Shown: positions 1-64,000 of the stretch, one piece after another | How the letters are laid out: each line of letters opens with the position of its first letter | How positions within the stretch are numbered: position 1 is the first letter of the stretch | Assembly: GCF_017355885.1 (NCBI RefSeq) | Contig: NZ_JAFEUU010000007.1 | Span: forward strand, 62,001 to 126,000 | Direction of reading: 5' to 3' | Source: Sabulicella rubraurantiaca | GTDB lineage: Bacteria; Pseudomonadota; Alphaproteobacteria; Acetobacterales; Acetobacteraceae | DNA: 64,000 nucleotides | Notes under the pieces: model-generated | What the model saw: only the letters and a program-made list of their open reading frames with translations | What the model was told of the DNA's origin: nothing | Database searches by the model: none | Position numbers and translations under genes: made by a program

Positions 1-42
1 GAAGGAATCGGCGCGGCAACATGGCCGCAGCCTAGCCGTGCT

Positions 43-360
43 TCACGCCGGGACGCAGCGTGTCACGCCGGGATTGGCGATTGCCGTGTCGGCGCGCGTG
101 CCTTCGGGGCAGGGGCGCTGGGCGCGGGTGGCGGGGGCGATGCCACGGTCCCAGCCGCGCACCTCGGGATCCACGTCGGAGGACAGACCGCCGCGGCCGC
201 CAGCGCTGGGCGCGCAGCGGCCGCGCCCTTGCGGCGTGCCGCCATTGGGGCAGAGGAAGCGGCGCGCCGCCTCCAGCGCCTCGGCCGAACGCCCGCGGCG
301 CTGCGCGGCGGCAGGGCCGGGCAGGGCGAGAAAGGCCAGCAGGAGGACGCGGCGGCGCAT
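43..360 (-). CDS. Small secreted protein of unknown function
   Basis: The 105-residue product opens with a classic Sec signal peptide (MRRR followed by LLLAFLALPGPAAAQ, cleavage likely after AAA-Q near residue 19). The mature part is short, Arg/Gly-rich and has three Cys residues (in FLCPNGG, GRCAPS and RPCPEG, with a fourth in TRCVPA at the end). I do not recognise the family. The periplasmic location is inferred from the signal only. The upstream Shine-Dalgarno is weak. It is followed in the same direction by the left window edge and preceded by the DUF3072 gene about 45 nt away. Confidence 0.6.
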   Translation of the reverse strand: MRRRVLLLAFLALPGPAAAQRRGRSAEALEAARRFLCPNGGTPQGRGRCAPSAGGRGGLSSDVDPEVRGWDRGIAPATRAQRPCPEGTRADTAIANPGVTRCVPA

Positions 361-403
361 GCCGCCACAGTCCCTCGCATGCCCGCGGGTTGCGTGGGAA
401 GGG

Positions 404-634
404 CTACTTCTCGCCCTTGCCCGTCTTCTCGCGCAGCTCGTCGATCTTGATGCTGGCCTGGGCCTTGGTCAGATCCTTCTCGAAGGCCTCGCCGGATTCC
501 TCCGACAAGGTCTTGAGGTAGGAGGCCTGGGCGCCGGTCATCGGCTCGTCGCCCGTGGTCCAGTCCTCGGGATCCTTGATCGCGTTGCTGCCGGGCTGCG
601 GCTGGGTCTTGGGGTTGGGATCTTCCTTGCTCAT
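404..634 (-). CDS. DUF3072 domain protein
   Basis: A 76-residue acidic, hydrophilic cytoplasmic protein. The C-terminal half (MTGAQASYLKTLSEESGE, then a Leu-Thr-Lys-Ala helix and IDELREKTGK) matches my memory of the DUF3072 family, which is common in proteobacteria and has no known function. I chose the ATG at 634 (MSKEDPNP) because the upstream codons look non-native. Starts at 655 or 700 in the same frame are possible and would add 7 or 22 residues. It lies between a small secreted protein and a Bug protein on the same strand, with no functional link apparent. Confidence 0.7.
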   Translation of the reverse strand: MSKEDPNPKTQPQPGSNAIKDPEDWTTGDEPMTGAQASYLKTLSEESGEAFEKDLTKAQASIKIDELREKTGKGEK

Positions 635-672
635 GTGCGAACAATGCGTGAACATGGGTCCCGGTTGCCCGA

Positions 673-1623
673 TCAGTCGCGCCAGGGATGCTCGTTCCAC
701 AGCGCCTGGTAGCTGGCGCGCAGGGCCTGAAGCTCGGCGGCATATTCCGTGGGGCCCAGGTAGCGCAGCGGCAGGTTCTGCTGCGTGGCGCTGGCCTGGA
801 ATTCCGGGTCCTCCACCGTGCGGCGGACGGACAGGGCTAGGCGTTCCAGCACCTCGGGCGGCAAGCCGGCGGGCGCGGCCATGCCGCGCATCGAGCCCTC
901 GACCACGTCGAAGCCCAGCTCGCGCAGCGTCGGCACCTCGGCAAGGGGCGCCCAGCGCGACGCGCCCATCTGCGCCAGGGGTCGCAGCACGCCTTGCCGC
1001 ATCTCCGGCACGCCCTCGGCCACGTTCATCACCGCGACCGGGATCGAGCGGGAGATGAGGTTCTGCTTGACCTGAGCAGAGCCGGCGAAGGGCACGTGGA
1101 GGAAGGAAGCACCCGAACGCCGCTCCAGCGCCAGCATGGCGAGGTGGTCGTCCGAGCCGACCCCGGTAGTGCCGTAGCCGATCGTCCCCGGCCGCGCCCG
1201 CGCCGCGTCGAGCAGCCCGGCGAAGTCGCGGATGTCGCTATCCGCGCGCACCCACAGCCCGCCCGGATCGTCCACGATGTTGCCGAGGAGGGAGAAATCC
1301 TCGAGCCGGAAGCGGGTGCGCCGCTCGATGGAGAGGGTGACGATGTGCGGCGTGTTGATGAAGCCGATGGTCAGCCCGTCGGGCCGGGCGCGCGCCAGCT
1401 CGGTGAAGCCGATCTCGCCGCCTGCGCCAGGGCGGTTCAGCACCACGACGGGCTGGCCCAGATCCTTCTCCATGAAGCGCGCGATGGTGCGCGCCGCGAG
1501 GTCGGTTCCGCCACCGGCCGCGAAGGCGACCACCATGGTGAGGGAACGGTCAGGCCGCCAGCCACCCTGGGCGAGGGCGGGCGTGGCCAGCGGGAGGGAC
1601 AGGAGGGCGCGGCGTGTGGGCAT
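673..1623 (-). CDS. Bug-family (TTT) periplasmic substrate-binding protein
   Basis: A 316-residue protein with an N-terminal signal peptide (LLSLPLATPALAQ) and the Bug/TctC fold signatures: VVAFAAGGGTDLAART near the N-terminus, VVLNRPGAGGEIG, then GYGTTGVGSDDHLA. Bug proteins bind carboxylates in the periplasm for tripartite tricarboxylate transporters. No TctA or TctB membrane genes are in this window, so it is an orphan receptor, which is usual in Bug-rich genomes. The ligand cannot be read from sequence. Length is normal for the family. The start is the only one that gives a complete signal peptide. Confidence 0.9.
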   Translation of the reverse strand: MPTRRALLSLPLATPALAQGGWRPDRSLTMVVAFAAGGGTDLAARTIARFMEKDLGQPVVVLNRPGAGGEIGFTELARARPDGLTIGFINTPHIVTLSIERRTRFRLEDFSLLGNIVDDPGGLWVRADSDIRDFAGLLDAARARPGTIGYGTTGVGSDDHLAMLALERRSGASFLHVPFAGSAQVKQNLISRSIPVAVMNVAEGVPEMRQGVLRPLAQMGASRWAPLAEVPTLRELGFDVVEGSMRGMAAPAGLPPEVLERLALSVRRTVEDPEFQASATQQNLPLRYLGPTEYAAELQALRASYQALWNEHPWRD

Positions 1624-1675
1624 CGGACGTTTCGGCCTCGTTCAGGCGGCTTCCATACCGCGTCCCGTGCCCATG

Positions 1676-1711
1676 AAAAAGGCCGGCGCCGCTTTCGCGG
1701 GCCGGCCCTTT
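1676..1711 (-). terminator. Intrinsic terminator of the alpha/beta hydrolase gene
   Basis: Read on the minus strand, a GC-rich stem (GGGCCGG-CCCGC pairing with GCGG-CGCCGGCC, one or two bulges) closes a GAAA tetraloop and is followed by TTTTT. It begins about 20 nt after the hydrolase stop and lies before the Bug gene, so the two minus-strand genes are separate transcription units. Confidence 0.75.
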
Positions 1712-1731
1712 GCCGCGTGGTGCGGGGCGCC

Positions 1732-2400
1732 TCAGTCGGCGGCCAGCGCCATGCGGGAGCGGTTGAGGACGGAGAGCACGTGGTCCTCCGTCATGTCCGC
1801 CAACACGTTCACCTGGTCGGGGGTGAAGACGTGTCCCGCCTCCGGGATGGTGCGGTAGTCGATGGTAACACCCTTCTGGGTGTTCAGCTTGTCCACCAGC
1901 TTGCCGACGCTGGACACCGGCACCAGTTCGTCCGTCTCGCCATGCACGATCATGCCGGAGCACGGGCAGGGCGCGAGGAAGCCGAAATCGTAGTGCGAGG
2001 CCGGGGCCGAGATGGAGACGAAGCCGCCCATCTCCGGCCGCCGCATCAGCAGCTGCATGCCGACATAGGCGCCGAAGGAGTAGCCCGCGACCCAGAGCAT
2101 GGAGGCGTTGGGGTTAACCATTTGCAGGAAGTCGAGCGCCGCCGCAGCGTCCCCGATCTCGCCGATGCCGCCATCGTAGCGGCCCTGGGACTTGCCGACA
2201 CCGCGGAAATTGAAGCGCAGGACGGAGAAGCCCATCGCCTCGAACCGGCCGTACAGGCTGTGGACGACGCGATTGTTCATCGTCCCGCCATGCAGCGGAT
2301 GCGGGTGCAGCAGGAGCGCTACAGGGGCGTTGGGGCGCTTCGCGTGATGATAGCGACCCTCGAGGCGGCCATCCGGCCCGGCGAACATGACTTCAGGCAT
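1732..2400 (-). CDS. Alpha/beta hydrolase (dienelactone hydrolase-like)
   Basis: A 222-residue cytoplasmic serine hydrolase. It carries the HPHPLHGGT oxyanion-side motif, the nucleophile elbow GYSFGA, the acid in GETDELVP and the catalytic His in EAGHVF. This layout is that of the small alpha/beta hydrolases annotated as CocE/NonD or dienelactone hydrolase-like, and the substrate is unknown. The ATG at 2400 is chosen because the family begins with a short strand directly before MFAGPDGRLEG; the reading frame stays open for 63 more codons upstream, but that stretch contains a long hairpin and no homologous sequence. It is transcribed alone and ended by the terminator at 1676-1711. Confidence 0.85.
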   Translation of the reverse strand: MPEVMFAGPDGRLEGRYHHAKRPNAPVALLLHPHPLHGGTMNNRVVHSLYGRFEAMGFSVLRFNFRGVGKSQGRYDGGIGEIGDAAAALDFLQMVNPNASMLWVAGYSFGAYVGMQLLMRRPEMGGFVSISAPASHYDFGFLAPCPCSGMIVHGETDELVPVSSVGKLVDKLNTQKGVTIDYRTIPEAGHVFTPDQVNVLADMTEDHVLSVLNRSRMALAAD

Positions 2401-2788
2401 GGTGTCCTTCGCGTCCGTCTCTCGTTCTGGGGCCTGGCGGAGCGGGCCTGGACTGGGGGCAAACCCTGTCCAGACCGGCTCCGCCAGGCCGTTGGCGCCG
2501 CGCCTTCGCGCGGCCATGAAACCGATGGAACCCTTCAGCGTTCCTGCCCAGCCGTCATCTCCCGCCCGACCGAGCGGTTGACGCGGCAAACAGCGAACGC
2601 CTAGCCTCTTTTACCAAGGAAGCACCTTGGAGATTGGCACGGCGCGGTCACCGGGATACCCCGGAGCAGAATGCCGCGGGGCTTTCGCAACATAACCGCC
2701 CCGTAACTGGTTTTCTAATGGAATCGCCTCAAGGGCTGCATGGCTGATAGCGGCGCAGCGCATGGCGGTAGGTGAGAGGATCAGGCGG
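2401..2788. other. Divergent intergenic region between hydrolase and iscR
   Basis: About 390 bp with no supported gene. It must hold the promoters of the minus-strand hydrolase and the plus-strand iscR operon. Visible structure: the long hairpin at 2431-2490 and a smaller perfect palindrome (CCAAGG, 5-nt loop, CCTTGG, 2614-2630). No convincing sigma-70 hexamers or IscR box could be assigned by eye. Confidence 0.5.
2431..2490. repeat. Long imperfect inverted repeat (hairpin)
   Basis: The two arms, beginning GGCCTGGCGGAGC and ending GCTCCGCCAGGCC, pair over about 27 positions with only three mismatches around a short CAAA-containing loop. On the minus strand it would sit in the leader of the hydrolase gene, 31 nt upstream of its ATG. 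There is no T tract on either side, so it is not an ordinary terminator. It could be a REP-like palindrome, an mRNA-stabilising leader or the trace of a small palindromic mobile unit. Confidence 0.7.
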
Positions 2789-3283
2789 ATGCGGTTGTCC
2801 ACCAGGGGACGCTACGCGGTCATGGCGATGGTGGATCTCGCGGCACGCGAAGCCGCCGCAACGCCGCCAGCCCCGGGACGCCCCCGCCCACCCGTCTCCC
2901 TGGCCGAGATCGCCGCGGCGCAGATGCTCTCCCTGGCCTATCTGGAACAGTTGTTTGGCCCGTTGCGCCGCGCTGGGCTCGTCAACTCCGCCCGCGGCCC
3001 CGGGGGCGGCTACCGCTTGGCTCGCCCGGCGCGGGAAATCCCCATCGCCGCGATCGTGGAGGCGGTGGACGAGCCGATCCGCGCCACGCGCTGCGAGGAA
3101 GGCTCGCCCGGCTGCATGCAGGGTCAGCGCTGCCTCACCCATGACCTCTGGACCGAGCTGGGCGAGCAGATCCGCATCTTCCTGGAGGGGGTCTCGCTGG
3201 AGGATGTGGTGCAGGGCCGCGTCCAGGGCCGTGCCTCCCTTCCGGCGCAGGGCACGGCAAGTGTTCAGTTGACCCGCGCCTGA
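2789..3283 (+). CDS. iscR: Rrf2-family Fe-S regulator, IscR-like
   Basis: A 164-residue winged-helix DNA-binding protein. The N-terminus MRLSTRGRYAVMAMVDLA and the recognition region LEQLFGPLRRAGLV followed by GPGGGY are typical of Rrf2/IscR. Cys102, Cys109, Cys115 and His118 occupy the positions of the three Cys and one His that bind the 2Fe-2S cluster in E. coli IscR. By family knowledge it should sense Fe-S status and repress the operon that follows. The start at 2789 is supported by GAGAGGA eight bases upstream; an ATG at 2762 has no such site. The first gene downstream starts 22 nt later. Confidence 0.9.
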   Translation: MRLSTRGRYAVMAMVDLAAREAAATPPAPGRPRPPVSLAEIAAAQMLSLAYLEQLFGPLRRAGLVNSARGPGGGYRLARPAREIPIAAIVEAVDEPIRATRCEEGSPGCMQGQRCLTHDLWTELGEQIRIFLEGVSLEDVVQGRVQGRASLPAQGTASVQLTRA

Positions 3284-3305
3284 ACGCGCGCCACCTGCCG
3301 GGGCG

Positions 3306-4385
3306 ATGATGCCCCTCGACCTCGACGCCAATGCGACCGAACCCCTGCGCCCCGAGGCGCGGGAGGCGGTGCTGCGCGCCCTGGAAACCGGCGGCAACCC
3401 GTCCTCCGTCCATGGCGGGGGCCGGGCCGCCCGCCGCATCCTGGAGGAGGCACGCCGCGCCGTCGCCGCGCGCTTCGGTGGCGAGGTGGTCTTCGCCTCG
3501 GGCGGGACCGAGGCGAATGCGTTGGCCCTCCATGCCCTTTCGCCCAGCCGCCGCGTCCTGCTGGGTGCGACGGAGCATGCCGCCGTGCGCGCCGCCGCGC
3601 CTCCTGGCGCCGCCGTGCTGCCGGTGCTTCGCGACGGCACGCTGGACCTCGCGGCGCTAGAGGCGGCGTTGCGCGACGGCCCGCCCGCCCTGGTCTGCGC
3701 CATGGCCGCCAACAACGAGACGGGGGTGCTGCATCCGCTATCGGAAATCGCCGCGCTGTGCCGCGCGCACGGGGCCCTGCTGCACGTGGACGCGGTCCAG
3801 GCCGCCCGGCTTTCCGTCGAACTGCCCGGCGACACCCTGGCGCTGTCCGGTCACAAGCTAGGCGGCCCGTCCGGCGCCGGGGCGCTCGTGCTGCGGAGCG
3901 GCATCGCCCTGTCGCCGCTGATCGCCGGTGGTGGCCAGGAGCAGGGGCGGCGCGGCGGAACGGAGGCGCTGCCCGCCATTGCCGGCCTCGCCGCCGCGGT
4001 GACCGCGCCCTACGACGCCGCCCGCCTCGCCGCGCTGCGCGACGCGGTGGAGGCGGCGCTGGGCGAGGGGGCGGTGATCGCGGGGCAGGATGCGCCGCGC
4101 CTGCCCAACACGGCACTGGCCGTGCTGCCGGGCGTTGCGGCGGAGACGGTGGTGATCGCGCTCGACCTCGCCGGGGTGCGGGTCTCGGCCGGGGCGGCGT
4201 GTTCCTCCGGCAAGGTGGCCCGGTCGCATGTGCTGGAGGCGATGGGATTCGGCGAGGATGCCGGCAGCGGCATCCGCCTCTCCCTGCCTTGGAACGCGCC
4301 CGACGACACGCCCGAGCGCTTCCGCCGCGCATGGGAGGGAGTGCGCGCGCGCCTCTCGTCACGGCGCCCTGCCCTTGCCACATAG
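3306..4385 (+). CDS. Cysteine desulfurase-like protein (first of a tandem pair)
   Basis: A 359-residue PLP-dependent NifS/IscS-family enzyme. PLP Lys184 lies in SGHKLGGP and the likely persulfide Cys299 in GAACSSGK. The N-terminus PLDLDANATEPL is a divergent version of the usual YLDNNATTP strand. It should release sulfur from cysteine as an enzyme-bound persulfide in the cytoplasm. It is 31 residues shorter than its neighbour and clearly more diverged, so it may have a separate acceptor or a specialised role. The alternative ATG at 3309 changes only one residue. It is in the IscR operon, 8 nt before the second desulfurase gene. Confidence 0.85.
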   Translation: MMPLDLDANATEPLRPEAREAVLRALETGGNPSSVHGGGRAARRILEEARRAVAARFGGEVVFASGGTEANALALHALSPSRRVLLGATEHAAVRAAAPPGAAVLPVLRDGTLDLAALEAALRDGPPALVCAMAANNETGVLHPLSEIAALCRAHGALLHVDAVQAARLSVELPGDTLALSGHKLGGPSGAGALVLRSGIALSPLIAGGGQEQGRRGGTEALPAIAGLAAAVTAPYDAARLAALRDAVEAALGEGAVIAGQDAPRLPNTALAVLPGVAAETVVIALDLAGVRVSAGAACSSGKVARSHVLEAMGFGEDAGSGIRLSLPWNAPDDTPERFRRAWEGVRARLSSRRPALAT

Positions 4386-4393
4386 AAGTGGCG

Positions 4394-5566
4394 ATGCGCC
4401 CCAACCGACCCATCTACCTCGACCACCACGCCACCACGCCGCTCGACCCGCGCGTGCTGGCGGCGATGCGCCCCTGGTGGGAGGAGAACTTCGCCAACCC
4501 CCATAGCGCCGAGCATGCCATGGGCCGTGCGGCGGAAGAGGCAGTGGAGGAGGCGCGCGGCCACGTCGCGGAGCTCATCGGCGCCGACCGGCGCGAGATC
4601 GTCTTCACCTCCGGCGCCACCGAGTCCAACAACCTCGCCATCAAGGGCGCGGCGCGCTTTGCCCGGGACGGGGAGCGGCGCCGCATCGTCACCGTCGCCA
4701 CCGAGCACAAATGCGTGCTGGAGAGCGTGCGCGACCTGGAGGCGGAGGGCTTCGAGCCGGTGATCCTGCCGGTGCGCCCGGATGGGCTGCTCGACATCGA
4801 GACGCTGCGCGAGGCGCTGGCCGTGCCGACCCTGCTCGTCTCCGTTATGGGGGTGAACAACGAGACGGGGGTGGTGCAGGACCTCGCCGCCATCGGCGCC
4901 GTGGCGAAGGAGGCGGGGGCGCTGTTCCACACAGACGCCGCCCAGGCAGCCGGCCGCATCCCGCTGGATGTGGAGGAGACCCGCGCCGACCTGCTCTCCC
5001 TCTCCGCCCACAAGATCTACGGGCCGCGCGGCATCGGCGCGCTCTATGTCCGCCGCCGGCCGCGCGTGCGCCTCGCGCCGCTGTTCAGCGGCGGCGGGCA
5101 GGAAAGGGGGCTGCGCTCCGGCACGCTGCCCGCGCCGCTCGTCGTCGGCTTCGGCGAGGCGGCGCGCATCGCCGCGGCCGAGGGTCTGCTGGATGCGGGC
5201 CGAATCGCCGGGCAGCGCGACCTTTTCCTTTCCGTGCTGCGCGAGGGCGTGCCGGGGCTGCGGATCAATGGCAGCACGGCGTCCCGCGTCGCCGGCAACC
5301 TCAACCTGACCTTTCCTGGCGTCTCCGCCCAAGCGCTGATGGCGGCGGTGCCCGAGCTCTGCCTCTCCACCGGTTCGGCCTGTTCCTCGGCGGAGGTGAC
5401 GCCTTCCTATGTGCTTTCCGCCATGGGGCTCCCGCCGGAGGAAGCCGGCGCCACCTTGCGGATTGGGCTGGGGCGCTTTACCTCGCCCGCCGAGGTGGAC
5501 CGGGCGGCGCGGATGCTCCGCGAGGCCTGGGCCGCCCTCGCCTCCACCCAGCAGGCCGCGGAGTAA
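4394..5566 (+). CDS. iscS: Cysteine desulfurase, IscS type
   Basis: A 390-residue PLP enzyme very close to canonical IscS/NifS. It begins [15 protein letters not shown], has PLP Lys207 in [10 protein letters not shown] and catalytic Cys330 in [10 protein letters not shown], followed by PSYVLSAMG. It supplies persulfide sulfur for Fe-S clusters and for tRNA thiolation; the operon contains MnmA, a known sulfur acceptor branch. The ATG at 4394 follows GAAGTGG and gives the normal family N-terminus, although the frame is open upstream through the previous gene. No IscU, IscA or SufE gene is in the window, so the scaffold must be encoded elsewhere (probably a suf operon). Confidence 0.93.
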
Positions 5567-5574
5567 CGGGCATC

Positions 5575-5904
5575 ATGCCGAAGATGACCTTCATCGAGCG
5601 CGACGGCACGCGCCGCGAAGTCGAGGCCCCGCTGGGCCTCTCCGTGCTGGAGATCGCGCACCGCCACGGCGTGGACATCGAGGGCGCCTGCGAGGGATCG
5701 CTGGCCTGCTCGACCTGCCACGTCGTCGTGGATGCGGGCTGGTTCACCAAGCTGGCCGAGCCGACCGAGGACGAGGAGGACATGCTGGACCTCGCCTTCG
5801 ACCTGCAGGAAACCTCGCGCCTGGGCTGCCAGATCATCATGACCGAGGCGTTGGACGGGCTGGTGGTGAAGCTGCCGGCGGGCAGCCGGAATGCAGGCGG
5901 CTGA
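5575..5904 (+). CDS. fdx: 2Fe-2S ferredoxin, adrenodoxin/Isc type
   Basis: A 109-residue plant/vertebrate-type ferredoxin of the adrenodoxin branch. Cys39, Cys45 and Cys48 ([10 protein letters not shown]) plus Cys85 (LGCQI) form the C-x5-C-x2-C...C cluster site, and the acidic stretch [13 protein letters not shown] is the usual partner-docking helix. In Isc systems this protein provides electrons for cluster assembly, which fits its place behind two cysteine desulfurases. It starts 9 nt after iscS stops and overlaps the TenA gene by 14 nt, so the genes are translated as one unit. Confidence 0.93.
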
Positions 5905-6586
5905 CCCCCTCGCCTTCGGGGCGGAGGGTGGGCTGTTTCGCCGCCTGCGCGACACAGCCGGCGCGGACTGGACGGGCTACACCTGGCATCCCTTCGTCCA
6001 GCGCCTGTCGGACGGCACGCTGCCGCTCAAGGCGTTCCAGCACTACCTGATCCAGGACTACCTGTTCCTGATCCACTTCGCCCGCGCCAAGGCGCTCGCG
6101 GTGGTGAAGGGGGAAAGCCTGGAGGCGATGCGCGCCAAGGCCGCCGGCGTCCTCGCCATCCTGGACGAGACCAAGCTGCATCTCCGCTTCTGCGCCGAAT
6201 GGGGCCTCTCCGAGGCCGAGGTGACGCGCGTGCCCGAGACGGCGGAGACCGTGTCCTACACACGCTGGGTGATGGATCGCGGCCTCGCGGGCGACATCCT
6301 GGATCTGGAGATCGCCCTCGCCCCCTGCACGGTGGGGTATGGCGAGGTGGCGCGGCGCATCATGGCCGACCCGGCCTGCGACCTCGCCAACAACCCTTAC
6401 CGGTCCTGGATCGAGGCCTACGCGGCCGAGGACTATCAGGCCCTGGCCCAGTCGGCGGCGGCGCGCATCGATTTCCTGGGCGTGACCCATGGCGGCGACG
6501 CGCGCTTCAACCGCCTCGCGGCGGATTTCGCTGAGGCGGCGCGGCTGGAGCAGCGCTTCTGGCAGCAGGGGCTCGTGGCCGCATGA
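5891..6586 (+). CDS. tenA: TenA/thiaminase II-family protein
   Basis: A 231-residue all-helical TenA-family protein. It has the [17 protein letters not shown] and YLIQDYLFL motifs near the N-terminus and Cys146 in LAPCTVGY at the position of the catalytic Cys of TenA. Known TenA enzymes hydrolyse aminopyrimidine thiamine-breakdown products for salvage. No thi genes are nearby; it sits inside an Fe-S/tRNA-thiolation operon, overlapping fdx by 14 nt and mnmA by 4 nt. The position raises the chance of another role connected to sulfur transfer, but the sequence itself supports only TenA. Confidence 0.88.
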
Positions 6587-7671
6587 GGGTGCTGGTCGCC
6601 ATGTCGGGCGGAGTGGATTCCTCCGTCGTCGCTGCCTTGCTCGTGGAGCAAGGGTACGAGGTGATCGGCGCCACGCTGCAGCTTTACGACCACGGCGCGG
6701 CCATCCAGAAGAAGGGCGCATGCTGCGCCGGGCAGGACATCCGCGACGCGCGCGACGTGGCCGACCGCCTCGGCATCCCGCACTACGTGCTGGACCGCGA
6801 GACGCGGTTCCGCCAAGCGGTGATCGAGGATTTCGCCGACAGCTACGCCCGTGGCGAGACGCCCATCCCCTGCATCCGCTGCAACCAGACCGTGAAGTTC
6901 CAGGACCTGACTGCCCTGGCCGAGGATTTGGGCTGCGAGGCGCTGGCGACTGGCCATTACGCCCGGCGGCTGGACGGGCCGGACGGCTTGCCCGAACTGC
7001 ACCGCGCCGCCGATCCGGTTCGCGACCAGAGCTACTTCCTGGCCCACACCACCCGGGCGCAGCTGGCGCGCGTGCTCTTCCCGCTGGGCGGCCTGGCAAG
7101 CAAGGCGGAGGTCCGTGCTCATGCCGCGCGGCTCGGCGTGCCGGTCGCCGAGAAGCCCGACAGCCAGGATATTTGCTTCGTCCCCGAAGGCCGCTACGAC
7201 GCACTGGTCGGCAAGCTCCGCCCCGAGGCGCTGGAGCCAGGCGAGATCGTGGACGAGAGCGGCGCCGTGCTCGGTACGCATCGCGGCATCGCGCGCTACA
7301 CGGTGGGGCAGGGACGTGGCCTCGGCGTCTCGGCGCCCGAGCGGCTCTTCGTCACCGCGCTGGACCCGGCGCGGCGCCGCGTGGTGGTTGGCCACCGCGC
7401 CGAGCTGCCGGTGGAGGAAGTGGCGCTCGGCGAGGTGAACTGGCTGATCACCCCGCCTGAGGACGAGTTCCGCTGCGAGGCCAAGCTGCGCGGGCGCGAG
7501 CAGCCCCAGCCCGCGACCGCCGCCTGGGACGGCACGACGCTCCGGCTGCGGCCCGACACCCCCGCCGTGGCGGCACCGGGGCAGGCGGCGGTGCTGTATG
7601 ACGGCAGCCGCGTCCTCGCGGGCGGTTTCATCCTGCGCCGCGCAGTTGACCGGGCGGGCCGCGCCGCGTAA
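6583..7671 (+). CDS. mnmA: tRNA-specific 2-thiouridylase MnmA
   Basis: A 362-residue ATP-pyrophosphatase that thiolates U34 of tRNA-Lys, -Glu and -Gln. It shows the P-loop SGGVDSSV at residues 8-15, catalytic Cys100 in [10 protein letters not shown] and the second active-site Cys198 in [10 protein letters not shown]. The spacing is that of E. coli MnmA (Cys102/Cys199). The ATG overlaps the TenA stop by 4 nt, the last gene of the IscR operon. Sulfur is presumably delivered from the IscS encoded upstream; no TusA-E relay is present in the window. Confidence 0.95.
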
Positions 7672-7685
7672 ATCGCGCCCCAAGG

Positions 7686-7762
7686 GGCGGCGTAGCTCAG
7701 CTGGTTAGAGCACGGCACTCATAATGCCGGGGTCAGCGGTTCAAGTCCGCTCGCCGCTACCA
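7686..7762 (+). tRNA. tRNA-Met (CAT), elongator type
   Basis: A 77-nt cloverleaf with encoded CCA. The acceptor stem is GGCGGCG/CGCCGCT (G-U at the first pair), the D arm GCTC..GAGC, the anticodon stem CGGCA/TGCCG with loop CTCATAA (anticodon 7720-7722), and the T arm AGCGG-TTCAAGT-CCGCT. The anticodon stem lacks the GGG/CCC run of initiator tRNA, and the loop region resembles E. coli elongator tRNA-Met; a lysidine-modified Ile(CAT) identity is less likely. It begins 15 nt after mnmA stops. Confidence 0.95.
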
Positions 7763-8232
7763 AGTTTTCCTAGGACATCCTTGGTTTCCGCCCTCCCCCA
7801 CTGAGCAGTTCGGGCGTTTGCGCCCGAACAGGGACAGGACATTCCGTCTCGGCCGGGCACCATCTGGGCAGTCGAGCGATACGAAGTTGCGCCGGCGCTG
7901 TCGGTTTGCCCTGCGTGCCGAGGCGATCCACCAGCACGGGCGAGCCTATGAGCCATCCGCGGAAGCAAGCGAGGGGGATGGTGGCACGCGCGGAGCGGAA
8001 ACCCCGCGCGCGCCCTCTCCCGGCAATGCCGGGTCGTCCGCAGCCTGTTCCCCGGCCGCGATGATGCCCGAGACAATGGTTCCCGGGCCGAGCCCAGCAT
8101 GGTGACAGTGAACTCCTGAAAATCGATTGCTGAATGATCGTTGTCAGATCGGCGACGTTGATCTGAACATCAGGCAGGATGTCGCCTTGCGCGAGCTCCT
8201 CATCGTCGCGATGCGGTCGATGCGCAGCGAGC
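7763..8232. other. Gene-poor stretch downstream of tRNA-Met
   Basis: About 470 bp in which no open frame looks like a real protein on either strand. It contains a perfect 9-bp inverted repeat with a 4-nt loop (GTTCGGGCG-TTTG-CGCCCGAAC, 7808-7829). Composition around 8105-8170 is less GC-rich than its surroundings. Short frames (for example 8127-8333, entering the ligase gene antisense) could be worn-out gene remnants, but I cannot name a parent. No repeat of the tRNA 3' end was noticed that would mark an integrated element. Confidence 0.4.
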
Positions 8233-9759
8233 TCACCCCCGCTCCAGCCAGCGGCGCAGCTCCGTCTTCAGCACCTTGCCGTAGTTGTTCTTCGGTAGGG
8301 ACGGGACGACACGGTATTCCTTGGGCCGCTTGAAGCGGGCGATGCGTTCGAGGCACAGCGCGTCAAGCGCCTCGGGCTTGGGGGAGGTGCCGGGGGCGGC
8401 GACCACGAAAGCCACCACCTCCTCGCCCCAATCGGCCTGGGGACGTCCCACGACGGAGACCTCCGCGACCTCCGGATGGAGCAGCAGCACCTCCTCCACC
8501 TCGCGCGGATAGATGTTGCTGCCGCCGCTGATGATGAGGTCCTTGGAGCGGTCCTTCAGCGTCAGGAACCCGTCCTCGTCCAGGCTGCCCATGTCGCCGG
8601 TCCAGAGCCAGCCATCGCGCAGCGAGGCCGCCGTGGCTTCGGGGTTGCGCCAATAGCCCTCCATCACCGTGGGGGCTCGAACGATCACCTCGCCCGTCTC
8701 GCCAGGGGGCAGGGAGCTGCCATCCTGCGCGGCGACGCGCAACTCGATCCCGGCCTGGGCGAAGCCAACGGAGGCGAGGCGTTCCAGGTAGCGCGGATGC
8801 TCAATATCCACATGGCACTGGCGCGGCAGCACGGTGATGGTCATCGGGCTCTCGCCCTGGCCGTAGATCTGCACCAGGCGCGGGCCGAGCACCCGCAGCG
8901 CGGCCTGGCAATCCGCGAGATACATGGGGCCGCCGCCGTAGACGACCGTCTTGAGGCCCGACAGGTCGGCACCCTCCGTCCCCGGCCAGCGCACCAGCCG
9001 CCCGACCATGGTGGGGGCGGCGAAGATCGTCACGCCGCGGTGATGCGCCAGCAGGCGCAGGATCTCCTCCGGGTCGAAGCCGCCGCTCTCGGGCAGGATC
9101 TGCCCCGCCATCGCCGCGACATGCGGCAGGGCATAGAGGCCCGATCCGTGCGACATGGGCGCCGCATGCAGCACCGCGTCACCGGGCGCGATGGAGTCCA
9201 CCTCGGTGAAGTAGCCCTGGGTCATGGCGAGGAGGTTGCGGTGGCTGAGGATGGCGCCCTTGGGCCGCCCCGTCGTGCCGCTGGTGTAGAACAGCCAGGC
9301 TGGTTCTGACGCCTCCAGCGGGTGTGGCGGGACCGGCGCGGCGAGCAGGGCGCGCCATGCGGCTCCGCCCGCCTCGATCACCTCGGGCTGCGGCAAAAGC
9401 CCTGACACTGCCTCCTGTGCCGTTCCGGCCAAATCGGGCGTGGTGAAGAGCAGGCGCGCGCCGGAATGCTCCAGGATGAAGGCCACCTCGCGCGCATGCA
9501 GCTTGGCGTTGACCGGCACGGCGACCAGACCCGCCTGCCAGCAGGCGAAGAGGGCGGGCAGCGTCTCCGGCCCATTGGTCATCAGCAGCGCCACACGCTC
9601 GCCGGGGGGGAGGCCAAGATGCGCGCGAATCCCGCCCGCCAGCGCCGCCGCCTGCGATGCCAGCTCCGCATGGGTCGCGACCGGCTCTGTTCCCCGCCAC
9701 ATCGCCACGCGCCCACTGGCTACGCGCCCCGCGCGATCGAGCAGCCTCGCCAGGTTCAT
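8233..9759 (-). CDS. AMP-dependent acyl-CoA synthetase/ligase
   Basis: A 508-residue ANL-superfamily enzyme that activates a carboxylic acid as acyl-AMP and then acyl-CoA. Core motifs are LFYTSGTTGRPKGA (ATP loop), YGQGESP (A5-like), TGDMGSLDEDGF (ribose-binding Asp) and the hinge DRSKDLIISGGSNIYP; the C-terminal catalytic Lys lies in LPKNNYGKVLKTEL. The ATG at 9759 is preceded on its strand by GGGAGGAAC. It is divergent from the MaoC/CitE pair and likely part of the same acid-catabolism region. The substrate is unknown; medium or branched short acids are plausible. Confidence 0.9.
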   Translation of the reverse strand: MNLARLLDRAGRVASGRVAMWRGTEPVATHAELASQAAALAGGIRAHLGLPPGERVALLMTNGPETLPALFACWQAGLVAVPVNAKLHAREVAFILEHSGARLLFTTPDLAGTAQEAVSGLLPQPEVIEAGGAAWRALLAAPVPPHPLEASEPAWLFYTSGTTGRPKGAILSHRNLLAMTQGYFTEVDSIAPGDAVLHAAPMSHGSGLYALPHVAAMAGQILPESGGFDPEEILRLLAHHRGVTIFAAPTMVGRLVRWPGTEGADLSGLKTVVYGGGPMYLADCQAALRVLGPRLVQIYGQGESPMTITVLPRQCHVDIEHPRYLERLASVGFAQAGIELRVAAQDGSSLPPGETGEVIVRAPTVMEGYWRNPEATAASLRDGWLWTGDMGSLDEDGFLTLKDRSKDLIISGGSNIYPREVEEVLLLHPEVAEVSVVGRPQADWGEEVVAFVVAAPGTSPKPEALDALCLERIARFKRPKEYRVVPSLPKNNYGKVLKTELRRWLERG

Positions 9760-9859
9760 TGTTCCTCCCATTCGGCCGGTCGCTTGCCCGGCCGCGCCAT
9801 CATCCGTAGTTTCAGGATCTTGTAAAACTCATCCACGCTCGTGAACGAAGGGGGCGGAA

Positions 9860-10318
9860 GTGCCAGGACTGCATTTCGAGGATTTCGAGGTCGGCCGGGT
9901 GTTCGAGCATGAACTCTCCCGCACCGTCACCGAGGCGGACAACATGATGTTCAGCCTCATGACCATGAACCCGCAGCCGCTGCACATCGACGCGCATTTC
10001 GCGGCCGGGACGGAATGGGGCAAGCCGCTCTTCAACAGCCTCGCCACGCTGGCGATCATGATCGGGATGAGCGTGCAGGACACCACGCTCGGCACCACCA
10101 TCGGCAATCTCGGCATGTCCGACGTGCGCTTTCCCAAGCCTGTCTTCCATGGCGACACGCTGCGCGCCCGCACGCGCATTGTCAGCAAGCGCGAAAGCCG
10201 CTCCCGCCCCGACGCTGGCCTTGTCGAGTTCGAGCACGAGGCGCTGAACCAGCGCGGCGAGATCGTGGCGACCTGCCGCCGTACCGGGCTGATGCGCCGC
10301 CGTCCGGCTGCCGTCTGA
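9860..10318 (+). CDS. MaoC-family acyl-CoA hydratase
   Basis: A 152-residue hot-dog-fold (R)-specific hydratase. The hydratase motif with the catalytic Asp/His pair is visible as MNPQPLHIDAHFA. It starts with GTG behind GGGGGCGGAA and overlaps the following lyase gene by 1 nt. By family it adds water to a 2-enoyl-CoA or removes it. Together with a CitE-like lyase and a CoA-transferase nearby, it could be an itaconyl-CoA or mesaconyl-CoA hydratase. That assignment is inference from neighbours. Confidence 0.88.
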   Translation: MPGLHFEDFEVGRVFEHELSRTVTEADNMMFSLMTMNPQPLHIDAHFAAGTEWGKPLFNSLATLAIMIGMSVQDTTLGTTIGNLGMSDVRFPKPVFHGDTLRARTRIVSKRESRSRPDAGLVEFEHEALNQRGEIVATCRRTGLMRRRPAAV

Positions 10319-11172
10319 TGCGCTCCTTCCTGTTCGTCCCGGGCGACAGCCCGCGCAAGTTCGAGAAGGCCGCCGCCGGGGACGCGGACGCGCTGATCCT
10401 CGACCTGGAGGATGCTGTCGCCGCCGACCGCAAGGAGGAGGCGCGCCGCCTGACGGCGGAGATGCTGGCGGCGCCGCGCGGCGCCCAGCGGCGCTGGGTG
10501 CGCGTGAACGCGCAGGATACCGGCCTGACCCTGGGCGACCTCGCCGCCACCATGCCGGGGCGGCCGGACGGCGTCGCCCTACCAAAATGCGCCGATGCGG
10601 AGCAACTGCGGCAGTTATCCCACTGGCTCGATGCCTTTGAGGCGGCGCACGGCATTGAAGCGGGCGCCACCCGCATCATCGCCATCGCGACGGAAACGGC
10701 CGGCTCGCTCTTTGGCCTTGGCTCATACGCCGGGGCGGGGCCGCGCCTCTGGGGGCTGATGTGGGGCGCGGAGGACCTCTCCGCCTCGCTCGGCGCCCTC
10801 GCATCGCGGGCGGAGGGGCGCTGGACCGATCCGTTCCGCATGGCGCGCAACCTCTGCCTCGCCGGCGCCGCCGCGGCGGGGGTGGTGGCGATCGACACGA
10901 TCCACGCCGGCATCGAGGACCTCGCGGGGCTGGAGGCGGATGCGCGCGAAGCGCGGCGCGACGGGTTCGGCGCCAAGGCAGTGATTCACCCGAAGCACGT
11001 CCCGGTGGTGAATGCCGCCTTCACCCCCGATGCGGAGGAACTCGACTGGGCGCGGCGCGTGGTCGCGGCCTTCGCGGCGCCGGGGGCAGGGGCGCTGCGC
11101 ATGGATGGCAAGATGCTGGACCGGCCGCATCTGCGGCTGGCGGAAAGGCTGCTCGCCGCCGCAGGCGGCTGA
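10318..11172 (+). CDS. HpcH/HpaI or CitE-like CoA-ester lyase
   Basis: A 284-residue TIM-barrel lyase with the CitE/malyl-CoA lyase hallmarks: RSFLFVPGDSPRKFEKA at the start, the Mg-binding LILDLEDAVA, RVNAQDT, IATETA and WGAEDLS. Members split malyl-, citramalyl- or similar CoA esters to acetyl-CoA (or propionyl-CoA) plus pyruvate or glyoxylate. The ATG overlaps the MaoC stop (TGATG). Hydratase followed directly by lyase implies consecutive reactions: unsaturated dicarboxyl-CoA to hydroxyacyl-CoA to cleavage products. The frame is open further upstream, but the family N-terminus fixes this start. Confidence 0.9.
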   Translation: MRSFLFVPGDSPRKFEKAAAGDADALILDLEDAVAADRKEEARRLTAEMLAAPRGAQRRWVRVNAQDTGLTLGDLAATMPGRPDGVALPKCADAEQLRQLSHWLDAFEAAHGIEAGATRIIAIATETAGSLFGLGSYAGAGPRLWGLMWGAEDLSASLGALASRAEGRWTDPFRMARNLCLAGAAAAGVVAIDTIHAGIEDLAGLEADAREARRDGFGAKAVIHPKHVPVVNAAFTPDAEELDWARRVVAAFAAPGAGALRMDGKMLDRPHLRLAERLLAAAGG

Positions 11173-11174
11173 TT

Positions 11175-11906
11175 TCAGGCGGCGAGGGCGTGGTCCAGCC
11201 CGCGCCGCATCCGCGCCGCCAGCGCCGGAATGCGCTCCTGCATCCGGTTCAGCGGCCCGGCCACCACCAGCGCGAGCTGCCGCCCGCCCAGCGGCAACGG
11301 CAGGGACACGCCGCACAAATCCTGGCTGAACTCAGCGAGGTTCTGGAACCAGCCGCGCTCGACGGAGCGGCGGATCTCCGCTTCCACCTCCGACACGCTC
11401 ATCGGCGTGGCGGGGCCGAACCGCTCGAAGGGAACCTTGCGGAGCACGCTGGCCCGCTCTGTCGCTCCCATCTGCGACAGGATGGCGCGGCCGCAGGAGG
11501 TGTTGTGGATGGGCATGCGCAGCCCCACCCGCGCGAAATAGCGGATGGGGCGGGGAGACTCGCACACCTCGATGAACACCGCCTCCGTGCCCGACGCCGC
11601 GGCGATGCCGGCCGTTTCCCCGGTTTCCTCCACGAGGTCTCGCAGCAGGGTCGTCACCGCCTCCGGCAGCGGCTCCGCCTCCGAGATCTCCCGGGCGAGG
11701 TGAAGGAGGCGAGGCGTCGGGTAGTAGCCTTCCCGCGCGCGCGGTTCGTAGAGGTAGCCGCGCTCCGCCAGCGTGCCCAGTAGGTTGAACGTGCTGGAGC
11801 GCGGCCAGCCCAGATCCTGTGCCACCTCCGACAGCGTCGCGGGGCGGCGTCGGCTGGCGAAGTACTCCAGCAACTCCAGGACATGCGCCGCCTGCCGGAC
11901 GATCAT
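11175..11906 (-). CDS. IclR-family transcriptional regulator
   Basis: A 243-residue regulator with an N-terminal winged helix (ATLSEVAQDLGWPRSSTFNLLGTL) and a C-terminal IclR ligand domain including the PIHNTSCGRAILSQM signature. IclR proteins control catabolic genes in response to pathway metabolites. It is the third gene of a minus-strand unit behind the CoA-transferase and acyl-CoA dehydrogenase (gap 14 nt) and converges on the MaoC/CitE pair with 2 nt between stops. It is the obvious local regulator of this acyl-CoA region. Confidence 0.9.
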   Translation of the reverse strand: MIVRQAAHVLELLEYFASRRRPATLSEVAQDLGWPRSSTFNLLGTLAERGYLYEPRAREGYYPTPRLLHLAREISEAEPLPEAVTTLLRDLVEETGETAGIAAASGTEAVFIEVCESPRPIRYFARVGLRMPIHNTSCGRAILSQMGATERASVLRKVPFERFGPATPMSVSEVEAEIRRSVERGWFQNLAEFSQDLCGVSLPLPLGGRQLALVVAGPLNRMQERIPALAARMRRGLDHALAA

Positions 11907-11920
11907 GCGCGGCTTCCGCC

Positions 11921-13087
11921 CTAGTAGCTCTTGGGCAGGCCGAGCACCCGCTCGGCGATGTAGGAGCAGATCATGTTCGGGCTGACCGGGGCGATCCAGG
12001 GGATCATGGCTTCGCGCAGGTAGCGCTCCACGTGGTATTCGCGGGCATAGCCGAAGCCACCATGCGTCATGATGGCGTTCTGGCACGCCTTGATGCCCGC
12101 CTCGCCCGACAGGTACTTGGCGGCATTGGCCTGGGCGCCGCATTCCAGCCCCTGGTCGTAGCGCCAGCCGGCATTGAGCGTCATCATCCACGCCGCTTCC
12201 AGCGCCATCCAATCCTGCGCCAGCGGGTGCTGCACGGATTGGTTCTTGCCGATGGGACGCCCGAACACCACGCGCTCCTTGGCATAGGTCGCCGCCTTGT
12301 TCAGCGCGGCCCGGCCCAGCCCGACCGCCTCGGCGGCCAGCAGCACGCGCTCCGGGTTCAGCCCATGCAGGATGTAGCGGAAGCCCTTGCCTTCCTCGCC
12401 GATCAGATCCTCGGCCGGGACCTCGTACTTCTCGAAGAAGATCTCGTTCGAATCCACGGCCTTGCGGCCCATCTTCTCGATCTCGCGCACGCTGGCGCGG
12501 CTGCGGTCCAGCGTGGTGTAGAAGAGCGAGAGTCCATCGGCGGGGGATCGCGTCTCCTCGATCGGCGTGGTGCGCGCGAGGAGCAGGATGCGGTCTGCCA
12601 CCTGCGCCGTGCTGATCCAGACCTTCTGCCCGTCCACCACATAGCGGTCGCCCTTGCGGACGGCGCGGGTCTTGAGCCGCGTGGTGTCGAGGCCGGTGGT
12701 CGGCTCCGTCACGCCGAAGCAGGCCTTCTCCTTCCCGGCGGCCAGCGGTGGCAGGAAGCGCTTCTTCTGCTCTTCGCTGCCGAAGACCACCACGGGGTTC
12801 AGCCCGAAGATGTTGATATGCACCGCCGTCGCGGCGGACATGCCGCCGCCCGAGGCCGCGATGGCCTCCATCATGATCGCCGCCTCGGTGATGCCGAGGC
12901 CGGAGCCGCCATGGGCTTCGGGAATGCAGATGCCGAGGAAGCCGGCCTCCGCGATGGCGGCGTGGAAATCGTGCGGGAAGCCGCCGTGGCGGTCCTTTTC
13001 CAGCCAGTAGGAATCGTCGAAGCGGTCGCAGATCGCCGTGACGGCGTCGCGGATCGCGCGCTGGTCGGCGGAAAGCTCGAAATCCAT
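11921..13087 (-). CDS. Acyl-CoA dehydrogenase
   Basis: A 388-residue FAD enzyme of the acyl-CoA dehydrogenase family. It begins MDFELSADQRAIRDAV, has the FAD/substrate segments CFGVTEPTTGLDT and KVWISTA, and the C-terminal AKYLSGEAGIKACQNAIMTHGGFGYAREYHVERYLREA. It oxidises an acyl-CoA at the alpha-beta bond and passes electrons to ETF. It lies 3 nt after the CoA-transferase stop in the same operon, so the substrate is probably the CoA ester that enzyme makes. Length and motifs are complete. Confidence 0.92.
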   Translation of the reverse strand: MDFELSADQRAIRDAVTAICDRFDDSYWLEKDRHGGFPHDFHAAIAEAGFLGICIPEAHGGSGLGITEAAIMMEAIAASGGGMSAATAVHINIFGLNPVVVFGSEEQKKRFLPPLAAGKEKACFGVTEPTTGLDTTRLKTRAVRKGDRYVVDGQKVWISTAQVADRILLLARTTPIEETRSPADGLSLFYTTLDRSRASVREIEKMGRKAVDSNEIFFEKYEVPAEDLIGEEGKGFRYILHGLNPERVLLAAEAVGLGRAALNKAATYAKERVVFGRPIGKNQSVQHPLAQDWMALEAAWMMTLNAGWRYDQGLECGAQANAAKYLSGEAGIKACQNAIMTHGGFGYAREYHVERYLREAMIPWIAPVSPNMICSYIAERVLGLPKSY

Positions 13088-13090
13088 TCC

Positions 13091-14302
13091 TTATTCCCCT
13101 GTCTTCGGCAGGCGCGTCACGCCCAGTTCCGCGAGGCGCCTGATCTCCGCCTCCTCATACCCCGCCTCGCGCAGCACTTCCGCCCCATCGGCACCCAGAA
13201 CCGGCGCGGGGCCCCGCTCACCAGCGGGACTCGCGGACCAGCGCGGGCCGATGCCCGTGCGGCGCAGCCTGCCCTCCGTCGGGTGTTCCTCCATCTCGAA
13301 GAAGCCGGTCTCGCGCAGATGCGGGTCATCGAGCAGGTCTGCGAGGTCGTTCACTGGCATGGCGGGAATGTCGGCCTTCTCGAAGAACTCCATCCACTCC
13401 GCCGTGTCGCGCTGCGCCATGATCTCCGACACCATGGCGAGGATCTCGTCGATATGGGCGATGCGCGCGCCGTGATCGGCAAAGCGCGGGTCGGTAGAGA
13501 CGAGGTCCGCCATGCCGAGCCCCGCGCAGAAGCTGCGCCAGTGCTTGTCCGTGTACACCACGGCGCAGATCCATCCGTCGCGCGTGCGGTAGGGGCGGCG
13601 CCCCGGCGAGAGCATGCGCGCATAGCCGCCGGCATCGAGCGGCGGGTCGAAGGCCAACCCACCCATATGGTCGCCCAGCACGAAGGGCAGCATCGTCTCG
13701 AACATCGGCACGTCCACGCGCTGCCCCACTCCCGTGCGCTCCCGGTACAGCAGCGCGGCGCTGATGGCGCCCGAGGCCGCGAGCCCCACGATCCGGTCCA
13801 CGAGGCCGAGCGGCACGTAGCGCGGCGTCCCGTCGCCGATGCGCGCATTCAGCGCCGCCACGCCCGTCGCGCCTTGCAGCAGGTCGTCATAGGCGGGGCG
13901 GGCGGCATAGGGGCCCTCCTGCGCGTATCCATAGACGCCCGCATAGACCAGGCGCGGATTCACCCGCGCAACGGTCTCGTATCCGAGGCCGAGGCGCTCC
14001 ATCGAATGCGGCCGCAGGCTGTAGACCAGCACGTCCGAGCGAGCAGCGAGGCGGAGAGCCGCTTCGCGCCCCTCGGGCCTCTTCAGGTCGAGGACGAGGC
14101 TGCGCTTGCCGCGATTGGTGTTGAGAAAGATCGGCCCCATGCCGGCATTCCGTGCTGGCCCGATGCGGCGGACGATGTCGCCTTCCGGCGGCTCCACCTT
14201 CACCACCTCGGCGCCCATTTCGGCGAGGGTCTGGGTCGCGTAGGGTCCCATCAGCGTGGTCGTGAGGTCGAGGACGCGGACCCCCGCGAGCGGACCAGCC
14301 AT
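13091..14302 (-). CDS. Class III (CaiB/BaiF-type) CoA-transferase
   Basis: A 403-residue family III CoA-transferase. It has the N-terminal GVRVLDLTTTLMGPYATQTLAEMGAEVVKVEPPEGD, the NRGKRSLVLDLK segment, and the putative catalytic Asp in RPAYDDLLQGATG. It moves CoA between carboxylic acids in the cytoplasm, avoiding ATP cost. It is the first gene of the operon with acyl-CoA dehydrogenase and IclR and is divergent from a Bug-type binding protein, a common pairing of uptake and activation of an organic acid. The ATG at 14302 gives the standard N-terminus; 28 further in-frame codons upstream look non-coding. Confidence 0.93.
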   Translation of the reverse strand: MAGPLAGVRVLDLTTTLMGPYATQTLAEMGAEVVKVEPPEGDIVRRIGPARNAGMGPIFLNTNRGKRSLVLDLKRPEGREAALRLAARSDVLVYSLRPHSMERLGLGYETVARVNPRLVYAGVYGYAQEGPYAARPAYDDLLQGATGVAALNARIGDGTPRYVPLGLVDRIVGLAASGAISAALLYRERTGVGQRVDVPMFETMLPFVLGDHMGGLAFDPPLDAGGYARMLSPGRRPYRTRDGWICAVVYTDKHWRSFCAGLGMADLVSTDPRFADHGARIAHIDEILAMVSEIMAQRDTAEWMEFFEKADIPAMPVNDLADLLDDPHLRETGFFEMEEHPTEGRLRRTGIGPRWSASPAGERGPAPVLGADGAEVLREAGYEEAEIRRLAELGVTRLPKTGE

Positions 14303-14428
14303 TAGCAGAGTTTCCCCCTGGGGCGGCACTTGGCATCCGCCTTGTTCATGGGTGTGGACAAAGAAATCATAGACAGGAAAAATCACCGCCGCAAACGTGG
14401 CCGGGCAAGGCCAGGGGAGGAAACGAGC

Positions 14429-15415
14429 ATGACCTTTCGGATGGACCGGCGAGGCCTGCTCGCCATGGCGGCAACCGGGCTGGCGGCACCGGCTCTGGCG
14501 CAGCCCGCATGGCCGCGTCAGGCGGTGAGGATCATCGTCCCAGCCGCCGGCGGTGGCTCCTCGGACCCGATCGCGAGGTTCTGCGGTCAGGAATTCTCCC
14601 GCCGCTTCGGCCAGCCCTTCGTGATCGAGAACCGGCCTGGCGCTTCAGGCAATGTGGGCATGGCGGCAGCGGCCCGCGCCCCGGCGGATGGGCACACGCT
14701 GCTCTTCTCCTGGGCCGGGCCGCTCGCCACCAACCTCGCCTTGTATCGCGACCTGTCCTTCCACTCGCAGCGCGACTTCGATCCCATCGCGCGCTTCGGC
14801 TCCATTCCGAATGCGCTGGTGGTGGGGCGCAACTCGCCGGTGCGGAACCTTGCGGAATTCGTGGCGATGGCCCGCGCCAGGCCGGGCGAGGCCAGCTATG
14901 GCTCCACCGGCAGCGGCAGCTCTATGCACCTCGCGGGGGCCATGCTGGCCGCGGCGACGGGCACGCAGCTCACCCATGTTCCCTATAGCTCGCCGTCTGC
15001 GGCGGTGGCGGATGTGATCGGCGGGCGGCTCAGCGCCATGTTCCTCGGCGCGCCAGGGTCCGTCCCGCTCAGCCGCTCTGGCGAGATCCGGGTGCTGGCC
15101 GTGCTGTCCGAGACGCGCAGCGCCGTCCTGCCCGATGTGCCGACAGCGGCCGAGCAGGGCTATCCCGCCGTGGTGATGGGGACGTGGTTCGGCTGGCTCG
15201 CACCCAAGGGCACGCCGCGCCCGGTGATCCAGGCGGTCAACACGGCGGTGAACGAGATCCTGGACAGCCCGGGCCGCGAATGGCTGCTGCAGCAGGGGCT
15301 GGAGATCGCCGATGGCGCCGCGGGCGGCTCGCCCGAAAATCTGGAGCGCTTCCTGGCGAGCGAGATCGAACGCCATGCGGCCCTGGTCCGCTCCGCCAAT
15401 ATCAGCGTGGACTGA
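14429..15415 (+). CDS. Bug-family (TTT) periplasmic substrate-binding protein
   Basis: A 328-residue protein with a signal peptide (DRRGLLAMAATGLAAPALA-Q) and Bug-fold motifs RIIVPAAGGGSSDPIAR, VIENRPGASGNVG and SYGSTGSGSSMHLAG. It starts at the ATG 8 nt after GGGGAGG. Divergent from the CoA-transferase operon, it probably delivers that pathway's acid from the periplasm; again no TctAB genes accompany it. It ends 6 nt from the converging isochorismatase-like gene. Confidence 0.92.
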   Translation: MTFRMDRRGLLAMAATGLAAPALAQPAWPRQAVRIIVPAAGGGSSDPIARFCGQEFSRRFGQPFVIENRPGASGNVGMAAAARAPADGHTLLFSWAGPLATNLALYRDLSFHSQRDFDPIARFGSIPNALVVGRNSPVRNLAEFVAMARARPGEASYGSTGSGSSMHLAGAMLAAATGTQLTHVPYSSPSAAVADVIGGRLSAMFLGAPGSVPLSRSGEIRVLAVLSETRSAVLPDVPTAAEQGYPAVVMGTWFGWLAPKGTPRPVIQAVNTAVNEILDSPGREWLLQQGLEIADGAAGGSPENLERFLASEIERHAALVRSANISVD

Positions 15416-15421
15416 GGATCC

Positions 15422-16030
15422 CTAGCGCCACGCCGCCACCACCTCTTCTGAAAGCGCCGTCTCGATCTGCTGGCCATAGCGCTCGCGGTAGAGGGTGAGG
15501 AGCGCGTCATGGGTGAGGTCGGAGGATGAGCAGAGCGCGTCGGTCGGCACGATGATGCGGTAGCCGCGATCCACCGCGCCGAGCACGGCGGCCAGGACGC
15601 AGACATCCGTCTCCGCCCCCGTGATGATCAGCGTGTCCACGCCGCGCTGTTTCAGGCGCGTGTGGAGGTCCGTGTCGTACCAGGGGGAGTAGAAGCGCTT
15701 GTCCACTACCTCGGCCGGCGGGGTGAAGCGGGCGAGGGAAGGGAGGAGATCGGTCGCACTTTCGGGAAGCTGCTCCAGCGTCATGGAGGCCCAGCGCTCC
15801 CAGTAGCGTGCCCATGTGCCTTCGCCCTCCTCGGGACGCGAGGCGGGGATGAAGCGCGTGAAGACCGTCCGCTCCGGGAAGGCGGCGGTGACGCGTTCCA
15901 CCACGGGCAGAACGCGCTTCATCCAGGGCGTGTCCCAATCTGTGCCGCCGGTGAAAAGATTCTGCATATCCACGCAGAGATGCACGCAGCTCGCGCCCAG
16001 CGCGCCGTGCCGCAGCCCGTCCTTGCTCAC
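15422..16030 (-). CDS. Isochorismatase-family cysteine hydrolase
   Basis: A 202-residue protein of the isochorismatase/nicotinamidase fold. The catalytic triad is readable: Asp in CVDMQN, Lys in VDKRFYSPWYDTDL and Cys in ITGAETDVCVLA. Such enzymes cleave amide or enol-ether bonds of small molecules (biuret, carbamoyl compounds, N-carbamoylsarcosine, isochorismate). The substrate cannot be told here. It is a single gene on the minus strand, converging with the Bug gene. Confidence 0.88.
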   Translation of the reverse strand: MSKDGLRHGALGASCVHLCVDMQNLFTGGTDWDTPWMKRVLPVVERVTAAFPERTVFTRFIPASRPEEGEGTWARYWERWASMTLEQLPESATDLLPSLARFTPPAEVVDKRFYSPWYDTDLHTRLKQRGVDTLIITGAETDVCVLAAVLGAVDRGYRIIVPTDALCSSSDLTHDALLTLYRERYGQQIETALSEEVVAAWR

Positions 16031-16052
16031 CCTTCCTCCCTATCGAGGTCGC

Positions 16053-16072
16053 GGCCCCGGCGAACCGGGGCC
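16053..16072 (-). terminator. Probable hairpin terminator after the 94-aa hydrophilic protein
   Basis: A perfect 8-bp stem (GGCCCCGG/CCGGGGCC) that closes a TTCG tetraloop on the minus strand, 10 nt beyond the stop of the small gene ending at 16083. It lacks a T tract, so termination is likely but not certain; it also lies just ahead of the next minus-strand gene start. Confidence 0.45.
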
Positions 16073-16082
16073 GGCGCTTTGC

Positions 16083-16367
16083 TCAGTCTGTATCCTTGGA
16101 CTTGCGTGGCGTGTTCTCGCGGTATTCGCGTGTCGTGGTCGGGCTGGCATTGTCCGTCGCGTGCGACTTCGAGCTGCGCATCTCATCCACGTGGGAGTGC
16201 TTCTCGTCCCGCTCGCCGCCCCCTCCGGAGCGCTGGCTTACGCGCGGATTGGTGCTCGCGGCCCCCTCCGGATGGGCCGATCCCGGCTCGGGCATGGGCT
16301 TGGACGCGTCCTCATGGCTCGCGCCCGGGCCGCCCCAACGCTTGGTGTTCGGATGCTTCTCGGGCAT
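16083..16367 (-). CDS. Small hydrophilic protein of unknown function
   Basis: A 94-residue, highly charged and probably disordered protein rich in Ser, Pro, His and Lys, with no hydrophobic segment or Cys. It begins MPEKHPNTKRWGGPG. The ATG at 16367 follows GGAAGGA on its strand, a good ribosome site, and the terminator-like hairpin behind it supports a real gene. I do not recognise a family. The composition resembles small stress or desiccation proteins, which is only an impression. Confidence 0.6.
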   Translation of the reverse strand: MPEKHPNTKRWGGPGASHEDASKPMPEPGSAHPEGAASTNPRVSQRSGGGGERDEKHSHVDEMRSSKSHATDNASPTTTREYRENTPRKSKDTD

Positions 16368-16425
16368 GGGGAATCCTTCCGTATGCTGGCATCGCCGCCC
16401 GCGCCGGAACGCGGCGGCGCTTCTG

Positions 16426-16506
16426 TCAGAACACGCCCACCAGCCAAAGGATGAGGATGATCGGCAAGGGAATGCCGAGAAGCCAAAGCAGGCCACCTTT
16501 CAGCAT
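16426..16506 (-). CDS. 26-residue single-helix membrane peptide
   Basis: A very short ORF that starts MLKGGLLWLLGIP and ends in WLVGVF before TGA. Apart from Lys3 it is almost entirely hydrophobic and would form one transmembrane helix with a Pro-x-Pro kink. The sequence GGAAGGAA lies about 8 nt upstream of the ATG. It resembles the tiny proteobacterial peptides of the form MLK..LLWL.GIP.PII that I recall as unannotated conserved hypotheticals. It is located just before the 94-residue hydrophilic gene on the same strand. Expression is not proven. Confidence 0.6.
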   Translation of the reverse strand: MLKGGLLWLLGIPLPIILILWLVGVF

Positions 16507-16623
16507 GTTCGTGTTCCTTCCATTGATGAAGGAGCAATTCCCTGGCGAGGGGCAGGTTTCCTCCAATGAGCCAGCAGCTTTGATGCTCCCCTCGCAAAGG
16601 AGGCCGGAGTGATGGCGCGGCGT

Positions 16624-18072
16624 CTAGAGCTGCGATTCCACCGGGAGCAGGCGCACCAGCCCAGCGAGGAAGCGGCGCCGCAGCGAGGCGCTTGGCTCGG
16701 CGCGCAGATGCACGGGCGCGCCCTCCTGCTCGGAGGACCAGAGCAGGTTTTCGCTCTCATCGAGCGTCACCTTCCAGCTCCAAGCAGGGCCGGCGAGGCG
16801 TGCATGCTCGGCACGAAGTTCCCGCGCCACGTCGGGGTGGCGGATCATCACGCCCATCTCGGTGTTGAGGGCGATGGAGCGCGGATCGAGGTTGAAGGAG
16901 CCGACAAAGGCGCGCTCCCCATCCACCAGCAATGCCTTGGTGTGCAGGCTCGCCCCGCGCGACCCGAAGACGCTTGCCCCCTCCGTGCCGGAGGCCTTCA
17001 GCTCGTGCAGCGCGATGCCGGCGCGCAGCAACCGGGCGCGGTAGCGCGAATAGCCGCCATGCACCGCCACGACATCCGTCGCGGCGAGGGAGTTGGTGAT
17101 GACGGAAATGCGGACCCCCTGCTGCGCCAGCCCCTCCAGCACCAGCGCTCCCTCCTCGCCAGGGACGAAATAGGGTGAGATCAGCAGCACCTCCTCCCGC
17201 GCGCCGCGCAGGAGTGCGAGGATGCCGTGGGAAACGCAATCCTCCTCGCCGGCCTGACCCAGCGCCTTGTCCGGTGGGTCGGCCACCACCCGGATCGCGT
17301 CGCCAGCGACCAGCGGGCCGGCGCGTTCCTCCGCGTCGGAAAGGACACGCGCCACCTCCGGGTCGGCGGCCAACTCATCGTAATAGGGTTTGGCGGCGGG
17401 AAGGGCGCAGGCAGCATCCAGCCGGGCGGCGAGGCCGCGCAGCCCACCGCGCAGGCGGAAGGGCGCTTGCGTCACCTCCGTCACCCTGCGGGCGAGCTCG
17501 TGATTCCAGTACTGGTCGAACACGGTCTGGGCTTGCGCGGCGGCCGCCCCCGCGAGGGCGAGGTCGAGATCGCTGAAGGTAAAATCCCCGCCCGCGTCGA
17601 AATACTCGTCGCCGATGTTGCGCCCGCCACAGATGGCGACGCGCCCATCCACCAGCCATGCCTTGTTGTGCATGCGCCGGTTCAGGTGCCAGCCGCCCAG
17701 CAGCATCTCCAGCAGGAGGCCGGGAACGCCAAGGCGGCGCCAGCGCGTCGCGTTGAACAGCCGCACCTCGATCCGCGGGTGTGCGTCCAGCGCGGCAAGG
17801 TGACGCTCCCGCCCGATGGCGTACATATCGTCCAGCAGCAGACGGACGCGTACGCCGCGCTCGGCCACGCGCAGCACCTCGCGCGCCAGCAGGCGCCCGG
17901 TCAGGTCATTGCGCCAGATATAGTAAAGGAGGTCCAGCTGCGTTTCGGCCCCACGCGCCGCCTTCACCCGGGCGGCGAAGGCCATCAGCCCGGTCCGCAG
18001 CACCGAGACATGGGTGTGGCCCGGCGCCGGCTCCGCCGCGCAGGTCTCGGGGAGGGGAGCCGGGTGCGACAC
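16624..18072 (-). CDS. Phospholipase D-family protein (cardiolipin synthase-like)
   Basis: A 482-residue protein with two HKD active sites, at His135 (MHNKAWLVDG, followed by GGRNIGDEY) and His377 (LHTKALLVDG, followed by GSFNLDPRS), the arrangement of bacterial cardiolipin synthases and phosphatidyltransferases. No N-terminal membrane segments are evident, unlike Cls, so it may be a soluble or peripheral member such as the ClsB/YmdC type. It starts with GTG two nt after the EEP nuclease gene, so the two are co-transcribed. It likely acts in membrane phospholipid remodelling. Confidence 0.88.
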   Translation of the reverse strand: MSHPAPLPETCAAEPAPGHTHVSVLRTGLMAFAARVKAARGAETQLDLLYYIWRNDLTGRLLAREVLRVAERGVRVRLLLDDMYAIGRERHLAALDAHPRIEVRLFNATRWRRLGVPGLLLEMLLGGWHLNRRMHNKAWLVDGRVAICGGRNIGDEYFDAGGDFTFSDLDLALAGAAAAQAQTVFDQYWNHELARRVTEVTQAPFRLRGGLRGLAARLDAACALPAAKPYYDELAADPEVARVLSDAEERAGPLVAGDAIRVVADPPDKALGQAGEEDCVSHGILALLRGAREEVLLISPYFVPGEEGALVLEGLAQQGVRISVITNSLAATDVVAVHGGYSRYRARLLRAGIALHELKASGTEGASVFGSRGASLHTKALLVDGERAFVGSFNLDPRSIALNTEMGVMIRHPDVARELRAEHARLAGPAWSWKVTLDESENLLWSSEQEGAPVHLRAEPSASLRRRFLAGLVRLLPVESQL

Positions 18073-18074
18073 GG

Positions 18075-18818
18075 TCAGGCCGCCCGCGGGACGAGCCCGG
18101 TGCCGCCATGCACGGCCGCCACTTCGAGATCCAGCTGCGCCTTCAGGGGCAGGTGGTCCGACGCGACGCGGGCAAGGGCGGATTCATGCGCTTCCAGGTC
18201 GCGCACCAGCCCGCGCGGCCACCCGAGGATCCGGTCCAGCGGCAGCAGCGGCAGGCGGCTCGGAAAGGTCGCCGGACTGAACTGGCTGCATCGGAGGCTC
18301 TGGTGCAGCGGCAGCAGCGAAGAGCGCCGCCCCACCCGCCATTCATTCAGGTCGCCCAGGATGAGGGTCGGCAAATCCTCCTGCGCCAGCAGCTCCAGGA
18401 TGGCGCCGCATTGCTGGAGGCGGTGCTGCTTCAGCAGGCCGAAATGCGTCGCCACCACGCGCAGCCGGACCCCGCGCAGACGCAACTCCACTGATGCGGC
18501 GCCGCGCGGCTCGCCGCCCGGGAGGGAGAGGCGGCGAATACTCGTTACCTCGCCCTCGCGGAACAGCAGGGCGTTGCCGTGCCAGCCCTGGCCCTGCGGG
18601 ATCATGGAGAGCGGGACGTGGCGCAATCCGGTCCGCCGCTCAAGCTCCACCATGTCCAGCAGACCGATGCGGCGGCCGAAGCGCCGGTCCACCTCCTGCA
18701 GCGCCAACAGGTCAGCACCCAGCTCCGCGATCACCTCGGTGACGCGCGCCGGGCTGAAGCGGCGATCCGTGCCCACGCATTTGTGGACGTTGTAGGAGGC
18801 GATGGTCAGCAGACTCAT
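18075..18818 (-). CDS. Endonuclease/exonuclease/phosphatase-family protein
   Basis: A 247-residue protein of the EEP (DNase I-like) fold. It begins LTIASYNVHKCVGTDRR (metal/phosphate Asn), has DLLALQEVD (catalytic Glu), LILGDLNEW (Asp-x-Asn) and SDHLPLKAQL (Asp-His) at the C-terminus. All four signatures are intact. Members cleave phosphodiesters in nucleic acids or phosphoinositide-like lipids; pairing with a phospholipase D gene 2 nt downstream suggests a lipid role and is reminiscent of E. coli ybhP-clsB. The ATG at 18818 is the family start. Confidence 0.85.
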   Translation of the reverse strand: MSLLTIASYNVHKCVGTDRRFSPARVTEVIAELGADLLALQEVDRRFGRRIGLLDMVELERRTGLRHVPLSMIPQGQGWHGNALLFREGEVTSIRRLSLPGGEPRGAASVELRLRGVRLRVVATHFGLLKQHRLQQCGAILELLAQEDLPTLILGDLNEWRVGRRSSLLPLHQSLRCSQFSPATFPSRLPLLPLDRILGWPRGLVRDLEAHESALARVASDHLPLKAQLDLEVAAVHGGTGLVPRAA

Positions 18819-18969
18819 CGGCGGCGGGGGCAGGTCGGTGTCATGCGGCTCGGGGTCCTCGACATTCGAAAGGAGCAACGCGGAACTGGAAGATGGGGCT
18901 GGGGCACGTGCCTGCATCCCTGCCATTCCCCAAGCCGCCAAGGCGCGGCAAGGTTTCGCCGTCCGATGG

Positions 18970-20667
18970 TCAGGCCGCCTCCAGCAAATCTCCGAGGCCG
19001 GCGGCATCCGGGTCCTCCGCCCCCAGCGGGTCGCGGGGCAAGATGCGATGGCGCAGCACCATCCGCGCCAGGGCGGCGCGATGGACGTTCCCGATGCGCT
19101 CCGCTTCCCAGGCCATCACGGCGGCGGAGGTGAGGTGATAAAGCGCCGAGGCCGCCTGGCGAGCAAGCGCCGGATCCTCCCCGGCCCGTCCGGCCAGGGC
19201 GATGGCGCGGTTCAGCGCCGGCAGCGCCTCGGGCAGCGCGGCGCCGTTGCCCAGCAGCCCGCGCAGATGCGCCTCCAGCGCCGGCAGCGAGTTTTCCCGC
19301 GAGGCGGCGCGCAGCACGTCCAGCGCGACGATGTTGCTGGTCCCCTCCCAGATCGAGCCGAGATGGGCGTCGCGCAGCAGGCGGGCTTCCGGCCATTCCT
19401 CGATGTAGCCGCAGCCGCCCCGCACCTCCATCGCGTCACCCGTGACCTGCCTTGCGTCACGGCAGGCGCGGAACTTCACCAGCGGAGTGAGGATGCGCAG
19501 CAGGGCATAGGCGCCCTCCTCCCCGGAATCGGAGCGGCGCAGCACCTCGGCGGTCTGGAACACCATGGCGCGGGCCTGTTCCGCACGCATCAGCATCTTG
19601 GTGAGCTGACGCCGCATCAGCGGCATCTCGACGAGGCGGCGGCCGAAGGCGACGCGGTGCCGCGCCACGAACAGCGCTTCCGTCACTGCGCGGCGCATCA
19701 TCCCGGCGGCGCGCACGCCATTGGACAGGCGCGAGGAGTTCACCATGTCCGCCATCTGGCGGAACCCGGCCTCGGGCTCGCCGACCAGCCAAGCGGTGGC
19801 GCCGTTCAGCGTCACCTCGCCCGAGGCCATGGAGCGCGTGCCGAGCTTGTCCTTCAGCCGGACGATGCGGTGCCGGTTGGGCGTGCCGTCCGGCAGGGTC
19901 CGGGGCAGGAGGAAGAGCGAGACGCCGCGCATCCCTGGCCCGCCATCCACGCGCCGGGCCAGCACCATCGCCAGCTCCGCATCGGGGTTGGAGCAGAACC
20001 ACTTGTCGCCGTGCAGCGCCCAGCTTCCATCCGGCTGCGGCTCGGCCAGGACGGCGGTGGCGCTGATGTCCGAGCCGGCGCCCTGTTCGGTCATGAACAT
20101 CGCGCCCTGGTGCAGCGCGTCCATGTCCTGCGAGGCCAGGACGGGCAGGTAGCGCTCGACCAGGGCAGGATCGCCGAATTTCCGCAGGGTGCGGGTCAGG
20201 CTGTCCGTCATGTTGACGGGGCAGAGCAGGCCGAACTCCGCCTGCGCGAAGAGGAAGGTGAAGGCGTATTTCGCGGCCGGGGGTAGAGGGGCGGGCCAGC
20301 CGAAGACCCCGGCGCGGTGGCTCATGGCCGCGAGGCCGAGTTCGCCGAAGGCCAGGGCCTCCATCTCGCGGTAGGCGGGGTGGTACTCGACGGACTGGCT
20401 GTCCTCGCCGCGCCTCGTCCGGTGGCGCAATTCCGGCGGGTTGCGGTCGGCCATGCCGGCCAGAGCATCCAGCCGGCCGCCGGCCAGGGCGCCCAGCCGC
20501 TCCAGATGCGGACGCAGCACCACGAGCAGATCGGCTGGTAGGTAGAGCGGCAGGAGGCGGGCGAAGGCCGGGTCGGCGCTCCACAGATTGGTGCCTGCGG
20601 CATCGGGCACGGCCGAGGGGCCGGAGGGAATGGCCCGGATCTCCCCGGGCCGCGCGGCGACGTTCAT
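18970..20667 (-). CDS. AidB-like acyl-CoA dehydrogenase
   Basis: A 565-residue acyl-CoA dehydrogenase-fold protein, longer than ordinary ones (about 390) and close in size to E. coli AidB (541). It has GAMFMTEQGAGSDISAT, WFCSNPDAELAMVLARR, KLGTRSMASGE and the C-terminal VRGGCGYIEEWPEARLLRDAHLGSIWEGTSNI. AidB binds DNA and FAD in the adaptive response to alkylation; whether this homologue protects DNA or is a metabolic enzyme is open. It stands alone, with no ada or alk genes beside it. Confidence 0.88.
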   Translation of the reverse strand: MNVAARPGEIRAIPSGPSAVPDAAGTNLWSADPAFARLLPLYLPADLLVVLRPHLERLGALAGGRLDALAGMADRNPPELRHRTRRGEDSQSVEYHPAYREMEALAFGELGLAAMSHRAGVFGWPAPLPPAAKYAFTFLFAQAEFGLLCPVNMTDSLTRTLRKFGDPALVERYLPVLASQDMDALHQGAMFMTEQGAGSDISATAVLAEPQPDGSWALHGDKWFCSNPDAELAMVLARRVDGGPGMRGVSLFLLPRTLPDGTPNRHRIVRLKDKLGTRSMASGEVTLNGATAWLVGEPEAGFRQMADMVNSSRLSNGVRAAGMMRRAVTEALFVARHRVAFGRRLVEMPLMRRQLTKMLMRAEQARAMVFQTAEVLRRSDSGEEGAYALLRILTPLVKFRACRDARQVTGDAMEVRGGCGYIEEWPEARLLRDAHLGSIWEGTSNIVALDVLRAASRENSLPALEAHLRGLLGNGAALPEALPALNRAIALAGRAGEDPALARQAASALYHLTSAAVMAWEAERIGNVHRAALARMVLRHRILPRDPLGAEDPDAAGLGDLLEAA

Positions 20668-20753
20668 CGGGACATGCTCCCTGGCGAGGGTCGCATCCTG
20701 CGCCAGAGGGCGTCGCCCCTCAACCGCTGCGCCTTCCCTGGCATTGTCCAGCC

Positions 20754-21005
20754 ATGCGCCCGACCCTTGCCCTTGCCGTCCTCCTGCCCCTGCTTGGCGG
20801 GTGCGCCGATCCGGGCAGCATGTCCTTCCGCGGCACGCCCTTGTCGGTGACGGATGCGGCGAGCCGGCTCAATGATGCGGCATATTCCGCGGGCGCGCGT
20901 ACCGGCGAGCGGCTGGGCATCTCCCCGCCGGCCGACACCCCCGCCGCCGGGGTGTGGCGCGAGCGCCCCTCCTGGTCCGAGCCCCGCGCGCCTCGTCATT
21001 ATTGA
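20754..21005 (+). CDS. Small putative lipoprotein
   Basis: An 83-residue protein with a lipoprotein signal peptide: MRPTLALAVLLPLLGGC gives a lipobox Leu-Gly-Gly-Cys at residue 17. The remaining 66 residues are polar with no recognised domain. It is divergent from the AidB-like gene and upstream of the cyclic-di-GMP gene in the same direction, separated by 154 nt. Function unknown; anchoring in the inner or outer membrane is inferred from the signal. Confidence 0.65.
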   Translation: MRPTLALAVLLPLLGGCADPGSMSFRGTPLSVTDAASRLNDAAYSAGARTGERLGISPPADTPAAGVWRERPSWSEPRAPRHY

Positions 21006-21159
21006 GAAAGCGGGCGCCCAGTCTCATTTCCAGGAATTAACCGCCCCGAGCGGTCCAGACGGCCCCATATCCGTAGAAACAGCATTTGACTTGGGGCACG
21101 AGGGCACCAAAGGTGTCCGCCAATCCCGGATCCGCTCGCTGGAGAGCCGTCGCTCCACT

Positions 21160-23298
21160 ATGTCCCTGATCGTTATCCTCGACGACCGAGGCACCAACCG
21201 CCGGATCCTCGCCCGACTGGCTGCCTCGGTCGAGGCGGGCGCCGAGGTCATGCCTTTCTCCAACCCGGTCGAGATGCTCGATTGGATGGACGAGAACCGG
21301 CCCGATCTCGTCATCACCGACTACCGCATGCCGCAGATGGACGGGGCTGAGGTGGCGGCCCGCATCCGGGCCAAGCCCAATGGCGCCGACGTGCCCGTCG
21401 TGGTCGTCACTGCCTATGACGACCCCGAGCCGCGGTTGCGCGCCCTCGATTCCGGGGCGACCGACTTCCTGATCACCCCGGTGGACCATTTCGAATTCCG
21501 CAGCCGGATCCGGAATCTGCTTGCCCTGCGCCGCCACCAGGTCCGCCTGCGCGACGAGGCGCAGGACCTGGCGCGCGAACTGGAATCCTCCGAGCGGTCG
21601 CGCCTCGCCTTGATCCGCGAGAGCCGGAAATCCCTGGGGCAGGTGATCGACACCGTACCGGCGCTGATCAGCGCCACCGACAAGGCCGGGCGCCTCGTCC
21701 TCGTCAATGCGCGGCAGGCCGCGCAGGCCAACGCCACCGCCCCTGAGCTTGTGGGCCATCCCCTGTCGCGGATGGTGGGCGAGGCGCGGGCGGCGCAGAG
21801 CCTCGCCGCCGACGCGCGCGTCTTCGGCACCGCCCGCCCCATCCCATCCTTCGAGGAGGACGTGCTGGACGCAGCCGGGTCGCGCCGCACCCTGCTCACC
21901 ACCAAGTCGCCGCTGCTGGATGCGGATGATGAGGTGACGGCTGTCCTGACCACCTCGGTGGACATCACGGAGCGCAAGCGAGCGGAGGAGCGGCTGCTCT
22001 TCCTCTCGCGGCACGACCCGCTGACCGGCCTCGCCAATCGCAGCGTCCTGGCGGAGCGGCTGGAGGAAAGCTGCCTCCGGCCCGAGCATCGCTTCGCTCT
22101 GCTCTTCCTCGACCTCGACCGGTTCAAGGGCGTCAACGACGTGCTGGGCCATCAGGCCGGCGACCGCCTCCTCACCGAGGTCGCGCTACGCCTGTCCGAG
22201 GCAGTGGGCGACGAGGCGATGATCTGCCGGCTCGGAGGGGACGAATTTGCCGTTCTCCGCCCCGGCATGAGCAGTTCCCGGGAGGCGGAGGGGCTCGCGC
22301 GGCGGCTCCTGGCGGCGCTGGAGCAGCCCTTCGCGCTGCCGGGCCGCACCGTTTCCACCTCGGCTTCGATCGGCATCACCCTGTTCCCGGACGACGGCGA
22401 CCGGGCGGACGGACTGCTCCGCAACGCCGACCTCGCCATGTATCGCGCCAAGGCCGAAGGGCGGAGCGGGTTCCGCTTCTTCGAGTCCTATATGGACCGC
22501 GCGGCGCGCGAGGCGCTCCAGGTCGAGGGCGATCTGCGCCTCGCCCTGGCCCGCGGGGAGTTCGAGTTGCACTGGCAGCCTCAGTGCAGCCTCCGGACCG
22601 GGCGGATGACCGGGGCGGAGGCGCTGCTGCGCTGGCAGCATCCGGAGCGGGGCCTGCTGAACCCGGGCCACTTCCTCGCCACCGCCGAGGAAACCGGGCT
22701 GATGGCACCGATCACCCGCTGGGTGCTTGATGCCGCCTGCCGGCAGGGCGCCGAGTGGTCGCGCCGCGCGGGCGGACCCATCCGCGTGGGGGTGAATCTG
22801 TCGCCCTCGCTGTTCCGTGGCGGTGGCGTGCTCGAACTGGTGGAACAATCCCTGGCCGAGGCCGGGCTCGCGCCCGAGCTGCTGGAGATCGAGCTGACGG
22901 AACGGGACCGGTTCGAGGACGAGGCGGCGGTGCTGAAGACGCTGAGCGAGCTGCGCTCCCTGGGCGTGCGCCTCGCCATCGACGATTTCGGCATCGGCTA
23001 TTCCTCGCTGCTCTATGCCCGCCGGCTGCCGGTCCACCGGCTGAAGATCGACCAGTCCTTCATCGCGCTGTTCCCCGGCGACCGGTCCGACGCCGCGATC
23101 GTCGGTTCCGTGATCTCCCTGGCGCATGAGCTGGGCATGGAAGTCGTCGCTGAGGGGGTCGAGAATCGCGCGCAGCTCGAAGCGCTGCGGACGCTGGGCT
23201 GCGACGAGGTGCAGGGCTTCTTCATTGGTCGCCCCGTTCCGGCGGACCGTCTGGACCCCGGCGCGGCGGAGGCGCGGGCATGCCGGTTGCCTGCCTGA
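21160..23298 (+). CDS. REC-PAS-GGDEF-EAL cyclic-di-GMP signalling protein (DSF-locus effector)
   Basis: A 712-residue soluble protein. Domains in order: receiver (about 1-120; acidic pair Asp8/Asp9, phospho-acceptor Asp54 in [11 protein letters not shown], Thr84), PAS (about 155-275), GGDEF (intact GGDEF at 359-363), EAL (intact EAL at 487-489, with [10 protein letters not shown] and EGVEN present). The receiver looks like RpfG receivers but has Thr106 where the conserved Lys should be. The PAS-GGDEF-EAL part is the layout of Burkholderia RpfR. It lies 13 nt before the RpfC-like kinase gene and is probably its phosphorylation partner. The GGAGAG at 21141 supports the ATG at 21160, with a rather long gap. 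A TTGACT at 21086 could be part of its promoter. Confidence 0.92.
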
Positions 23299-23311
23299 GG
23301 GATCCGGCCCG

Positions 23312-25849
23312 GTGACCGCCGAGGCGCCGCGCGGACTCCGCGCCAGGCTGCGCGCCCTGCGTGGCCGTCCGGACACCGAGCACGAGATGAGCTTCAACCG
23401 GCTCGGCTTCGCGCTTCTGATCACCCTCTATCTGCTGTGGGAGGACGCGCCGCACCACGCGCTGGAGGTGGTGACCGCCTACTGGGTGGTCGCGCTGGCG
23501 CTGTTCGTGCACATCCTTGCGCGGCCCGCCACCAACAATCCGCGCCGGGCGACGGCGCTGCTCCTCGACATCGGCTTCCTCTCCTACGAGCTCAATGCCG
23601 GGGCCGAGGTCACCTCCGTTCTCGCGCCGATCTACCTCTGGGTGATCCTGGGCAACGGCTTCCGCTTCGGGGTGGGATGGCTGCTGTGCGCGCAGGTGGT
23701 TGCGCTGATCGGCTTTTCCGCCACCGTGGCGGCAACGCCTTTCTGGAGCGACCAGATCCATCTTTCCGCAGGCTTCATGCTCGGCCTGGTCGCCATTCCG
23801 GCCTATTCGGCGACGCTGATCCGCAAACTGTCCGATGCCAAGGCCCAGGCGGAAGGGGCGAACCAGGCGAAGACCATGTTCCTCGCCAGCGTGAGCCACG
23901 AGCTTCGGACGCCGCTGAACGCCATCATCGGCACGGGCGGCCTGCTCGAACGCTCTCCCGCCCTTCCCGGCGAGGAGCGGGAGATGGCGCGGACGGTGAG
24001 CGATGCAGGGCGGCATCTGCTTGGCCTCATCGACGGCATCCTCGACTTCTCCCGCATCGAGGCGGGGCAGATGACCGTGCGCCGCGAGGCGTTCGAGGTC
24101 GCGGCCCTGCTGGACGAGGTGCGGCGGATGCTGGCCGGGGCGGCGCAGGACAAGGGGCTGGGCCTCGCGCTCCACGTCACGGCCCGCACCCCCCGTGTCG
24201 TGGAGGCCGACCGCAACCTGACGCGGGACATTCTGCTGAACCTCGGCAGCAACGCGCTGAAGTTCACCGATCGCGGCTCCGTCACCCTGGCGGTGGACGC
24301 GCCGCCCGGCGAGCGCTCCTCGCTGCGCTTCGAGGTGACGGACACCGGCATCGGCATTGCCCCAGAGGCGCAGGGTCGCATCTTCGAGGCCTTCACCCAG
24401 GCAGATAGCAGCATCATCAACCGCTTCGGCGGCACGGGTCTTGGCCTCGCCATCTGCCGCCGCATGGTGGAGATGCTGGGCGGGCGCATCGGCGTGCGCA
24501 GCGCGGAAGGGCAGGGGAGCACCTTCTGGTGCGAGTTCCCCGCCGGCCACCCCGCGCCGGAAGCGGAGACCGTCCTGGCCGGCGAGGCCGTGCTGCTCGC
24601 CGCCGATCCCGCGCTCTGGACGGCGGGCGAGCCTCGCCTTGCGGCTGTCACACTCCACCCGGCTTCAGGGCTTCCCGCGGCGGTGACGCTGCTGGAGACC
24701 CTTCCGGCCGGGCGGCCACGCATCCTGCTCGTGGATGCGGCCAGCCTGAGCATGACCGCGGAGGCGTTGGCGGCGGCGCTTGCCGTCCTCAACCCGCTCG
24801 GTGCCTGGCGCGTCGTGCTGCTGGGCGATGCGGCAGGGGAGGATGGGTTCCCCGCCGAGTCGCTGCGGCGCGGCTTCTTTTCGATTGTCCCGCCGCCTGC
24901 CTCCTCCGCCGCCCTTTTCGGAGCCTTGGAGGTCTGCGGCCTCCCCGAAATGGGTAATGCACCCGCGCCCATCAGCCTTCCCGAAGCCCCGGCCCCGCAG
25001 GCCGCCGTTCCGCACGCCCCTGCGCCTGTCGGCACTGCCTTGGCCCCCCGGCGCGGGCTGCGCATCCTGGTGGCCGACGACAACCGCACGAACCTCCGTG
25101 TCGCCGGCAAGATCCTGGAAAGCGGCGGCCACCGCGCGACGCTGGTGGAGGGCGGCGAGATGGCCCTCGACGCGCTGGAGGAGGACGAGTTCGACCTCGT
25201 CCTCATGGACCTCAACATGCCGGACATGGACGGGATCGAGGCGGCACGGCTGTACCGGTTCCAGGCCATGGGGCGCCGCCAGGTGCCCTGGGCGGCGCTC
25301 ACCGCCGACGCCACGGATGAAGCGCTGCGCCGCTGCCAGGAGGCGGGCTTCGTGGAGCGTCTGGTGAAGCCGCTCACGCCCGATGCGCTGCTGGCCGTGG
25401 TGGAGCGCCTCGCCCTGCCGAGCGCTGGGCCGCAGCCCGGGGTGGAGCCCATCGTCAGCCATCCGCGCTTCCGTCCCACCAACCAGATGCTGGTGGACCA
25501 GCGCGCCCTGGACAACCTGGAGGCACTGGGCGGAGCGGAATTCGTGCAGAGCGTGGTCGAGGATTTCCTGCACGACGCCGAGGAGATCCTGGAGGAGTTA
25601 CGGCTGGCCGCGCTCGAGGCCGATGCGTCGCAATATCGTGCGCGCGCCCACGCCATGCACAGCGCCGCGGCTAATGTGGGCGCCACGGCGCTATGCGAGT
25701 TGTGCCGGGCGGCCAAAGACGTCAGCCCGCAGGAACTTCGCGAGCAAGGAGAAAGGATGGTGGAGCGCATCGCGAACGAGTTGTTGCGCGTTCGACCGTT
25801 GTTGTTGCGACCATCTGAACGGGGAGAAGCAGGCGGCGGAATGTATTAG
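23312..25849 (+). CDS. rpfC: RpfC-like hybrid sensor histidine kinase
   Basis: An 845-residue membrane kinase. A short cytoplasmic N-terminus ([16 protein letters not shown], like the GRADSEH region of Xanthomonas RpfC) precedes several TM helices (about 30-170). HisKA has His196 in SHELRTPLN; the HATPase has [15 protein letters not shown] and [10 protein letters not shown] degenerate middle region follows, then a receiver (Asp589/590, acceptor Asp633 in [11 protein letters not shown], Lys in LVKP) and a C-terminal HPt with His780 in [13 protein letters not shown]. This is the full RpfC order. In Xanthomonas RpfC senses DSF and restrains RpfF. I chose the GTG at 23312 (AGGG upstream) because the homologous N-terminus starts there, rather than the ATG at 23387. 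Confidence 0.92.
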
Positions 25850-26061
25850 GGTTCGATTGAGCAAAAAGATTCTCTTTCCGTTCATCGCAACCTTTCTAGA
25901 AATCGCGCAACTCTCAGAAAATAAAACAAAACGGAGGCAAGTCCTCCGTGCGAGGAAACTTGCGCAAAGTTGCCCATGCGGTTGACGCTTTTCGTGTTCT
26001 ATTAACGGCAAGGCTAAGCGGGCTGCCCCTGGCCCGATGCCTTCTCGACACGGAGCACGTC
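25850..26061. other. AT-rich rpfC-rpfF intergenic region
   Basis: About 210 bp, strikingly richer in A and T than the rest of the window, with an 8-bp palindrome TTGCGCAA at 25960-25967 and a hairpin at 25931-25949. A promoter for rpfF probably lies here, separate from the upstream pair; TTGACG (25982) and TATTAA (26000) are visible but only 12 nt apart, so they do not form a standard pair. Confidence 0.5.
25918..25949 (-). terminator. Intrinsic terminator pointing against the rpf genes
   Basis: On the minus strand a perfect 7-bp stem (ACGGAGG, 5-nt loop, CCTCCGT) runs straight into a T-rich tail (TTTGTTTTATTTT). In the plus direction there is no T tract. No annotated minus-strand gene lies in front of it, so it may end a small RNA or an antisense transcript from the rpfF leader. 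Confidence 0.55.
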
Positions 26062-27006
26062 ATGACCTTTGTTTCCTCCACGCCCGCCCTCCTCGAAGTC
26101 GCTCAGGGTTCCACCCCGGCCCCCGTTTCCCTTTCCTCGCTGCGTTTCGAGACTCTCGAGACCCGGCTCGAAGCCGACACGGCAAGCTTCTGGGCCTCGA
26201 TGAACCCCGGCCCGAAGCCTTCCTTCACCCGCGAATTGCTCCGTGACATCCTCGCCCAGCAGGCCGTGCTGCGTGACACGCTGCGGGCGGAGCGCGAGGC
26301 CGGCCTCTCTCCCTCCCTGCGCTACTACGTCATGGGCAGCAGCCTGCCGGGCATCTTCAACCTGGGTGGCGACCTCGGCCATTTCGCCGACCGCATCCGC
26401 AGCCGTGACCTCGCCTCGCTGCGCCGCTACGGCCATCTCTGCGTCGAGGCGATCCACGGCAATGCCGAGGCGTTCCGCTCCCCCGTCGTCACCATCGCCA
26501 TGGTGCAGGGCGACGCGCTGGGCGGCGGCTTCGAGTGCGCCCTGGCCTTTGACGTGATCGTGGCCGAGCGCAGCGCCAAGTTCGGCCTGCCCGAGATCCT
26601 GTTCAACCTCTTCCCCGGCATGGGCGCCTATTCCTTCCTGTCCCGCCGCATCGGCGCGGTCGAGGCGGAGAAGATGATCATGTCCGGCAAGCTCTACACG
26701 GCCGAGGAACTGCACGCGATGGGCGTGGTGGACGTGCTGGCCGAGGACGGCGAGGGCGAGGCCGCGGTGCGCCGCTACATCGACCAGCACAGCCGCAAGC
26801 ATAATGCGCAGCAGGCCCTGATGCGGGTGCGCCGCCGCGTGAACCCGGTGACGCTGGAAGAGCTGAAGGACGTGGTGGACATCTGGGCCGAGACGGCTAT
26901 GGGCGTCACCGAGATGGACCTGCGCAAGATGGTTCGCCTGACCCAGGCGCAGGAGAAGCGCATCAACGCCAGCAGCCAGCCTGCCCTTGCCCGTGCCATC
27001 GCCTGA
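26062..27006 (+). CDS. rpfF: RpfF-like diffusible signal factor (DSF) synthase
   Basis: A 314-residue crotonase-fold enzyme. FNLGGDLGHF, GDALGGGFECAL and GLPEILFNLFPGMGAYSF match Xanthomonas RpfF almost word for word. Glu158 (in GGGFE) and Glu178 (in LPE) are 20 residues apart, exactly like catalytic Glu141 and Glu161 of RpfF, so dehydratase and acyl-ACP thioesterase activity making a cis-2-enoic fatty acid is expected. It is about 25 residues longer at the N-terminus than Xanthomonas RpfF (289). The ATG at 26062 follows CGGAG; an upstream in-frame start at 25948 would read through the AT-rich leader. Neighbour of the RpfC-like kinase, which strongly supports the DSF assignment over ordinary enoyl-CoA hydratase. 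Confidence 0.93.
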   Translation: MTFVSSTPALLEVAQGSTPAPVSLSSLRFETLETRLEADTASFWASMNPGPKPSFTRELLRDILAQQAVLRDTLRAEREAGLSPSLRYYVMGSSLPGIFNLGGDLGHFADRIRSRDLASLRRYGHLCVEAIHGNAEAFRSPVVTIAMVQGDALGGGFECALAFDVIVAERSAKFGLPEILFNLFPGMGAYSFLSRRIGAVEAEKMIMSGKLYTAEELHAMGVVDVLAEDGEGEAAVRRYIDQHSRKHNAQQALMRVRRRVNPVTLEELKDVVDIWAETAMGVTEMDLRKMVRLTQAQEKRINASSQPALARAIA

Positions 27007-27067
27007 TGCCACTCGCGCTGATGCGTGCGAGGGTCCATGCTCCCCGCACGACAAGAGGAGACGACCC

Positions 27068-28267
27068 GTGACCCATCCCGCGATCGAGGGAGCCAGGCGC
27101 TGGCAGGCCGAGCTGACGGCCATCCGCCGCGACATCCACGCCCATCCCGAGTTGGGCATGGAGGAGCAGCGGACCGCGGCCCTGGTGGCGCGCGAACTCC
27201 GCGCCCTCGGCATCGAGGTGACGGAAGGCGTCGGCAAGCTGGGGGTGGTCGGCACGGTCCGGGGCACAAGGCCCGGTCAGCGCGTGATCGGGTTGCGGGC
27301 GGACATGGACGCGCTGCAGATCACGGAGCAGACGGGGCTGCCCTATGCCTCGCAGAACACCGGGGTCATGCATGCCTGCGGCCATGACGGGCACACCACC
27401 ATGCTGCTCGGCGCCGCACGGTGGCTGACGGAGAATCGCGACTTCGCGGGGACGGTGCACCTGATCTTCCAGCCCGCCGAGGAAGGGCGCGGCGGCGCCC
27501 GCGCCATGCTGGCGGACGGGTTGTTCGAACGCTTCCCCTGCGACGCGGTCTATGGGCTGCACAACAAGCCCACCATGCCGGCCGGCCGCTTCGCCATCCG
27601 CTCCGGACCGGCCCTGGCGGCGGCGGACCGGTTCGAAGTCACCTTCCGCGGCACGGGCGGGCATGGCGGCTCGACGCCGCATCTCGCGACCGATGTCACG
27701 GTGGTGCAGGCGCATTTCGTGCTGGCGCTACAGACCATCATCGGCCGCAACGTCCCGGCGGTGGAGGCGGCGGTGCTGAGCGTGGGCTCGATCCAGGGCG
27801 GCTCCTCCATCTCGCCCAACGTCATGCCCGCGGAGCTCGTCATCACTGGTACGGCGCGGTCCTACACGCCGGAAGTGCGCGACCTGCTCGAGCGGCGGAT
27901 CGGCGAACTCGCCAACGGCCTCGCCTCCGCGCATGGCTGCACGGCCGAGGCGCGCTACATGCGGGGCGTCCCCGCTACGGTGAACCACGCGGAGCAGACC
28001 GACGTCGCGCGCGCGGCCGCCATGGCGCTGGTGGGTGCGGAAGGGGTGGGCAGCCACGCGCCGGTGACGGGCGCGGAAGATTTCGCCCTGATGCTGGAAG
28101 CGCGCCCTGGCGCCTTCATGTTCATCGGTGGCGGCAGCGGGCCGGACGGCACCTCGCCCAACCTGCACACGCCGCATTTCGACTTCAACGACGAGATCAT
28201 TCCGCTCGGCGTCGCATGGTGGGCGAGCGTGGTGCAGCAGGAGCTTGGCGGGGGTCGGGAGGCCTAA
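27068..28267 (+). CDS. M20-family amidohydrolase (hippurate/aminoacylase type)
   Basis: A 399-residue metallopeptidase-fold enzyme of the M20D group. Metal ligands and motifs: RRDIHAHPELGMEE, LRADMDALQI, MHACGHDGHTTMLLG, FQPAEEGRGGARAM, and the C-terminal LHTPHFDFND. These enzymes hydrolyse N-acyl or N-aroyl amino acids and some indole-amino acid conjugates. The GTG at 27068 has GAGGAG 7 nt upstream. It lies 61 nt after rpfF and 68 nt before the peptide ABC importer; association with the importer (uptake then hydrolysis of peptides or acyl-amino acids) is the more likely link. Confidence 0.9.
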   Translation: MTHPAIEGARRWQAELTAIRRDIHAHPELGMEEQRTAALVARELRALGIEVTEGVGKLGVVGTVRGTRPGQRVIGLRADMDALQITEQTGLPYASQNTGVMHACGHDGHTTMLLGAARWLTENRDFAGTVHLIFQPAEEGRGGARAMLADGLFERFPCDAVYGLHNKPTMPAGRFAIRSGPALAAADRFEVTFRGTGGHGGSTPHLATDVTVVQAHFVLALQTIIGRNVPAVEAAVLSVGSIQGGSSISPNVMPAELVITGTARSYTPEVRDLLERRIGELANGLASAHGCTAEARYMRGVPATVNHAEQTDVARAAAMALVGAEGVGSHAPVTGAEDFALMLEARPGAFMFIGGGSGPDGTSPNLHTPHFDFNDEIIPLGVAWWASVVQQELGGGREA

Positions 28268-28335
28268 AAAATTCGTGCGGTCTAACACCCGCTTCATGTA
28301 GCCTTCGTGACAAACGAGGCTTCTGGAGATTCGGG

Positions 28336-30132
28336 ATGACGGAAGACGACCTCCGGCAGATGATCGGCCGCGTGAAGCGCGGCCATCTGTCGCGGCGTGG
28401 CTTCGTGCGGCGCCTTGCCGCCTTTGGCTTCACCGCGCCCATGGCGACGCAGCTTCTGGCGATCGCGGGCGCGGCCCCGGCGGCGGCGCAGGGCACTTCC
28501 AGCTACCGTCCCACGCGGCGTGGCGGCGGCGGGCAGCTGAAGATCCTCTACTGGCAGGCTGCCACCCTGCTGAACCCGCAATTCGCGGTCGGCACCACCA
28601 ACCAGGATGCCAGCCGCACCTTCTACGAGCCGCTGGCCGGCTGGGCGGCGGATGGCACGCTGCATCCCATCCTCGCGGCCGAGATCCCGTCGGTCGAGAA
28701 TGGCAGCCTCGCCGAGGACGGGCGCTCCGTCACCTGGAAGCTGAAGCGCGGCGTGAAGTGGCACGACGGCCAGGATTTCAGCGCCGACGACGTGGTGTTC
28801 ACCTGGGAATACAACCGCAATCCGGCCGTCGCCGCCGTCAGCTCCGGCTCCTACCGCGACATCAACGTGGTGAAGGTGGACGACCACACGGTGCGGGTGG
28901 AGTTCGAGAAGCCCACGCCCTTCTGGGCCGATGCCTTCGTCGCCTCGCGCGGGACCATTATCCCCCGCCACCTGTTCCGCGACTATGCCGGCGCCAATTC
29001 GCGTGATGCGCCGACCAATCTGCGGCCCGTGGGCACCGGACCCTACCGCTTCGTCAGCTTCGCCCCTGGTGACCTGCTGCGCGGCGAGCTGAACCCGAAT
29101 TACCACATGGACAACCGCCCGTATTTCGACAGCTTCGAGATCAAGGGCGGCGGCGACGCCGTCTCGGCGGCTCGCGCCGTGCTGCAGACCGGCGATTTCG
29201 ACTATGCCTGGAACCTCCAGGTGGAGGATGAGATCCTGAAGCGGCTGGAAGCCGCCAATCGCGGCCGGGTGAACATCGTCGAAGGCGGCAACATCGAGTT
29301 CATCCAGCTCAACGTCACCAACCCGCATGAGGAAGTGGACGGGGAGCGTTCCTCCATCAAGACGACGCACCCCGCTTTCTCCGACCCGGCGGTGCGGCAG
29401 GCCATGGCGCTGCTGGTCGACAAGAACTCCATCCAGCAATTCATCTACGGCCGCGGTGGGCCGGCCACCGCCAACTTCCTGAACAACCCGCCCCGCTTCC
29501 GCTCGCCCAACATGCGGTCCGAGTTCAGCATCCAGAAGGCCAATGAATTGCTCGACGGCGCCGGCTGGATGAGGGGGCGCGACGGCATCCGCGCCAAGAA
29601 CAATGTGCGGCTGCGCTTCGTCTTCCAGACCTCGGTGAACGCGCCGCGCCAGCGCACCCAGGCCATCATCAAGCAGGCGGCGCAGCGCGCGGGGATCGAC
29701 CTGGAGCTGAAGTCGGTGACGTCGTCGGTGTTCTTCTCGTCGGACGTGGCCAATCCGGACACCTACACGAAGTTCTACGCCGACATGCAGATGTACACGA
29801 CGACGATGACCCAGGCGGATCCGCAGCTCTTCATGAACCAGTACGTGTCGTGGGAGGTCGCGAACCGGCAGAACTCTTGGCAGGGCCGCAACATCGTCCG
29901 CTGGCGCAACGACGAGTACGACGCCGCCTATCGCGAGGCGGAGGCGGAGCTGGACCCGGTGAAGCGTGCGGCGCTGTTCATCCGGATGAACGACCTGATC
30001 TGCGGCAGCAACCATGTCATCCCGCTGATCAGCCGCCCTCTGGTCAGCGCCAGCCTCAACAACCTTCGCCCCGTCCTGAGCGCCTGGGACAACACGACGT
30101 GGCTGCTGGGCGACTGGTTCCGCGAGACCTGA
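28336..30132 (+). CDS. Oligopeptide-type ABC transporter substrate-binding protein
   Basis: A 598-residue SBP_bac_5 protein. The long N-terminus SRRGFVRRLAAFGFTAPMA followed by a hydrophobic stretch and AAAQG looks like a Tat-type signal. Family motifs include YEPLAGWAADGTLHPILA, WKLKRGVKWHDGQDFSADDVVFTWEY and GTGPYRFVSF. It binds peptides, opines or nickel-type ligands in the periplasm; the ligand is unknown. GGAG lies 7 nt upstream of the ATG. It is followed by two permeases and two ATPases, a complete importer. Confidence 0.93.
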   Translation: MTEDDLRQMIGRVKRGHLSRRGFVRRLAAFGFTAPMATQLLAIAGAAPAAAQGTSSYRPTRRGGGGQLKILYWQAATLLNPQFAVGTTNQDASRTFYEPLAGWAADGTLHPILAAEIPSVENGSLAEDGRSVTWKLKRGVKWHDGQDFSADDVVFTWEYNRNPAVAAVSSGSYRDINVVKVDDHTVRVEFEKPTPFWADAFVASRGTIIPRHLFRDYAGANSRDAPTNLRPVGTGPYRFVSFAPGDLLRGELNPNYHMDNRPYFDSFEIKGGGDAVSAARAVLQTGDFDYAWNLQVEDEILKRLEAANRGRVNIVEGGNIEFIQLNVTNPHEEVDGERSSIKTTHPAFSDPAVRQAMALLVDKNSIQQFIYGRGGPATANFLNNPPRFRSPNMRSEFSIQKANELLDGAGWMRGRDGIRAKNNVRLRFVFQTSVNAPRQRTQAIIKQAAQRAGIDLELKSVTSSVFFSSDVANPDTYTKFYADMQMYTTTMTQADPQLFMNQYVSWEVANRQNSWQGRNIVRWRNDEYDAAYREAEAELDPVKRAALFIRMNDLICGSNHVIPLISRPLVSASLNNLRPVLSAWDNTTWLLGDWFRET

Positions 30133-30142
30133 TGCCAACCGC

Positions 30143-31102
30143 GTGACCCAATACCTCATCAGACGCCTGTTGATCGCGATCCCGAGCCTGCTCGGGATCA
30201 GCGTGGTCCTGTTCACCGTGCTCGCCCTCGCGCCGGGCGACCCGTTCGAGGAGCTGGCGACCAACCCCGCCATTCCGCCCGAGGTGCGCGCGAATCTTCG
30301 CGCCAGCCTCGGGCTCGATGACCCGATCTGGCAGCGCTACTTCAACTGGCTCTTCGCCATGCTGCGTGGCGAATGGGGCTACTCCTTCGTGTCGCGCATC
30401 GACGTGGACCAGCTGATCCTCCAGCGCCTGCCGGTCACGCTGGTGGTGATTGGCGCTTCGCAGATCGTAGCGCTCGCCATCGCGCTGCCGGTGGGCGTCT
30501 ATGCCGCCACGCGGCCCTATTCGATCTTCGACCAGATCGCCAACACGCTGGCCTTCATCGGCTTCTCGCTGCCCACCTTCTTCACCGGGCTGCTCTTCAT
30601 CCTGTTCTTCTCGGTCTATCTGGAATGGCTGCCCTTCGTGTACCGCACCGACCTTTCGGAGACTGGCTGGCGATGGTGGTGGGAGCAGCTTCGCCAATCC
30701 ATCATGCCGGTCATGGTGCTGGGGCTGTTCCAGGGTGCCGCCTGGACGCGTTTCGTCCGCTCCGCCGTGCTGGACGTGATACGGCTGGACCACGTCACCA
30801 CCGCGCGGGCCAAGGGCCTGCCCGAAAGCCGCATCACCCTGCGGCATGTGGTCCGCAACGCGCTGATCCCGGTGGTGACGCTGGTGGCGCTGCAGATGCC
30901 CATCGTCTTCGGCGGCGCCATCGTCACCGAGCAGATCTTCCGTGTGCCCGGCATCGGCTCGCTGCTGATCAGCGCGATCCTGTCCAACGACACGCCGGTG
31001 ATCATGGCTGTGACCTTCGTCTTCGCGTGCCTAGTGATCTTCTTCAACCTTCTCGCGGACATCCTGTATGGCTGGCTCGATCCCCGTATCAGCTACCGCT
31101 AG
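30143..31102 (+). CDS. ABC transporter permease, DppB/OppB type
   Basis: A 319-residue inner-membrane permease with about six TM helices. It begins YLIRRLLIAIPSLLGISVVLF and has the EAA-loop region ARAKGLPESRITLRHVVRNALIPVVT and the C-terminal DILYGWLDPRISYR. It starts with GTG 10 nt after the binding-protein gene and overlaps the second permease by 35 nt. It forms the heterodimeric channel with the next gene. Confidence 0.93.
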   Translation: MTQYLIRRLLIAIPSLLGISVVLFTVLALAPGDPFEELATNPAIPPEVRANLRASLGLDDPIWQRYFNWLFAMLRGEWGYSFVSRIDVDQLILQRLPVTLVVIGASQIVALAIALPVGVYAATRPYSIFDQIANTLAFIGFSLPTFFTGLLFILFFSVYLEWLPFVYRTDLSETGWRWWWEQLRQSIMPVMVLGLFQGAAWTRFVRSAVLDVIRLDHVTTARAKGLPESRITLRHVVRNALIPVVTLVALQMPIVFGGAIVTEQIFRVPGIGSLLISAILSNDTPVIMAVTFVFACLVIFFNLLADILYGWLDPRISYR

Positions 31103-31993
31103 CCCCGCCGCGCCCCGGAAGCGGGTGACGCCGTGGCAGGAAGCGTGGCGCCGCTTCCGCAAGCACCGCCTGGCCGTGGTCAGCGCGCTGATCCTCGTCA
31201 TGCTCGTCCTCGCCGTGCTGGTCGGGCCCTTCGTCTGGACCGTGCCGATCGACGAGATCGACTTCACGGCACGGCTCCAGGGACCGTCCTGGGAGCATCC
31301 GCTGGGCACGGATGATCTGGGCCAGGACATCCTGGCGCGGGTGCTCTATGGCGGGCGCATCTCGCTTGCGGTCGGCTTCGCGGCGATGGCGGTGGCGGTG
31401 ATCGTCGGCACCTTTGTCGGCGCGGTGGCGGGCATGGCGGGCGGACGGCTCGATGCCGCGCTGATGTGGCTGACCGACCTGTTCCTCTCCCTGCCGGAAC
31501 TGCCGCTGCTGCTGCTCATCATCTACCTGTTCCGCGACGCGTTGACCGGCCTCGTGGGGCCGGAGCTGGGGGTGTTCATCCTGATCGTCATCGTCATCGG
31601 CGGGTTCCGCTGGATGCCGGTGGCGCGCCTTGTCCGCGCGCAGTTCTTCTCGCTGCGGGAGAAGGAGTTCGTGGAGGCAGCGCGGGCGCTGGGCGCGTCG
31701 CGCTCGCGCCTCGTGCTCCGGCACATCCTGCCCAATGCGCTGGGGCCGGTGATCGTCGCCGCGACCATCGACGTCGCGGCCGCGATCATCGCGGAATCCA
31801 CCCTGTCCTTCCTGGGCCTCGGCTTCCCGCCCGACATTCCGACCTGGGGGCGCATCCTGTTCGATGCGAAGGACAATCTCGACTTCGCGCCGCATTGGGC
31901 CATCTTTCCCGGCCTCGCCATCTTCCTCACCGTGCTGTCCATCAACTTCGTCGGCGACGGGCTGCGCGACGCACTGGACCCGAGGCGCGTGAA

Positions 31994-31997
<4 letters not shown>
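31068..31997 (+). CDS. ABC transporter permease, DppC/OppC type
   Basis: A 309-residue permease. The N-terminal RFRKHRLAVVSALILVMLVLAV helix, HPLGTDDLGQDILARVLYGGRISLAVG and the EAA loop EAARALGASRSRLVLRHILPNALGPV are typical of OppC partners. The ATG at 31068 lies inside the end of the OppB-type gene. It ends in a 4-nt GTGA overlap with the first ATPase gene. Confidence 0.93.
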
Positions 31998-33950
<1,953 letters not shown>

Positions 33951-33954
<4 letters not shown>

Positions 33955-34394
33955 AGGTGGACGGAGATACGCTGGAACTTCTCGCGCCATTCCTCCGGGA
34001 TGGGCGCGGGGCGGCCGGTGGCGCGGTCCACGTAGACATGGGTGAAATGCCCCTCCGCCGCCGCTTCCTCCGCCGCGTCGAAGGCGGCGACGTCGTATCG
34101 GACGGAAGAACTGCCAAGCCGCGCGACGCGCAGCCCGATCCGCACCGTCATCGGATAGGCGAGGGGGCGGCGGTAGCGGCATCCCGTCTCCACCACCAGC
34201 CCGACCAGCGGGCTGCGCGCGATGTCGAGGATGCCGTTCTCGACCAGCCACATGTTCACCGCCGTGTCGAAGAAGCTGTAATAGGCGACGTTGTTGATGT
34301 GGCTGAAGGCGTCGTTGTCGGCCCAGCGCGTGGTAATCGGCACCAGCACCGGGAATTCGCCATCGCGCAGCGGGTTGGATCGCACCTCCCTCAT
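33951..34394 (-). CDS. Acyl-CoA thioesterase, 4-hydroxybenzoyl-CoA thioesterase/FadM type
   Basis: A 147-residue single hot-dog domain. The motif [25 protein letters not shown] contains the Asp/Asn-Asp and His-x-Asn residues typical of YbgC/FadM thioesterases. It releases free acids from CoA or ACP thioesters; the specific acyl group is unknown. Translation begins at ATG 34394, overlapping the lipocalin stop (a GTG three bases earlier is equally possible). It is third in an operon with a polysaccharide deacetylase-like and a lipocalin gene. Confidence 0.88.
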
Positions 34395-34924
34395 CACGCG
34401 GCGACCTGGAGGCGCGACAGGTCGAAGCCCTCGCGCCGCGCGACGGCCTCGGCGGCGGCGAAGTCGGCGGGCGCCATCCGGGCCTGGCGCGACAGGAACC
34501 AGAGCGAGTTGCGGTCCGGCGTGCCGACCACCGCCCAGCGGTAATCCGGGTCCAGCCCGATCACCCAGTAATCGCCATAGAAGGGGCCGAAGAAGGAAAC
34601 CCGCAACCGCGCATTGTTCGATCCCTCCACCGCATAGGCGGTGCCGCGAACCTCGCGCCGCGGGCGGCCTTCGACAAGGGCGTTCGCGCAGGAATTCAGC
34701 ACGTCCAGCTTGCCGTCGAGACGGGGCGTGTAAGTGGCGGTGGTTTCCTCGCAGCGCAGACGGGCGCTGTCCTGGAAGCTTTGCGGGAAGCGCGCCGCCT
34801 CGTGCCAGGTGCCGGCATAGCGCTGGAGGTCCACGCCTGCGACCGTGCGCGGCGTGGAAGCGTCGGGCTGCGGCACCGCGCAGGCGGCGAGCGCCAGCAG
34901 CGAGAGGAGAGAGAGCGGCTTCAC
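34394..34924 (-). CDS. blc: Lipocalin family lipoprotein (Blc-like)
   Basis: A 176-residue outer-membrane-type lipoprotein. The signal LSLLSLLALAAC gives a lipobox Leu-Ala-Ala-Cys, and the lipocalin signature appears as VDLQRYAGTWHEAARFPQSFQ, followed by YWVIGLDPDYRWAVVGTPDRNSLWFLSR. Bacterial lipocalins bind fatty acids or lysophospholipids and aid envelope repair. The GTG start sits in a 4-nt overlap with the upstream deacetylase gene; a longer frame from 34945 would disturb the signal peptide. Confidence 0.92.
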   Translation of the reverse strand: MKPLSLLSLLALAACAVPQPDASTPRTVAGVDLQRYAGTWHEAARFPQSFQDSARLRCEETTATYTPRLDGKLDVLNSCANALVEGRPRREVRGTAYAVEGSNNARLRVSFFGPFYGDYWVIGLDPDYRWAVVGTPDRNSLWFLSRQARMAPADFAAAEAVARREGFDLSRLQVAA

Positions 34925-35811
34925 GGGATGGCGTCCTCCGGCCAATGGGTGGTCACGTGGTCATGGATGCCGCCCGCCGTGGTGATCCACACCTCGTCCC
35001 GGCGCGCCGCGATCTCGGCCAGAACGCGGCGCAGCGCGCGAAGTCGGTAGGGCTGGCCGACAATGTAGGGGTGCAGGGCGATGCCCATGACCTGCGGGAT
35101 GCCGTCCGCCACCTGCCGCAGCCTTTCGCGGAAATCCTGCGACACCAGTTCCGCGAAGTGCCGGGCCCCGTCCTTGCGCGCGACGATGGCGGGGATGTCG
35201 TTCGCCTCCTGCGGGTAGGGGATGGACAGGATGCGGCCCGCGCGGGTGCGCTTCCACACTGGCTGATCGTCGTGGCACCAGTTCAGCGAGTAGAGATACC
35301 CGGCCTCCTGCAGCAGGTCCGGCGTGACGCGGCTCTCGGCGATCCAGGGGGAAAGCCAGCCGCGCGGCGCCGCCCCCTCCTGCCGGGCCAACTCCTCGGT
35401 ACAGGCGCGGATCAGCGCGGCCTCCTCGGCCTCGGGCAGGGTGGACTGGCGCTCGCTGTTGGTGCGGCCATGGCCGGCGATCTCGTCGCCCCGGGCGCGG
35501 TGGGCGGCCACCACTTCGGGCGCGTGATGATACATGGACGTGTTCAGCAGCACGGTGCAGGGCAGGGACAGCTCGTCCAGCAGGTCGAGCAGGCGCCACG
35601 CGCCCACGCGGTTGCCGTAGTCGCGCCAAGCATAATTCAGCACGTCCGGCTGCGGCCCGCCCGGTGCCAGCTCCGCCCCCAGCCCCTCGCCGAAGGAAAA
35701 GTGTTCCAGATTGACGCCGAGATACACGGCCAGCTTCGCCCCGCCCGGCCAGGAACCCTGCGGGCGGCCCCGCCAGGGTCGGTAGGGGAAGCGGCCATGG
35801 GTCGGAAGCAT
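34921..35811 (-). CDS. Polysaccharide deacetylase-family protein
   Basis: A 296-residue NodB-fold protein similar to the PuuE/allantoinase-like branch: LAVYLGVNLEHFSFGEG, YGNRVGAWRLLDLLDEL, HHAPEVVAAHRARGDEIAGHGRTNSE and SPWIAESRVTPDLLQEAGYLY. No signal peptide, so it acts in the cytoplasm, and metal-dependent deacylation or amide hydrolysis of a small molecule is likelier than cell-wall sugar deacetylation. It is first in the operon with lipocalin and thioesterase and divergent from cydD. Confidence 0.87.
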   Translation of the reverse strand: MLPTHGRFPYRPWRGRPQGSWPGGAKLAVYLGVNLEHFSFGEGLGAELAPGGPQPDVLNYAWRDYGNRVGAWRLLDLLDELSLPCTVLLNTSMYHHAPEVVAAHRARGDEIAGHGRTNSERQSTLPEAEEAALIRACTEELARQEGAAPRGWLSPWIAESRVTPDLLQEAGYLYSLNWCHDDQPVWKRTRAGRILSIPYPQEANDIPAIVARKDGARHFAELVSQDFRERLRQVADGIPQVMGIALHPYIVGQPYRLRALRRVLAEIAARRDEVWITTAGGIHDHVTTHWPEDAIP

Positions 35812-35900
35812 CGGGGGCGAATCCAGGCGGGGAAGAGGAACAGGAGGCCGCAGCGCGCCGCGGGTCGCAAGAGCGCGGGCCCCGGGCTACAAGGCGCGCG

Positions 35901-37556
35901 ATGGAGTCGCCCGCAGACAGCAGAGCGGCCCGGGCCTGGCTGATGCGGCAGGTGCGCGGGCGGATCGCCGCCCTTGCCCTTCCCGTCGGACTTGGCCTTT
36001 CCGCCACGCTCTGCGCCGTGGCCGCCACCTTCCTCGCCGCGCGGATGCTGGCTGCCGTGCTGGGCCTTGCCCTTGGCGGGGGCTGGGGCGACCTGGCCCT
36101 TGCCGCGCTGCTGGCGCTGCTCTCCGCGGGCCTCGCCCTGGCGGGGGAGGAGACTCAGCTTCGTGCCGGCGAGGCGATCCGCGCCCGGCTGCGCGGCGAG
36201 GGCTTCGCCCGCCTCCTGGCCCTTGGCCCTGCCGACCGGCGCGGCGTGGGCGAGAAGGCGGTGCTGCTGGTGGACCGGATCGAGGCGCTGGACGGATTCT
36301 TCGCCCGCTGGCTGCCCGCCGCCACGCTGGCGGTGCTGGCGCCCGCGCTGGTCCTGCTGGCCGTCGCGTCCTTCGACGGGCGCAGCGCCCTGATCCTGCT
36401 AGTGGCCGGGCTGCTGGTGCCTGTCTCCATGGCGCTGGCCGGGGTTGGTGCGGCGCGGGAAAGCCGCCGGCAGATGGAGGCGCTGGGCCGCCTCGGCGGC
36501 CGCTTCCTGGACCGGCTGCGCGGCCTCGCCACGCTGGTGCAGTTCAACCAGGCAGAGGCGGAGGCGCAGGCGCTGGGCCGCGCCGCCGAGGAGTTCCGCA
36601 CCCGCACGCTGCGGGTGCTGTGCGTCGCCTTTCTCTCCACGGCGGGGATGGAGCTGCTGGCCGCCCTCTCCATCGCAACCCTCGCGTGGCGCCACGGTGC
36701 GCTGCTCGGTGCTGGGCATCCCGACCCGGTGGCGGGGCTCTTCTGCATCCTCGCCGTCCCGGCCTTCTTTCAGCCGCTGCGCGCCTTCTCCCAGGCCTAT
36801 CACGAGGCAATGGCGGCGCGCGGCGCGGCGGGTGACCTCCAGGCCCTGCTGGAGGCGCCGCACCGGCCCGGCCTGGTGCTCGACACCGTGCCGCGGCGCG
36901 TCGCCCTGGCCTTCACCGAGGTGACGTGGCGCCCGGACCCCGAGCGGCCGCCCGCCCTCGACCGCCTGACCTTCGCCGTCGCGCCAGGGGAGACGCTGCT
37001 GCTGGTCGGCCCCTCCGGCGCCGGCAAGAGTTCGGTGCTGCGGCTGCTGATGGGGTTCGGCCGGCCGGACGCCGGGCGCATCGCCATCAACGGCCAGGAC
37101 GCGCTTCGCCTCGACCCGGCGGAGCTGCGGCGCATGACGGCCTATATGGGCCAGCGCGCCCATCTCTTCGCCGGCACGATCCGCGAGAACATCGCCCTGG
37201 CGCGGCCCGATGCCACCCCCGCCCAGGTGGAGCGCGCGGCCGAGGCGGCGCGGGTCCTCACCTTCACGCGCGATCTGCCGGAGGGGATGGACACGCGCGT
37301 GGGGGAGGGCGGCTTCGGGCTTTCGGGCGGACAGGCACAGCGCGTCGCCCTGGCCCGCGCCTTCCTGCGTGACGCGCCGCTGGTGCTGCTGGACGAGCCG
37401 ACGGCCCATCTCGACCCGGCAAACGAGGCGGCGCTTCTGGAAGGGCTCTCACGCCTCGTGGCTGGGCGCACCGCCATCGTCGCCACCCATTCACCCATCC
37501 TGCGCGGCTTGTCGCCGCGCGTGCTGGATCTCGGGGCGCTCGCGCGTGTGGGCTGA
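35901..37556 (+). CDS. cydD: CydD-type ABC transporter, thiol exporter subunit
   Basis: A 551-residue half-transporter with about six TM helices then an ATPase domain (Walker A GPSGAGKSS, signature LSGGQAQR, Walker B VLLDEPTAHLD). Features such as RAGEAIRARLRGEGFARLLALGPADR and FFQPLRAFSQAYHEAMAARGAA identify CydD. With CydC it exports glutathione and cysteine to the periplasm, required for cytochrome bd assembly in E. coli. The partner gene overlaps it by 11 nt. No cydAB is in the window. Confidence 0.9.
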   Translation: MESPADSRAARAWLMRQVRGRIAALALPVGLGLSATLCAVAATFLAARMLAAVLGLALGGGWGDLALAALLALLSAGLALAGEETQLRAGEAIRARLRGEGFARLLALGPADRRGVGEKAVLLVDRIEALDGFFARWLPAATLAVLAPALVLLAVASFDGRSALILLVAGLLVPVSMALAGVGAARESRRQMEALGRLGGRFLDRLRGLATLVQFNQAEAEAQALGRAAEEFRTRTLRVLCVAFLSTAGMELLAALSIATLAWRHGALLGAGHPDPVAGLFCILAVPAFFQPLRAFSQAYHEAMAARGAAGDLQALLEAPHRPGLVLDTVPRRVALAFTEVTWRPDPERPPALDRLTFAVAPGETLLLVGPSGAGKSSVLRLLMGFGRPDAGRIAINGQDALRLDPAELRRMTAYMGQRAHLFAGTIRENIALARPDATPAQVERAAEAARVLTFTRDLPEGMDTRVGEGGFGLSGGQAQRVALARAFLRDAPLVLLDEPTAHLDPANEAALLEGLSRLVAGRTAIVATHSPILRGLSPRVLDLGALARVG

Positions 37557-39174
37557 CCTCGCCCGCGTCCTGCGCCTCTGGGCGCCGCGCCGCGCCGCTC
37601 TGGCGGGCGCGCTGCTGGTCGCCATGGCCTCGGCGATGTCGGGCCTCGCCATCCTGGCACTGGCAGGGCAGGGGGTGGCGGCGGGGCTGGCGGGGGCGGG
37701 AGCCGTGGCGCTGCTGGCCCTGCGCCCCCTCGTGCTGCTGCGCCCGGCGCTGCGCTGGCTGGAGCGCTATGCCAGCCATGCCGCGGCCTTCCGTGCCCTG
37801 GCGGATACGCGGGTTTGGTTCTTCCGTCGCCTGGCCGAGCGCATGCCGGGCGGCATCGGCCATCGCGGGGGCGGCGACCTGCTGGGCCGCCTGATCGGCG
37901 ACGTGGATGCGCTGGACCGACTCTACTTGGCTGGGCTGGTGCCCGGCGCGGCGGCGCTGGCCGCCGTCCTGGCCATCGCGGCGCTGCTGGGCGCGGCGCC
38001 GGGGCTGCTGGCCCTGGTGGCCCTGCCGCTGGTCGTGGCGCTGCTGCTGCCGCCACTCCTCGCCCCCGGCGCGGCCCGTGCCGCCGCCGAGACCGCCGAG
38101 GCGCGGGGCGCGTTGCGCGCGGCTGCCACGGACCCGCTGGCCGGGATGGAGGACCTCCTCGCCGCCGGGGCGGAGGAACGCGCCCGGGCAAAGCTGGAAG
38201 AGGCCGACCGCCGGATGATGGCCGCGCAGCGCCGCCTCGCGCGGCGCGGGGCGTTGGCGGGGGCGCTGGGAATGCTCCTGGGCCAGGCAGCGCTGCTGGG
38301 CGCGCTGAGCTGGGGGCTGGCGGGCGGCGCACCGCCTCTCGCGTTGCTGGCGGTGCTGCTCGCCGCTGCCTGCGCCGAGCCCCTGTCCCTGCTGCCGCGC
38401 GCCGGTGCCGCGCTGGCGTTCGCCGGGGCCGGGGCGCGGCGCCTCTTCGAGGCGGCGGACACCCCGCCTCCTGTCACAACGCCTGCTGGCCCGGCGCCGG
38501 AGCCGGAGGACGCCACGCTGGCGCTGGAGGCTGTGGAATTCGCCTGGGCGCCAGGACGCCCGGTCCTGCGCGGTGCCTCCTTCGTGCTGCGGCCCGGCGA
38601 GCGGGTGGCGATCCTGGGGCCATCGGGATCGGGCAAGTCCTCCCTCGCCGCGCTGCTGCAAAGGCTGCGCGACCCCGATGCCGGGCGCATCACCCTGGGC
38701 GGCGTGGAGCTCGCCCTGCTGCCGCCGGAGGAGGTGCGCCGGCGCATCACCGTCCTGTCGCAGCACGCGCGCATCTTCGACGACACGGTGGCCGCCAATC
38801 TCCGCATCGCCGCGCCGGAAGCACCGGATGCCGCGCTGTGGCGGGCGCTGGCCAAGGCGGGGCTGGCGCGCAAGGTGGAGGGTCTGCCCGAAGGGCTGGA
38901 GACGCGCTGCGGCGAGGGCGGCACCCTGCTCTCCGGGGGCGAGGCACGGCGCCTCGCCCTGGCGCGCGCCCTCCTGCCCGCCGCGCCCATCCTGGTGCTG
39001 GATGAGCCGACCGCGGGGCTGGATGCGGAAACCGAGCGTGCCTTCCTGCAGACCTTGGCCATCGCGACGGAAGGGCGCAGCCTGCTTTTGCTCACCCACC
39101 GCCTGACGGGGGTTGAGCAACTGCATCGCGCCTACAGATGGGTGGAGGGAGTGCTGCTGGAGGCCCCGGCATGA
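37546..39174 (+). CDS. cydC: CydC-type ABC transporter, thiol exporter subunit
   Basis: A 542-residue partner of CydD. TM region rich in Leu and Ala, ERYASHAAAFRALADTRVWFFRRLAERMPGG typical of CydC, then ATPase domain with Walker A GPSGSGKSS, LSHARIFDDTVAANLR-like Q loop (SQHARIFDDTV), signature LSGGEARR and Walker B LVLDEPTAGLD. GTG start inside the end of cydD. The stop overlaps the radical SAM start by 4 nt (ATGA), so the three proteins are made from one message. Confidence 0.88.
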   Translation: MWADLARVLRLWAPRRAALAGALLVAMASAMSGLAILALAGQGVAAGLAGAGAVALLALRPLVLLRPALRWLERYASHAAAFRALADTRVWFFRRLAERMPGGIGHRGGGDLLGRLIGDVDALDRLYLAGLVPGAAALAAVLAIAALLGAAPGLLALVALPLVVALLLPPLLAPGAARAAAETAEARGALRAAATDPLAGMEDLLAAGAEERARAKLEEADRRMMAAQRRLARRGALAGALGMLLGQAALLGALSWGLAGGAPPLALLAVLLAAACAEPLSLLPRAGAALAFAGAGARRLFEAADTPPPVTTPAGPAPEPEDATLALEAVEFAWAPGRPVLRGASFVLRPGERVAILGPSGSGKSSLAALLQRLRDPDAGRITLGGVELALLPPEEVRRRITVLSQHARIFDDTVAANLRIAAPEAPDAALWRALAKAGLARKVEGLPEGLETRCGEGGTLLSGGEARRLALARALLPAAPILVLDEPTAGLDAETERAFLQTLAIATEGRSLLLLTHRLTGVEQLHRAYRWVEGVLLEAPA

Positions 39175-40076
39175 AGTTCCAAGACCCGCAAGTGACCGCA
39201 AAGGGCGAGCGCCGCGCCGCCGTGCCGCTCTTCGGCCTGCGGACGCTCTGGGCGAATACCGGCACGCTCTGCAACATCACCTGCGCGCATTGCTACATCG
39301 AAAGCAGCCCGCGCAACGATCGCCTGGCTTATCTGACGCTGGATGACCTTCGCGCGGCGCTGGACGCCACGGCGGGCGAACCGCTGGAGGAGGTGGGCTT
39401 CACCGGCGGCGAGCCTTTCCTGAACCGCGAGCTCGTCCCCATGCTGCGCCTCGTGCTGGGGCGCGGGTTGCGCGCCATCGTGCTCACCAATGCGATGAAG
39501 CCGATGCACAACCATGCCGAGGCGCTGCTTTCCCTTCGCGGCGAGGCGGGGCTGACCCTGCGCGTGAGCCTCGACCACCCGGACCCCGAGGTGCATGACG
39601 CGGAGCGCGGCGCGGGCTCCTTCGCCGCGACGCTGGAAGGGCTGCGCTGGCTCGCCGCCCATGGCTTCCACCTGCACGTCGCCGGGCGCGCCGGCTTCAC
39701 CCCGGAGCCCGAAGCGGCGCTGCGCCAGCGCTTTGCGACACTCTTCGAGGAGAACGGCATCCCGGTGAACGCCGCCGACCCCGTCTCGCTGATGCTCTTC
39801 CCCGAGATGGACGAGGCGGCGGAGGTGCCGGAGATCACGGAGGCTTGCTGGGGCATCCTCGGCAAGTCGCCGGAAAGCGTGATGTGCGCCTCCTCCCGCA
39901 TGTTGGTGCGGCGGCGCGGCGCGGAATCCGCAAGCTGGGTCGCCTGCACCCTGCTGCCCTATGACCCGCGCTTCGACCTCGGTACGGATTTCAAGGCGGC
40001 ATCGCGCGCCGTCGCCCTCAACCATCCCCACTGTGCCAAGTTTTGCGTGCTGGGGGGCGCGGCCTGCTCGCGTTGA
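39171..40076 (+). CDS. Radical SAM protein with C-terminal SPASM-like cysteines
   Basis: A 301-residue radical SAM enzyme. Cys34, Cys38 and Cys41 (CNITCAHC) bind the catalytic 4Fe-4S cluster, and GFTGGEPFLN is the SAM-binding GGE motif. Five further Cys (239, 259, 288, 292, 299; the last three as C-x3-C-x6-C) suggest an auxiliary cluster like those of SPASM enzymes, which often modify peptides or mature proteins. The start ATGA overlaps the cydC stop, placing it in the thiol-exporter operon. No precursor peptide was seen next to it. Function unknown. Confidence 0.85.
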   Translation: MKFQDPQVTAKGERRAAVPLFGLRTLWANTGTLCNITCAHCYIESSPRNDRLAYLTLDDLRAALDATAGEPLEEVGFTGGEPFLNRELVPMLRLVLGRGLRAIVLTNAMKPMHNHAEALLSLRGEAGLTLRVSLDHPDPEVHDAERGAGSFAATLEGLRWLAAHGFHLHVAGRAGFTPEPEAALRQRFATLFEENGIPVNAADPVSLMLFPEMDEAAEVPEITEACWGILGKSPESVMCASSRMLVRRRGAESASWVACTLLPYDPRFDLGTDFKAASRAVALNHPHCAKFCVLGGAACSR

Positions 40077-40108
40077 ACGCCCTCCCGAACTGCACCGGAG
40101 AGAGATTG

Positions 40109-40486
40109 ATGCGTCGCGCCTTTCTGCTTGCCCTTCCTGCCCTCGCCGCCGCCTGCGCGTCCGTCGAGGATGAGCCGACGCGCGTGGTGTTCTTTACCAC
40201 GGACAGCGCCGCGCTGGACGGCCCCGCAAGGGAGGTAGTGGCCGGTGCCGCGCGCCGCGCTGCGCGCTTCCCGAACAGCCGCGTGCGCATCCTGGGCTAC
40301 GCGGGCCAGGCCGGCGAGCCGGAGGCGAACCGGGTGCTGGCGCGCGAGCGCGCCGAGGCGGTGGCGGCCGCGCTGCGCGAGGCCGGAGTTGCGCCAGGCC
40401 GCATCAGCGTCGCCTCCCGCGGCCCGGTCAGCTACGAGCTGGCTCCGGTGGAGAGCCGCCGCGTCGAGATCCACTTCGAGGGCTAA
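40109..40486 (+). CDS. OmpA-like lipoprotein
   Basis: A 125-residue lipoprotein (FLLALPALAAAC lipobox) whose mature part is a compact OmpA C-terminal-like domain: VVFFTTDSAALD, VRILGYAGQAGEPEANRVLARERAEAVAAALREAGV and RISVASRG. Such domains bind peptidoglycan and tie the outer membrane to the wall; the usual NxxLSxxRA motif appears as NRVLARERA. GGAGAGAG lies just upstream of the ATG. It follows the radical SAM gene by 32 nt. Confidence 0.85.
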   Translation: MRRAFLLALPALAAACASVEDEPTRVVFFTTDSAALDGPAREVVAGAARRAARFPNSRVRILGYAGQAGEPEANRVLARERAEAVAAALREAGVAPGRISVASRGPVSYELAPVESRRVEIHFEG

Positions 40487-40554
40487 AGCGACCCTCCTTC
40501 CCACCCTCGCACGACTGGCCGGCGAGGGCGCGGCGCGGTAGACCCCCGGCGGTC

Positions 40555-42354
40555 ATGCCGCGCGACACCGCGATCCGGTCCCCCGAGGAGGTCCTGCACG
40601 AGGTCTTCGGCCATGGCGGCTTTCGCGGCCGCCAGGCCGAGGTGGTGAATCACGTCGTCGCGGGCGGGTCGGGCCTCGTGCTCATGCCCACCGGCGGCGG
40701 CAAGTCGCTCTGCTTCCAGGTGCCGGCGCTGTGCCGCCCCGGCCTTGCCATCGTCGTCTCGCCCCTGATCGCGCTGATGGAGGATCAGGTGGCGGCGCTG
40801 CGCCAGCAGGGCGTGGCCGCCGCGGCGCTTCATTCCGAACTGGAGGAGGAGGAGCGCCGCGCCGTGTGGCGGGACATCCTCTCCGGCCAGCTCAAGCTGC
40901 TCTACGTCAGCCCGGAGCGGCTTTCCATGGAGGGGATGCTGGAGCGGCTGGCCTCGCGCTCCCTCGCGCTCTTCGCGATCGACGAGGCGCATTGCATCAG
41001 CCAATGGGGTCATCACTTCCGCCCGGAATACCGCGCGCTGACCCTGCTGCATGGGCGCTTTCCCGAGGTGCCGCGCATCGCGCTGACCGCCACGGCGGAT
41101 GGGCGCACGGTGGAGGATATTCGCCGCCTGCTGGACCTGCAGGACGCGCCCGTTTTCCGCTCCTCCTTCGACCGTCCGAACATCCACCTCGCCGCCGCGC
41201 CGCGCGAGTCCGAGCGGCAGCAGCTGCGCGCCTTCCTGCGCCGCGTGGACGGGACGGGCATTGTGTATTGCGGCACGCGCAACAAAGCGGAGCAGACGGC
41301 CGAGTGGCTCCGCAACGACGGGCACGACGCGCTCGCCTTCCACGCCGGCATGGACACGGCGGCGAAGCGGGAGGCGCATCGCCGCTTCGCGCGGGGAGAG
41401 GAGGTGATCATGTGCGCCACCATCGCCTTCGGTATGGGCATCGACCGTCCGGACGTGCGCTTCGTCGCCCACCTCGCCCTGCCGCAGGGGCCTGAGGGCT
41501 GGTACCAGGAGATCGGCCGCGCCGGGCGCGACGGGCTGCCGGCCAGGGCGCTGCTGCTCTACGGCGCGGGCGACATCGCCCTGTCGCGCCACCGCATCGC
41601 CGAAAGCCCGGCCGGCGCCGAGCAGAAGCGCATCGAGCGCGCCCGGCTGGACGCGATGGTCGCCATCGCGGAATCCGCCACCTGCCGCCGCCGCACCCTG
41701 CTGCGCTGCTTCGGCGAGGAGCTGGAGAAGGATTGCGGCGCCTGCGACGTGTGCATGAACCCGCCGCGCCTCGTGGATGCGACGGTGGCGGCGCAGAAGC
41801 TGATCTCGGCCGCCGTGCGCACCGGCTCGCGCTTCGGGCTGGGGCATCTGGTGGACGTGCTGCGCGGGCGCATGACCGACAAGATCGCGCAGTTCGGCCA
41901 TGACCGCCTCCCAACCTTCGGCAAGGGCAAGGACGTGGCGGAGGGCGCCTGGAAGGACATTGCCCGGCAGCTGGTGGCCGAAGGCGCGCTGGACGTGGCG
42001 GTGGAGAATTTCGGCGAGCTCGTCCCGACCGAGGCGGCGCGCCCCCTGCTGCGCGGGGAACGCGCCTTCCTGCTGCGCGAAAGCAGCTTCCAGCCCCGCG
42101 CCGCCCGCGAGGATCGCGTCGCGCCCCCCTCGGACGATCCGGTCTTTGGCGCTCTGCGCGAATGGCGGAAGGAGGAGGCACGCAAGCAGCAGGTGCCCGC
42201 CTATGTCATCTTCCACGACCAGACCCTGGCGGAGATCGCGTCCCGCCACCCGCGATCCCTCGACGAGCTGCGCGAGGTGCCGGGGGTGGGCGAGAGCAAG
42301 CTGAACCGCTACGGCGCGGCGGTGCTGTCCGTGCTGGAATCCGTGCCTGCGTAG
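40555..42354 (+). CDS. recQ: ATP-dependent DNA helicase RecQ
   Basis: A 599-residue 3'-5' helicase. Motifs: GGFRGRQAEVV (motif 0), MPTGGGKSLCFQVPAL (Walker A), AIDEAHCISQWGHHF (DEAH plus aromatic loop, where canonical proteins have GHDF), SFDRPNI, and ATIAFGMGIDRPDVRFVAH with QEIGRAGRDG. A Zn-binding set follows (TCRRRTLLRCFG, CGACDVC), then winged helix and a C-terminal HRDC domain with EVPGVGESKLNRYG. It repairs stalled forks and recombination intermediates. Its 3' end overlaps the converging ABC gene by 46 nt. Confidence 0.95.
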   Translation: MPRDTAIRSPEEVLHEVFGHGGFRGRQAEVVNHVVAGGSGLVLMPTGGGKSLCFQVPALCRPGLAIVVSPLIALMEDQVAALRQQGVAAAALHSELEEEERRAVWRDILSGQLKLLYVSPERLSMEGMLERLASRSLALFAIDEAHCISQWGHHFRPEYRALTLLHGRFPEVPRIALTATADGRTVEDIRRLLDLQDAPVFRSSFDRPNIHLAAAPRESERQQLRAFLRRVDGTGIVYCGTRNKAEQTAEWLRNDGHDALAFHAGMDTAAKREAHRRFARGEEVIMCATIAFGMGIDRPDVRFVAHLALPQGPEGWYQEIGRAGRDGLPARALLLYGAGDIALSRHRIAESPAGAEQKRIERARLDAMVAIAESATCRRRTLLRCFGEELEKDCGACDVCMNPPRLVDATVAAQKLISAAVRTGSRFGLGHLVDVLRGRMTDKIAQFGHDRLPTFGKGKDVAEGAWKDIARQLVAEGALDVAVENFGELVPTEAARPLLRGERAFLLRESSFQPRAAREDRVAPPSDDPVFGALREWRKEEARKQQVPAYVIFHDQTLAEIASRHPRSLDELREVPGVGESKLNRYGAAVLSVLESVPA

Positions 42355-44066
42355 AGCCGACCGTCCCGCACCTCCCAGCGCCGCGTGTGGAACTCGGCCA
42401 CGCCGGGGCGGTGCGCGATGGAGACGAGGGTGAGGCCGGGCAGGCGCTCGAGCAGCAATTCGTAGAGGCGTCGTTCCATGGTCGGGTCCAGGCTGGCCGT
42501 CGCCTCATCCAGGAACAGCCAGTCGGGACGGTTCAGCAGCGCCCGCGCAAGGGCGAGGCGCTGCTGCTCCCCGCCCGAGAGCCGCGCGCCCCAGGCATCC
42601 TCCTCGTCGAGACGCGGCAGGAGATGGGCAAGGCCGGCCAGCTCCATGGCCTCGCGGATGACCATCTCGCTGCAGGAATCCGGGGCGGAGGGGTAGCACA
42701 CGGCGCGGCGCAGCGTGCCGAGGGGCAGGTAGGGGCGCTGCGGCAGGAACATCGCCCGCGCCGCTTCGGGCACCTCCACCCGCCCCGAACCGAAAGGCCA
42801 GATCCCGGCGATGGCACGGAAAAGGGTGGATTTGCCGGAGCCGGAGGGGCCGGTGACCAGCACCCGCTCCCCAGGGCGGATCTCCGCGTGGTCCGCCCGC
42901 AACAGCGCGCGCCCATCGGGCAGGGCGATGGATACGCCGTCCAGGCGCAACGTGTCGCCCGGCGTGGCGGTAGCCTTCACCCCCTCGCCGGCGCGGGCCC
43001 GCGCCTCCTCGAGCGCTTGGCGGAAGCCTGTGAGCCGCGTCACCGTGGCGCGCCACTCGGTCAGGGCGGCGTAGTTGTCCACGATCCAGGACAGCGCGCC
43101 CTGCACCTCGTTGAAGGCGCTGGCGGTCTGGGTCAGCCCGCCCAGCGGGATGCGGCCGGCGAAGAAGGCCGGGGCGGCGACCACGAAGGGAAAGACGATG
43201 GCGACCTGGGTGTAGCCGGCGGTGAAGAACGTCAGGCGCTTGGTGGCGACCATCAGATCCCACCAATTCTGCATCACCGCGGCGAAGCGGCCCATCAGCC
43301 CGGCTCGCTCCTCCGCCTCGCCGCGATGCAGGGCAATGCCCTCGCTGCCATCGCGGAACCGCACCAAGGCGTAGCGGAAATCCGCCTCCACGCGCTGCTG
43401 CCGGAAGTTCAGCCGCGCCAGCGGCCTGCCGATGAGGTGTGCGAGCCAAGTGCCGAGCCCCGCATAGAGGATCGCCACCCAGACGAGGTAGCCGGGGATC
43501 GTCACCCCCAACACGGTCACGCTGTCCGACAGCGACCACAGCACGAAGAGGAAGGAGAGCAGTGTCACGACCGAGCGCATGAGGCCGAGCCCCAGCGTCA
43601 GCGTCATGTCCACGAAGAGCTTGGCATCCTCCGACACGCGCTGATCCGGGTTGTCGGCCTCGCCTGCTTCCAGCGAGAGGCGGTAATGCGCCCGCTCCGC
43701 CAGCCAGTGATCCAGCATCCCCTCGGTCAGCCAGCGCCGCCAGCGGATCTGCAGGGCTTGGCGGAGATAGAGCGCATAGACGGCGACGAAGATGTAGATC
43801 GCGGCGATCCAGGCGAAGCCCGGCATGGTGCCGCTATCCGTCTCTGCCCAGGTGAAGAGCAGGGCGGTGAAGCGCTCGGCATCGCGCGCCTCCAGCGAGT
43901 TGAAGAACTCGCGGTTCCAGAAGGACAGGAGCACGGACATCGCCACCAGGGCGAGGTTCAGCCCCACCACGACCAGCAGCAGGGTCCAGGCCTTGCCCTT
44001 CTCCGGCGAGCGCCAGAAGGGCAGGACCAGCGTGGCCGCGTCGCGCAGCGTGGCCCGCCAGGTCAC
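42309..44066 (-). CDS. YddA/SbmA-type ABC transporter (permease fused to ATPase)
   Basis: A 585-residue ABC_membrane_2-type transporter. The TM half contains FWNREFFNSLEARD, IRWRRWLTEGMLDHWL and NPDQRVSEDAKLFVDMTL, the signatures of the SbmA/BacA-like and ABCD families; the ATPase half has GPSGSGKSTLFRAIAGIWPFG, LSGGEQQRLALARALL and LFLDEATASLD. Related proteins move peptides, vitamin B12-type molecules or very-long-chain acyl groups. The GTG start overlaps the glycosyltransferase stop by 4 nt, so it belongs to that operon and may move its product or precursor. Confidence 0.9.
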   Translation of the reverse strand: MTWRATLRDAATLVLPFWRSPEKGKAWTLLLVVVGLNLALVAMSVLLSFWNREFFNSLEARDAERFTALLFTWAETDSGTMPGFAWIAAIYIFVAVYALYLRQALQIRWRRWLTEGMLDHWLAERAHYRLSLEAGEADNPDQRVSEDAKLFVDMTLTLGLGLMRSVVTLLSFLFVLWSLSDSVTVLGVTIPGYLVWVAILYAGLGTWLAHLIGRPLARLNFRQQRVEADFRYALVRFRDGSEGIALHRGEAEERAGLMGRFAAVMQNWWDLMVATKRLTFFTAGYTQVAIVFPFVVAAPAFFAGRIPLGGLTQTASAFNEVQGALSWIVDNYAALTEWRATVTRLTGFRQALEEARARAGEGVKATATPGDTLRLDGVSIALPDGRALLRADHAEIRPGERVLVTGPSGSGKSTLFRAIAGIWPFGSGRVEVPEAARAMFLPQRPYLPLGTLRRAVCYPSAPDSCSEMVIREAMELAGLAHLLPRLDEEDAWGARLSGGEQQRLALARALLNRPDWLFLDEATASLDPTMERRLYELLLERLPGLTLVSIAHRPGVAEFHTRRWEVRDGRLYAGTDSSTDSTAAP

Positions 44067-46327
44067 GCGGCGTCCCGGAGGTAGGCTTCGAGCAGCGCGG
44101 CCGCCTCGTCCTTCCCGGCCTCGCGCAGGGCCGCCAGGACGGGGGCGGCGCGCATGCGATCGCGGGGGCCAACCAGCCCGGCCAGGGCCATCACCCCAGC
44201 CTCGCCCGCGCCAGGCATGGCGAGGCGCTCCAGCCGCAGCACCACGTCGCTGGGTGCGAGGCGGCAGGCCTGCTCCATCAGCGGGGCGGCAGCCGGATGT
44301 CCTTCGGCGGCGAGGCGGCGTGCCAGGGCAGCGAAGGGCGCAGCGCCATTCGCGGCCACGAGGTCGCCGGGCGGGGCCGGGTAGCGCGGCGCCACCATGA
44401 TCTCCATCGCGACGGAGAGAGCCTCGCGCAGCGCGGGCAGTTCCGCCTGCCGCCAGGCGCGGGCGATGCGTGCATGGCTGCGCCAGGCTTGGTGCCGGGT
44501 CATGCCGCGCAGCATGCCTCCCGCCGCAGCGCGGTAGTGATAGAGCGCCTCGGGGAGGCAGAGGATCTCCTCGCCGCGCAGCGCGGCGCGAAGCAGGAAC
44601 TCCCAATCCTCGAAGGCTGCGCGCTCGGTGGTGAATCCGCCCAGAGAGTCGAACAGATCGCGGCGGACGAGGAAGCCCGCATCGCCGAAGCAGTTCTGCA
44701 GGAAGCCGAGTTCGGCCGGCCCGCCGAGGGGGATCCAGTCATTCGGCTCGGCGGGGTGGTGGGCGGGGCCGCGCCCTTCGCCGGAGAAGACGTGGATCTG
44801 GCAGGTGAGGATGCCTGCCCCCGAGGCCTGGGCGGCGCGCACGTAGTGCTCCACCATCCACGGATAGGCGATGTTGTCGTCATCCATGAACAGCACGTAG
44901 CGGCCCGTCGCATGGGCGACTCCGGTGTTGCGCGCGGCCCCGAGGTAGCGGTTCGCCTCGTGCCGGACGAGGCGCCAGCCGCGCGCGGCGAGGCGCGGCT
45001 CGATCGCGCGGAGGAAGCGCTGGGCGGCCGGGTCCGGGCTGCAATCGTCCACGACCACGACCTCGAGATTCGGCCAGGTCTGGGCTTCCAGGCTCGCCAG
45101 CGCCTCGGCCAGCAGCACCGGGCGATTGTAGGTGCAGAGCACGACGGAAACGAGCGGCGCGTCGGCAGGCGGCGCGGGCAGGGGAGCGAGGGCGGCGGCC
45201 TCGTGCTGCATGGCGCGCCACGCCTCGCGCGTCTCGGCGAAAGACAGGGCGGGGCGCACCGGAGCGGCGCCGCTTTCGAGCAAGGCGGCGAGGCGCGTGG
45301 CTAGGCCTTCCTCGTCGCGGCGATACAGGGCGAGGGGACGGTCCTCCTCCAGTACCAGTTCCGGGATGCCGCCAACCTCGGGCGCCAGGAAGGGCGTGCC
45401 GGCGGCGAGGCATTCCAGCACCGTGTAGGGCGAGTTCTCCGTTACGGAGGCGATGACGGCGATGCGCCCCGGCTCGGTCAGGAAGGCGCGCGCCCCCGCC
45501 ACGTCCAGCTCGTTCCGCACCTCCCAGGGGAAGGGCCAGCTTCGCGCGGCACGCGCGATAAAGGAAAGCGCATCCTCGCCGCCCGCTTCACCCACCTTGC
45601 CAAGGAAGGCGACGCGCTCCGGCGCCCGCCCTTCGCGCACGAGGCGCGTGATGGCGGCGCAGAACAGGTCGAGCCCCTTTCGCTCCTCCAGCCGGCCGAA
45701 GAAGACCGGCTCGCGCACGGTGCGGTGCCTCGGGCGGCCGGTCGCAAATTGGGCCGGAAGCAGGTTGGGGTGGACGCGGGTCCGCGCCGGCAACCGCCAG
45801 CCCTCCTTCGCCACCCATTCCACCAGGTAGCGGCTGGGCGAGAAGACAAGGTCGGCGAGTTCGGCCGAGCGGCGCTCCATGAAGGAGATCGCGGCCGCCT
45901 CGGGCGTCGCGGCGAAGTCGTGGCTGTTGCGGCGATGCCAGGCGGTGGGCGAGTGCAGCTGGCAGACCAGCGCGGTCCGGTGCAGCCCCAGCCCGGCGCG
46001 GCGCGCCGCTGCCGCGAAGAAGCCGATGCCGCGCCATTCGTGGTAGTGCACCACGTCGAAGTCGCGCGCCATCAGCCAGTGTGCGGCGGCCAGGGATTGC
46101 CGGGCTTCATCCCCCTCGTGGTGCAGTGATTCGAGACGGATGCCGCGCGCGGCGTAATCCTCGATCCAGGCGGAGAGGGGCTGCGTCTCCGTGAATCCGG
46201 AAGGGTAGAGGATCGTGACTTCGTGCCCCGCCTCGGCAAGTTCCTCGGCGAGGGCGGTGAAGGCGGTGCCGATGCCGCCATTGCGGATCGGCCCGGCGAG
46301 GTCGTGGGTGAGGAGGCAGATCTTCAC
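44063..46327 (-). CDS. Two-domain glycosyltransferase (GT4-GT2 fusion)
   Basis: A 754-residue cytoplasmic enzyme. Residues about 1-375 form a GT-B retaining GT4 domain (KICLLTHDLAGPIRNGGIGTAFTALAEEL; FFGRLEERKGLDLF; SVTENSPYTVLECLAAGTPFLAPEVGGIPEL). Residues about 400-640 form a GT-A family 2 domain (LVSVVLCTYNRPVLLAEAL; VVDDCSPD; VLFMDDDN as the DxD region; AFEDWEFLLRA). A helical tail of about 100 residues has no assignment. One protein may thus add two sugars in succession to a surface glycan. GTG start in a 4-nt overlap with the gene upstream; 4-nt overlap with the ABC gene downstream. Confidence 0.9.
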   Translation of the reverse strand: MKICLLTHDLAGPIRNGGIGTAFTALAEELAEAGHEVTILYPSGFTETQPLSAWIEDYAARGIRLESLHHEGDEARQSLAAAHWLMARDFDVVHYHEWRGIGFFAAAARRAGLGLHRTALVCQLHSPTAWHRRNSHDFAATPEAAAISFMERRSAELADLVFSPSRYLVEWVAKEGWRLPARTRVHPNLLPAQFATGRPRHRTVREPVFFGRLEERKGLDLFCAAITRLVREGRAPERVAFLGKVGEAGGEDALSFIARAARSWPFPWEVRNELDVAGARAFLTEPGRIAVIASVTENSPYTVLECLAAGTPFLAPEVGGIPELVLEEDRPLALYRRDEEGLATRLAALLESGAAPVRPALSFAETREAWRAMQHEAAALAPLPAPPADAPLVSVVLCTYNRPVLLAEALASLEAQTWPNLEVVVVDDCSPDPAAQRFLRAIEPRLAARGWRLVRHEANRYLGAARNTGVAHATGRYVLFMDDDNIAYPWMVEHYVRAAQASGAGILTCQIHVFSGEGRGPAHHPAEPNDWIPLGGPAELGFLQNCFGDAGFLVRRDLFDSLGGFTTERAAFEDWEFLLRAALRGEEILCLPEALYHYRAAAGGMLRGMTRHQAWRSHARIARAWRQAELPALREALSVAMEIMVAPRYPAPPGDLVAANGAAPFAALARRLAAEGHPAAAPLMEQACRLAPSDVVLRLERLAMPGAGEAGVMALAGLVGPRDRMRAAPVLAALREAGKDEAAALLEAYLRDAA

Positions 46328-47235
46328 GCGATGCGCTCCGCGACGATGACGAGGGAGCGCCCATCCCAGATCGGGCGCGCGGACCGCATGGCGAAGCCAC
46401 CGGCGCGGAGGAGGCGGTGGAGCCCGGCCTTGTCGGTGAAGCTCCACCAGGCCTGCCCGCCCAGCCCAGCCTCGCGAGCCTCGGCGAGGCTGAAGCCGTG
46501 CGGGAAGCGGCGATACTGGTCCAGCGTGACGCCGGCCTCGGCCCAGAACTCCGCCATCGCAGCGGATTGCGCGGGGGTCATGCCCGTGGCGTGCCAGAGC
46601 GCGCCCGAGACGTAGCCGGCACGGCGCAGCGCCCCTTCCGCGCGGATGACGGGGGTTTCCAGCACGATATGCCGGGCGCCGGTCGCGGCCAGGGAGCGCA
46701 GCCGCGCCGCCGGGTCCGGCCAGTGGATCAGCTGGCTTCCATCCACCACGAGGTCCGGCCAGCCCGCTATCTCGCGCAGGTCGGGATGGTCATGGGGAGC
46801 ACGCAGCCACCAGGGGCGGGGCGCATCGCAATCCAGGCTGCCGCCTAGGGCGGGTATGTGCGCGGCGCGGCCCTCGGCGAGGATGCGGTCCGCCTGCTCC
46901 ACCAGTTCCAGGCGGCGCGCTTCCTTCATCAGCACCTCGTCCGCCTCGGATGGGACCCAGGGCTGCGCGACATGGGCGCTCCGCGCGCCGGCCTGCCGGC
47001 ACAGCAGCACGCCGCGCGCGACGCGGCGGAGATCGTTCCAGGCGAAGACCACGCTGCGCCGCCAGCACAGGCCAAGCGCGGCGGCGAGCAGTGCATCATC
47101 CTGCACCGGGTCGGGCAGGGCGCGTGGTGGGGAGGGGAGTGCGGGGAAGGGAACGGGTGGGGCCGCCTCCTGCCAGGGAGGGGATGCCAGGTCCTCTTCG
47201 CTTCTGTCCCGCCGGAACAGTCCCTTCAGCCTCAT
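46324..47235 (-). CDS. Unknown protein, possible methyltransferase-like fold
   Basis: A 303-residue cytoplasmic protein that begins MRLKGLFRRDRSEEDL. It has no clear catalytic motif. The VVDGSQLIHWPDPAARLRSLAATGARHIVLETPVI segment and FTDKAGLHRLLRAGGFAM resemble the late strands of SAM-dependent methyltransferases found in glycan clusters, but the glycine-rich SAM loop is not evident. It is first in the operon before the GT4-GT2 fusion and the ABC transporter, so a role in making or capping the same glycan is a reasonable guess. Confidence 0.6.
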   Translation of the reverse strand: MRLKGLFRRDRSEEDLASPPWQEAAPPVPFPALPSPPRALPDPVQDDALLAAALGLCWRRSVVFAWNDLRRVARGVLLCRQAGARSAHVAQPWVPSEADEVLMKEARRLELVEQADRILAEGRAAHIPALGGSLDCDAPRPWWLRAPHDHPDLREIAGWPDLVVDGSQLIHWPDPAARLRSLAATGARHIVLETPVIRAEGALRRAGYVSGALWHATGMTPAQSAAMAEFWAEAGVTLDQYRRFPHGFSLAEAREAGLGGQAWWSFTDKAGLHRLLRAGGFAMRSARPIWDGRSLVIVAERIA

Positions 47236-47275
47236 TCGGCGGCGACCCCCATCAATCACAGGCGGCGGAACCTAG

Positions 47276-49375
<2,100 letters not shown>

Positions 49376-49390
49376 GCCGCGCGGCACGGG

Positions 49391-49412
49391 GTGCCGCCAG
49401 TGCGGGCGGCAC
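49391..49412 (+). terminator. Hairpin downstream of eno
   Basis: A perfect 8-bp stem (GTGCCGCC/GGCGGCAC) with a 6-nt loop begins 16 nt after the eno stop. There is no T run behind it, so it may be a weak or Rho-assisted terminator or an mRNA 3'-end stabiliser. Confidence 0.35.
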
Positions 49413-49537
49413 TCCGGCATGACTACGTGAAATCCGGCGATCGGCGCTGCCGATCGCGCTGGACAGCGCCCGCCTTGCATGAGAATCTGCACTCGCCGCG
49501 CCGGGGGGCTGCGGCATGGGGGTTGGGGGAGATTTTC

Positions 49538-49870
49538 ATGCAGCGGGTGAAGCGGGCGCTGGGCCGTGCCGTGCGGCTTCTGGCTGCGCCGGTTGTGCTG
49601 TCGGCGCTGACTGCATTCTTCCTCTGGCACGCCTCGCACGGGGAACGCGGATTGATCGCGCGTGAGGCACGGGTCATCGAGATCGCCGAGGCGCGCCTTG
49701 AACTGGCCCGCGCGACCGAAGAGCGCGAGGCGGCGGAGCGGCGCGTGAATGCCCTGCGGGGCGACATGATCGACCAGGACCAGCTGGAGGAGCGGGCGCG
49801 GGCGCTGCTGAACCTCACCCAGCGCGACGAGATCGTGATCCCTTACCTGCCGGGACAGCGGGTTTTCTGA
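49538..49870 (+). CDS. ftsB: FtsB/DivIC-like septum formation initiator
   Basis: A 110-residue bitopic membrane protein: short N-terminus, one TM helix (about residues 13-32), then a coiled coil (IEIAEARLELARATEEREAAERRVNALRGD) and a C-terminal EERARALLNLTQRDEIVIPY. This is the DivIC/FtsB pattern of the divisome FtsB-FtsL-FtsQ complex. The ATG at 49538 follows GGGGGAG. The position between eno and pdhA is where alphaproteobacteria often keep this gene. Confidence 0.88.
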   Translation: MQRVKRALGRAVRLLAAPVVLSALTAFFLWHASHGERGLIAREARVIEIAEARLELARATEEREAAERRVNALRGDMIDQDQLEERARALLNLTQRDEIVIPYLPGQRVF

Positions 49871-50013
49871 GCGGCGCAAGGCTCTCAAACAGGCTTAACC
49901 ATAATCGAGTTAAATCTCTTTTTGCGTTGCAAAACCTGGGTTTCGCGCGATGGCGCGCTTGCGGCTCGCTCCTGTCGGCCTTAAGTCGGAAGGACAAGCC
50001 CAGGAGGAAGCGC

Positions 50014-51033
50014 ATGTCCACCGAGCCCGCCACGAAGCGACGCGGCAAGGCCGCGAAGGAGCCGGCGATGGGCCGGGACAAGCTCCTCGCGGCCTATCGA
50101 GACATGCTGCTGATCCGCCGCTTCGAGGAGAAGGCTGGTCAGCTCTACGGCATGGGGCTCATTGGCGGGTTCTGCCACCTCTATATCGGCCAGGAGGCCG
50201 TGGTGGTGGGCATGCAGCTGGCCCTCAAGGAGGGCGACCAGGTTATCACCTCCTATCGCGACCACGGACACATGCTCGCCACGGGCATGGAGGCGCGCGG
50301 CGTGATGGCCGAGCTGACCGGTCGGATCGGTGGCTACTCCAAGGGCAAGGGCGGGAGCATGCACATGTTCTCGCGCGAGAAGGGGTTCTTCGGCGGCCAC
50401 GGCATCGTGGGCGCGCAGGTCGCACTCGGCGCCGGACTGTCCTTTGCCAACATGTACCGGGGCAACGACAACGTTGCCCTGACCTATTTCGGCGAGGGCG
50501 CGTCGAATCAGGGCCAGGTTTATGAGAGCTTCAACCTAGCCGCGCTGCTGAAGCTGCCCTGCATCTTCATCATCGAGAACAACAAGTACGGCATGGGCAC
50601 GAGCGTGGAGCGCGCCTCCGCCTCCAAGGACCTGTCCAGGAACGGCTCGCCCTGGGGCATCCCGGGCGAGCAAGTGGACGGCATGAACGTCCAGACCGTG
50701 CACGAGGCGGCGCAGCGCGCCGTGGCGCATTGCCGCGCCGGCAACGGCCCGTACCTGCTGGAGATGAAGACCTACCGCTATCGCGGCCACTCCATGTCCG
50801 ACCCGGCGAAGTACCGCACCCGCGACGAGGTGCAGCGCATGCGCGAGCAGCACGACTGCCTGGAGATGGCGCGCAACGACCTCCTCGCCATGGGCGTCAC
50901 GGAAGGCGACCTCAAGGCGATCGACGACGAGGTGAAGGCGATCGTGCAGGACAGCGCCGATTTCGCGCAGCAAAGCCCAGAGCCGCCGGAGAGCGAGCTG
51001 TGGACCGACGTGGTGATCGAGGAGGCGCGCTGA
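50014..51033 (+). CDS. pdhA: Pyruvate dehydrogenase E1 component, alpha subunit
   Basis: A 339-residue TPP-dependent subunit. The TPP motif is [31 protein letters not shown], and [32 protein letters not shown] and the phosphorylation-loop-like [20 protein letters not shown] are as in bacterial and mitochondrial E1-alpha. With PdhB it decarboxylates pyruvate and acetylates the lipoyl group. AGGAGGAAG directly upstream gives a strong start. It ends 1 nt before pdhB begins. Confidence 0.97.
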
Positions 51034-51034
51034 G

Positions 51035-52438
51035 ATGGGTGCTGAGATCCTGATGCCCGCCCTTTCGCCCACCATGACCGAGGGCAAGCTGGCACGCTGG
51101 TTGAAGAAGGAAGGCGAGACGGTGAAGAGCGGCGACGTGATCGCCGAGATCGAGACCGACAAGGCCACCATGGAGGTCGAGGCGGTGGATGAGGGGACCA
51201 TCACCCGCATCCTCGTCCCCGAGGGGACTGAGAACGTCTCGGTCAATTCCGTGATCGCGGAGCTGGACGGCGGTAAGGGCGGCGGCGCGGCCGCGCCTTC
51301 CCCCGCCGCCTCCGGCGACAAGGTGCCCGAGCAGCGCGAGAAGGCGGCGCCCCTGCCGCAGGCGGAGGACCACGAGGCCCGCGCCAAGAAGGACGAGCAT
51401 CCCTTCGCCGCCACGGCCGCCACCCCCTCCGCCAAGCCGGAGCGCGATTGGGGGGCGACGCAGAAGATCACGGTGCGCGAGGCGCTTCGCGATGCTATGG
51501 CAGCCGAGATGCGCCGTGACGCGGACGTGTTTCTGATCGGCGAGGAGGTCGCGCAGTACCAGGGCGCCTACAAGGTGTCGCAGGGCCTGCTGGACGAGTT
51601 CGGTCCGAAGCGCGTGCTCGACATGCCCATCACCGAGCACGGTTTCACCGGCATGGCGGTGGGCGCGGCCTTCACCGGGTTGAAGCCGATTGTCGAGTTC
51701 ATGACCTTCAACTTCTCGATGCAGGCCATCGACCACATCATCAACTCGGCGGCCAAGACGCTCTACATGTCCGGCGGCCAGCTGGGCTGCCCCATTACCT
51801 TTCGCGGGCCGAACGGCGCTGCCTCCCGCGTCGCAGCGCAGCACTCGCAGTGCTACGCCTCCTGGTACGCGCACTGCCCCGGCCTCAAGGTCGTCGCGCC
51901 CTGGAGCGCGGCCGACGCCAAGGGCCTGCTGCGCGCCGCCATCCGCGATCCGAACCCCGTGATCGTGCTGGAGAACGAGATCCTCTACGGCCAGAGCTTC
52001 GAGTGCCCGACCGACGAGGATTTCATCCTCGAAATCGGCAAGGCGAAGATCGAGAGGCCGGGGACCGACGTCACCATCGTCGCCTTCTCCATCATGGTCG
52101 GCATGGCGATGCAGGCGGCGGAGAAGCTGGCCGAGCAGGGCATCAGCGCCGAGGTCATCAACCTCCGCTCGCTCCGCCCGCTCGACACCGAGACCATCGT
52201 GAACAGCGTGCGGAAGACCAACCGCCTCGTCACGGTGGAGGAGGGCTGGCCCTTTGCCGGCATCGGGGCCGAGGTCGCGATGCAGATCATGGAGCACGCC
52301 TTCGACCATCTCGACGCGCCGCCGGTGCGCGTCGCCGGGCTCGACATCCCGATGCCCTACGCCGCCAACCTCGAGAAGCTGGCCCTGCCGCGGCTCGAGC
52401 AGGTGGTGGAAGCTGCCCGCAACGTGACCTACCGCTGA
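51035..52438 (+). CDS. pdhB: Pyruvate dehydrogenase E1 beta subunit with N-terminal lipoyl domain
   Basis: A 467-residue protein. Residues 1-80 form a lipoyl domain (lipoyl-Lys43 in [16 protein letters not shown]), followed by a charged Ala/Pro linker (about 90-140) and the E1-beta catalytic domain ([81 protein letters not shown]). A lipoyl domain on E1-beta is a known alphaproteobacterial feature. It is nearly identical in the first 45 residues to the lipoyl domain of the downstream E2. Confidence 0.97.
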
Positions 52439-52450
52439 GGGACGACGCCC

Positions 52451-53809
52451 ATGGCCACGGACATCCTGATGCCCGCGCTGAGCCCCACCATGACGGAGGG
52501 GACGCTGGCGCGCTGGCTGAAGAAGGAAGGCGACACGGTCAAGTCCGGCGACGTGATCGCCGAGATCGAGACCGACAAGGCGACGATGGAGGTCGAGGCG
52601 GTGGACGAAGGCGTCCTCGGCAAGATCCTCGTCCAGGGCGGCACCGAGGGGGTGAAGGTCAACCAGGTGATCGCCGTGCTGGTGGAGCCGGGCGAGGCCG
52701 TGCCGGAAGGCGGCGCAAAGGGCGGGGATGCGGGCAGCAAGCCCTCGCCCAGCGCCTCCCAGGCCCCGGCGCTGGAAGCGGTGAAGGATGCAGGCGGCAA
52801 GGTGGAAGGCGCGGCCGAGCAGCCCGTGGCCCCGCCTATGCCCACCTCCTCCGGTGCTTCCGCGCCGGCGCCCCAGCCGGCTGGGGGTGACCGCGTCTTC
52901 GCCTCGCCGCTCGCGCGGCGCATGGCGCAGCAGGCGGGGCTGGACCTCGGCGGCATCAAGGGCTCCGGCCCGCAGGGGCGCATCGTGAAGGCGGATATCG
53001 AGGCAGCGATGAGCCGCCCCGCCGCGAAGGCCGAGGCCCCCGCCGCGGGGCAGCGCGAGGCTGCCGCGCCAGCGCCGGCCGCGCCGAAGCCCGCACCCGT
53101 CGCCATCACCGCTCCGCACAAGGCGGTGCCCAACTCCTCCATGCGGAAGGTCATCGCCCGCCGCCTGTCGGAGTCGAAATCCACCATCCCGCATTTCTAC
53201 GTGGCGATGGACATCGAGCTGGACGCGCTGCTGAAGCTGCGCGGCGAGCTCAACGCCTCCTCGCCCAAGGAGGGGCCGGGTGCCTTCAAGCTTTCGGTCA
53301 ACGACCTCGTCATCAAGGCCTGCGCTGTGGCGCTGCGCCGCCATCCTTCGGTGAACGCCGCCTGGACGGATGACGCGATCCTGCAATTCGACGACGTGGA
53401 CATCTCCGTCGCGGTGGCGATCCCGGACGGGCTCATCACCCCGATCGTGAAGCAGGCGGACCGCAAGGGGCTTTCCGCCATCTCGAACGAGATGAAGGAC
53501 CTCGCCGCCCGCGCCAAGTCCGGCAAGCTGAAGCCGGAGGAGTTCCAGGGCGGCGGGTTCAGCATCTCCAACATGGGGATGTATGGGGTCAGCCACTTCG
53601 CCGCGATCATCAACCCGCCCCAGGCCGGCATCCTGGCCGTGGGCGCGGGCGAGCAGCGCCCGGTGGTGAAGAACGGCGCGCTGGCCATCGCCACGGTGAT
53701 GACCTGCCAGCTTTCCGTGGATCATCGCGTGATCGACGGCGCCCTGGCCGCGGAGTTCATGCAGACCCTCAAGGGGCTGATCGAGACCCCGCTGAGCCTG
53801 ATGCTGTGA
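52451..53809 (+). CDS. pdhC: Dihydrolipoamide acetyltransferase (PDH E2)
   Basis: A 452-residue E2: one lipoyl domain (Lys43 in [10 protein letters not shown]), a long Ala/Pro linker, the peripheral subunit-binding domain ([34 protein letters not shown], about 152-188), another linker, and the acyltransferase core with [14 protein letters not shown] and the catalytic [14 protein letters not shown]. It transfers acetyl from lipoate to CoA and forms the complex core. It begins 12 nt after pdhB; the GNAT gene begins 1 nt after its stop. Confidence 0.97.
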
Positions 53810-53810
53810 C

Positions 53811-54347
53811 ATGGCGCCCGATCGTCCGAGCGTCAGCGAGGGCGTGAATCGGCCGCTCGACGGCGCGATGTATCGCTGGCGCGCGACAACGGAGGCGGAT
53901 GTTCCGGAGATCCTCCGCCTCGTCCGCGCGCTGGCGGAGTATGAGCGCATCGCGCACGAGTTCACCGCGACGGCGGAGGATTACCGCCGTGCCTTCTTCG
54001 GCCCCGCGCCGGAGGCCGAGGCGATGCTGTGCGAGGCGGATGGGCGGGCCGTCGCGGTCTGCGTCGTGACCCGCACCTTCTCGAGCTTCGCGGGCCGGCC
54101 CGGTCTGTGGATCGAGGATGTCTTCGTGGAGCCGGAGCACCGCCGCCGCGGCATCGCCCGCGCCGCCTTCGCCGAGGTGGCGCGGCGCGCGGTGGCGGAA
54201 GGCTGCGCGCATCTGGAGTGGAACGTGCTGGACTGGAACGCGCCGGCCATCGCCGCCTACGAGGCGATGGGCGCCGCGCCCCGCAACGAGTGGACCGACA
54301 TGCGCGTCAGCGGCCCCGCCCTGGCCCGCCTGGCGCAAGGAGGCTGA
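53811..54347 (+). CDS. GNAT-family N-acetyltransferase inside the pdh operon
   Basis: A 178-residue GNAT protein. The acetyl-CoA-binding loop is VFVEPEHRRRGIARAAF and the family end is WNVLDWNAPAIAAYEAMGA, as in spermidine/diamine acetyltransferase-like members. It lies with 1-nt and 3-nt gaps between pdhC and lpd, so it is surely co-translated with the complex. It would use the acetyl-CoA that the complex makes; target could be a small amine or a protein lysine. The true start may be Met20 (MYRWRATTEADV), since the first 19 residues are not typical. Confidence 0.88.
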   Translation: MAPDRPSVSEGVNRPLDGAMYRWRATTEADVPEILRLVRALAEYERIAHEFTATAEDYRRAFFGPAPEAEAMLCEADGRAVAVCVVTRTFSSFAGRPGLWIEDVFVEPEHRRRGIARAAFAEVARRAVAEGCAHLEWNVLDWNAPAIAAYEAMGAAPRNEWTDMRVSGPALARLAQGG

Positions 54348-54350
54348 GAC

Positions 54351-55745
54351 ATGGCCGAGAGCTTCGACCTGGTGGTGGTGGGCGGCGGCCCGGGCGGCTA
54401 CGTCGCCGCGATCCGAGGCGCTCAACTCAAGATGAAGGTCGCGCTGGTGGAGCGCGAGCACCTGGGCGGCATCTGCCTCAACTGGGGCTGCATCCCGACC
54501 AAGGCGCTGCTTCGCGCCTCGGAGATCAACCACCTCCTGCACACACTCGACGCCTATGGCTTCGCGGCGGATAACGTGCGCTACGACTTCGCCAAGGTCA
54601 TCAAGCGATCCCGCGCCGTGGCGGGGCAGCTCTCCGGCGGGGTGAAGCACCTGCTGAAGAAGAACAAGGTCACGGTGTTCGACGGCTCCGGCAAGCTGGC
54701 CGGGCCGGGCAAGCTGACCGTCACGGCCAAGGACAGCAAGACGACCGAGCTGCAGGCCAAGGACATCATCCTGGCCACCGGCGCCCGCGCCCGCGCTCTG
54801 CCGGGCATGGAGCCGGACGGCAAGCTGATCTGGTCCTATCGCGAGGCGATGGTGCCCGAGGTCATGCCCAAGAAGCTGATCGTCGTCGGTTCAGGGGCCA
54901 TCGGCTCCGAATTCGCGTCCTTCTACCTGAACATGGGCGCCGAGGTGACGCTGATCGAGGTGATGGACCGCATCCTGCCGGTCGAGGATGCGGAGATCAG
55001 CGCCTTTGTCCGCAAGAGCTTCGAGAAGCAGGGAATGAAGGTGCTGACGGAGGCCCGCGTCCAGGGCGTCCGCAAGAGCGGCGGCGGCATCACCGCCGTA
55101 GTCGAGGCGGGCGGCAAGGTGAGCGAGATCGCCGCCGACCGGCTGATCTCCGCCGTCGGCATCGTCGCCAACACGGAGAATCTCGGCCTGGAAGGCACCA
55201 AGGTGAAGCTGGAGCGGGGCAACATCGTCATCGACGAGATGTGCCGCACCGGCGAGACGGGCATCTGGGCGATCGGCGACGTGGCCGGCGCTCCCTGGCT
55301 GGCCCACAAGGCAAGCCATGAGGGCATCATCGCCGTGGAGGCCATTGCCGGGCTGCACCCGCACCCGATGGACGTGCTGAACATTCCGGGCTGCACCTAT
55401 TGCCGCCCCCAGGTCGCCAGCGTCGGCCTGACCGAGGCCCGGGCGAAGGAGAAGGGCCACGAGGTCAAGATCGGCCGCTTCCCCTTCATCGGCAACGGCA
55501 AGGCCATCGCGATGGGCGAGCCGGAGGGCTTCGTGAAGACCGTGTTCGACGCCAAGACCGGCGAGTTACTTGGCGCCCACATGGTCGGGCCCGAGGTGAC
55601 GGAGATGATCCAGGGCTATGGCATCGCCCGCACCCTGGAATCCACGGAGGCCGAGTTGATGCACACGGTCTTCCCGCACCCGACCATCTCCGAGGCCATG
55701 CACGAATCCGTGCTGGATGCTTACGGAAGGGTCATCCACATCTGA
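54351..55745 (+). CDS. lpd: Dihydrolipoyl dehydrogenase (PDH E3)
   Basis: A 464-residue flavoprotein. FAD loop VVVGGGPGGYVAAIRGAQL, redox disulfide in GGICLNWGCIPTKALL, NAD loop VVGSGAIGSEFASFYLNMG, second FAD motif GIWAIGDVAGAPWLAHKASHEG and the active-site His in HTVFPHPTISEAMHES. It reoxidises dihydrolipoamide with NAD+ for PDH and probably other 2-oxoacid complexes. It closes the pdh gene set and is followed after 47 nt by lipA. Confidence 0.97.
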   Translation: MAESFDLVVVGGGPGGYVAAIRGAQLKMKVALVEREHLGGICLNWGCIPTKALLRASEINHLLHTLDAYGFAADNVRYDFAKVIKRSRAVAGQLSGGVKHLLKKNKVTVFDGSGKLAGPGKLTVTAKDSKTTELQAKDIILATGARARALPGMEPDGKLIWSYREAMVPEVMPKKLIVVGSGAIGSEFASFYLNMGAEVTLIEVMDRILPVEDAEISAFVRKSFEKQGMKVLTEARVQGVRKSGGGITAVVEAGGKVSEIAADRLISAVGIVANTENLGLEGTKVKLERGNIVIDEMCRTGETGIWAIGDVAGAPWLAHKASHEGIIAVEAIAGLHPHPMDVLNIPGCTYCRPQVASVGLTEARAKEKGHEVKIGRFPFIGNGKAIAMGEPEGFVKTVFDAKTGELLGAHMVGPEVTEMIQGYGIARTLESTEAELMHTVFPHPTISEAMHESVLDAYGRVIHI

Positions 55746-55792
55746 AAGCCAGGGGTTCGTAAACCGGCCGGGCGCGCTATATCTGCCCGGCC

Positions 55793-56761
55793 ATGGCCCG
55801 CATCGAGATCAACCACGGCGCCGATCGGGGCGTCGTTCGCCACCCGGAAAAGGCGCACCGCCCGGATAATCCCATCCAGCGCAAGCCCGCCTGGATCCGG
55901 GTGAAGGCGCCGACCCACCCCGTCTATCACGAGACGCGGGCGCTCATGCGCGACAGCAAGCTGGTCACGGTCTGTGAGGAGGCGGCCTGCCCCAATATCG
56001 GGGAATGCTGGTCGCAGCGCCACGCCACCATGATGATCATGGGCGAGATCTGCACCCGCGCCTGCTCCTTCTGCAACGTCGCCACCGGCCTGCCCAAGGC
56101 CCTGGACGAGGACGAGCCCCGCCGCGTGGGCGAGGCGGTGGCAAAGATGGGGCTGCGTCACGTGGTGGTGACCAGCGTGGACCGGGATGATCTGCGCGAC
56201 GGCGGCGCCCGCCACTTCGCCCGCACGATCGCCGCCATCCGCGAGTCCGCGCCCGGCACGACGGTCGAGGTGCTGACTCCCGACTTCCTCCGCAAGGACG
56301 GCGCGCTGGAGGTTGTGGTGGAAGCGCGGCCGGACGTCTTCAACCACAATCTGGAAACCGTGCCGCGCCTCTACCCGACCATCCGGCCCGGCGCGCGCTA
56401 CTACCACTCGCTGCGCCTGCTGGACCGGGTGAAGCGGCTGGACCCCACGATCTTCACCAAGTCCGGCCTCATGGTCGGGCTGGGCGAGGAGCGGATCGAG
56501 GTGCAGCAGGTGATGGACGACATGCGTTCCGCCGAGGTGGATTTCCTGACGATCGGCCAGTACCTCCAGCCCACCGTGAAACACGCCGCCGTGGCGCGCT
56601 TCGTCGAGCCTGCTGAGTTCGAGGACTATGCTGCCCTGGCACGGGCCAAGGGCTTCCTGCTGGTCAGCGCCACGCCGCTCACCCGCTCCTCCTATCACGC
56701 CGACCGCGACTTCGCGGCGCTTCAGACGGCGCGACGCCGCCAGCTGGCCCCGGCCGCCTGA
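55793..56761 (+). CDS. lipA: Lipoyl synthase
   Basis: A 322-residue radical SAM enzyme that inserts two sulfurs into octanoyl groups on lipoyl domains. The auxiliary cluster Cys are in [13 protein letters not shown] (C-x4-C-x5-C) and the radical SAM Cys in CTRACSFC; the C-terminal SSYHADRDF contains the Ser ligand of the auxiliary cluster. Its place behind the pdh genes matches its substrate, the lipoyl domains of PdhB and PdhC. It overlaps the next gene by 1 nt. Confidence 0.97.
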
Positions 56762-57234
56762 TGCCCACCCACGCCGAGAAGCGCATCCTGCGCCACAGGC
56801 AGGAGGACATGTTCGAGCTAGTGGCCGATGTGCGCCGCTATCCGGAATTCCTGCCCTGGTGCGTCGGGGCGCGCATCATCTCGCGCACGGAGGACAAGCT
56901 GGTTGCCGACCTGACCATCGGCTTCAAGCTGTTCCGGGAGACCTTCCGCTCGGAGGTGACGCTGGACCGGCCGCATCAGGTCCGGGTTCAGTATCTCAAC
57001 GGCCCCTTCCGCTACCTCAACAACACCTGGAAGTTCCGCGAGGTCCCGGGCGGGACGGAGGTGGATTTCTTTGTGGATTTCGAGTTCCGCTCCCGCCTGT
57101 TGCAGGCGGTGATCGGCACGGTGTTCAACGAGGCGGTGCGGCTGATGGTCCGTGCCTTCGAGCGGCGGGCCATGCAGCTTTACGGCCGCAACGGGCCGGG
57201 CGTTGCCGCCCAGCCGCAAACTCAGGGGTCGTAG
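56761..57234 (+). CDS. RatA/Coq10-type START-domain protein
   Basis: A 157-residue protein of the polyketide cyclase/START fold. It shows the Coq10/RatA pattern HRQEDMFELVADVRRYPEFLPWCVGARI, VADLTIGFKLFRETFRSEVTL and FRSRLLQAVIGTVFNEAVRLMVRAFE. Homologues bind ubiquinone for respiration or were reported as ribosome-associating RatA; the Coq10-like role is more probable beside lipA in alphaproteobacteria. Start overlaps the lipA stop (TGATG). Its end overlaps the converging methyltransferase gene by 13 nt. Confidence 0.88.
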   Translation: MPTHAEKRILRHRQEDMFELVADVRRYPEFLPWCVGARIISRTEDKLVADLTIGFKLFRETFRSEVTLDRPHQVRVQYLNGPFRYLNNTWKFREVPGGTEVDFFVDFEFRSRLLQAVIGTVFNEAVRLMVRAFERRAMQLYGRNGPGVAAQPQTQGS

Positions 57235-58832
57235 CGGCCGCTCGCCAAGCCGGGGTGCCAGCCTTCCCAGGTCACCTGGGCGGGGCCCGTCTTGCGCGCC
57301 ACCACGCCGGTCATGCCGGGGGCAGGGGCCTCGGGCATGCGGTCCAGCCCGGCCATGTAGGGCAGGCGCGGGACGGTGGCGAAATCCAGCATCTCGAAGC
57401 GGTCCAGGATCTCGAACCCCGTGCGGTCGTTCAGCAGCGCCGTCCACTTGTGCACGGTAAAGCGCTGGAAATCCCAGGGCTCGGCGTGCAGCGGCCAGGA
57501 ACACGGCACCACGGCGACGAAGAGCCCGCCCGGCCGCAGCAGCTGATTGGTCTCGAGCACCACACGCTCGGGCGAGAGCAGGTGCTCCATGACGCTGTTC
57601 GACCAGCACACCCCCACCGAGCCGGCCGGCAGGATCTCCGAAAGCCGGTGCGCGTCGGCCACGAGGTCCACATTCGGCCCGTCATGGATGTCAGAGGCGA
57701 TGTAGCGCCAGCGCGGGTCCAGTTCCTTGCGCCGCTCGATGCTGGCCGGTCCGCGGGCACCGAGTTCGAGGAAGACCTGCCCCTCGCCGCCTTCTTCCAG
57801 CGCGCGCGCCAGATGCGCATCGCAGAGCCGGCTCCAGTCATCCACGAACTTGGCGCTGGGCTTGGCTCGGATCACCGCCGAGTGACCGTCGCTGAAGCGG
57901 GCATGGAGGCGCAGCGTGAGCATGAACCCCTCCGGGCCCAGCTTGGCGCGCTCCATCTCGAAGGGCTGGTCGAGCAGGAAGCGGATGCGGTGACCGCGCC
58001 AGGATTCGTCCGGCCCGAGCTGCTCCATCAGCCCTGGTGACTGCAACGGCCAGGGCGGCCGGGTAGGCGGCGGGATGGGAAACAGCCCCTCGGGCCATTG
58101 CGGCGCCTCGTCCCTCGGCGGATCCGAGGTGATCCAGGAGGCGTAGGAGAGGGGCAGGGGCGATTCCAGCGCCAACCCGGTCAACGCGGTGCCGGGACGG
58201 AAGATCTCGAAATCCAGCTGGCCGTAATCGCCGAAGAGGCTCCAGGCGTGACAGGCGTGCAACACCCCATCCTCCTCGACCAAGCCTGCCTCGGCGCGGC
58301 TGGCCCAGGGCTGGTCGAGCAGGAATGTCTCGAAGCGTGCCTCGCGCCAGGCCAGCGGCTCGGCGCCGGCATTTTCGGGATGGATGCCGATCCAGGCCAT
58401 GCGGCTGCGGATCGGCAGCAGCCTTGCCACCAACCGCCACCCGCCATCGGGCAGGGGGGTCGTCTTGCAGCTCAGCAATTCCTCGCCGAGGTGCTCGACC
58501 CGGCCTTCGGCATCGAGATGCACATAGGCCTTGCGCATCCGCGTCACGTCGCCGCTGAAATCGATGCGCAGCCGTGAGCCCGGGGGCGGGCGCAACTCCA
58601 CCGAAAGGGATTGCCCGCGCCCGGCCAGGAACGGGACCATGAGGGCGATGCCGTGGAAGGGCGCGGCAGGATCAGGCTGGAAGCGCGACCAGCCATCCGC
58701 GTCGGGCTCGCTCAGTCGGCCACCCATCGGTTCGACCCCCTTGGCGGCGCCGCCCGGAAAATGGACGGAGCGGCCAGGGCCAGGGTCGGGCGCGCGCCAT
58801 TCGGGGGCGCGCGCCGGGTGGAAGAGCAGCAT
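57222..58832 (-). CDS. Large class I SAM-dependent methyltransferase-like protein
   Basis: A 536-residue protein. The C-terminal part (about 350-500) reads as a Methyltransf_11-like domain: FLELGARGPAS (motif I, degenerate glycine loop), YIASDIHDGPNVDLVADAHRL, VCWSNSVMEHLLSPERVV and LLRPGGLFVAVVPCSWPLH. The first 340 residues are beta-rich with no domain I recognise; FEIFRPGTALTGLALESPLPL and similar parts look like a carbohydrate-binding sandwich. Possibly it modifies a glycan. It stands alone. Start could lie further in, at MGGRLSEPDADG (Met36). Confidence 0.7.
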   Translation of the reverse strand: MLLFHPARAPEWRAPDPGPGRSVHFPGGAAKGVEPMGGRLSEPDADGWSRFQPDPAAPFHGIALMVPFLAGRGQSLSVELRPPPGSRLRIDFSGDVTRMRKAYVHLDAEGRVEHLGEELLSCKTTPLPDGGWRLVARLLPIRSRMAWIGIHPENAGAEPLAWREARFETFLLDQPWASRAEAGLVEEDGVLHACHAWSLFGDYGQLDFEIFRPGTALTGLALESPLPLSYASWITSDPPRDEAPQWPEGLFPIPPPTRPPWPLQSPGLMEQLGPDESWRGHRIRFLLDQPFEMERAKLGPEGFMLTLRLHARFSDGHSAVIRAKPSAKFVDDWSRLCDAHLARALEEGGEGQVFLELGARGPASIERRKELDPRWRYIASDIHDGPNVDLVADAHRLSEILPAGSVGVCWSNSVMEHLLSPERVVLETNQLLRPGGLFVAVVPCSWPLHAEPWDFQRFTVHKWTALLNDRTGFEILDRFEMLDFATVPRLPYMAGLDRMPEAPAPGMTGVVARKTGPAQVTWEGWHPGLASGRYDP

Positions 58833-58861
58833 GAATGCCCCCGGATGGTTTCTCCCTTCAT

Positions 58862-58880
58862 GGCGGAAGCCGGTTCCGCC
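58862..58880. terminator. Hairpin between the dehydrogenase and methyltransferase genes
   Basis: A 7-bp stem GGCGGAA/TTCCGCC with a 5-nt loop lies 22 nt beyond the minus-strand dehydrogenase stop. No T run follows, so a terminator role is only suggested by position. Confidence 0.3.
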
Positions 58881-58901
58881 GGGAAGGGCCGCCCGGGCGC
58901 G

Positions 58902-59954
58902 TCAGCTATTCGGGCCGCGCCCGATCGCCACGGGCTGCCAGCGGCGCAGCTTCGTGGATTGCAGTACGGCGGGATTCACGCAGGACATCGGCCACTTGCC
59001 CTGTGCCACCAGCGCCAGCTCCGCGCCGACGCGGCGCTTGCGTGCCTCGTCGAACCGTGCGGAGGCGGAGGCGGTGTGGGCGGAGAGGATGACGTTGTCC
59101 ATCTTGAGGATGGGGTTGTTGTGCGAGGGCGGCTCCACCTCCAGCACGTCGAGCCCGGCATAGGCGATCCAGCCCTGCTCCAGCGCCTCGATCAACCCCG
59201 ATTCATCCACGGTCGGACCGCGGCCGGTGTTGAGGAAGATCGCGGTGCGCTTCATCGCCTTGAAGTGCTCGGCCCGCAGCATGTGGGTGCATTCGGGCCG
59301 GGCCGGGGCGTGCATGGAGACGAAGTCGGACTTGGCCAGCAGATCCTCCAGAGTCACCGGGGTGACGCCCATCTCGTACATCACGCTTTCCTCGACGAAG
59401 GGGTCGTAGGCGATGATGTTCAGCCCGAAGCCCTTGGCGCGCCGCGTCACGGCGCGGGCCACGCGCCCGAAGGAGATGAGGCCAAGTGTCTGGCCCCAAA
59501 GCCGGGGGATCTTCAGCAGCGCCGGGCGCCCTTCGCTCCAGCGCCCCTCCCGCACCATCTTGTCCTGCTCGATCACGCGCCGGAAGGTGGAGAGGAGAAG
59601 GGTGAGGGCATGGTCCGCCACCTCCTCGATGAAGGTGTCGGGGATGTTGGTGACCGGGATGCCCGCCGCCGTCGCCGCCTTCACGTCCACGCTGTCCACG
59701 CCGACGGAGCCGAGCGCGATGACCTTGCAGTTGCCGAGGTTCTTGATGATCTCCGCCGTGATGGGGATGCCCTTGGCGTAGATGGCATCCGCGTCCTTCG
59801 CCATCGCGATGAACCCAGCCGAGTCGGTCGGCCCCTCGACGATCTCGGCCTGCACGTCGGTCAGCGCCTTCAGCGCCTCCATCTCGTAGTCGTAGCCGCC
59901 GCCCGCGGTGGTGAAGCTCGCGCCCTTCGGGGTCACGATGGTGAACTTGGCCAT
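58902..59954 (-). CDS. D-isomer-specific 2-hydroxyacid dehydrogenase
   Basis: A 350-residue NAD(P)-dependent dehydrogenase. The nucleotide-binding loop is GLISFGRVARAVTRRAKGFG, where Ser replaces the second Gly of GxGxxG, as in some CtBP-like members. The substrate Arg region is NTGRGPTVDESGLIEAL, catalytic Glu in GLDVLEVEPP and His in LSAHTASAS. It reduces a 2-keto acid or oxidises a D-2-hydroxy acid; substrate unknown. The ATG at 59954 follows GGAGGAGACGG. It is divergent from the SDR gene. Confidence 0.9.
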   Translation of the reverse strand: MAKFTIVTPKGASFTTAGGGYDYEMEALKALTDVQAEIVEGPTDSAGFIAMAKDADAIYAKGIPITAEIIKNLGNCKVIALGSVGVDSVDVKAATAAGIPVTNIPDTFIEEVADHALTLLLSTFRRVIEQDKMVREGRWSEGRPALLKIPRLWGQTLGLISFGRVARAVTRRAKGFGLNIIAYDPFVEESVMYEMGVTPVTLEDLLAKSDFVSMHAPARPECTHMLRAEHFKAMKRTAIFLNTGRGPTVDESGLIEALEQGWIAYAGLDVLEVEPPSHNNPILKMDNVILSAHTASASARFDEARKRRVGAELALVAQGKWPMSCVNPAVLQSTKLRRWQPVAIGRGPNS

Positions 59955-60037
59955 TCCGTCTCCTCCCGCCTTCTCTGCCGGTTGCCGGAAGCCAAGCATG
60001 GGATAGGCTCGCCGCAAAGAGAGGCGAGGAGAGGTTC

Positions 60038-60790
60038 ATGGCTCAACTGGACGGCAAGGTGGCCTGGGTGACGGGCTCGGGAAGCGGCATCGGCGAGGCA
60101 GCGGCGATCGCCCTGGCCGCCGAGGGCTGCACGGTGTTGCTCACTGGCCGCACCCGCGCGAAGCTGGATTCGGTGGCGGCGCGGATCGGGAAAGCGGCGC
60201 ATGTGCAGCCCGCCGACCTGTCCGACGCGAAATCGGTGCAGGCGGTCGCGTCCTTCATCGAGAAGGAGTTCGGCCGGCTCGACATCCTGGTGAACAATGC
60301 CGGGCTGAACATCAACGACCGGTCCTGGGCCAAGCTCTCGCCCGAGGGAATCCGCGAGCTGGTGGACGGCAACGTGATGAGCGCCTTCCATGGCGCCATC
60401 GCCGCCCTGCCGCTGATGCGGAAGCAGAAGGACGGGGTGATGATCCACACCGCCTCCATGGCCGGGCGATTCGTCTCGCCCATGGCGGGGCCGGGCTATG
60501 CCGCCTCCAAGCACGCCGTGGTGGCGATGAGCCATTCCATCAACATGGAGGAATGCGGGAACGGCATCCGTTCCACCGCGCTCTGCCCCGGCGAGGTCCG
60601 CACGCCCATCCTGGACAAGCGCCCGAACAAGCTGAGCGAGCAGGAGCTGAGCGAGATGCTCCAGCCCGAGGATTGCGCGGAGCTCATCCTCTTCCTGGCG
60701 ACGCGCCCGCCGCATGTCTGCGTGAACGAGGTGCTGGTGACGCCCACGCGCAACCGCGGCTACCTCGCCCAGCAGGCGCGGAAGCTGTAG
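60038..60790 (+). CDS. Short-chain dehydrogenase/reductase
   Basis: A 250-residue Rossmann enzyme. It has TGSGSGIGEAAAIAL (cofactor), LVNNAGLNI (NNAG), and the catalytic Ser-Tyr-Lys in TASMAGRFVSPMAGPGYAASKHAV. The Asp/Arg region TGRTRAKLDSV hints at NADP preference. Followed 9 nt later by threonine aldolase, so the two probably act on hydroxy-amino acid or related carbonyl compounds; that link is inference. Confidence 0.92.
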   Translation: MAQLDGKVAWVTGSGSGIGEAAAIALAAEGCTVLLTGRTRAKLDSVAARIGKAAHVQPADLSDAKSVQAVASFIEKEFGRLDILVNNAGLNINDRSWAKLSPEGIRELVDGNVMSAFHGAIAALPLMRKQKDGVMIHTASMAGRFVSPMAGPGYAASKHAVVAMSHSINMEECGNGIRSTALCPGEVRTPILDKRPNKLSEQELSEMLQPEDCAELILFLATRPPHVCVNEVLVTPTRNRGYLAQQARKL

Positions 60791-60799
60791 AAGCGGCCT

Positions 60800-61885
60800 A
60801 TGGTTCACGCCCCCTCCGCCGCGTCCTGGACGCCCGTCCGCCCGCCGCGCAACGCGCCGCCGGTCCGCATCAACCTCTACTCCGACACGCAGACGCGCCC
60901 GACGCCCACGATGAAGGAGGCGATGATGCGCGCCGAGGTGGGGGACGAGCAGCACGGCGACGACCCGACCGTGTGGGAACTCTGCGACCGCATGGCCGCG
61001 CTGATGGGCAAGGAGGCGGCGATGTTCCTGCCCTCCGGCACCATGTGCAACGTCGTCGCCATCCTGACCCATTGCGGAAAGGGCGACGAGGTCATCGCGC
61101 ACGAGACCTCGCATATCCTGCACAGCGAGGGCGGCACCCATGCGGCCCTGACCGGCGTGCAGATCATGGGGCTGAAGGGCGCGCGCGGCATGTTCACCGC
61201 CGATGACTTGCGCGCCGCCATCCGTCCGCGCACGCGCTACGCCCCGCCGCAGCGCCTGCTGGAGATCGAGCAGACCGCCAATATCGGCGGCGGCGCGGTC
61301 TGGCCGCTCCAGACGCTGAACGAGTTGACTGGCATCGCGCGCGAGCAGGGCTGGGCCACCCACATGGACGGGGCGCGGCTGCTGAATGCCACCGTCGCCA
61401 CGGGCGTCGCGCCGGCGGAGATGGTGGCCGGGTTCGACTCGGTCTGGCTGGATTTCACCAAGGGGCTGGGGGCGCCGCTGGGCGCGGTGCTTTGCGGCTC
61501 GCGCGAGTTCATCGATGCGGCGTGGCGCTGGAAGCAGCGGCTCGGCGGCTCCATGCGGCAGGGCGGCGTCTGCGCCGCGGCCTGCATCTATGCCCTGGAC
61601 CACCACGTGGAGCGGCTGGCCGAAGACCACGCCAATGCGCGCGACCTGGCGCGCGGCCTGCGCCAGATCGAGAACGTAGTGGTGGAGGAGCCGGACACCA
61701 ACTTGGTCTTCTTCGACATCAAGGGGACAGGTGTTTCGGTCGAAACCCTGCAGAAGCGGCTGATGGAAAAGGGCATCATGGTCAGCGGCCTGGGCGGTCG
61801 TGTCCGCGCCTGCACCCATCTGGACGTGACTGCCGCCATGATCCCCGAGGCAGTGAGCGCGATCCGCGAGGCCCTTGCGGCCTGA
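60800..61885 (+). CDS. Low-specificity L-threonine aldolase
   Basis: A 361-residue PLP enzyme of the threonine aldolase family. INLYSDTQTRPTPTMKEAM opens the conserved part, GDEQHGDDPTVWELCDRMA and FLPSGTMCNVVAI follow, and the PLP Lys is in WLDFTKGLGAPLGAVL. It splits L-threonine/allo-threonine to glycine and acetaldehyde or cleaves similar beta-hydroxy amino acids. The first 20 residues before VRINLYSD are not typical and the true start may be internal. It runs into the YraN gene with no gap. Confidence 0.92.
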   Translation: MVHAPSAASWTPVRPPRNAPPVRINLYSDTQTRPTPTMKEAMMRAEVGDEQHGDDPTVWELCDRMAALMGKEAAMFLPSGTMCNVVAILTHCGKGDEVIAHETSHILHSEGGTHAALTGVQIMGLKGARGMFTADDLRAAIRPRTRYAPPQRLLEIEQTANIGGGAVWPLQTLNELTGIAREQGWATHMDGARLLNATVATGVAPAEMVAGFDSVWLDFTKGLGAPLGAVLCGSREFIDAAWRWKQRLGGSMRQGGVCAAACIYALDHHVERLAEDHANARDLARGLRQIENVVVEEPDTNLVFFDIKGTGVSVETLQKRLMEKGIMVSGLGGRVRACTHLDVTAAMIPEAVSAIREALAA

Positions 61886-61889
61886 CCGC

Positions 61890-62249
61890 GTGCAACGCGG
61901 CCAAGCCGCCCATCGCCTTGGCCTGGATGCCGAGGCGGTGGCCGAGGATGCGCTGCGCCGCGACGACTGGGAGGTGCTGGCCCGCCGCGTCCGCACCCCG
62001 GCAGGCGAACTGGACCTCGTCGCCGAGCGCGACGGGCTGCTCGCCTTCGTCGAGGTGAAAGCCCGCCCTTCCTGGCGGGAGGCGGCCTTCGCCCTGACTA
62101 CTCGGCAGCAGGCGCGGCTCATGGCCGCAGCCGAGGCCTGGATGGCGCATCACCCCGGCCATGGCGCGCAGGGCGTGCGCTTCGACGTGATCCTGGTGGC
62201 GGCGGATGGCTCCGCCCGCCGGATCACGGATGCGTTTCGCCTCTGGTGA
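61890..62249 (+). CDS. yraN: YraN family protein (UPF0102)
   Basis: A 119-residue protein of the UPF0102 endonuclease-like fold. The restriction-endonuclease-type core GELDLVAERDGLLAFVEVKARPS (Asp...Glu-x-Lys) is intact, and the frame TRQQARLMAAAEAWMA is typical. Function is unsettled; a nuclease role is proposed from the fold. I chose GTG 61890 (VQRGQAAHRLG), 4 nt after the threonine aldolase stop; a TTG at 61875 is less likely. It overlaps the converging SMP-30 gene by 26 nt. Confidence 0.9.
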   Translation: MQRGQAAHRLGLDAEAVAEDALRRDDWEVLARRVRTPAGELDLVAERDGLLAFVEVKARPSWREAAFALTTRQQARLMAAAEAWMAHHPGHGAQGVRFDVILVAADGSARRITDAFRLW

Positions 62250-63207
62250 CGGGCGCGTCGGGCCAGGTCGCGCCCTGCGCTGCGGTGTAGAGCGACATCA
62301 GCATCGTCCCGCAGGTCATGAAGAGGCGGTTGCGGTGCCGCCCGCCGAAGGCGAGGTTGGCGCAGCGGATGGGCAGGTGGATGCGGCCGATCACCTCCCC
62401 CTCCGGATTGAAGACGCAGACGCCGTCCAGCCCTTCGCCCATGCCCCAGCCGCACCACAGATTGCCGTCCAGATCCACGCGGAATCCGTCCGGCGTCTCG
62501 CCCGGCGCGCAGCGATAGAAGAGGCGGCCTCCGTCGAGGCTGCGCCCATCCTGCGACACGCCGAAGGCACGGATCGTCCGGGGTTCCGAACCCGACTCTA
62601 CGATGTAGAGGATGCGCTCGTCGGGCGAGAAGGCGAGGCCGTTGGGCCGCTGGATGCCGCTTGCCACCCGCGTCGCCGCGCCCGTCACGCCGTCGATGCG
62701 GTAGACATCGGTCGGCAGTTCGCGTGGCGCGCGCTCGCCCTCATAGAAGCCGAGGATGCCGAAGGGCGGGTCGGTGAACCAGATGCTGTCGTCGGACTTC
62801 ACGACCAGATCGTTGGGGGAGTTCAGCCGCTTTCCCTCGAAGTGGCTCGCCACGGTGCTGATGCGCCCGTCATGCTCGGTGCGGGTGACGCTGCGGCTCC
62901 CGTGCTCGCAGGAAACGAGGCGGCCCTGGCGGTCCCGCGTGTGGCCGTTGGCGTTGTTCGACGGCTTGCGGAACTCCGTGGCCAGACCGGTTTCCTCGCT
63001 CCAGCGCAGGATGGCGTTGTTGGGGATGTCGGAGAAGAACAGGCAGCGCTGGTCGCCGAACCACACCGGACCCTCGGCCCAGCGGAAGCCCGTGGCCAGC
63101 ACCTCCACATGCGCGGCGTTCAGGCGGTAGCGGGCGAAGGAGGGGTGGACGATCTCGATCGCCGGGTCGGGATAGCGGACGACCTCGCTCCAGCGCCCGC
63201 CCGGCAT
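62224..63207 (-). CDS. SMP-30/gluconolactonase-family lactonase
   Basis: A 327-residue six-bladed beta-propeller. Metal-binding and family motifs: ATGFRWAEGPVWFGDQRCLFFSDIPNNAILRW, NSPNDLVVKSDDSIWFTDPPFGI, RPNGLAFSPDERILYIVES and ETPDGFRVDLDGNLWCGWG. It hydrolyses a sugar lactone in the cytoplasm (no signal peptide). Its ATG abuts the RraA stop codon directly. With an RraA-type aldolase and a probable dehydratase upstream, it fits a non-phosphorylative sugar or sugar-acid pathway. Confidence 0.92.
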   Translation of the reverse strand: MPGGRWSEVVRYPDPAIEIVHPSFARYRLNAAHVEVLATGFRWAEGPVWFGDQRCLFFSDIPNNAILRWSEETGLATEFRKPSNNANGHTRDRQGRLVSCEHGSRSVTRTEHDGRISTVASHFEGKRLNSPNDLVVKSDDSIWFTDPPFGILGFYEGERAPRELPTDVYRIDGVTGAATRVASGIQRPNGLAFSPDERILYIVESGSEPRTIRAFGVSQDGRSLDGGRLFYRCAPGETPDGFRVDLDGNLWCGWGMGEGLDGVCVFNPEGEVIGRIHLPIRCANLAFGGRHRNRLFMTCGTMLMSLYTAAQGATWPDAPVTRGETHP

Positions 63208-63927
63208 CTAGCGGCCCTTCTCCTTCCGCCATGCGGCGAAGATCTCCAGGTTGCGCGGGTCGGTCGCGGGGTAGAGGCCGCGGATGCTGTGCCCGTCCTT
63301 CACGCGCTCGGTGACGAAATCCTCGTAGGCCGTCATCTCCGTCGCTTCGGCCGCGATCTCGTCGGCGAGGTGGGCGGGAATGACGATCACCCCATCCCCG
63401 TCGCCCACCAGCACGTCGCCGGGAAAGACCGGCGCGTCGCCGCAGGCGATGGGCTCGTTCAGGGCGATGGCGTGGTTCAGCGTTAGGTTAGTGGGAGCGG
63501 AGGGGCGGTGGTGATAGGCCGGGATGCCCAGCGCCGCGATCTCCACGCTGTCGCGGAACCCGCCATCGGTGACGACGCCGGCCACGCCGCGAGCCATCAG
63601 CCGCGCCACCAATATACCCCCGGCCGAGGCGGCGCGCGCATCCTTGCGGCTGTCCATCACCATCACGTGGCCGGGCGGGCAGGTTTCCACCCCCTTGCGC
63701 TGCGGGTGCTCGGGGTCCTTGAACGCCTCCAGCGTGTTGAGGTCCTCGCGCGCCGGGATGTAGCGCAGGGTGAAGGCCTCGCCGACCATGGAGTCCCCGC
63801 CTGGCGGGTGCAGGGGGTGGACATCCTGGATCATCTGCTGGCGGAAGCCGCGCTTGAACAGGGCGGTCGCCAGGGTGGCCGTGCTGACGCGCTTCAGCTT
63901 CGCGCGGGTCTCGTCGGATAGCGGCAT
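63208..63927 (-). CDS. RraA-like aldolase (HMG/CHA aldolase family)
   Basis: A 239-residue protein of the RraA/4-hydroxy-4-methyl-2-oxoglutarate aldolase family. VSTATLATALFKRGFRQQMI, PAREDLNTLEAF, VMVMDSRKDARAASAGGILVARLMARGVAGVVTDGGFRDS (substrate-binding Arg and metal Asp) and FPGDVLVGDGDGVIVIP are visible. It probably splits a 2-keto sugar acid intermediate by retro-aldol or decarboxylates oxaloacetate; an RNase E inhibitor role is not expected here. GAGGG lies 9 nt upstream of the ATG, 10 nt after the previous gene. Confidence 0.9.
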   Translation of the reverse strand: MPLSDETRAKLKRVSTATLATALFKRGFRQQMIQDVHPLHPPGGDSMVGEAFTLRYIPAREDLNTLEAFKDPEHPQRKGVETCPPGHVMVMDSRKDARAASAGGILVARLMARGVAGVVTDGGFRDSVEIAALGIPAYHHRPSAPTNLTLNHAIALNEPIACGDAPVFPGDVLVGDGDGVIVIPAHLADEIAAEATEMTAYEDFVTERVKDGHSIRGLYPATDPRNLEIFAAWRKEKGR

Positions 63928-63937
63928 GGCGCGTCCC

Positions 63938-64000
63938 TCAATAGATGGCGGGTTCGGCGACCGGGGCGCCGAAATCGCTGCGGAGGAAGTCGAAGTCGCA
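63938..64000 (-). CDS. C-terminus of a gene cut by the window edge, possibly an IlvD/Edd dehydratase
   Basis: Only the last 20 codons are present, ending DFDFLRSDFGAPVAEPAIY and TGA. A CDFDFL segment close to the C-terminus is what I recall for IlvD/Edd-family dihydroxyacid or sugar-acid dehydratases (there commonly DLDFLVG). Such an enzyme would fit before an RraA-type aldolase and SMP-30 lactonase, but 20 residues cannot prove it. Confidence 0.35.
   Translation of the reverse strand, partial: CDFDFLRSDFGAPVAEPAIY

Follow-up and report, generated by a model that had tools for sequence, protein, structure and literature searches.

A predicted DSF signalling locus of Sabulicella rubraurantiaca in which an RpfG-type receiver precedes PAS, GGDEF and EAL domains

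Most descriptions of DSF signalling come from gamma- and betaproteobacteria and from leptospirilli. In the RpfF-RpfC-RpfG system of Xanthomonas, the REC domain of RpfC is the part that binds RpfF, and the output domain of RpfG is HD-GYP. A different arrangement is found in Burkholderia and Cronobacter, where the DSF receptor is RpfR itself, which carries an FI domain but lacks a receiver (PMC6361424). RpfS, a PAS_4 histidine kinase of Xanthomonas for which no N-terminal receiver is described, is an accessory sensor distinct from the core regulator that is encoded next to rpfC (PMC4504480). In Stenotrophomonas, RpfF occurs as two discrete variants, RpfF-1 and RpfF-2, whose natural N-terminal variation lies next to a variable RpfC (PMC4504480).

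Here, we analyzed a window of 64,000 nucleotides from Sabulicella rubraurantiaca (Acetobacteraceae; contig NZ_JAFEUU010000007.1, positions 62,001 to 126,000), whose features are listed in Table 1. As in Xanthomonas, the locus encodes an RpfF with both catalytic glutamates, an RpfC with the R-x-D-S/T-E-H motif, histidine kinase, REC and Hpt domains, and a response regulator whose gene stands beside rpfC. Unlike in Xanthomonas, however, PAS-GGDEF-EAL takes the place of the HD-GYP output of RpfG, rpfF runs in the same direction as rpfC both here and in the nearest relative, the RpfF leader is longer, and no rpfB was noticed beside rpfF in the window. Like the RpfF-RpfR pair, the locus places a DSF synthase beside a protein with PAS, GGDEF and EAL domains, but this protein has a receiver (Pfam Response_reg) at its N-terminus where RpfR has the FI domain, and a separate RpfC is present. 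On the basis of homology, motifs, gene linkage, co-occurrence and receiver phylogeny, we consider it highly probable that the locus combines an ordinary RpfF carrying a mostly unconserved leader, an RpfC sensor and an RpfG-type receiver with a GGDEF-EAL output. In such a circuit, RpfF would, judging by its homologs, make a cis-2-unsaturated fatty acid by two-glutamate chemistry, and the adjacent RpfC would sense this signal, presumably a DSF, via the RPDTEH motif beside its first membrane helix. Phosphate may then pass from the REC and Hpt domains of RpfC to the RpfG-type receiver at the start of the REC-PAS-GGDEF-EAL protein. With GGDEF-EAL where Xanthomonas RpfG uses HD-GYP, this protein would set the level of cyclic-di-GMP; the RpfC receiver may also inhibit RpfF.

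Table 1. Coordinates of the features at the rpf locus (positions within the window)
Feature	Position	Strand	Basis
REC-PAS-GGDEF-EAL protein, 712 aa, at the RpfG position, with RpfG-type receiver	21160..23298	+	domains, receiver tree
rpfC, hybrid sensor kinase (DSF-sensor motif, hydrophobic input, HisKA, HATPase, REC, Hpt)	23312..25849	+	GTG 23312 as inferred start
RpfC REC domain	25064..25402	+	best PDB match 3m6m_D, RpfC REC, E 1.4e-25
rpfF ribosome-binding site GGAG, 6 nt before ATG 26062	26052..26055	+	
rpfF, predicted DSF synthase, 314 aa + stop	26062..27006	+	ORF, NCBIfam and PDB comparison
RpfF conserved N-terminal tip MTFVSST (family pattern MT[FY][LVI]xxP)	26062..26082	+	
RpfF leader variable linker, residues 8-27, unconserved	26083..26142	+	9.4% mean identity, 52 relatives
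RpfF first catalytic glutamate E158 (Xcc E141)	26533..26535	+	alignment to 3m6m
RpfF second catalytic glutamate E178 (Xcc E161)	26593..26595	+	alignment to 3m6m

The third gene of the locus adjoins rpfC on the upstream side. At the corresponding place in RpfF-bearing genomes sampled from other classes, six of the loci examined carry RpfG (REC plus HD-GYP). In a maximum-likelihood tree, 22 alphaproteobacterial third-gene receivers grouped with the six RpfG receivers with support of 98/97, against a narrow outgroup of 14 receivers from the own genome and the RpfC receiver. Thus, an RpfG-type receiver lies beside rpfC, whereas the HD-GYP output is lacking in the third protein, which has PAS, GGDEF and EAL domains; in addition, a search of the flanks retrieved for the Acetobacteraceae RpfF loci gave no HD-GYP motif. 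Because its receiver groups with RpfG and apart from 14 other receivers of the genome, the protein is best read, as far as sequence can tell, as an RpfG with its output exchanged, HD-GYP having been replaced. A search that covered mainly the open literature gave no description of an output-exchanged RpfG. A regulator that keeps the receiver of RpfG but not its enzyme would amount to a natural experiment from which the parts that matter to the circuit could be learned.

The output of the third gene differed among relatives. At the Acetobacteraceae RpfF loci, we counted 27 REC-PAS-GGDEF-EAL and 7 REC-PAS-only proteins, and 15 REC-PAS-histidine-kinase proteins were present at RpfF loci of other alphaproteobacterial families. 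The latter have a REC-PAS_4-HK arrangement. A PAS_4 domain that would feed a signalling output is a feature shared with RpfS. At L056, L061, L062, L063, L064, L067 and L098, from five genera, the third protein stops after the PAS domain and is 264-285 aa long. When compared with solved structures, the PAS domain of the window protein appeared generic, and that of RpfR was matched weakly (E 0.0023) and not as the best hit. In the receivers of the third gene, the phosphorylated aspartate is kept, and the switch lysine is serine or threonine in 52 of the 54 relatives; the window receiver has threonine at this position (codon 21475-21477). With the switch lysine replaced, the response to phosphorylation may be unusual, which counts against the proposed circuit. 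A wider proposal, possible in our view but rather doubtful, is that alphaproteobacterial DSF signalling uses a modular RpfG, in which an atypical RpfG-derived receiver and PAS_4 are followed by an exchanged output (GGDEF-EAL, histidine kinase or none), the RpfC phosphorelay and a PAS ligand converge, and the tip of RpfF serves as a possible docking motif. If this were true, the RpfC phosphorelay and a ligand at the PAS domain, perhaps DSF, would meet in one protein.

The rpfC gene lies upstream of rpfF on the same strand, and its product shows a sensor motif of the R-x-D-S-E-x-x-Q type followed by HisKA, HATPase, REC and Hpt. In the window, this motif reads RPDTEHEM and adjoins the first membrane helix (helices were judged by eye). 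R-x-D-S/T-E-H occurs in most relatives and extends to the Xanthomonas-like RpfC of L129, where the motif reads REDSEHAQ. In Xcc RpfC, R15, D17, S18, E19 and Q22 are needed for DSF sensing, and S18T is functional (PMC5391125). Four of these five residues are retained in the window, namely R15, D17, E19 and a threonine in place of S18. However, the Q22 position is methionine in the window and in most Acetobacteraceae, which counts against the proposed circuit. Among solved structures, the receiver is closest to the Xanthomonas RpfC receiver of complex 3m6m. The presence of a genuine RpfC partner beside rpfF is supported.

The initial annotation had described about 25 extra N-terminal residues in RpfF compared with the Xanthomonas enzyme and suggested that such an extension could change the contact with the RpfC receiver. 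The figure of 25 proved to be the total difference in length (314 versus 289 residues), which is spread over the leader (∼10-15), a loop before FNLGGD (1-7) and the C-terminus (8-9). By HMMER, with the 16 extra residues of the PDB chain subtracted, residue 46 stands opposite Xcc residue 36 (10 extra), ∼17 extra residues have accumulated by FNLGGD and the remaining 8 are C-terminal. By MAFFT against the Xanthomonas-like RpfF of L129, the leader has 27 versus 12 residues, the block at 28-98 has 71 versus 70 and the tail 12 versus 3, so that the leader accounts for 15 of the extra residues, the block for 1 and the tail for 9. With start codons called by Shine-Dalgarno patterns and a small bonus for threonine at position 2 (omitted in the tip and codon counts below), leaders were 22-69 aa long in all 54 Acetobacteraceae sequences with a callable start and in one from Sphingomonas, forming a continuum unlike the two discrete paired variants of Stenotrophomonas. 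They were mostly 31-66 aa in other Alphaproteobacteria and mostly 10-19 aa in other classes, where a small-genome family (f188) reached up to 96 aa. Judged by these lengths, the window leader is among the shorter ones of its class.

Conservation of the N-terminal residues, on which a special role would depend, was largely missing. Across 52 relatives, the mean identity to the window RpfF was 42% for residues 1-7, only 9% for residues 8-27, 41-69% for most of the core and 34% for residues 61-98, so that within the leader the tip alone was kept. In the window, the proline of the family tip pattern stands at residue 8. Threonine at position 2 followed by phenylalanine or tyrosine occurred in 25 of the 44 RpfFs with ATG and a Shine-Dalgarno sequence, compared with 1 of 201 other open reading frames that were called nearly alike on the same contigs; it should be noted that these sequences share descent and are not independent events. 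The codons for the threonine, aromatic, aliphatic and proline residues of the tip vary synonymously among relatives, which suggests that the constraint is on the peptide and not on the RNA. Thus, the leader is, judging by the alignments, mostly an unconserved linker with a short conserved tip, typical of alphaproteobacterial RpfF. It most likely has no specific role apart from the tip and is probably not a special regulatory extension. Leader length alone appears to be a poor guide to the regulation of RpfF.

The support for the suggested effect on the RpfC contact is therefore weak at best. The extension measures roughly half of what had been claimed and is unconserved over residues 8-27, and what stands in its favor is the conserved tip and the precedent of Stenotrophomonas, where N-terminal variants of RpfF go together with matching RpfC variants (PMC4504480, PMC4517397). 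On account of that precedent, the idea that the N-terminus affects RpfC is reasonable but unproven. A small docking role of the tip is conceivable, and a specific version is that, flexibly tethered, it docks on the RpfC receiver or the substrate tunnel of RpfF and tunes inhibition. Preservation of the tip at the amino-acid level over many genera next to a variable linker would fit this idea, as would the paired Stenotrophomonas variants and the similar tip, MTVINQ-P/T/A, with which RpfFs of another class (family f199, L122-L126) begin ahead of a shorter leader. However, the linker is unconserved, tips diverge in several genera, and leader length ranges from 22 to 69 aa across genomes that nearly all retain an RpfC. 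In the Xcc RpfC receiver, He et al. in 2006 are said to have identified Q496, E504 and I552 as RpfF contacts; these positions vary widely in the family and are M, D and L in the window, which also speaks against docking. We therefore regard a docking tip as unlikely.

As for the enzyme itself, all three motifs by which RpfF had first been recognized were located in the open reading frame: GGDLGHF at residues 102-108, DALGGGFE at 151-158 and LPEILFNLFPGMGAYSF at 176-192. The two catalytic glutamates, 20 residues apart as had been noted, align with E141 and E161 of DSF synthase in 3m6m, a numbering given previously (PMC9040811). Among 99 aligned homologs, the first position was glutamate in all 99, and the second was glutamate in 96 and aspartate in 3. 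The top four PDB matches were RpfF-type chains (7zq7, 2.3e-54; 3m6m, Xanthomonas RpfF, 5.5e-54; 6dgn and 5fus, RpfF, 1.6e-50). The protein scored 367 bits with NCBIfam PRK08788, above the cut-off of 177, and 219 bits (E 6.5e-65) with the NCBIfam RpfF model, under the equivalog cut-off of 550, which we take to be set for close relatives of Xanthomonas RpfF. This shortfall counts against the proposed reading. Only one RpfF was found in a search of the own genome, where the next-best crotonase reached 53 bits versus 681. Its closest named relative is in Roseococcus sp. MDT2-1-1 (96% identity), and a search of viral contigs gave no further relatives. A single-chain AlphaFold2 model built from eight sequences had a pLDDT of 53 and was too poor to use. 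By these comparisons, RpfF is an ordinary crotonase-fold DSF synthase whose predicted product is a cis-2-unsaturated fatty acid. Its fold, the Pfam assignment to ECH_1 with nothing more specific, and the thioesterase activity that RpfF enzymes also show (PMC6361424) might instead indicate a general acyl-ACP thioesterase or enoyl-CoA hydratase that makes no signal, but RpfF-type chains matched at E 2e-54 to 2e-50, whereas the best of the other crotonases reached only 4.6e-19, and the gene co-occurs with RpfC, making such an enzyme very improbable.

A start at ATG 26062 is supported by the GGAG located 6 bases upstream and by comparison with the near-identical L009, in which 8 of 37 residues of the frame differ 5' of this ATG and none of the first 45 3' of it. 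A misassigned start, with a leader other than described here, is hardly credible: the frame is open upstream as far as GTG 25948, itself preceded by GGAGG, but it is not kept past the closest relative, ATG 26062 has its own GGAG, relatives mostly show an ATG-ACC start with a Shine-Dalgarno sequence at the equivalent place, and the next in-frame ATG downstream (M47) falls within a conserved block.

Finally, we examined the occurrence and linkage of these genes. RpfF was present in about a quarter of the sampled Acetobacteraceae genomes (52 of 200) and scattered, together with RpfC, in other Alphaproteobacteria. At 37 of the 53 family loci rpfC lies near rpfF, mostly in convergent orientation as in Xanthomonas. 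Where it does not, an RpfC-type input was found elsewhere in 13 of the 14 genomes tested, and two congeners without RpfF had no RpfC input either. The idea that long leaders accompany the loss of RpfC was rejected, since an RpfC is encoded elsewhere in almost every genome in which rpfC does not adjoin rpfF. The fourteenth genome tested (G143; 7.4 Mb, rated 100% complete) contains two RpfF genes (L075 and L092), and no RpfC input domain was detected in it. Few loci, those of the window and of its nearest relative L009 among them, have rpfF co-directional with rpfC, which counts against the proposed circuit; over 23312-27006 this orientation is shared with Roseococcus sp. MDT2-1-1. Because most relatives are convergent, a local inversion at rpfC-rpfF is likely. 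An Acetobacteraceae-type cluster with REC-PAS-GGDEF-EAL was also observed in Sphingomonas jatrophae (L015), which may reflect horizontal transfer.
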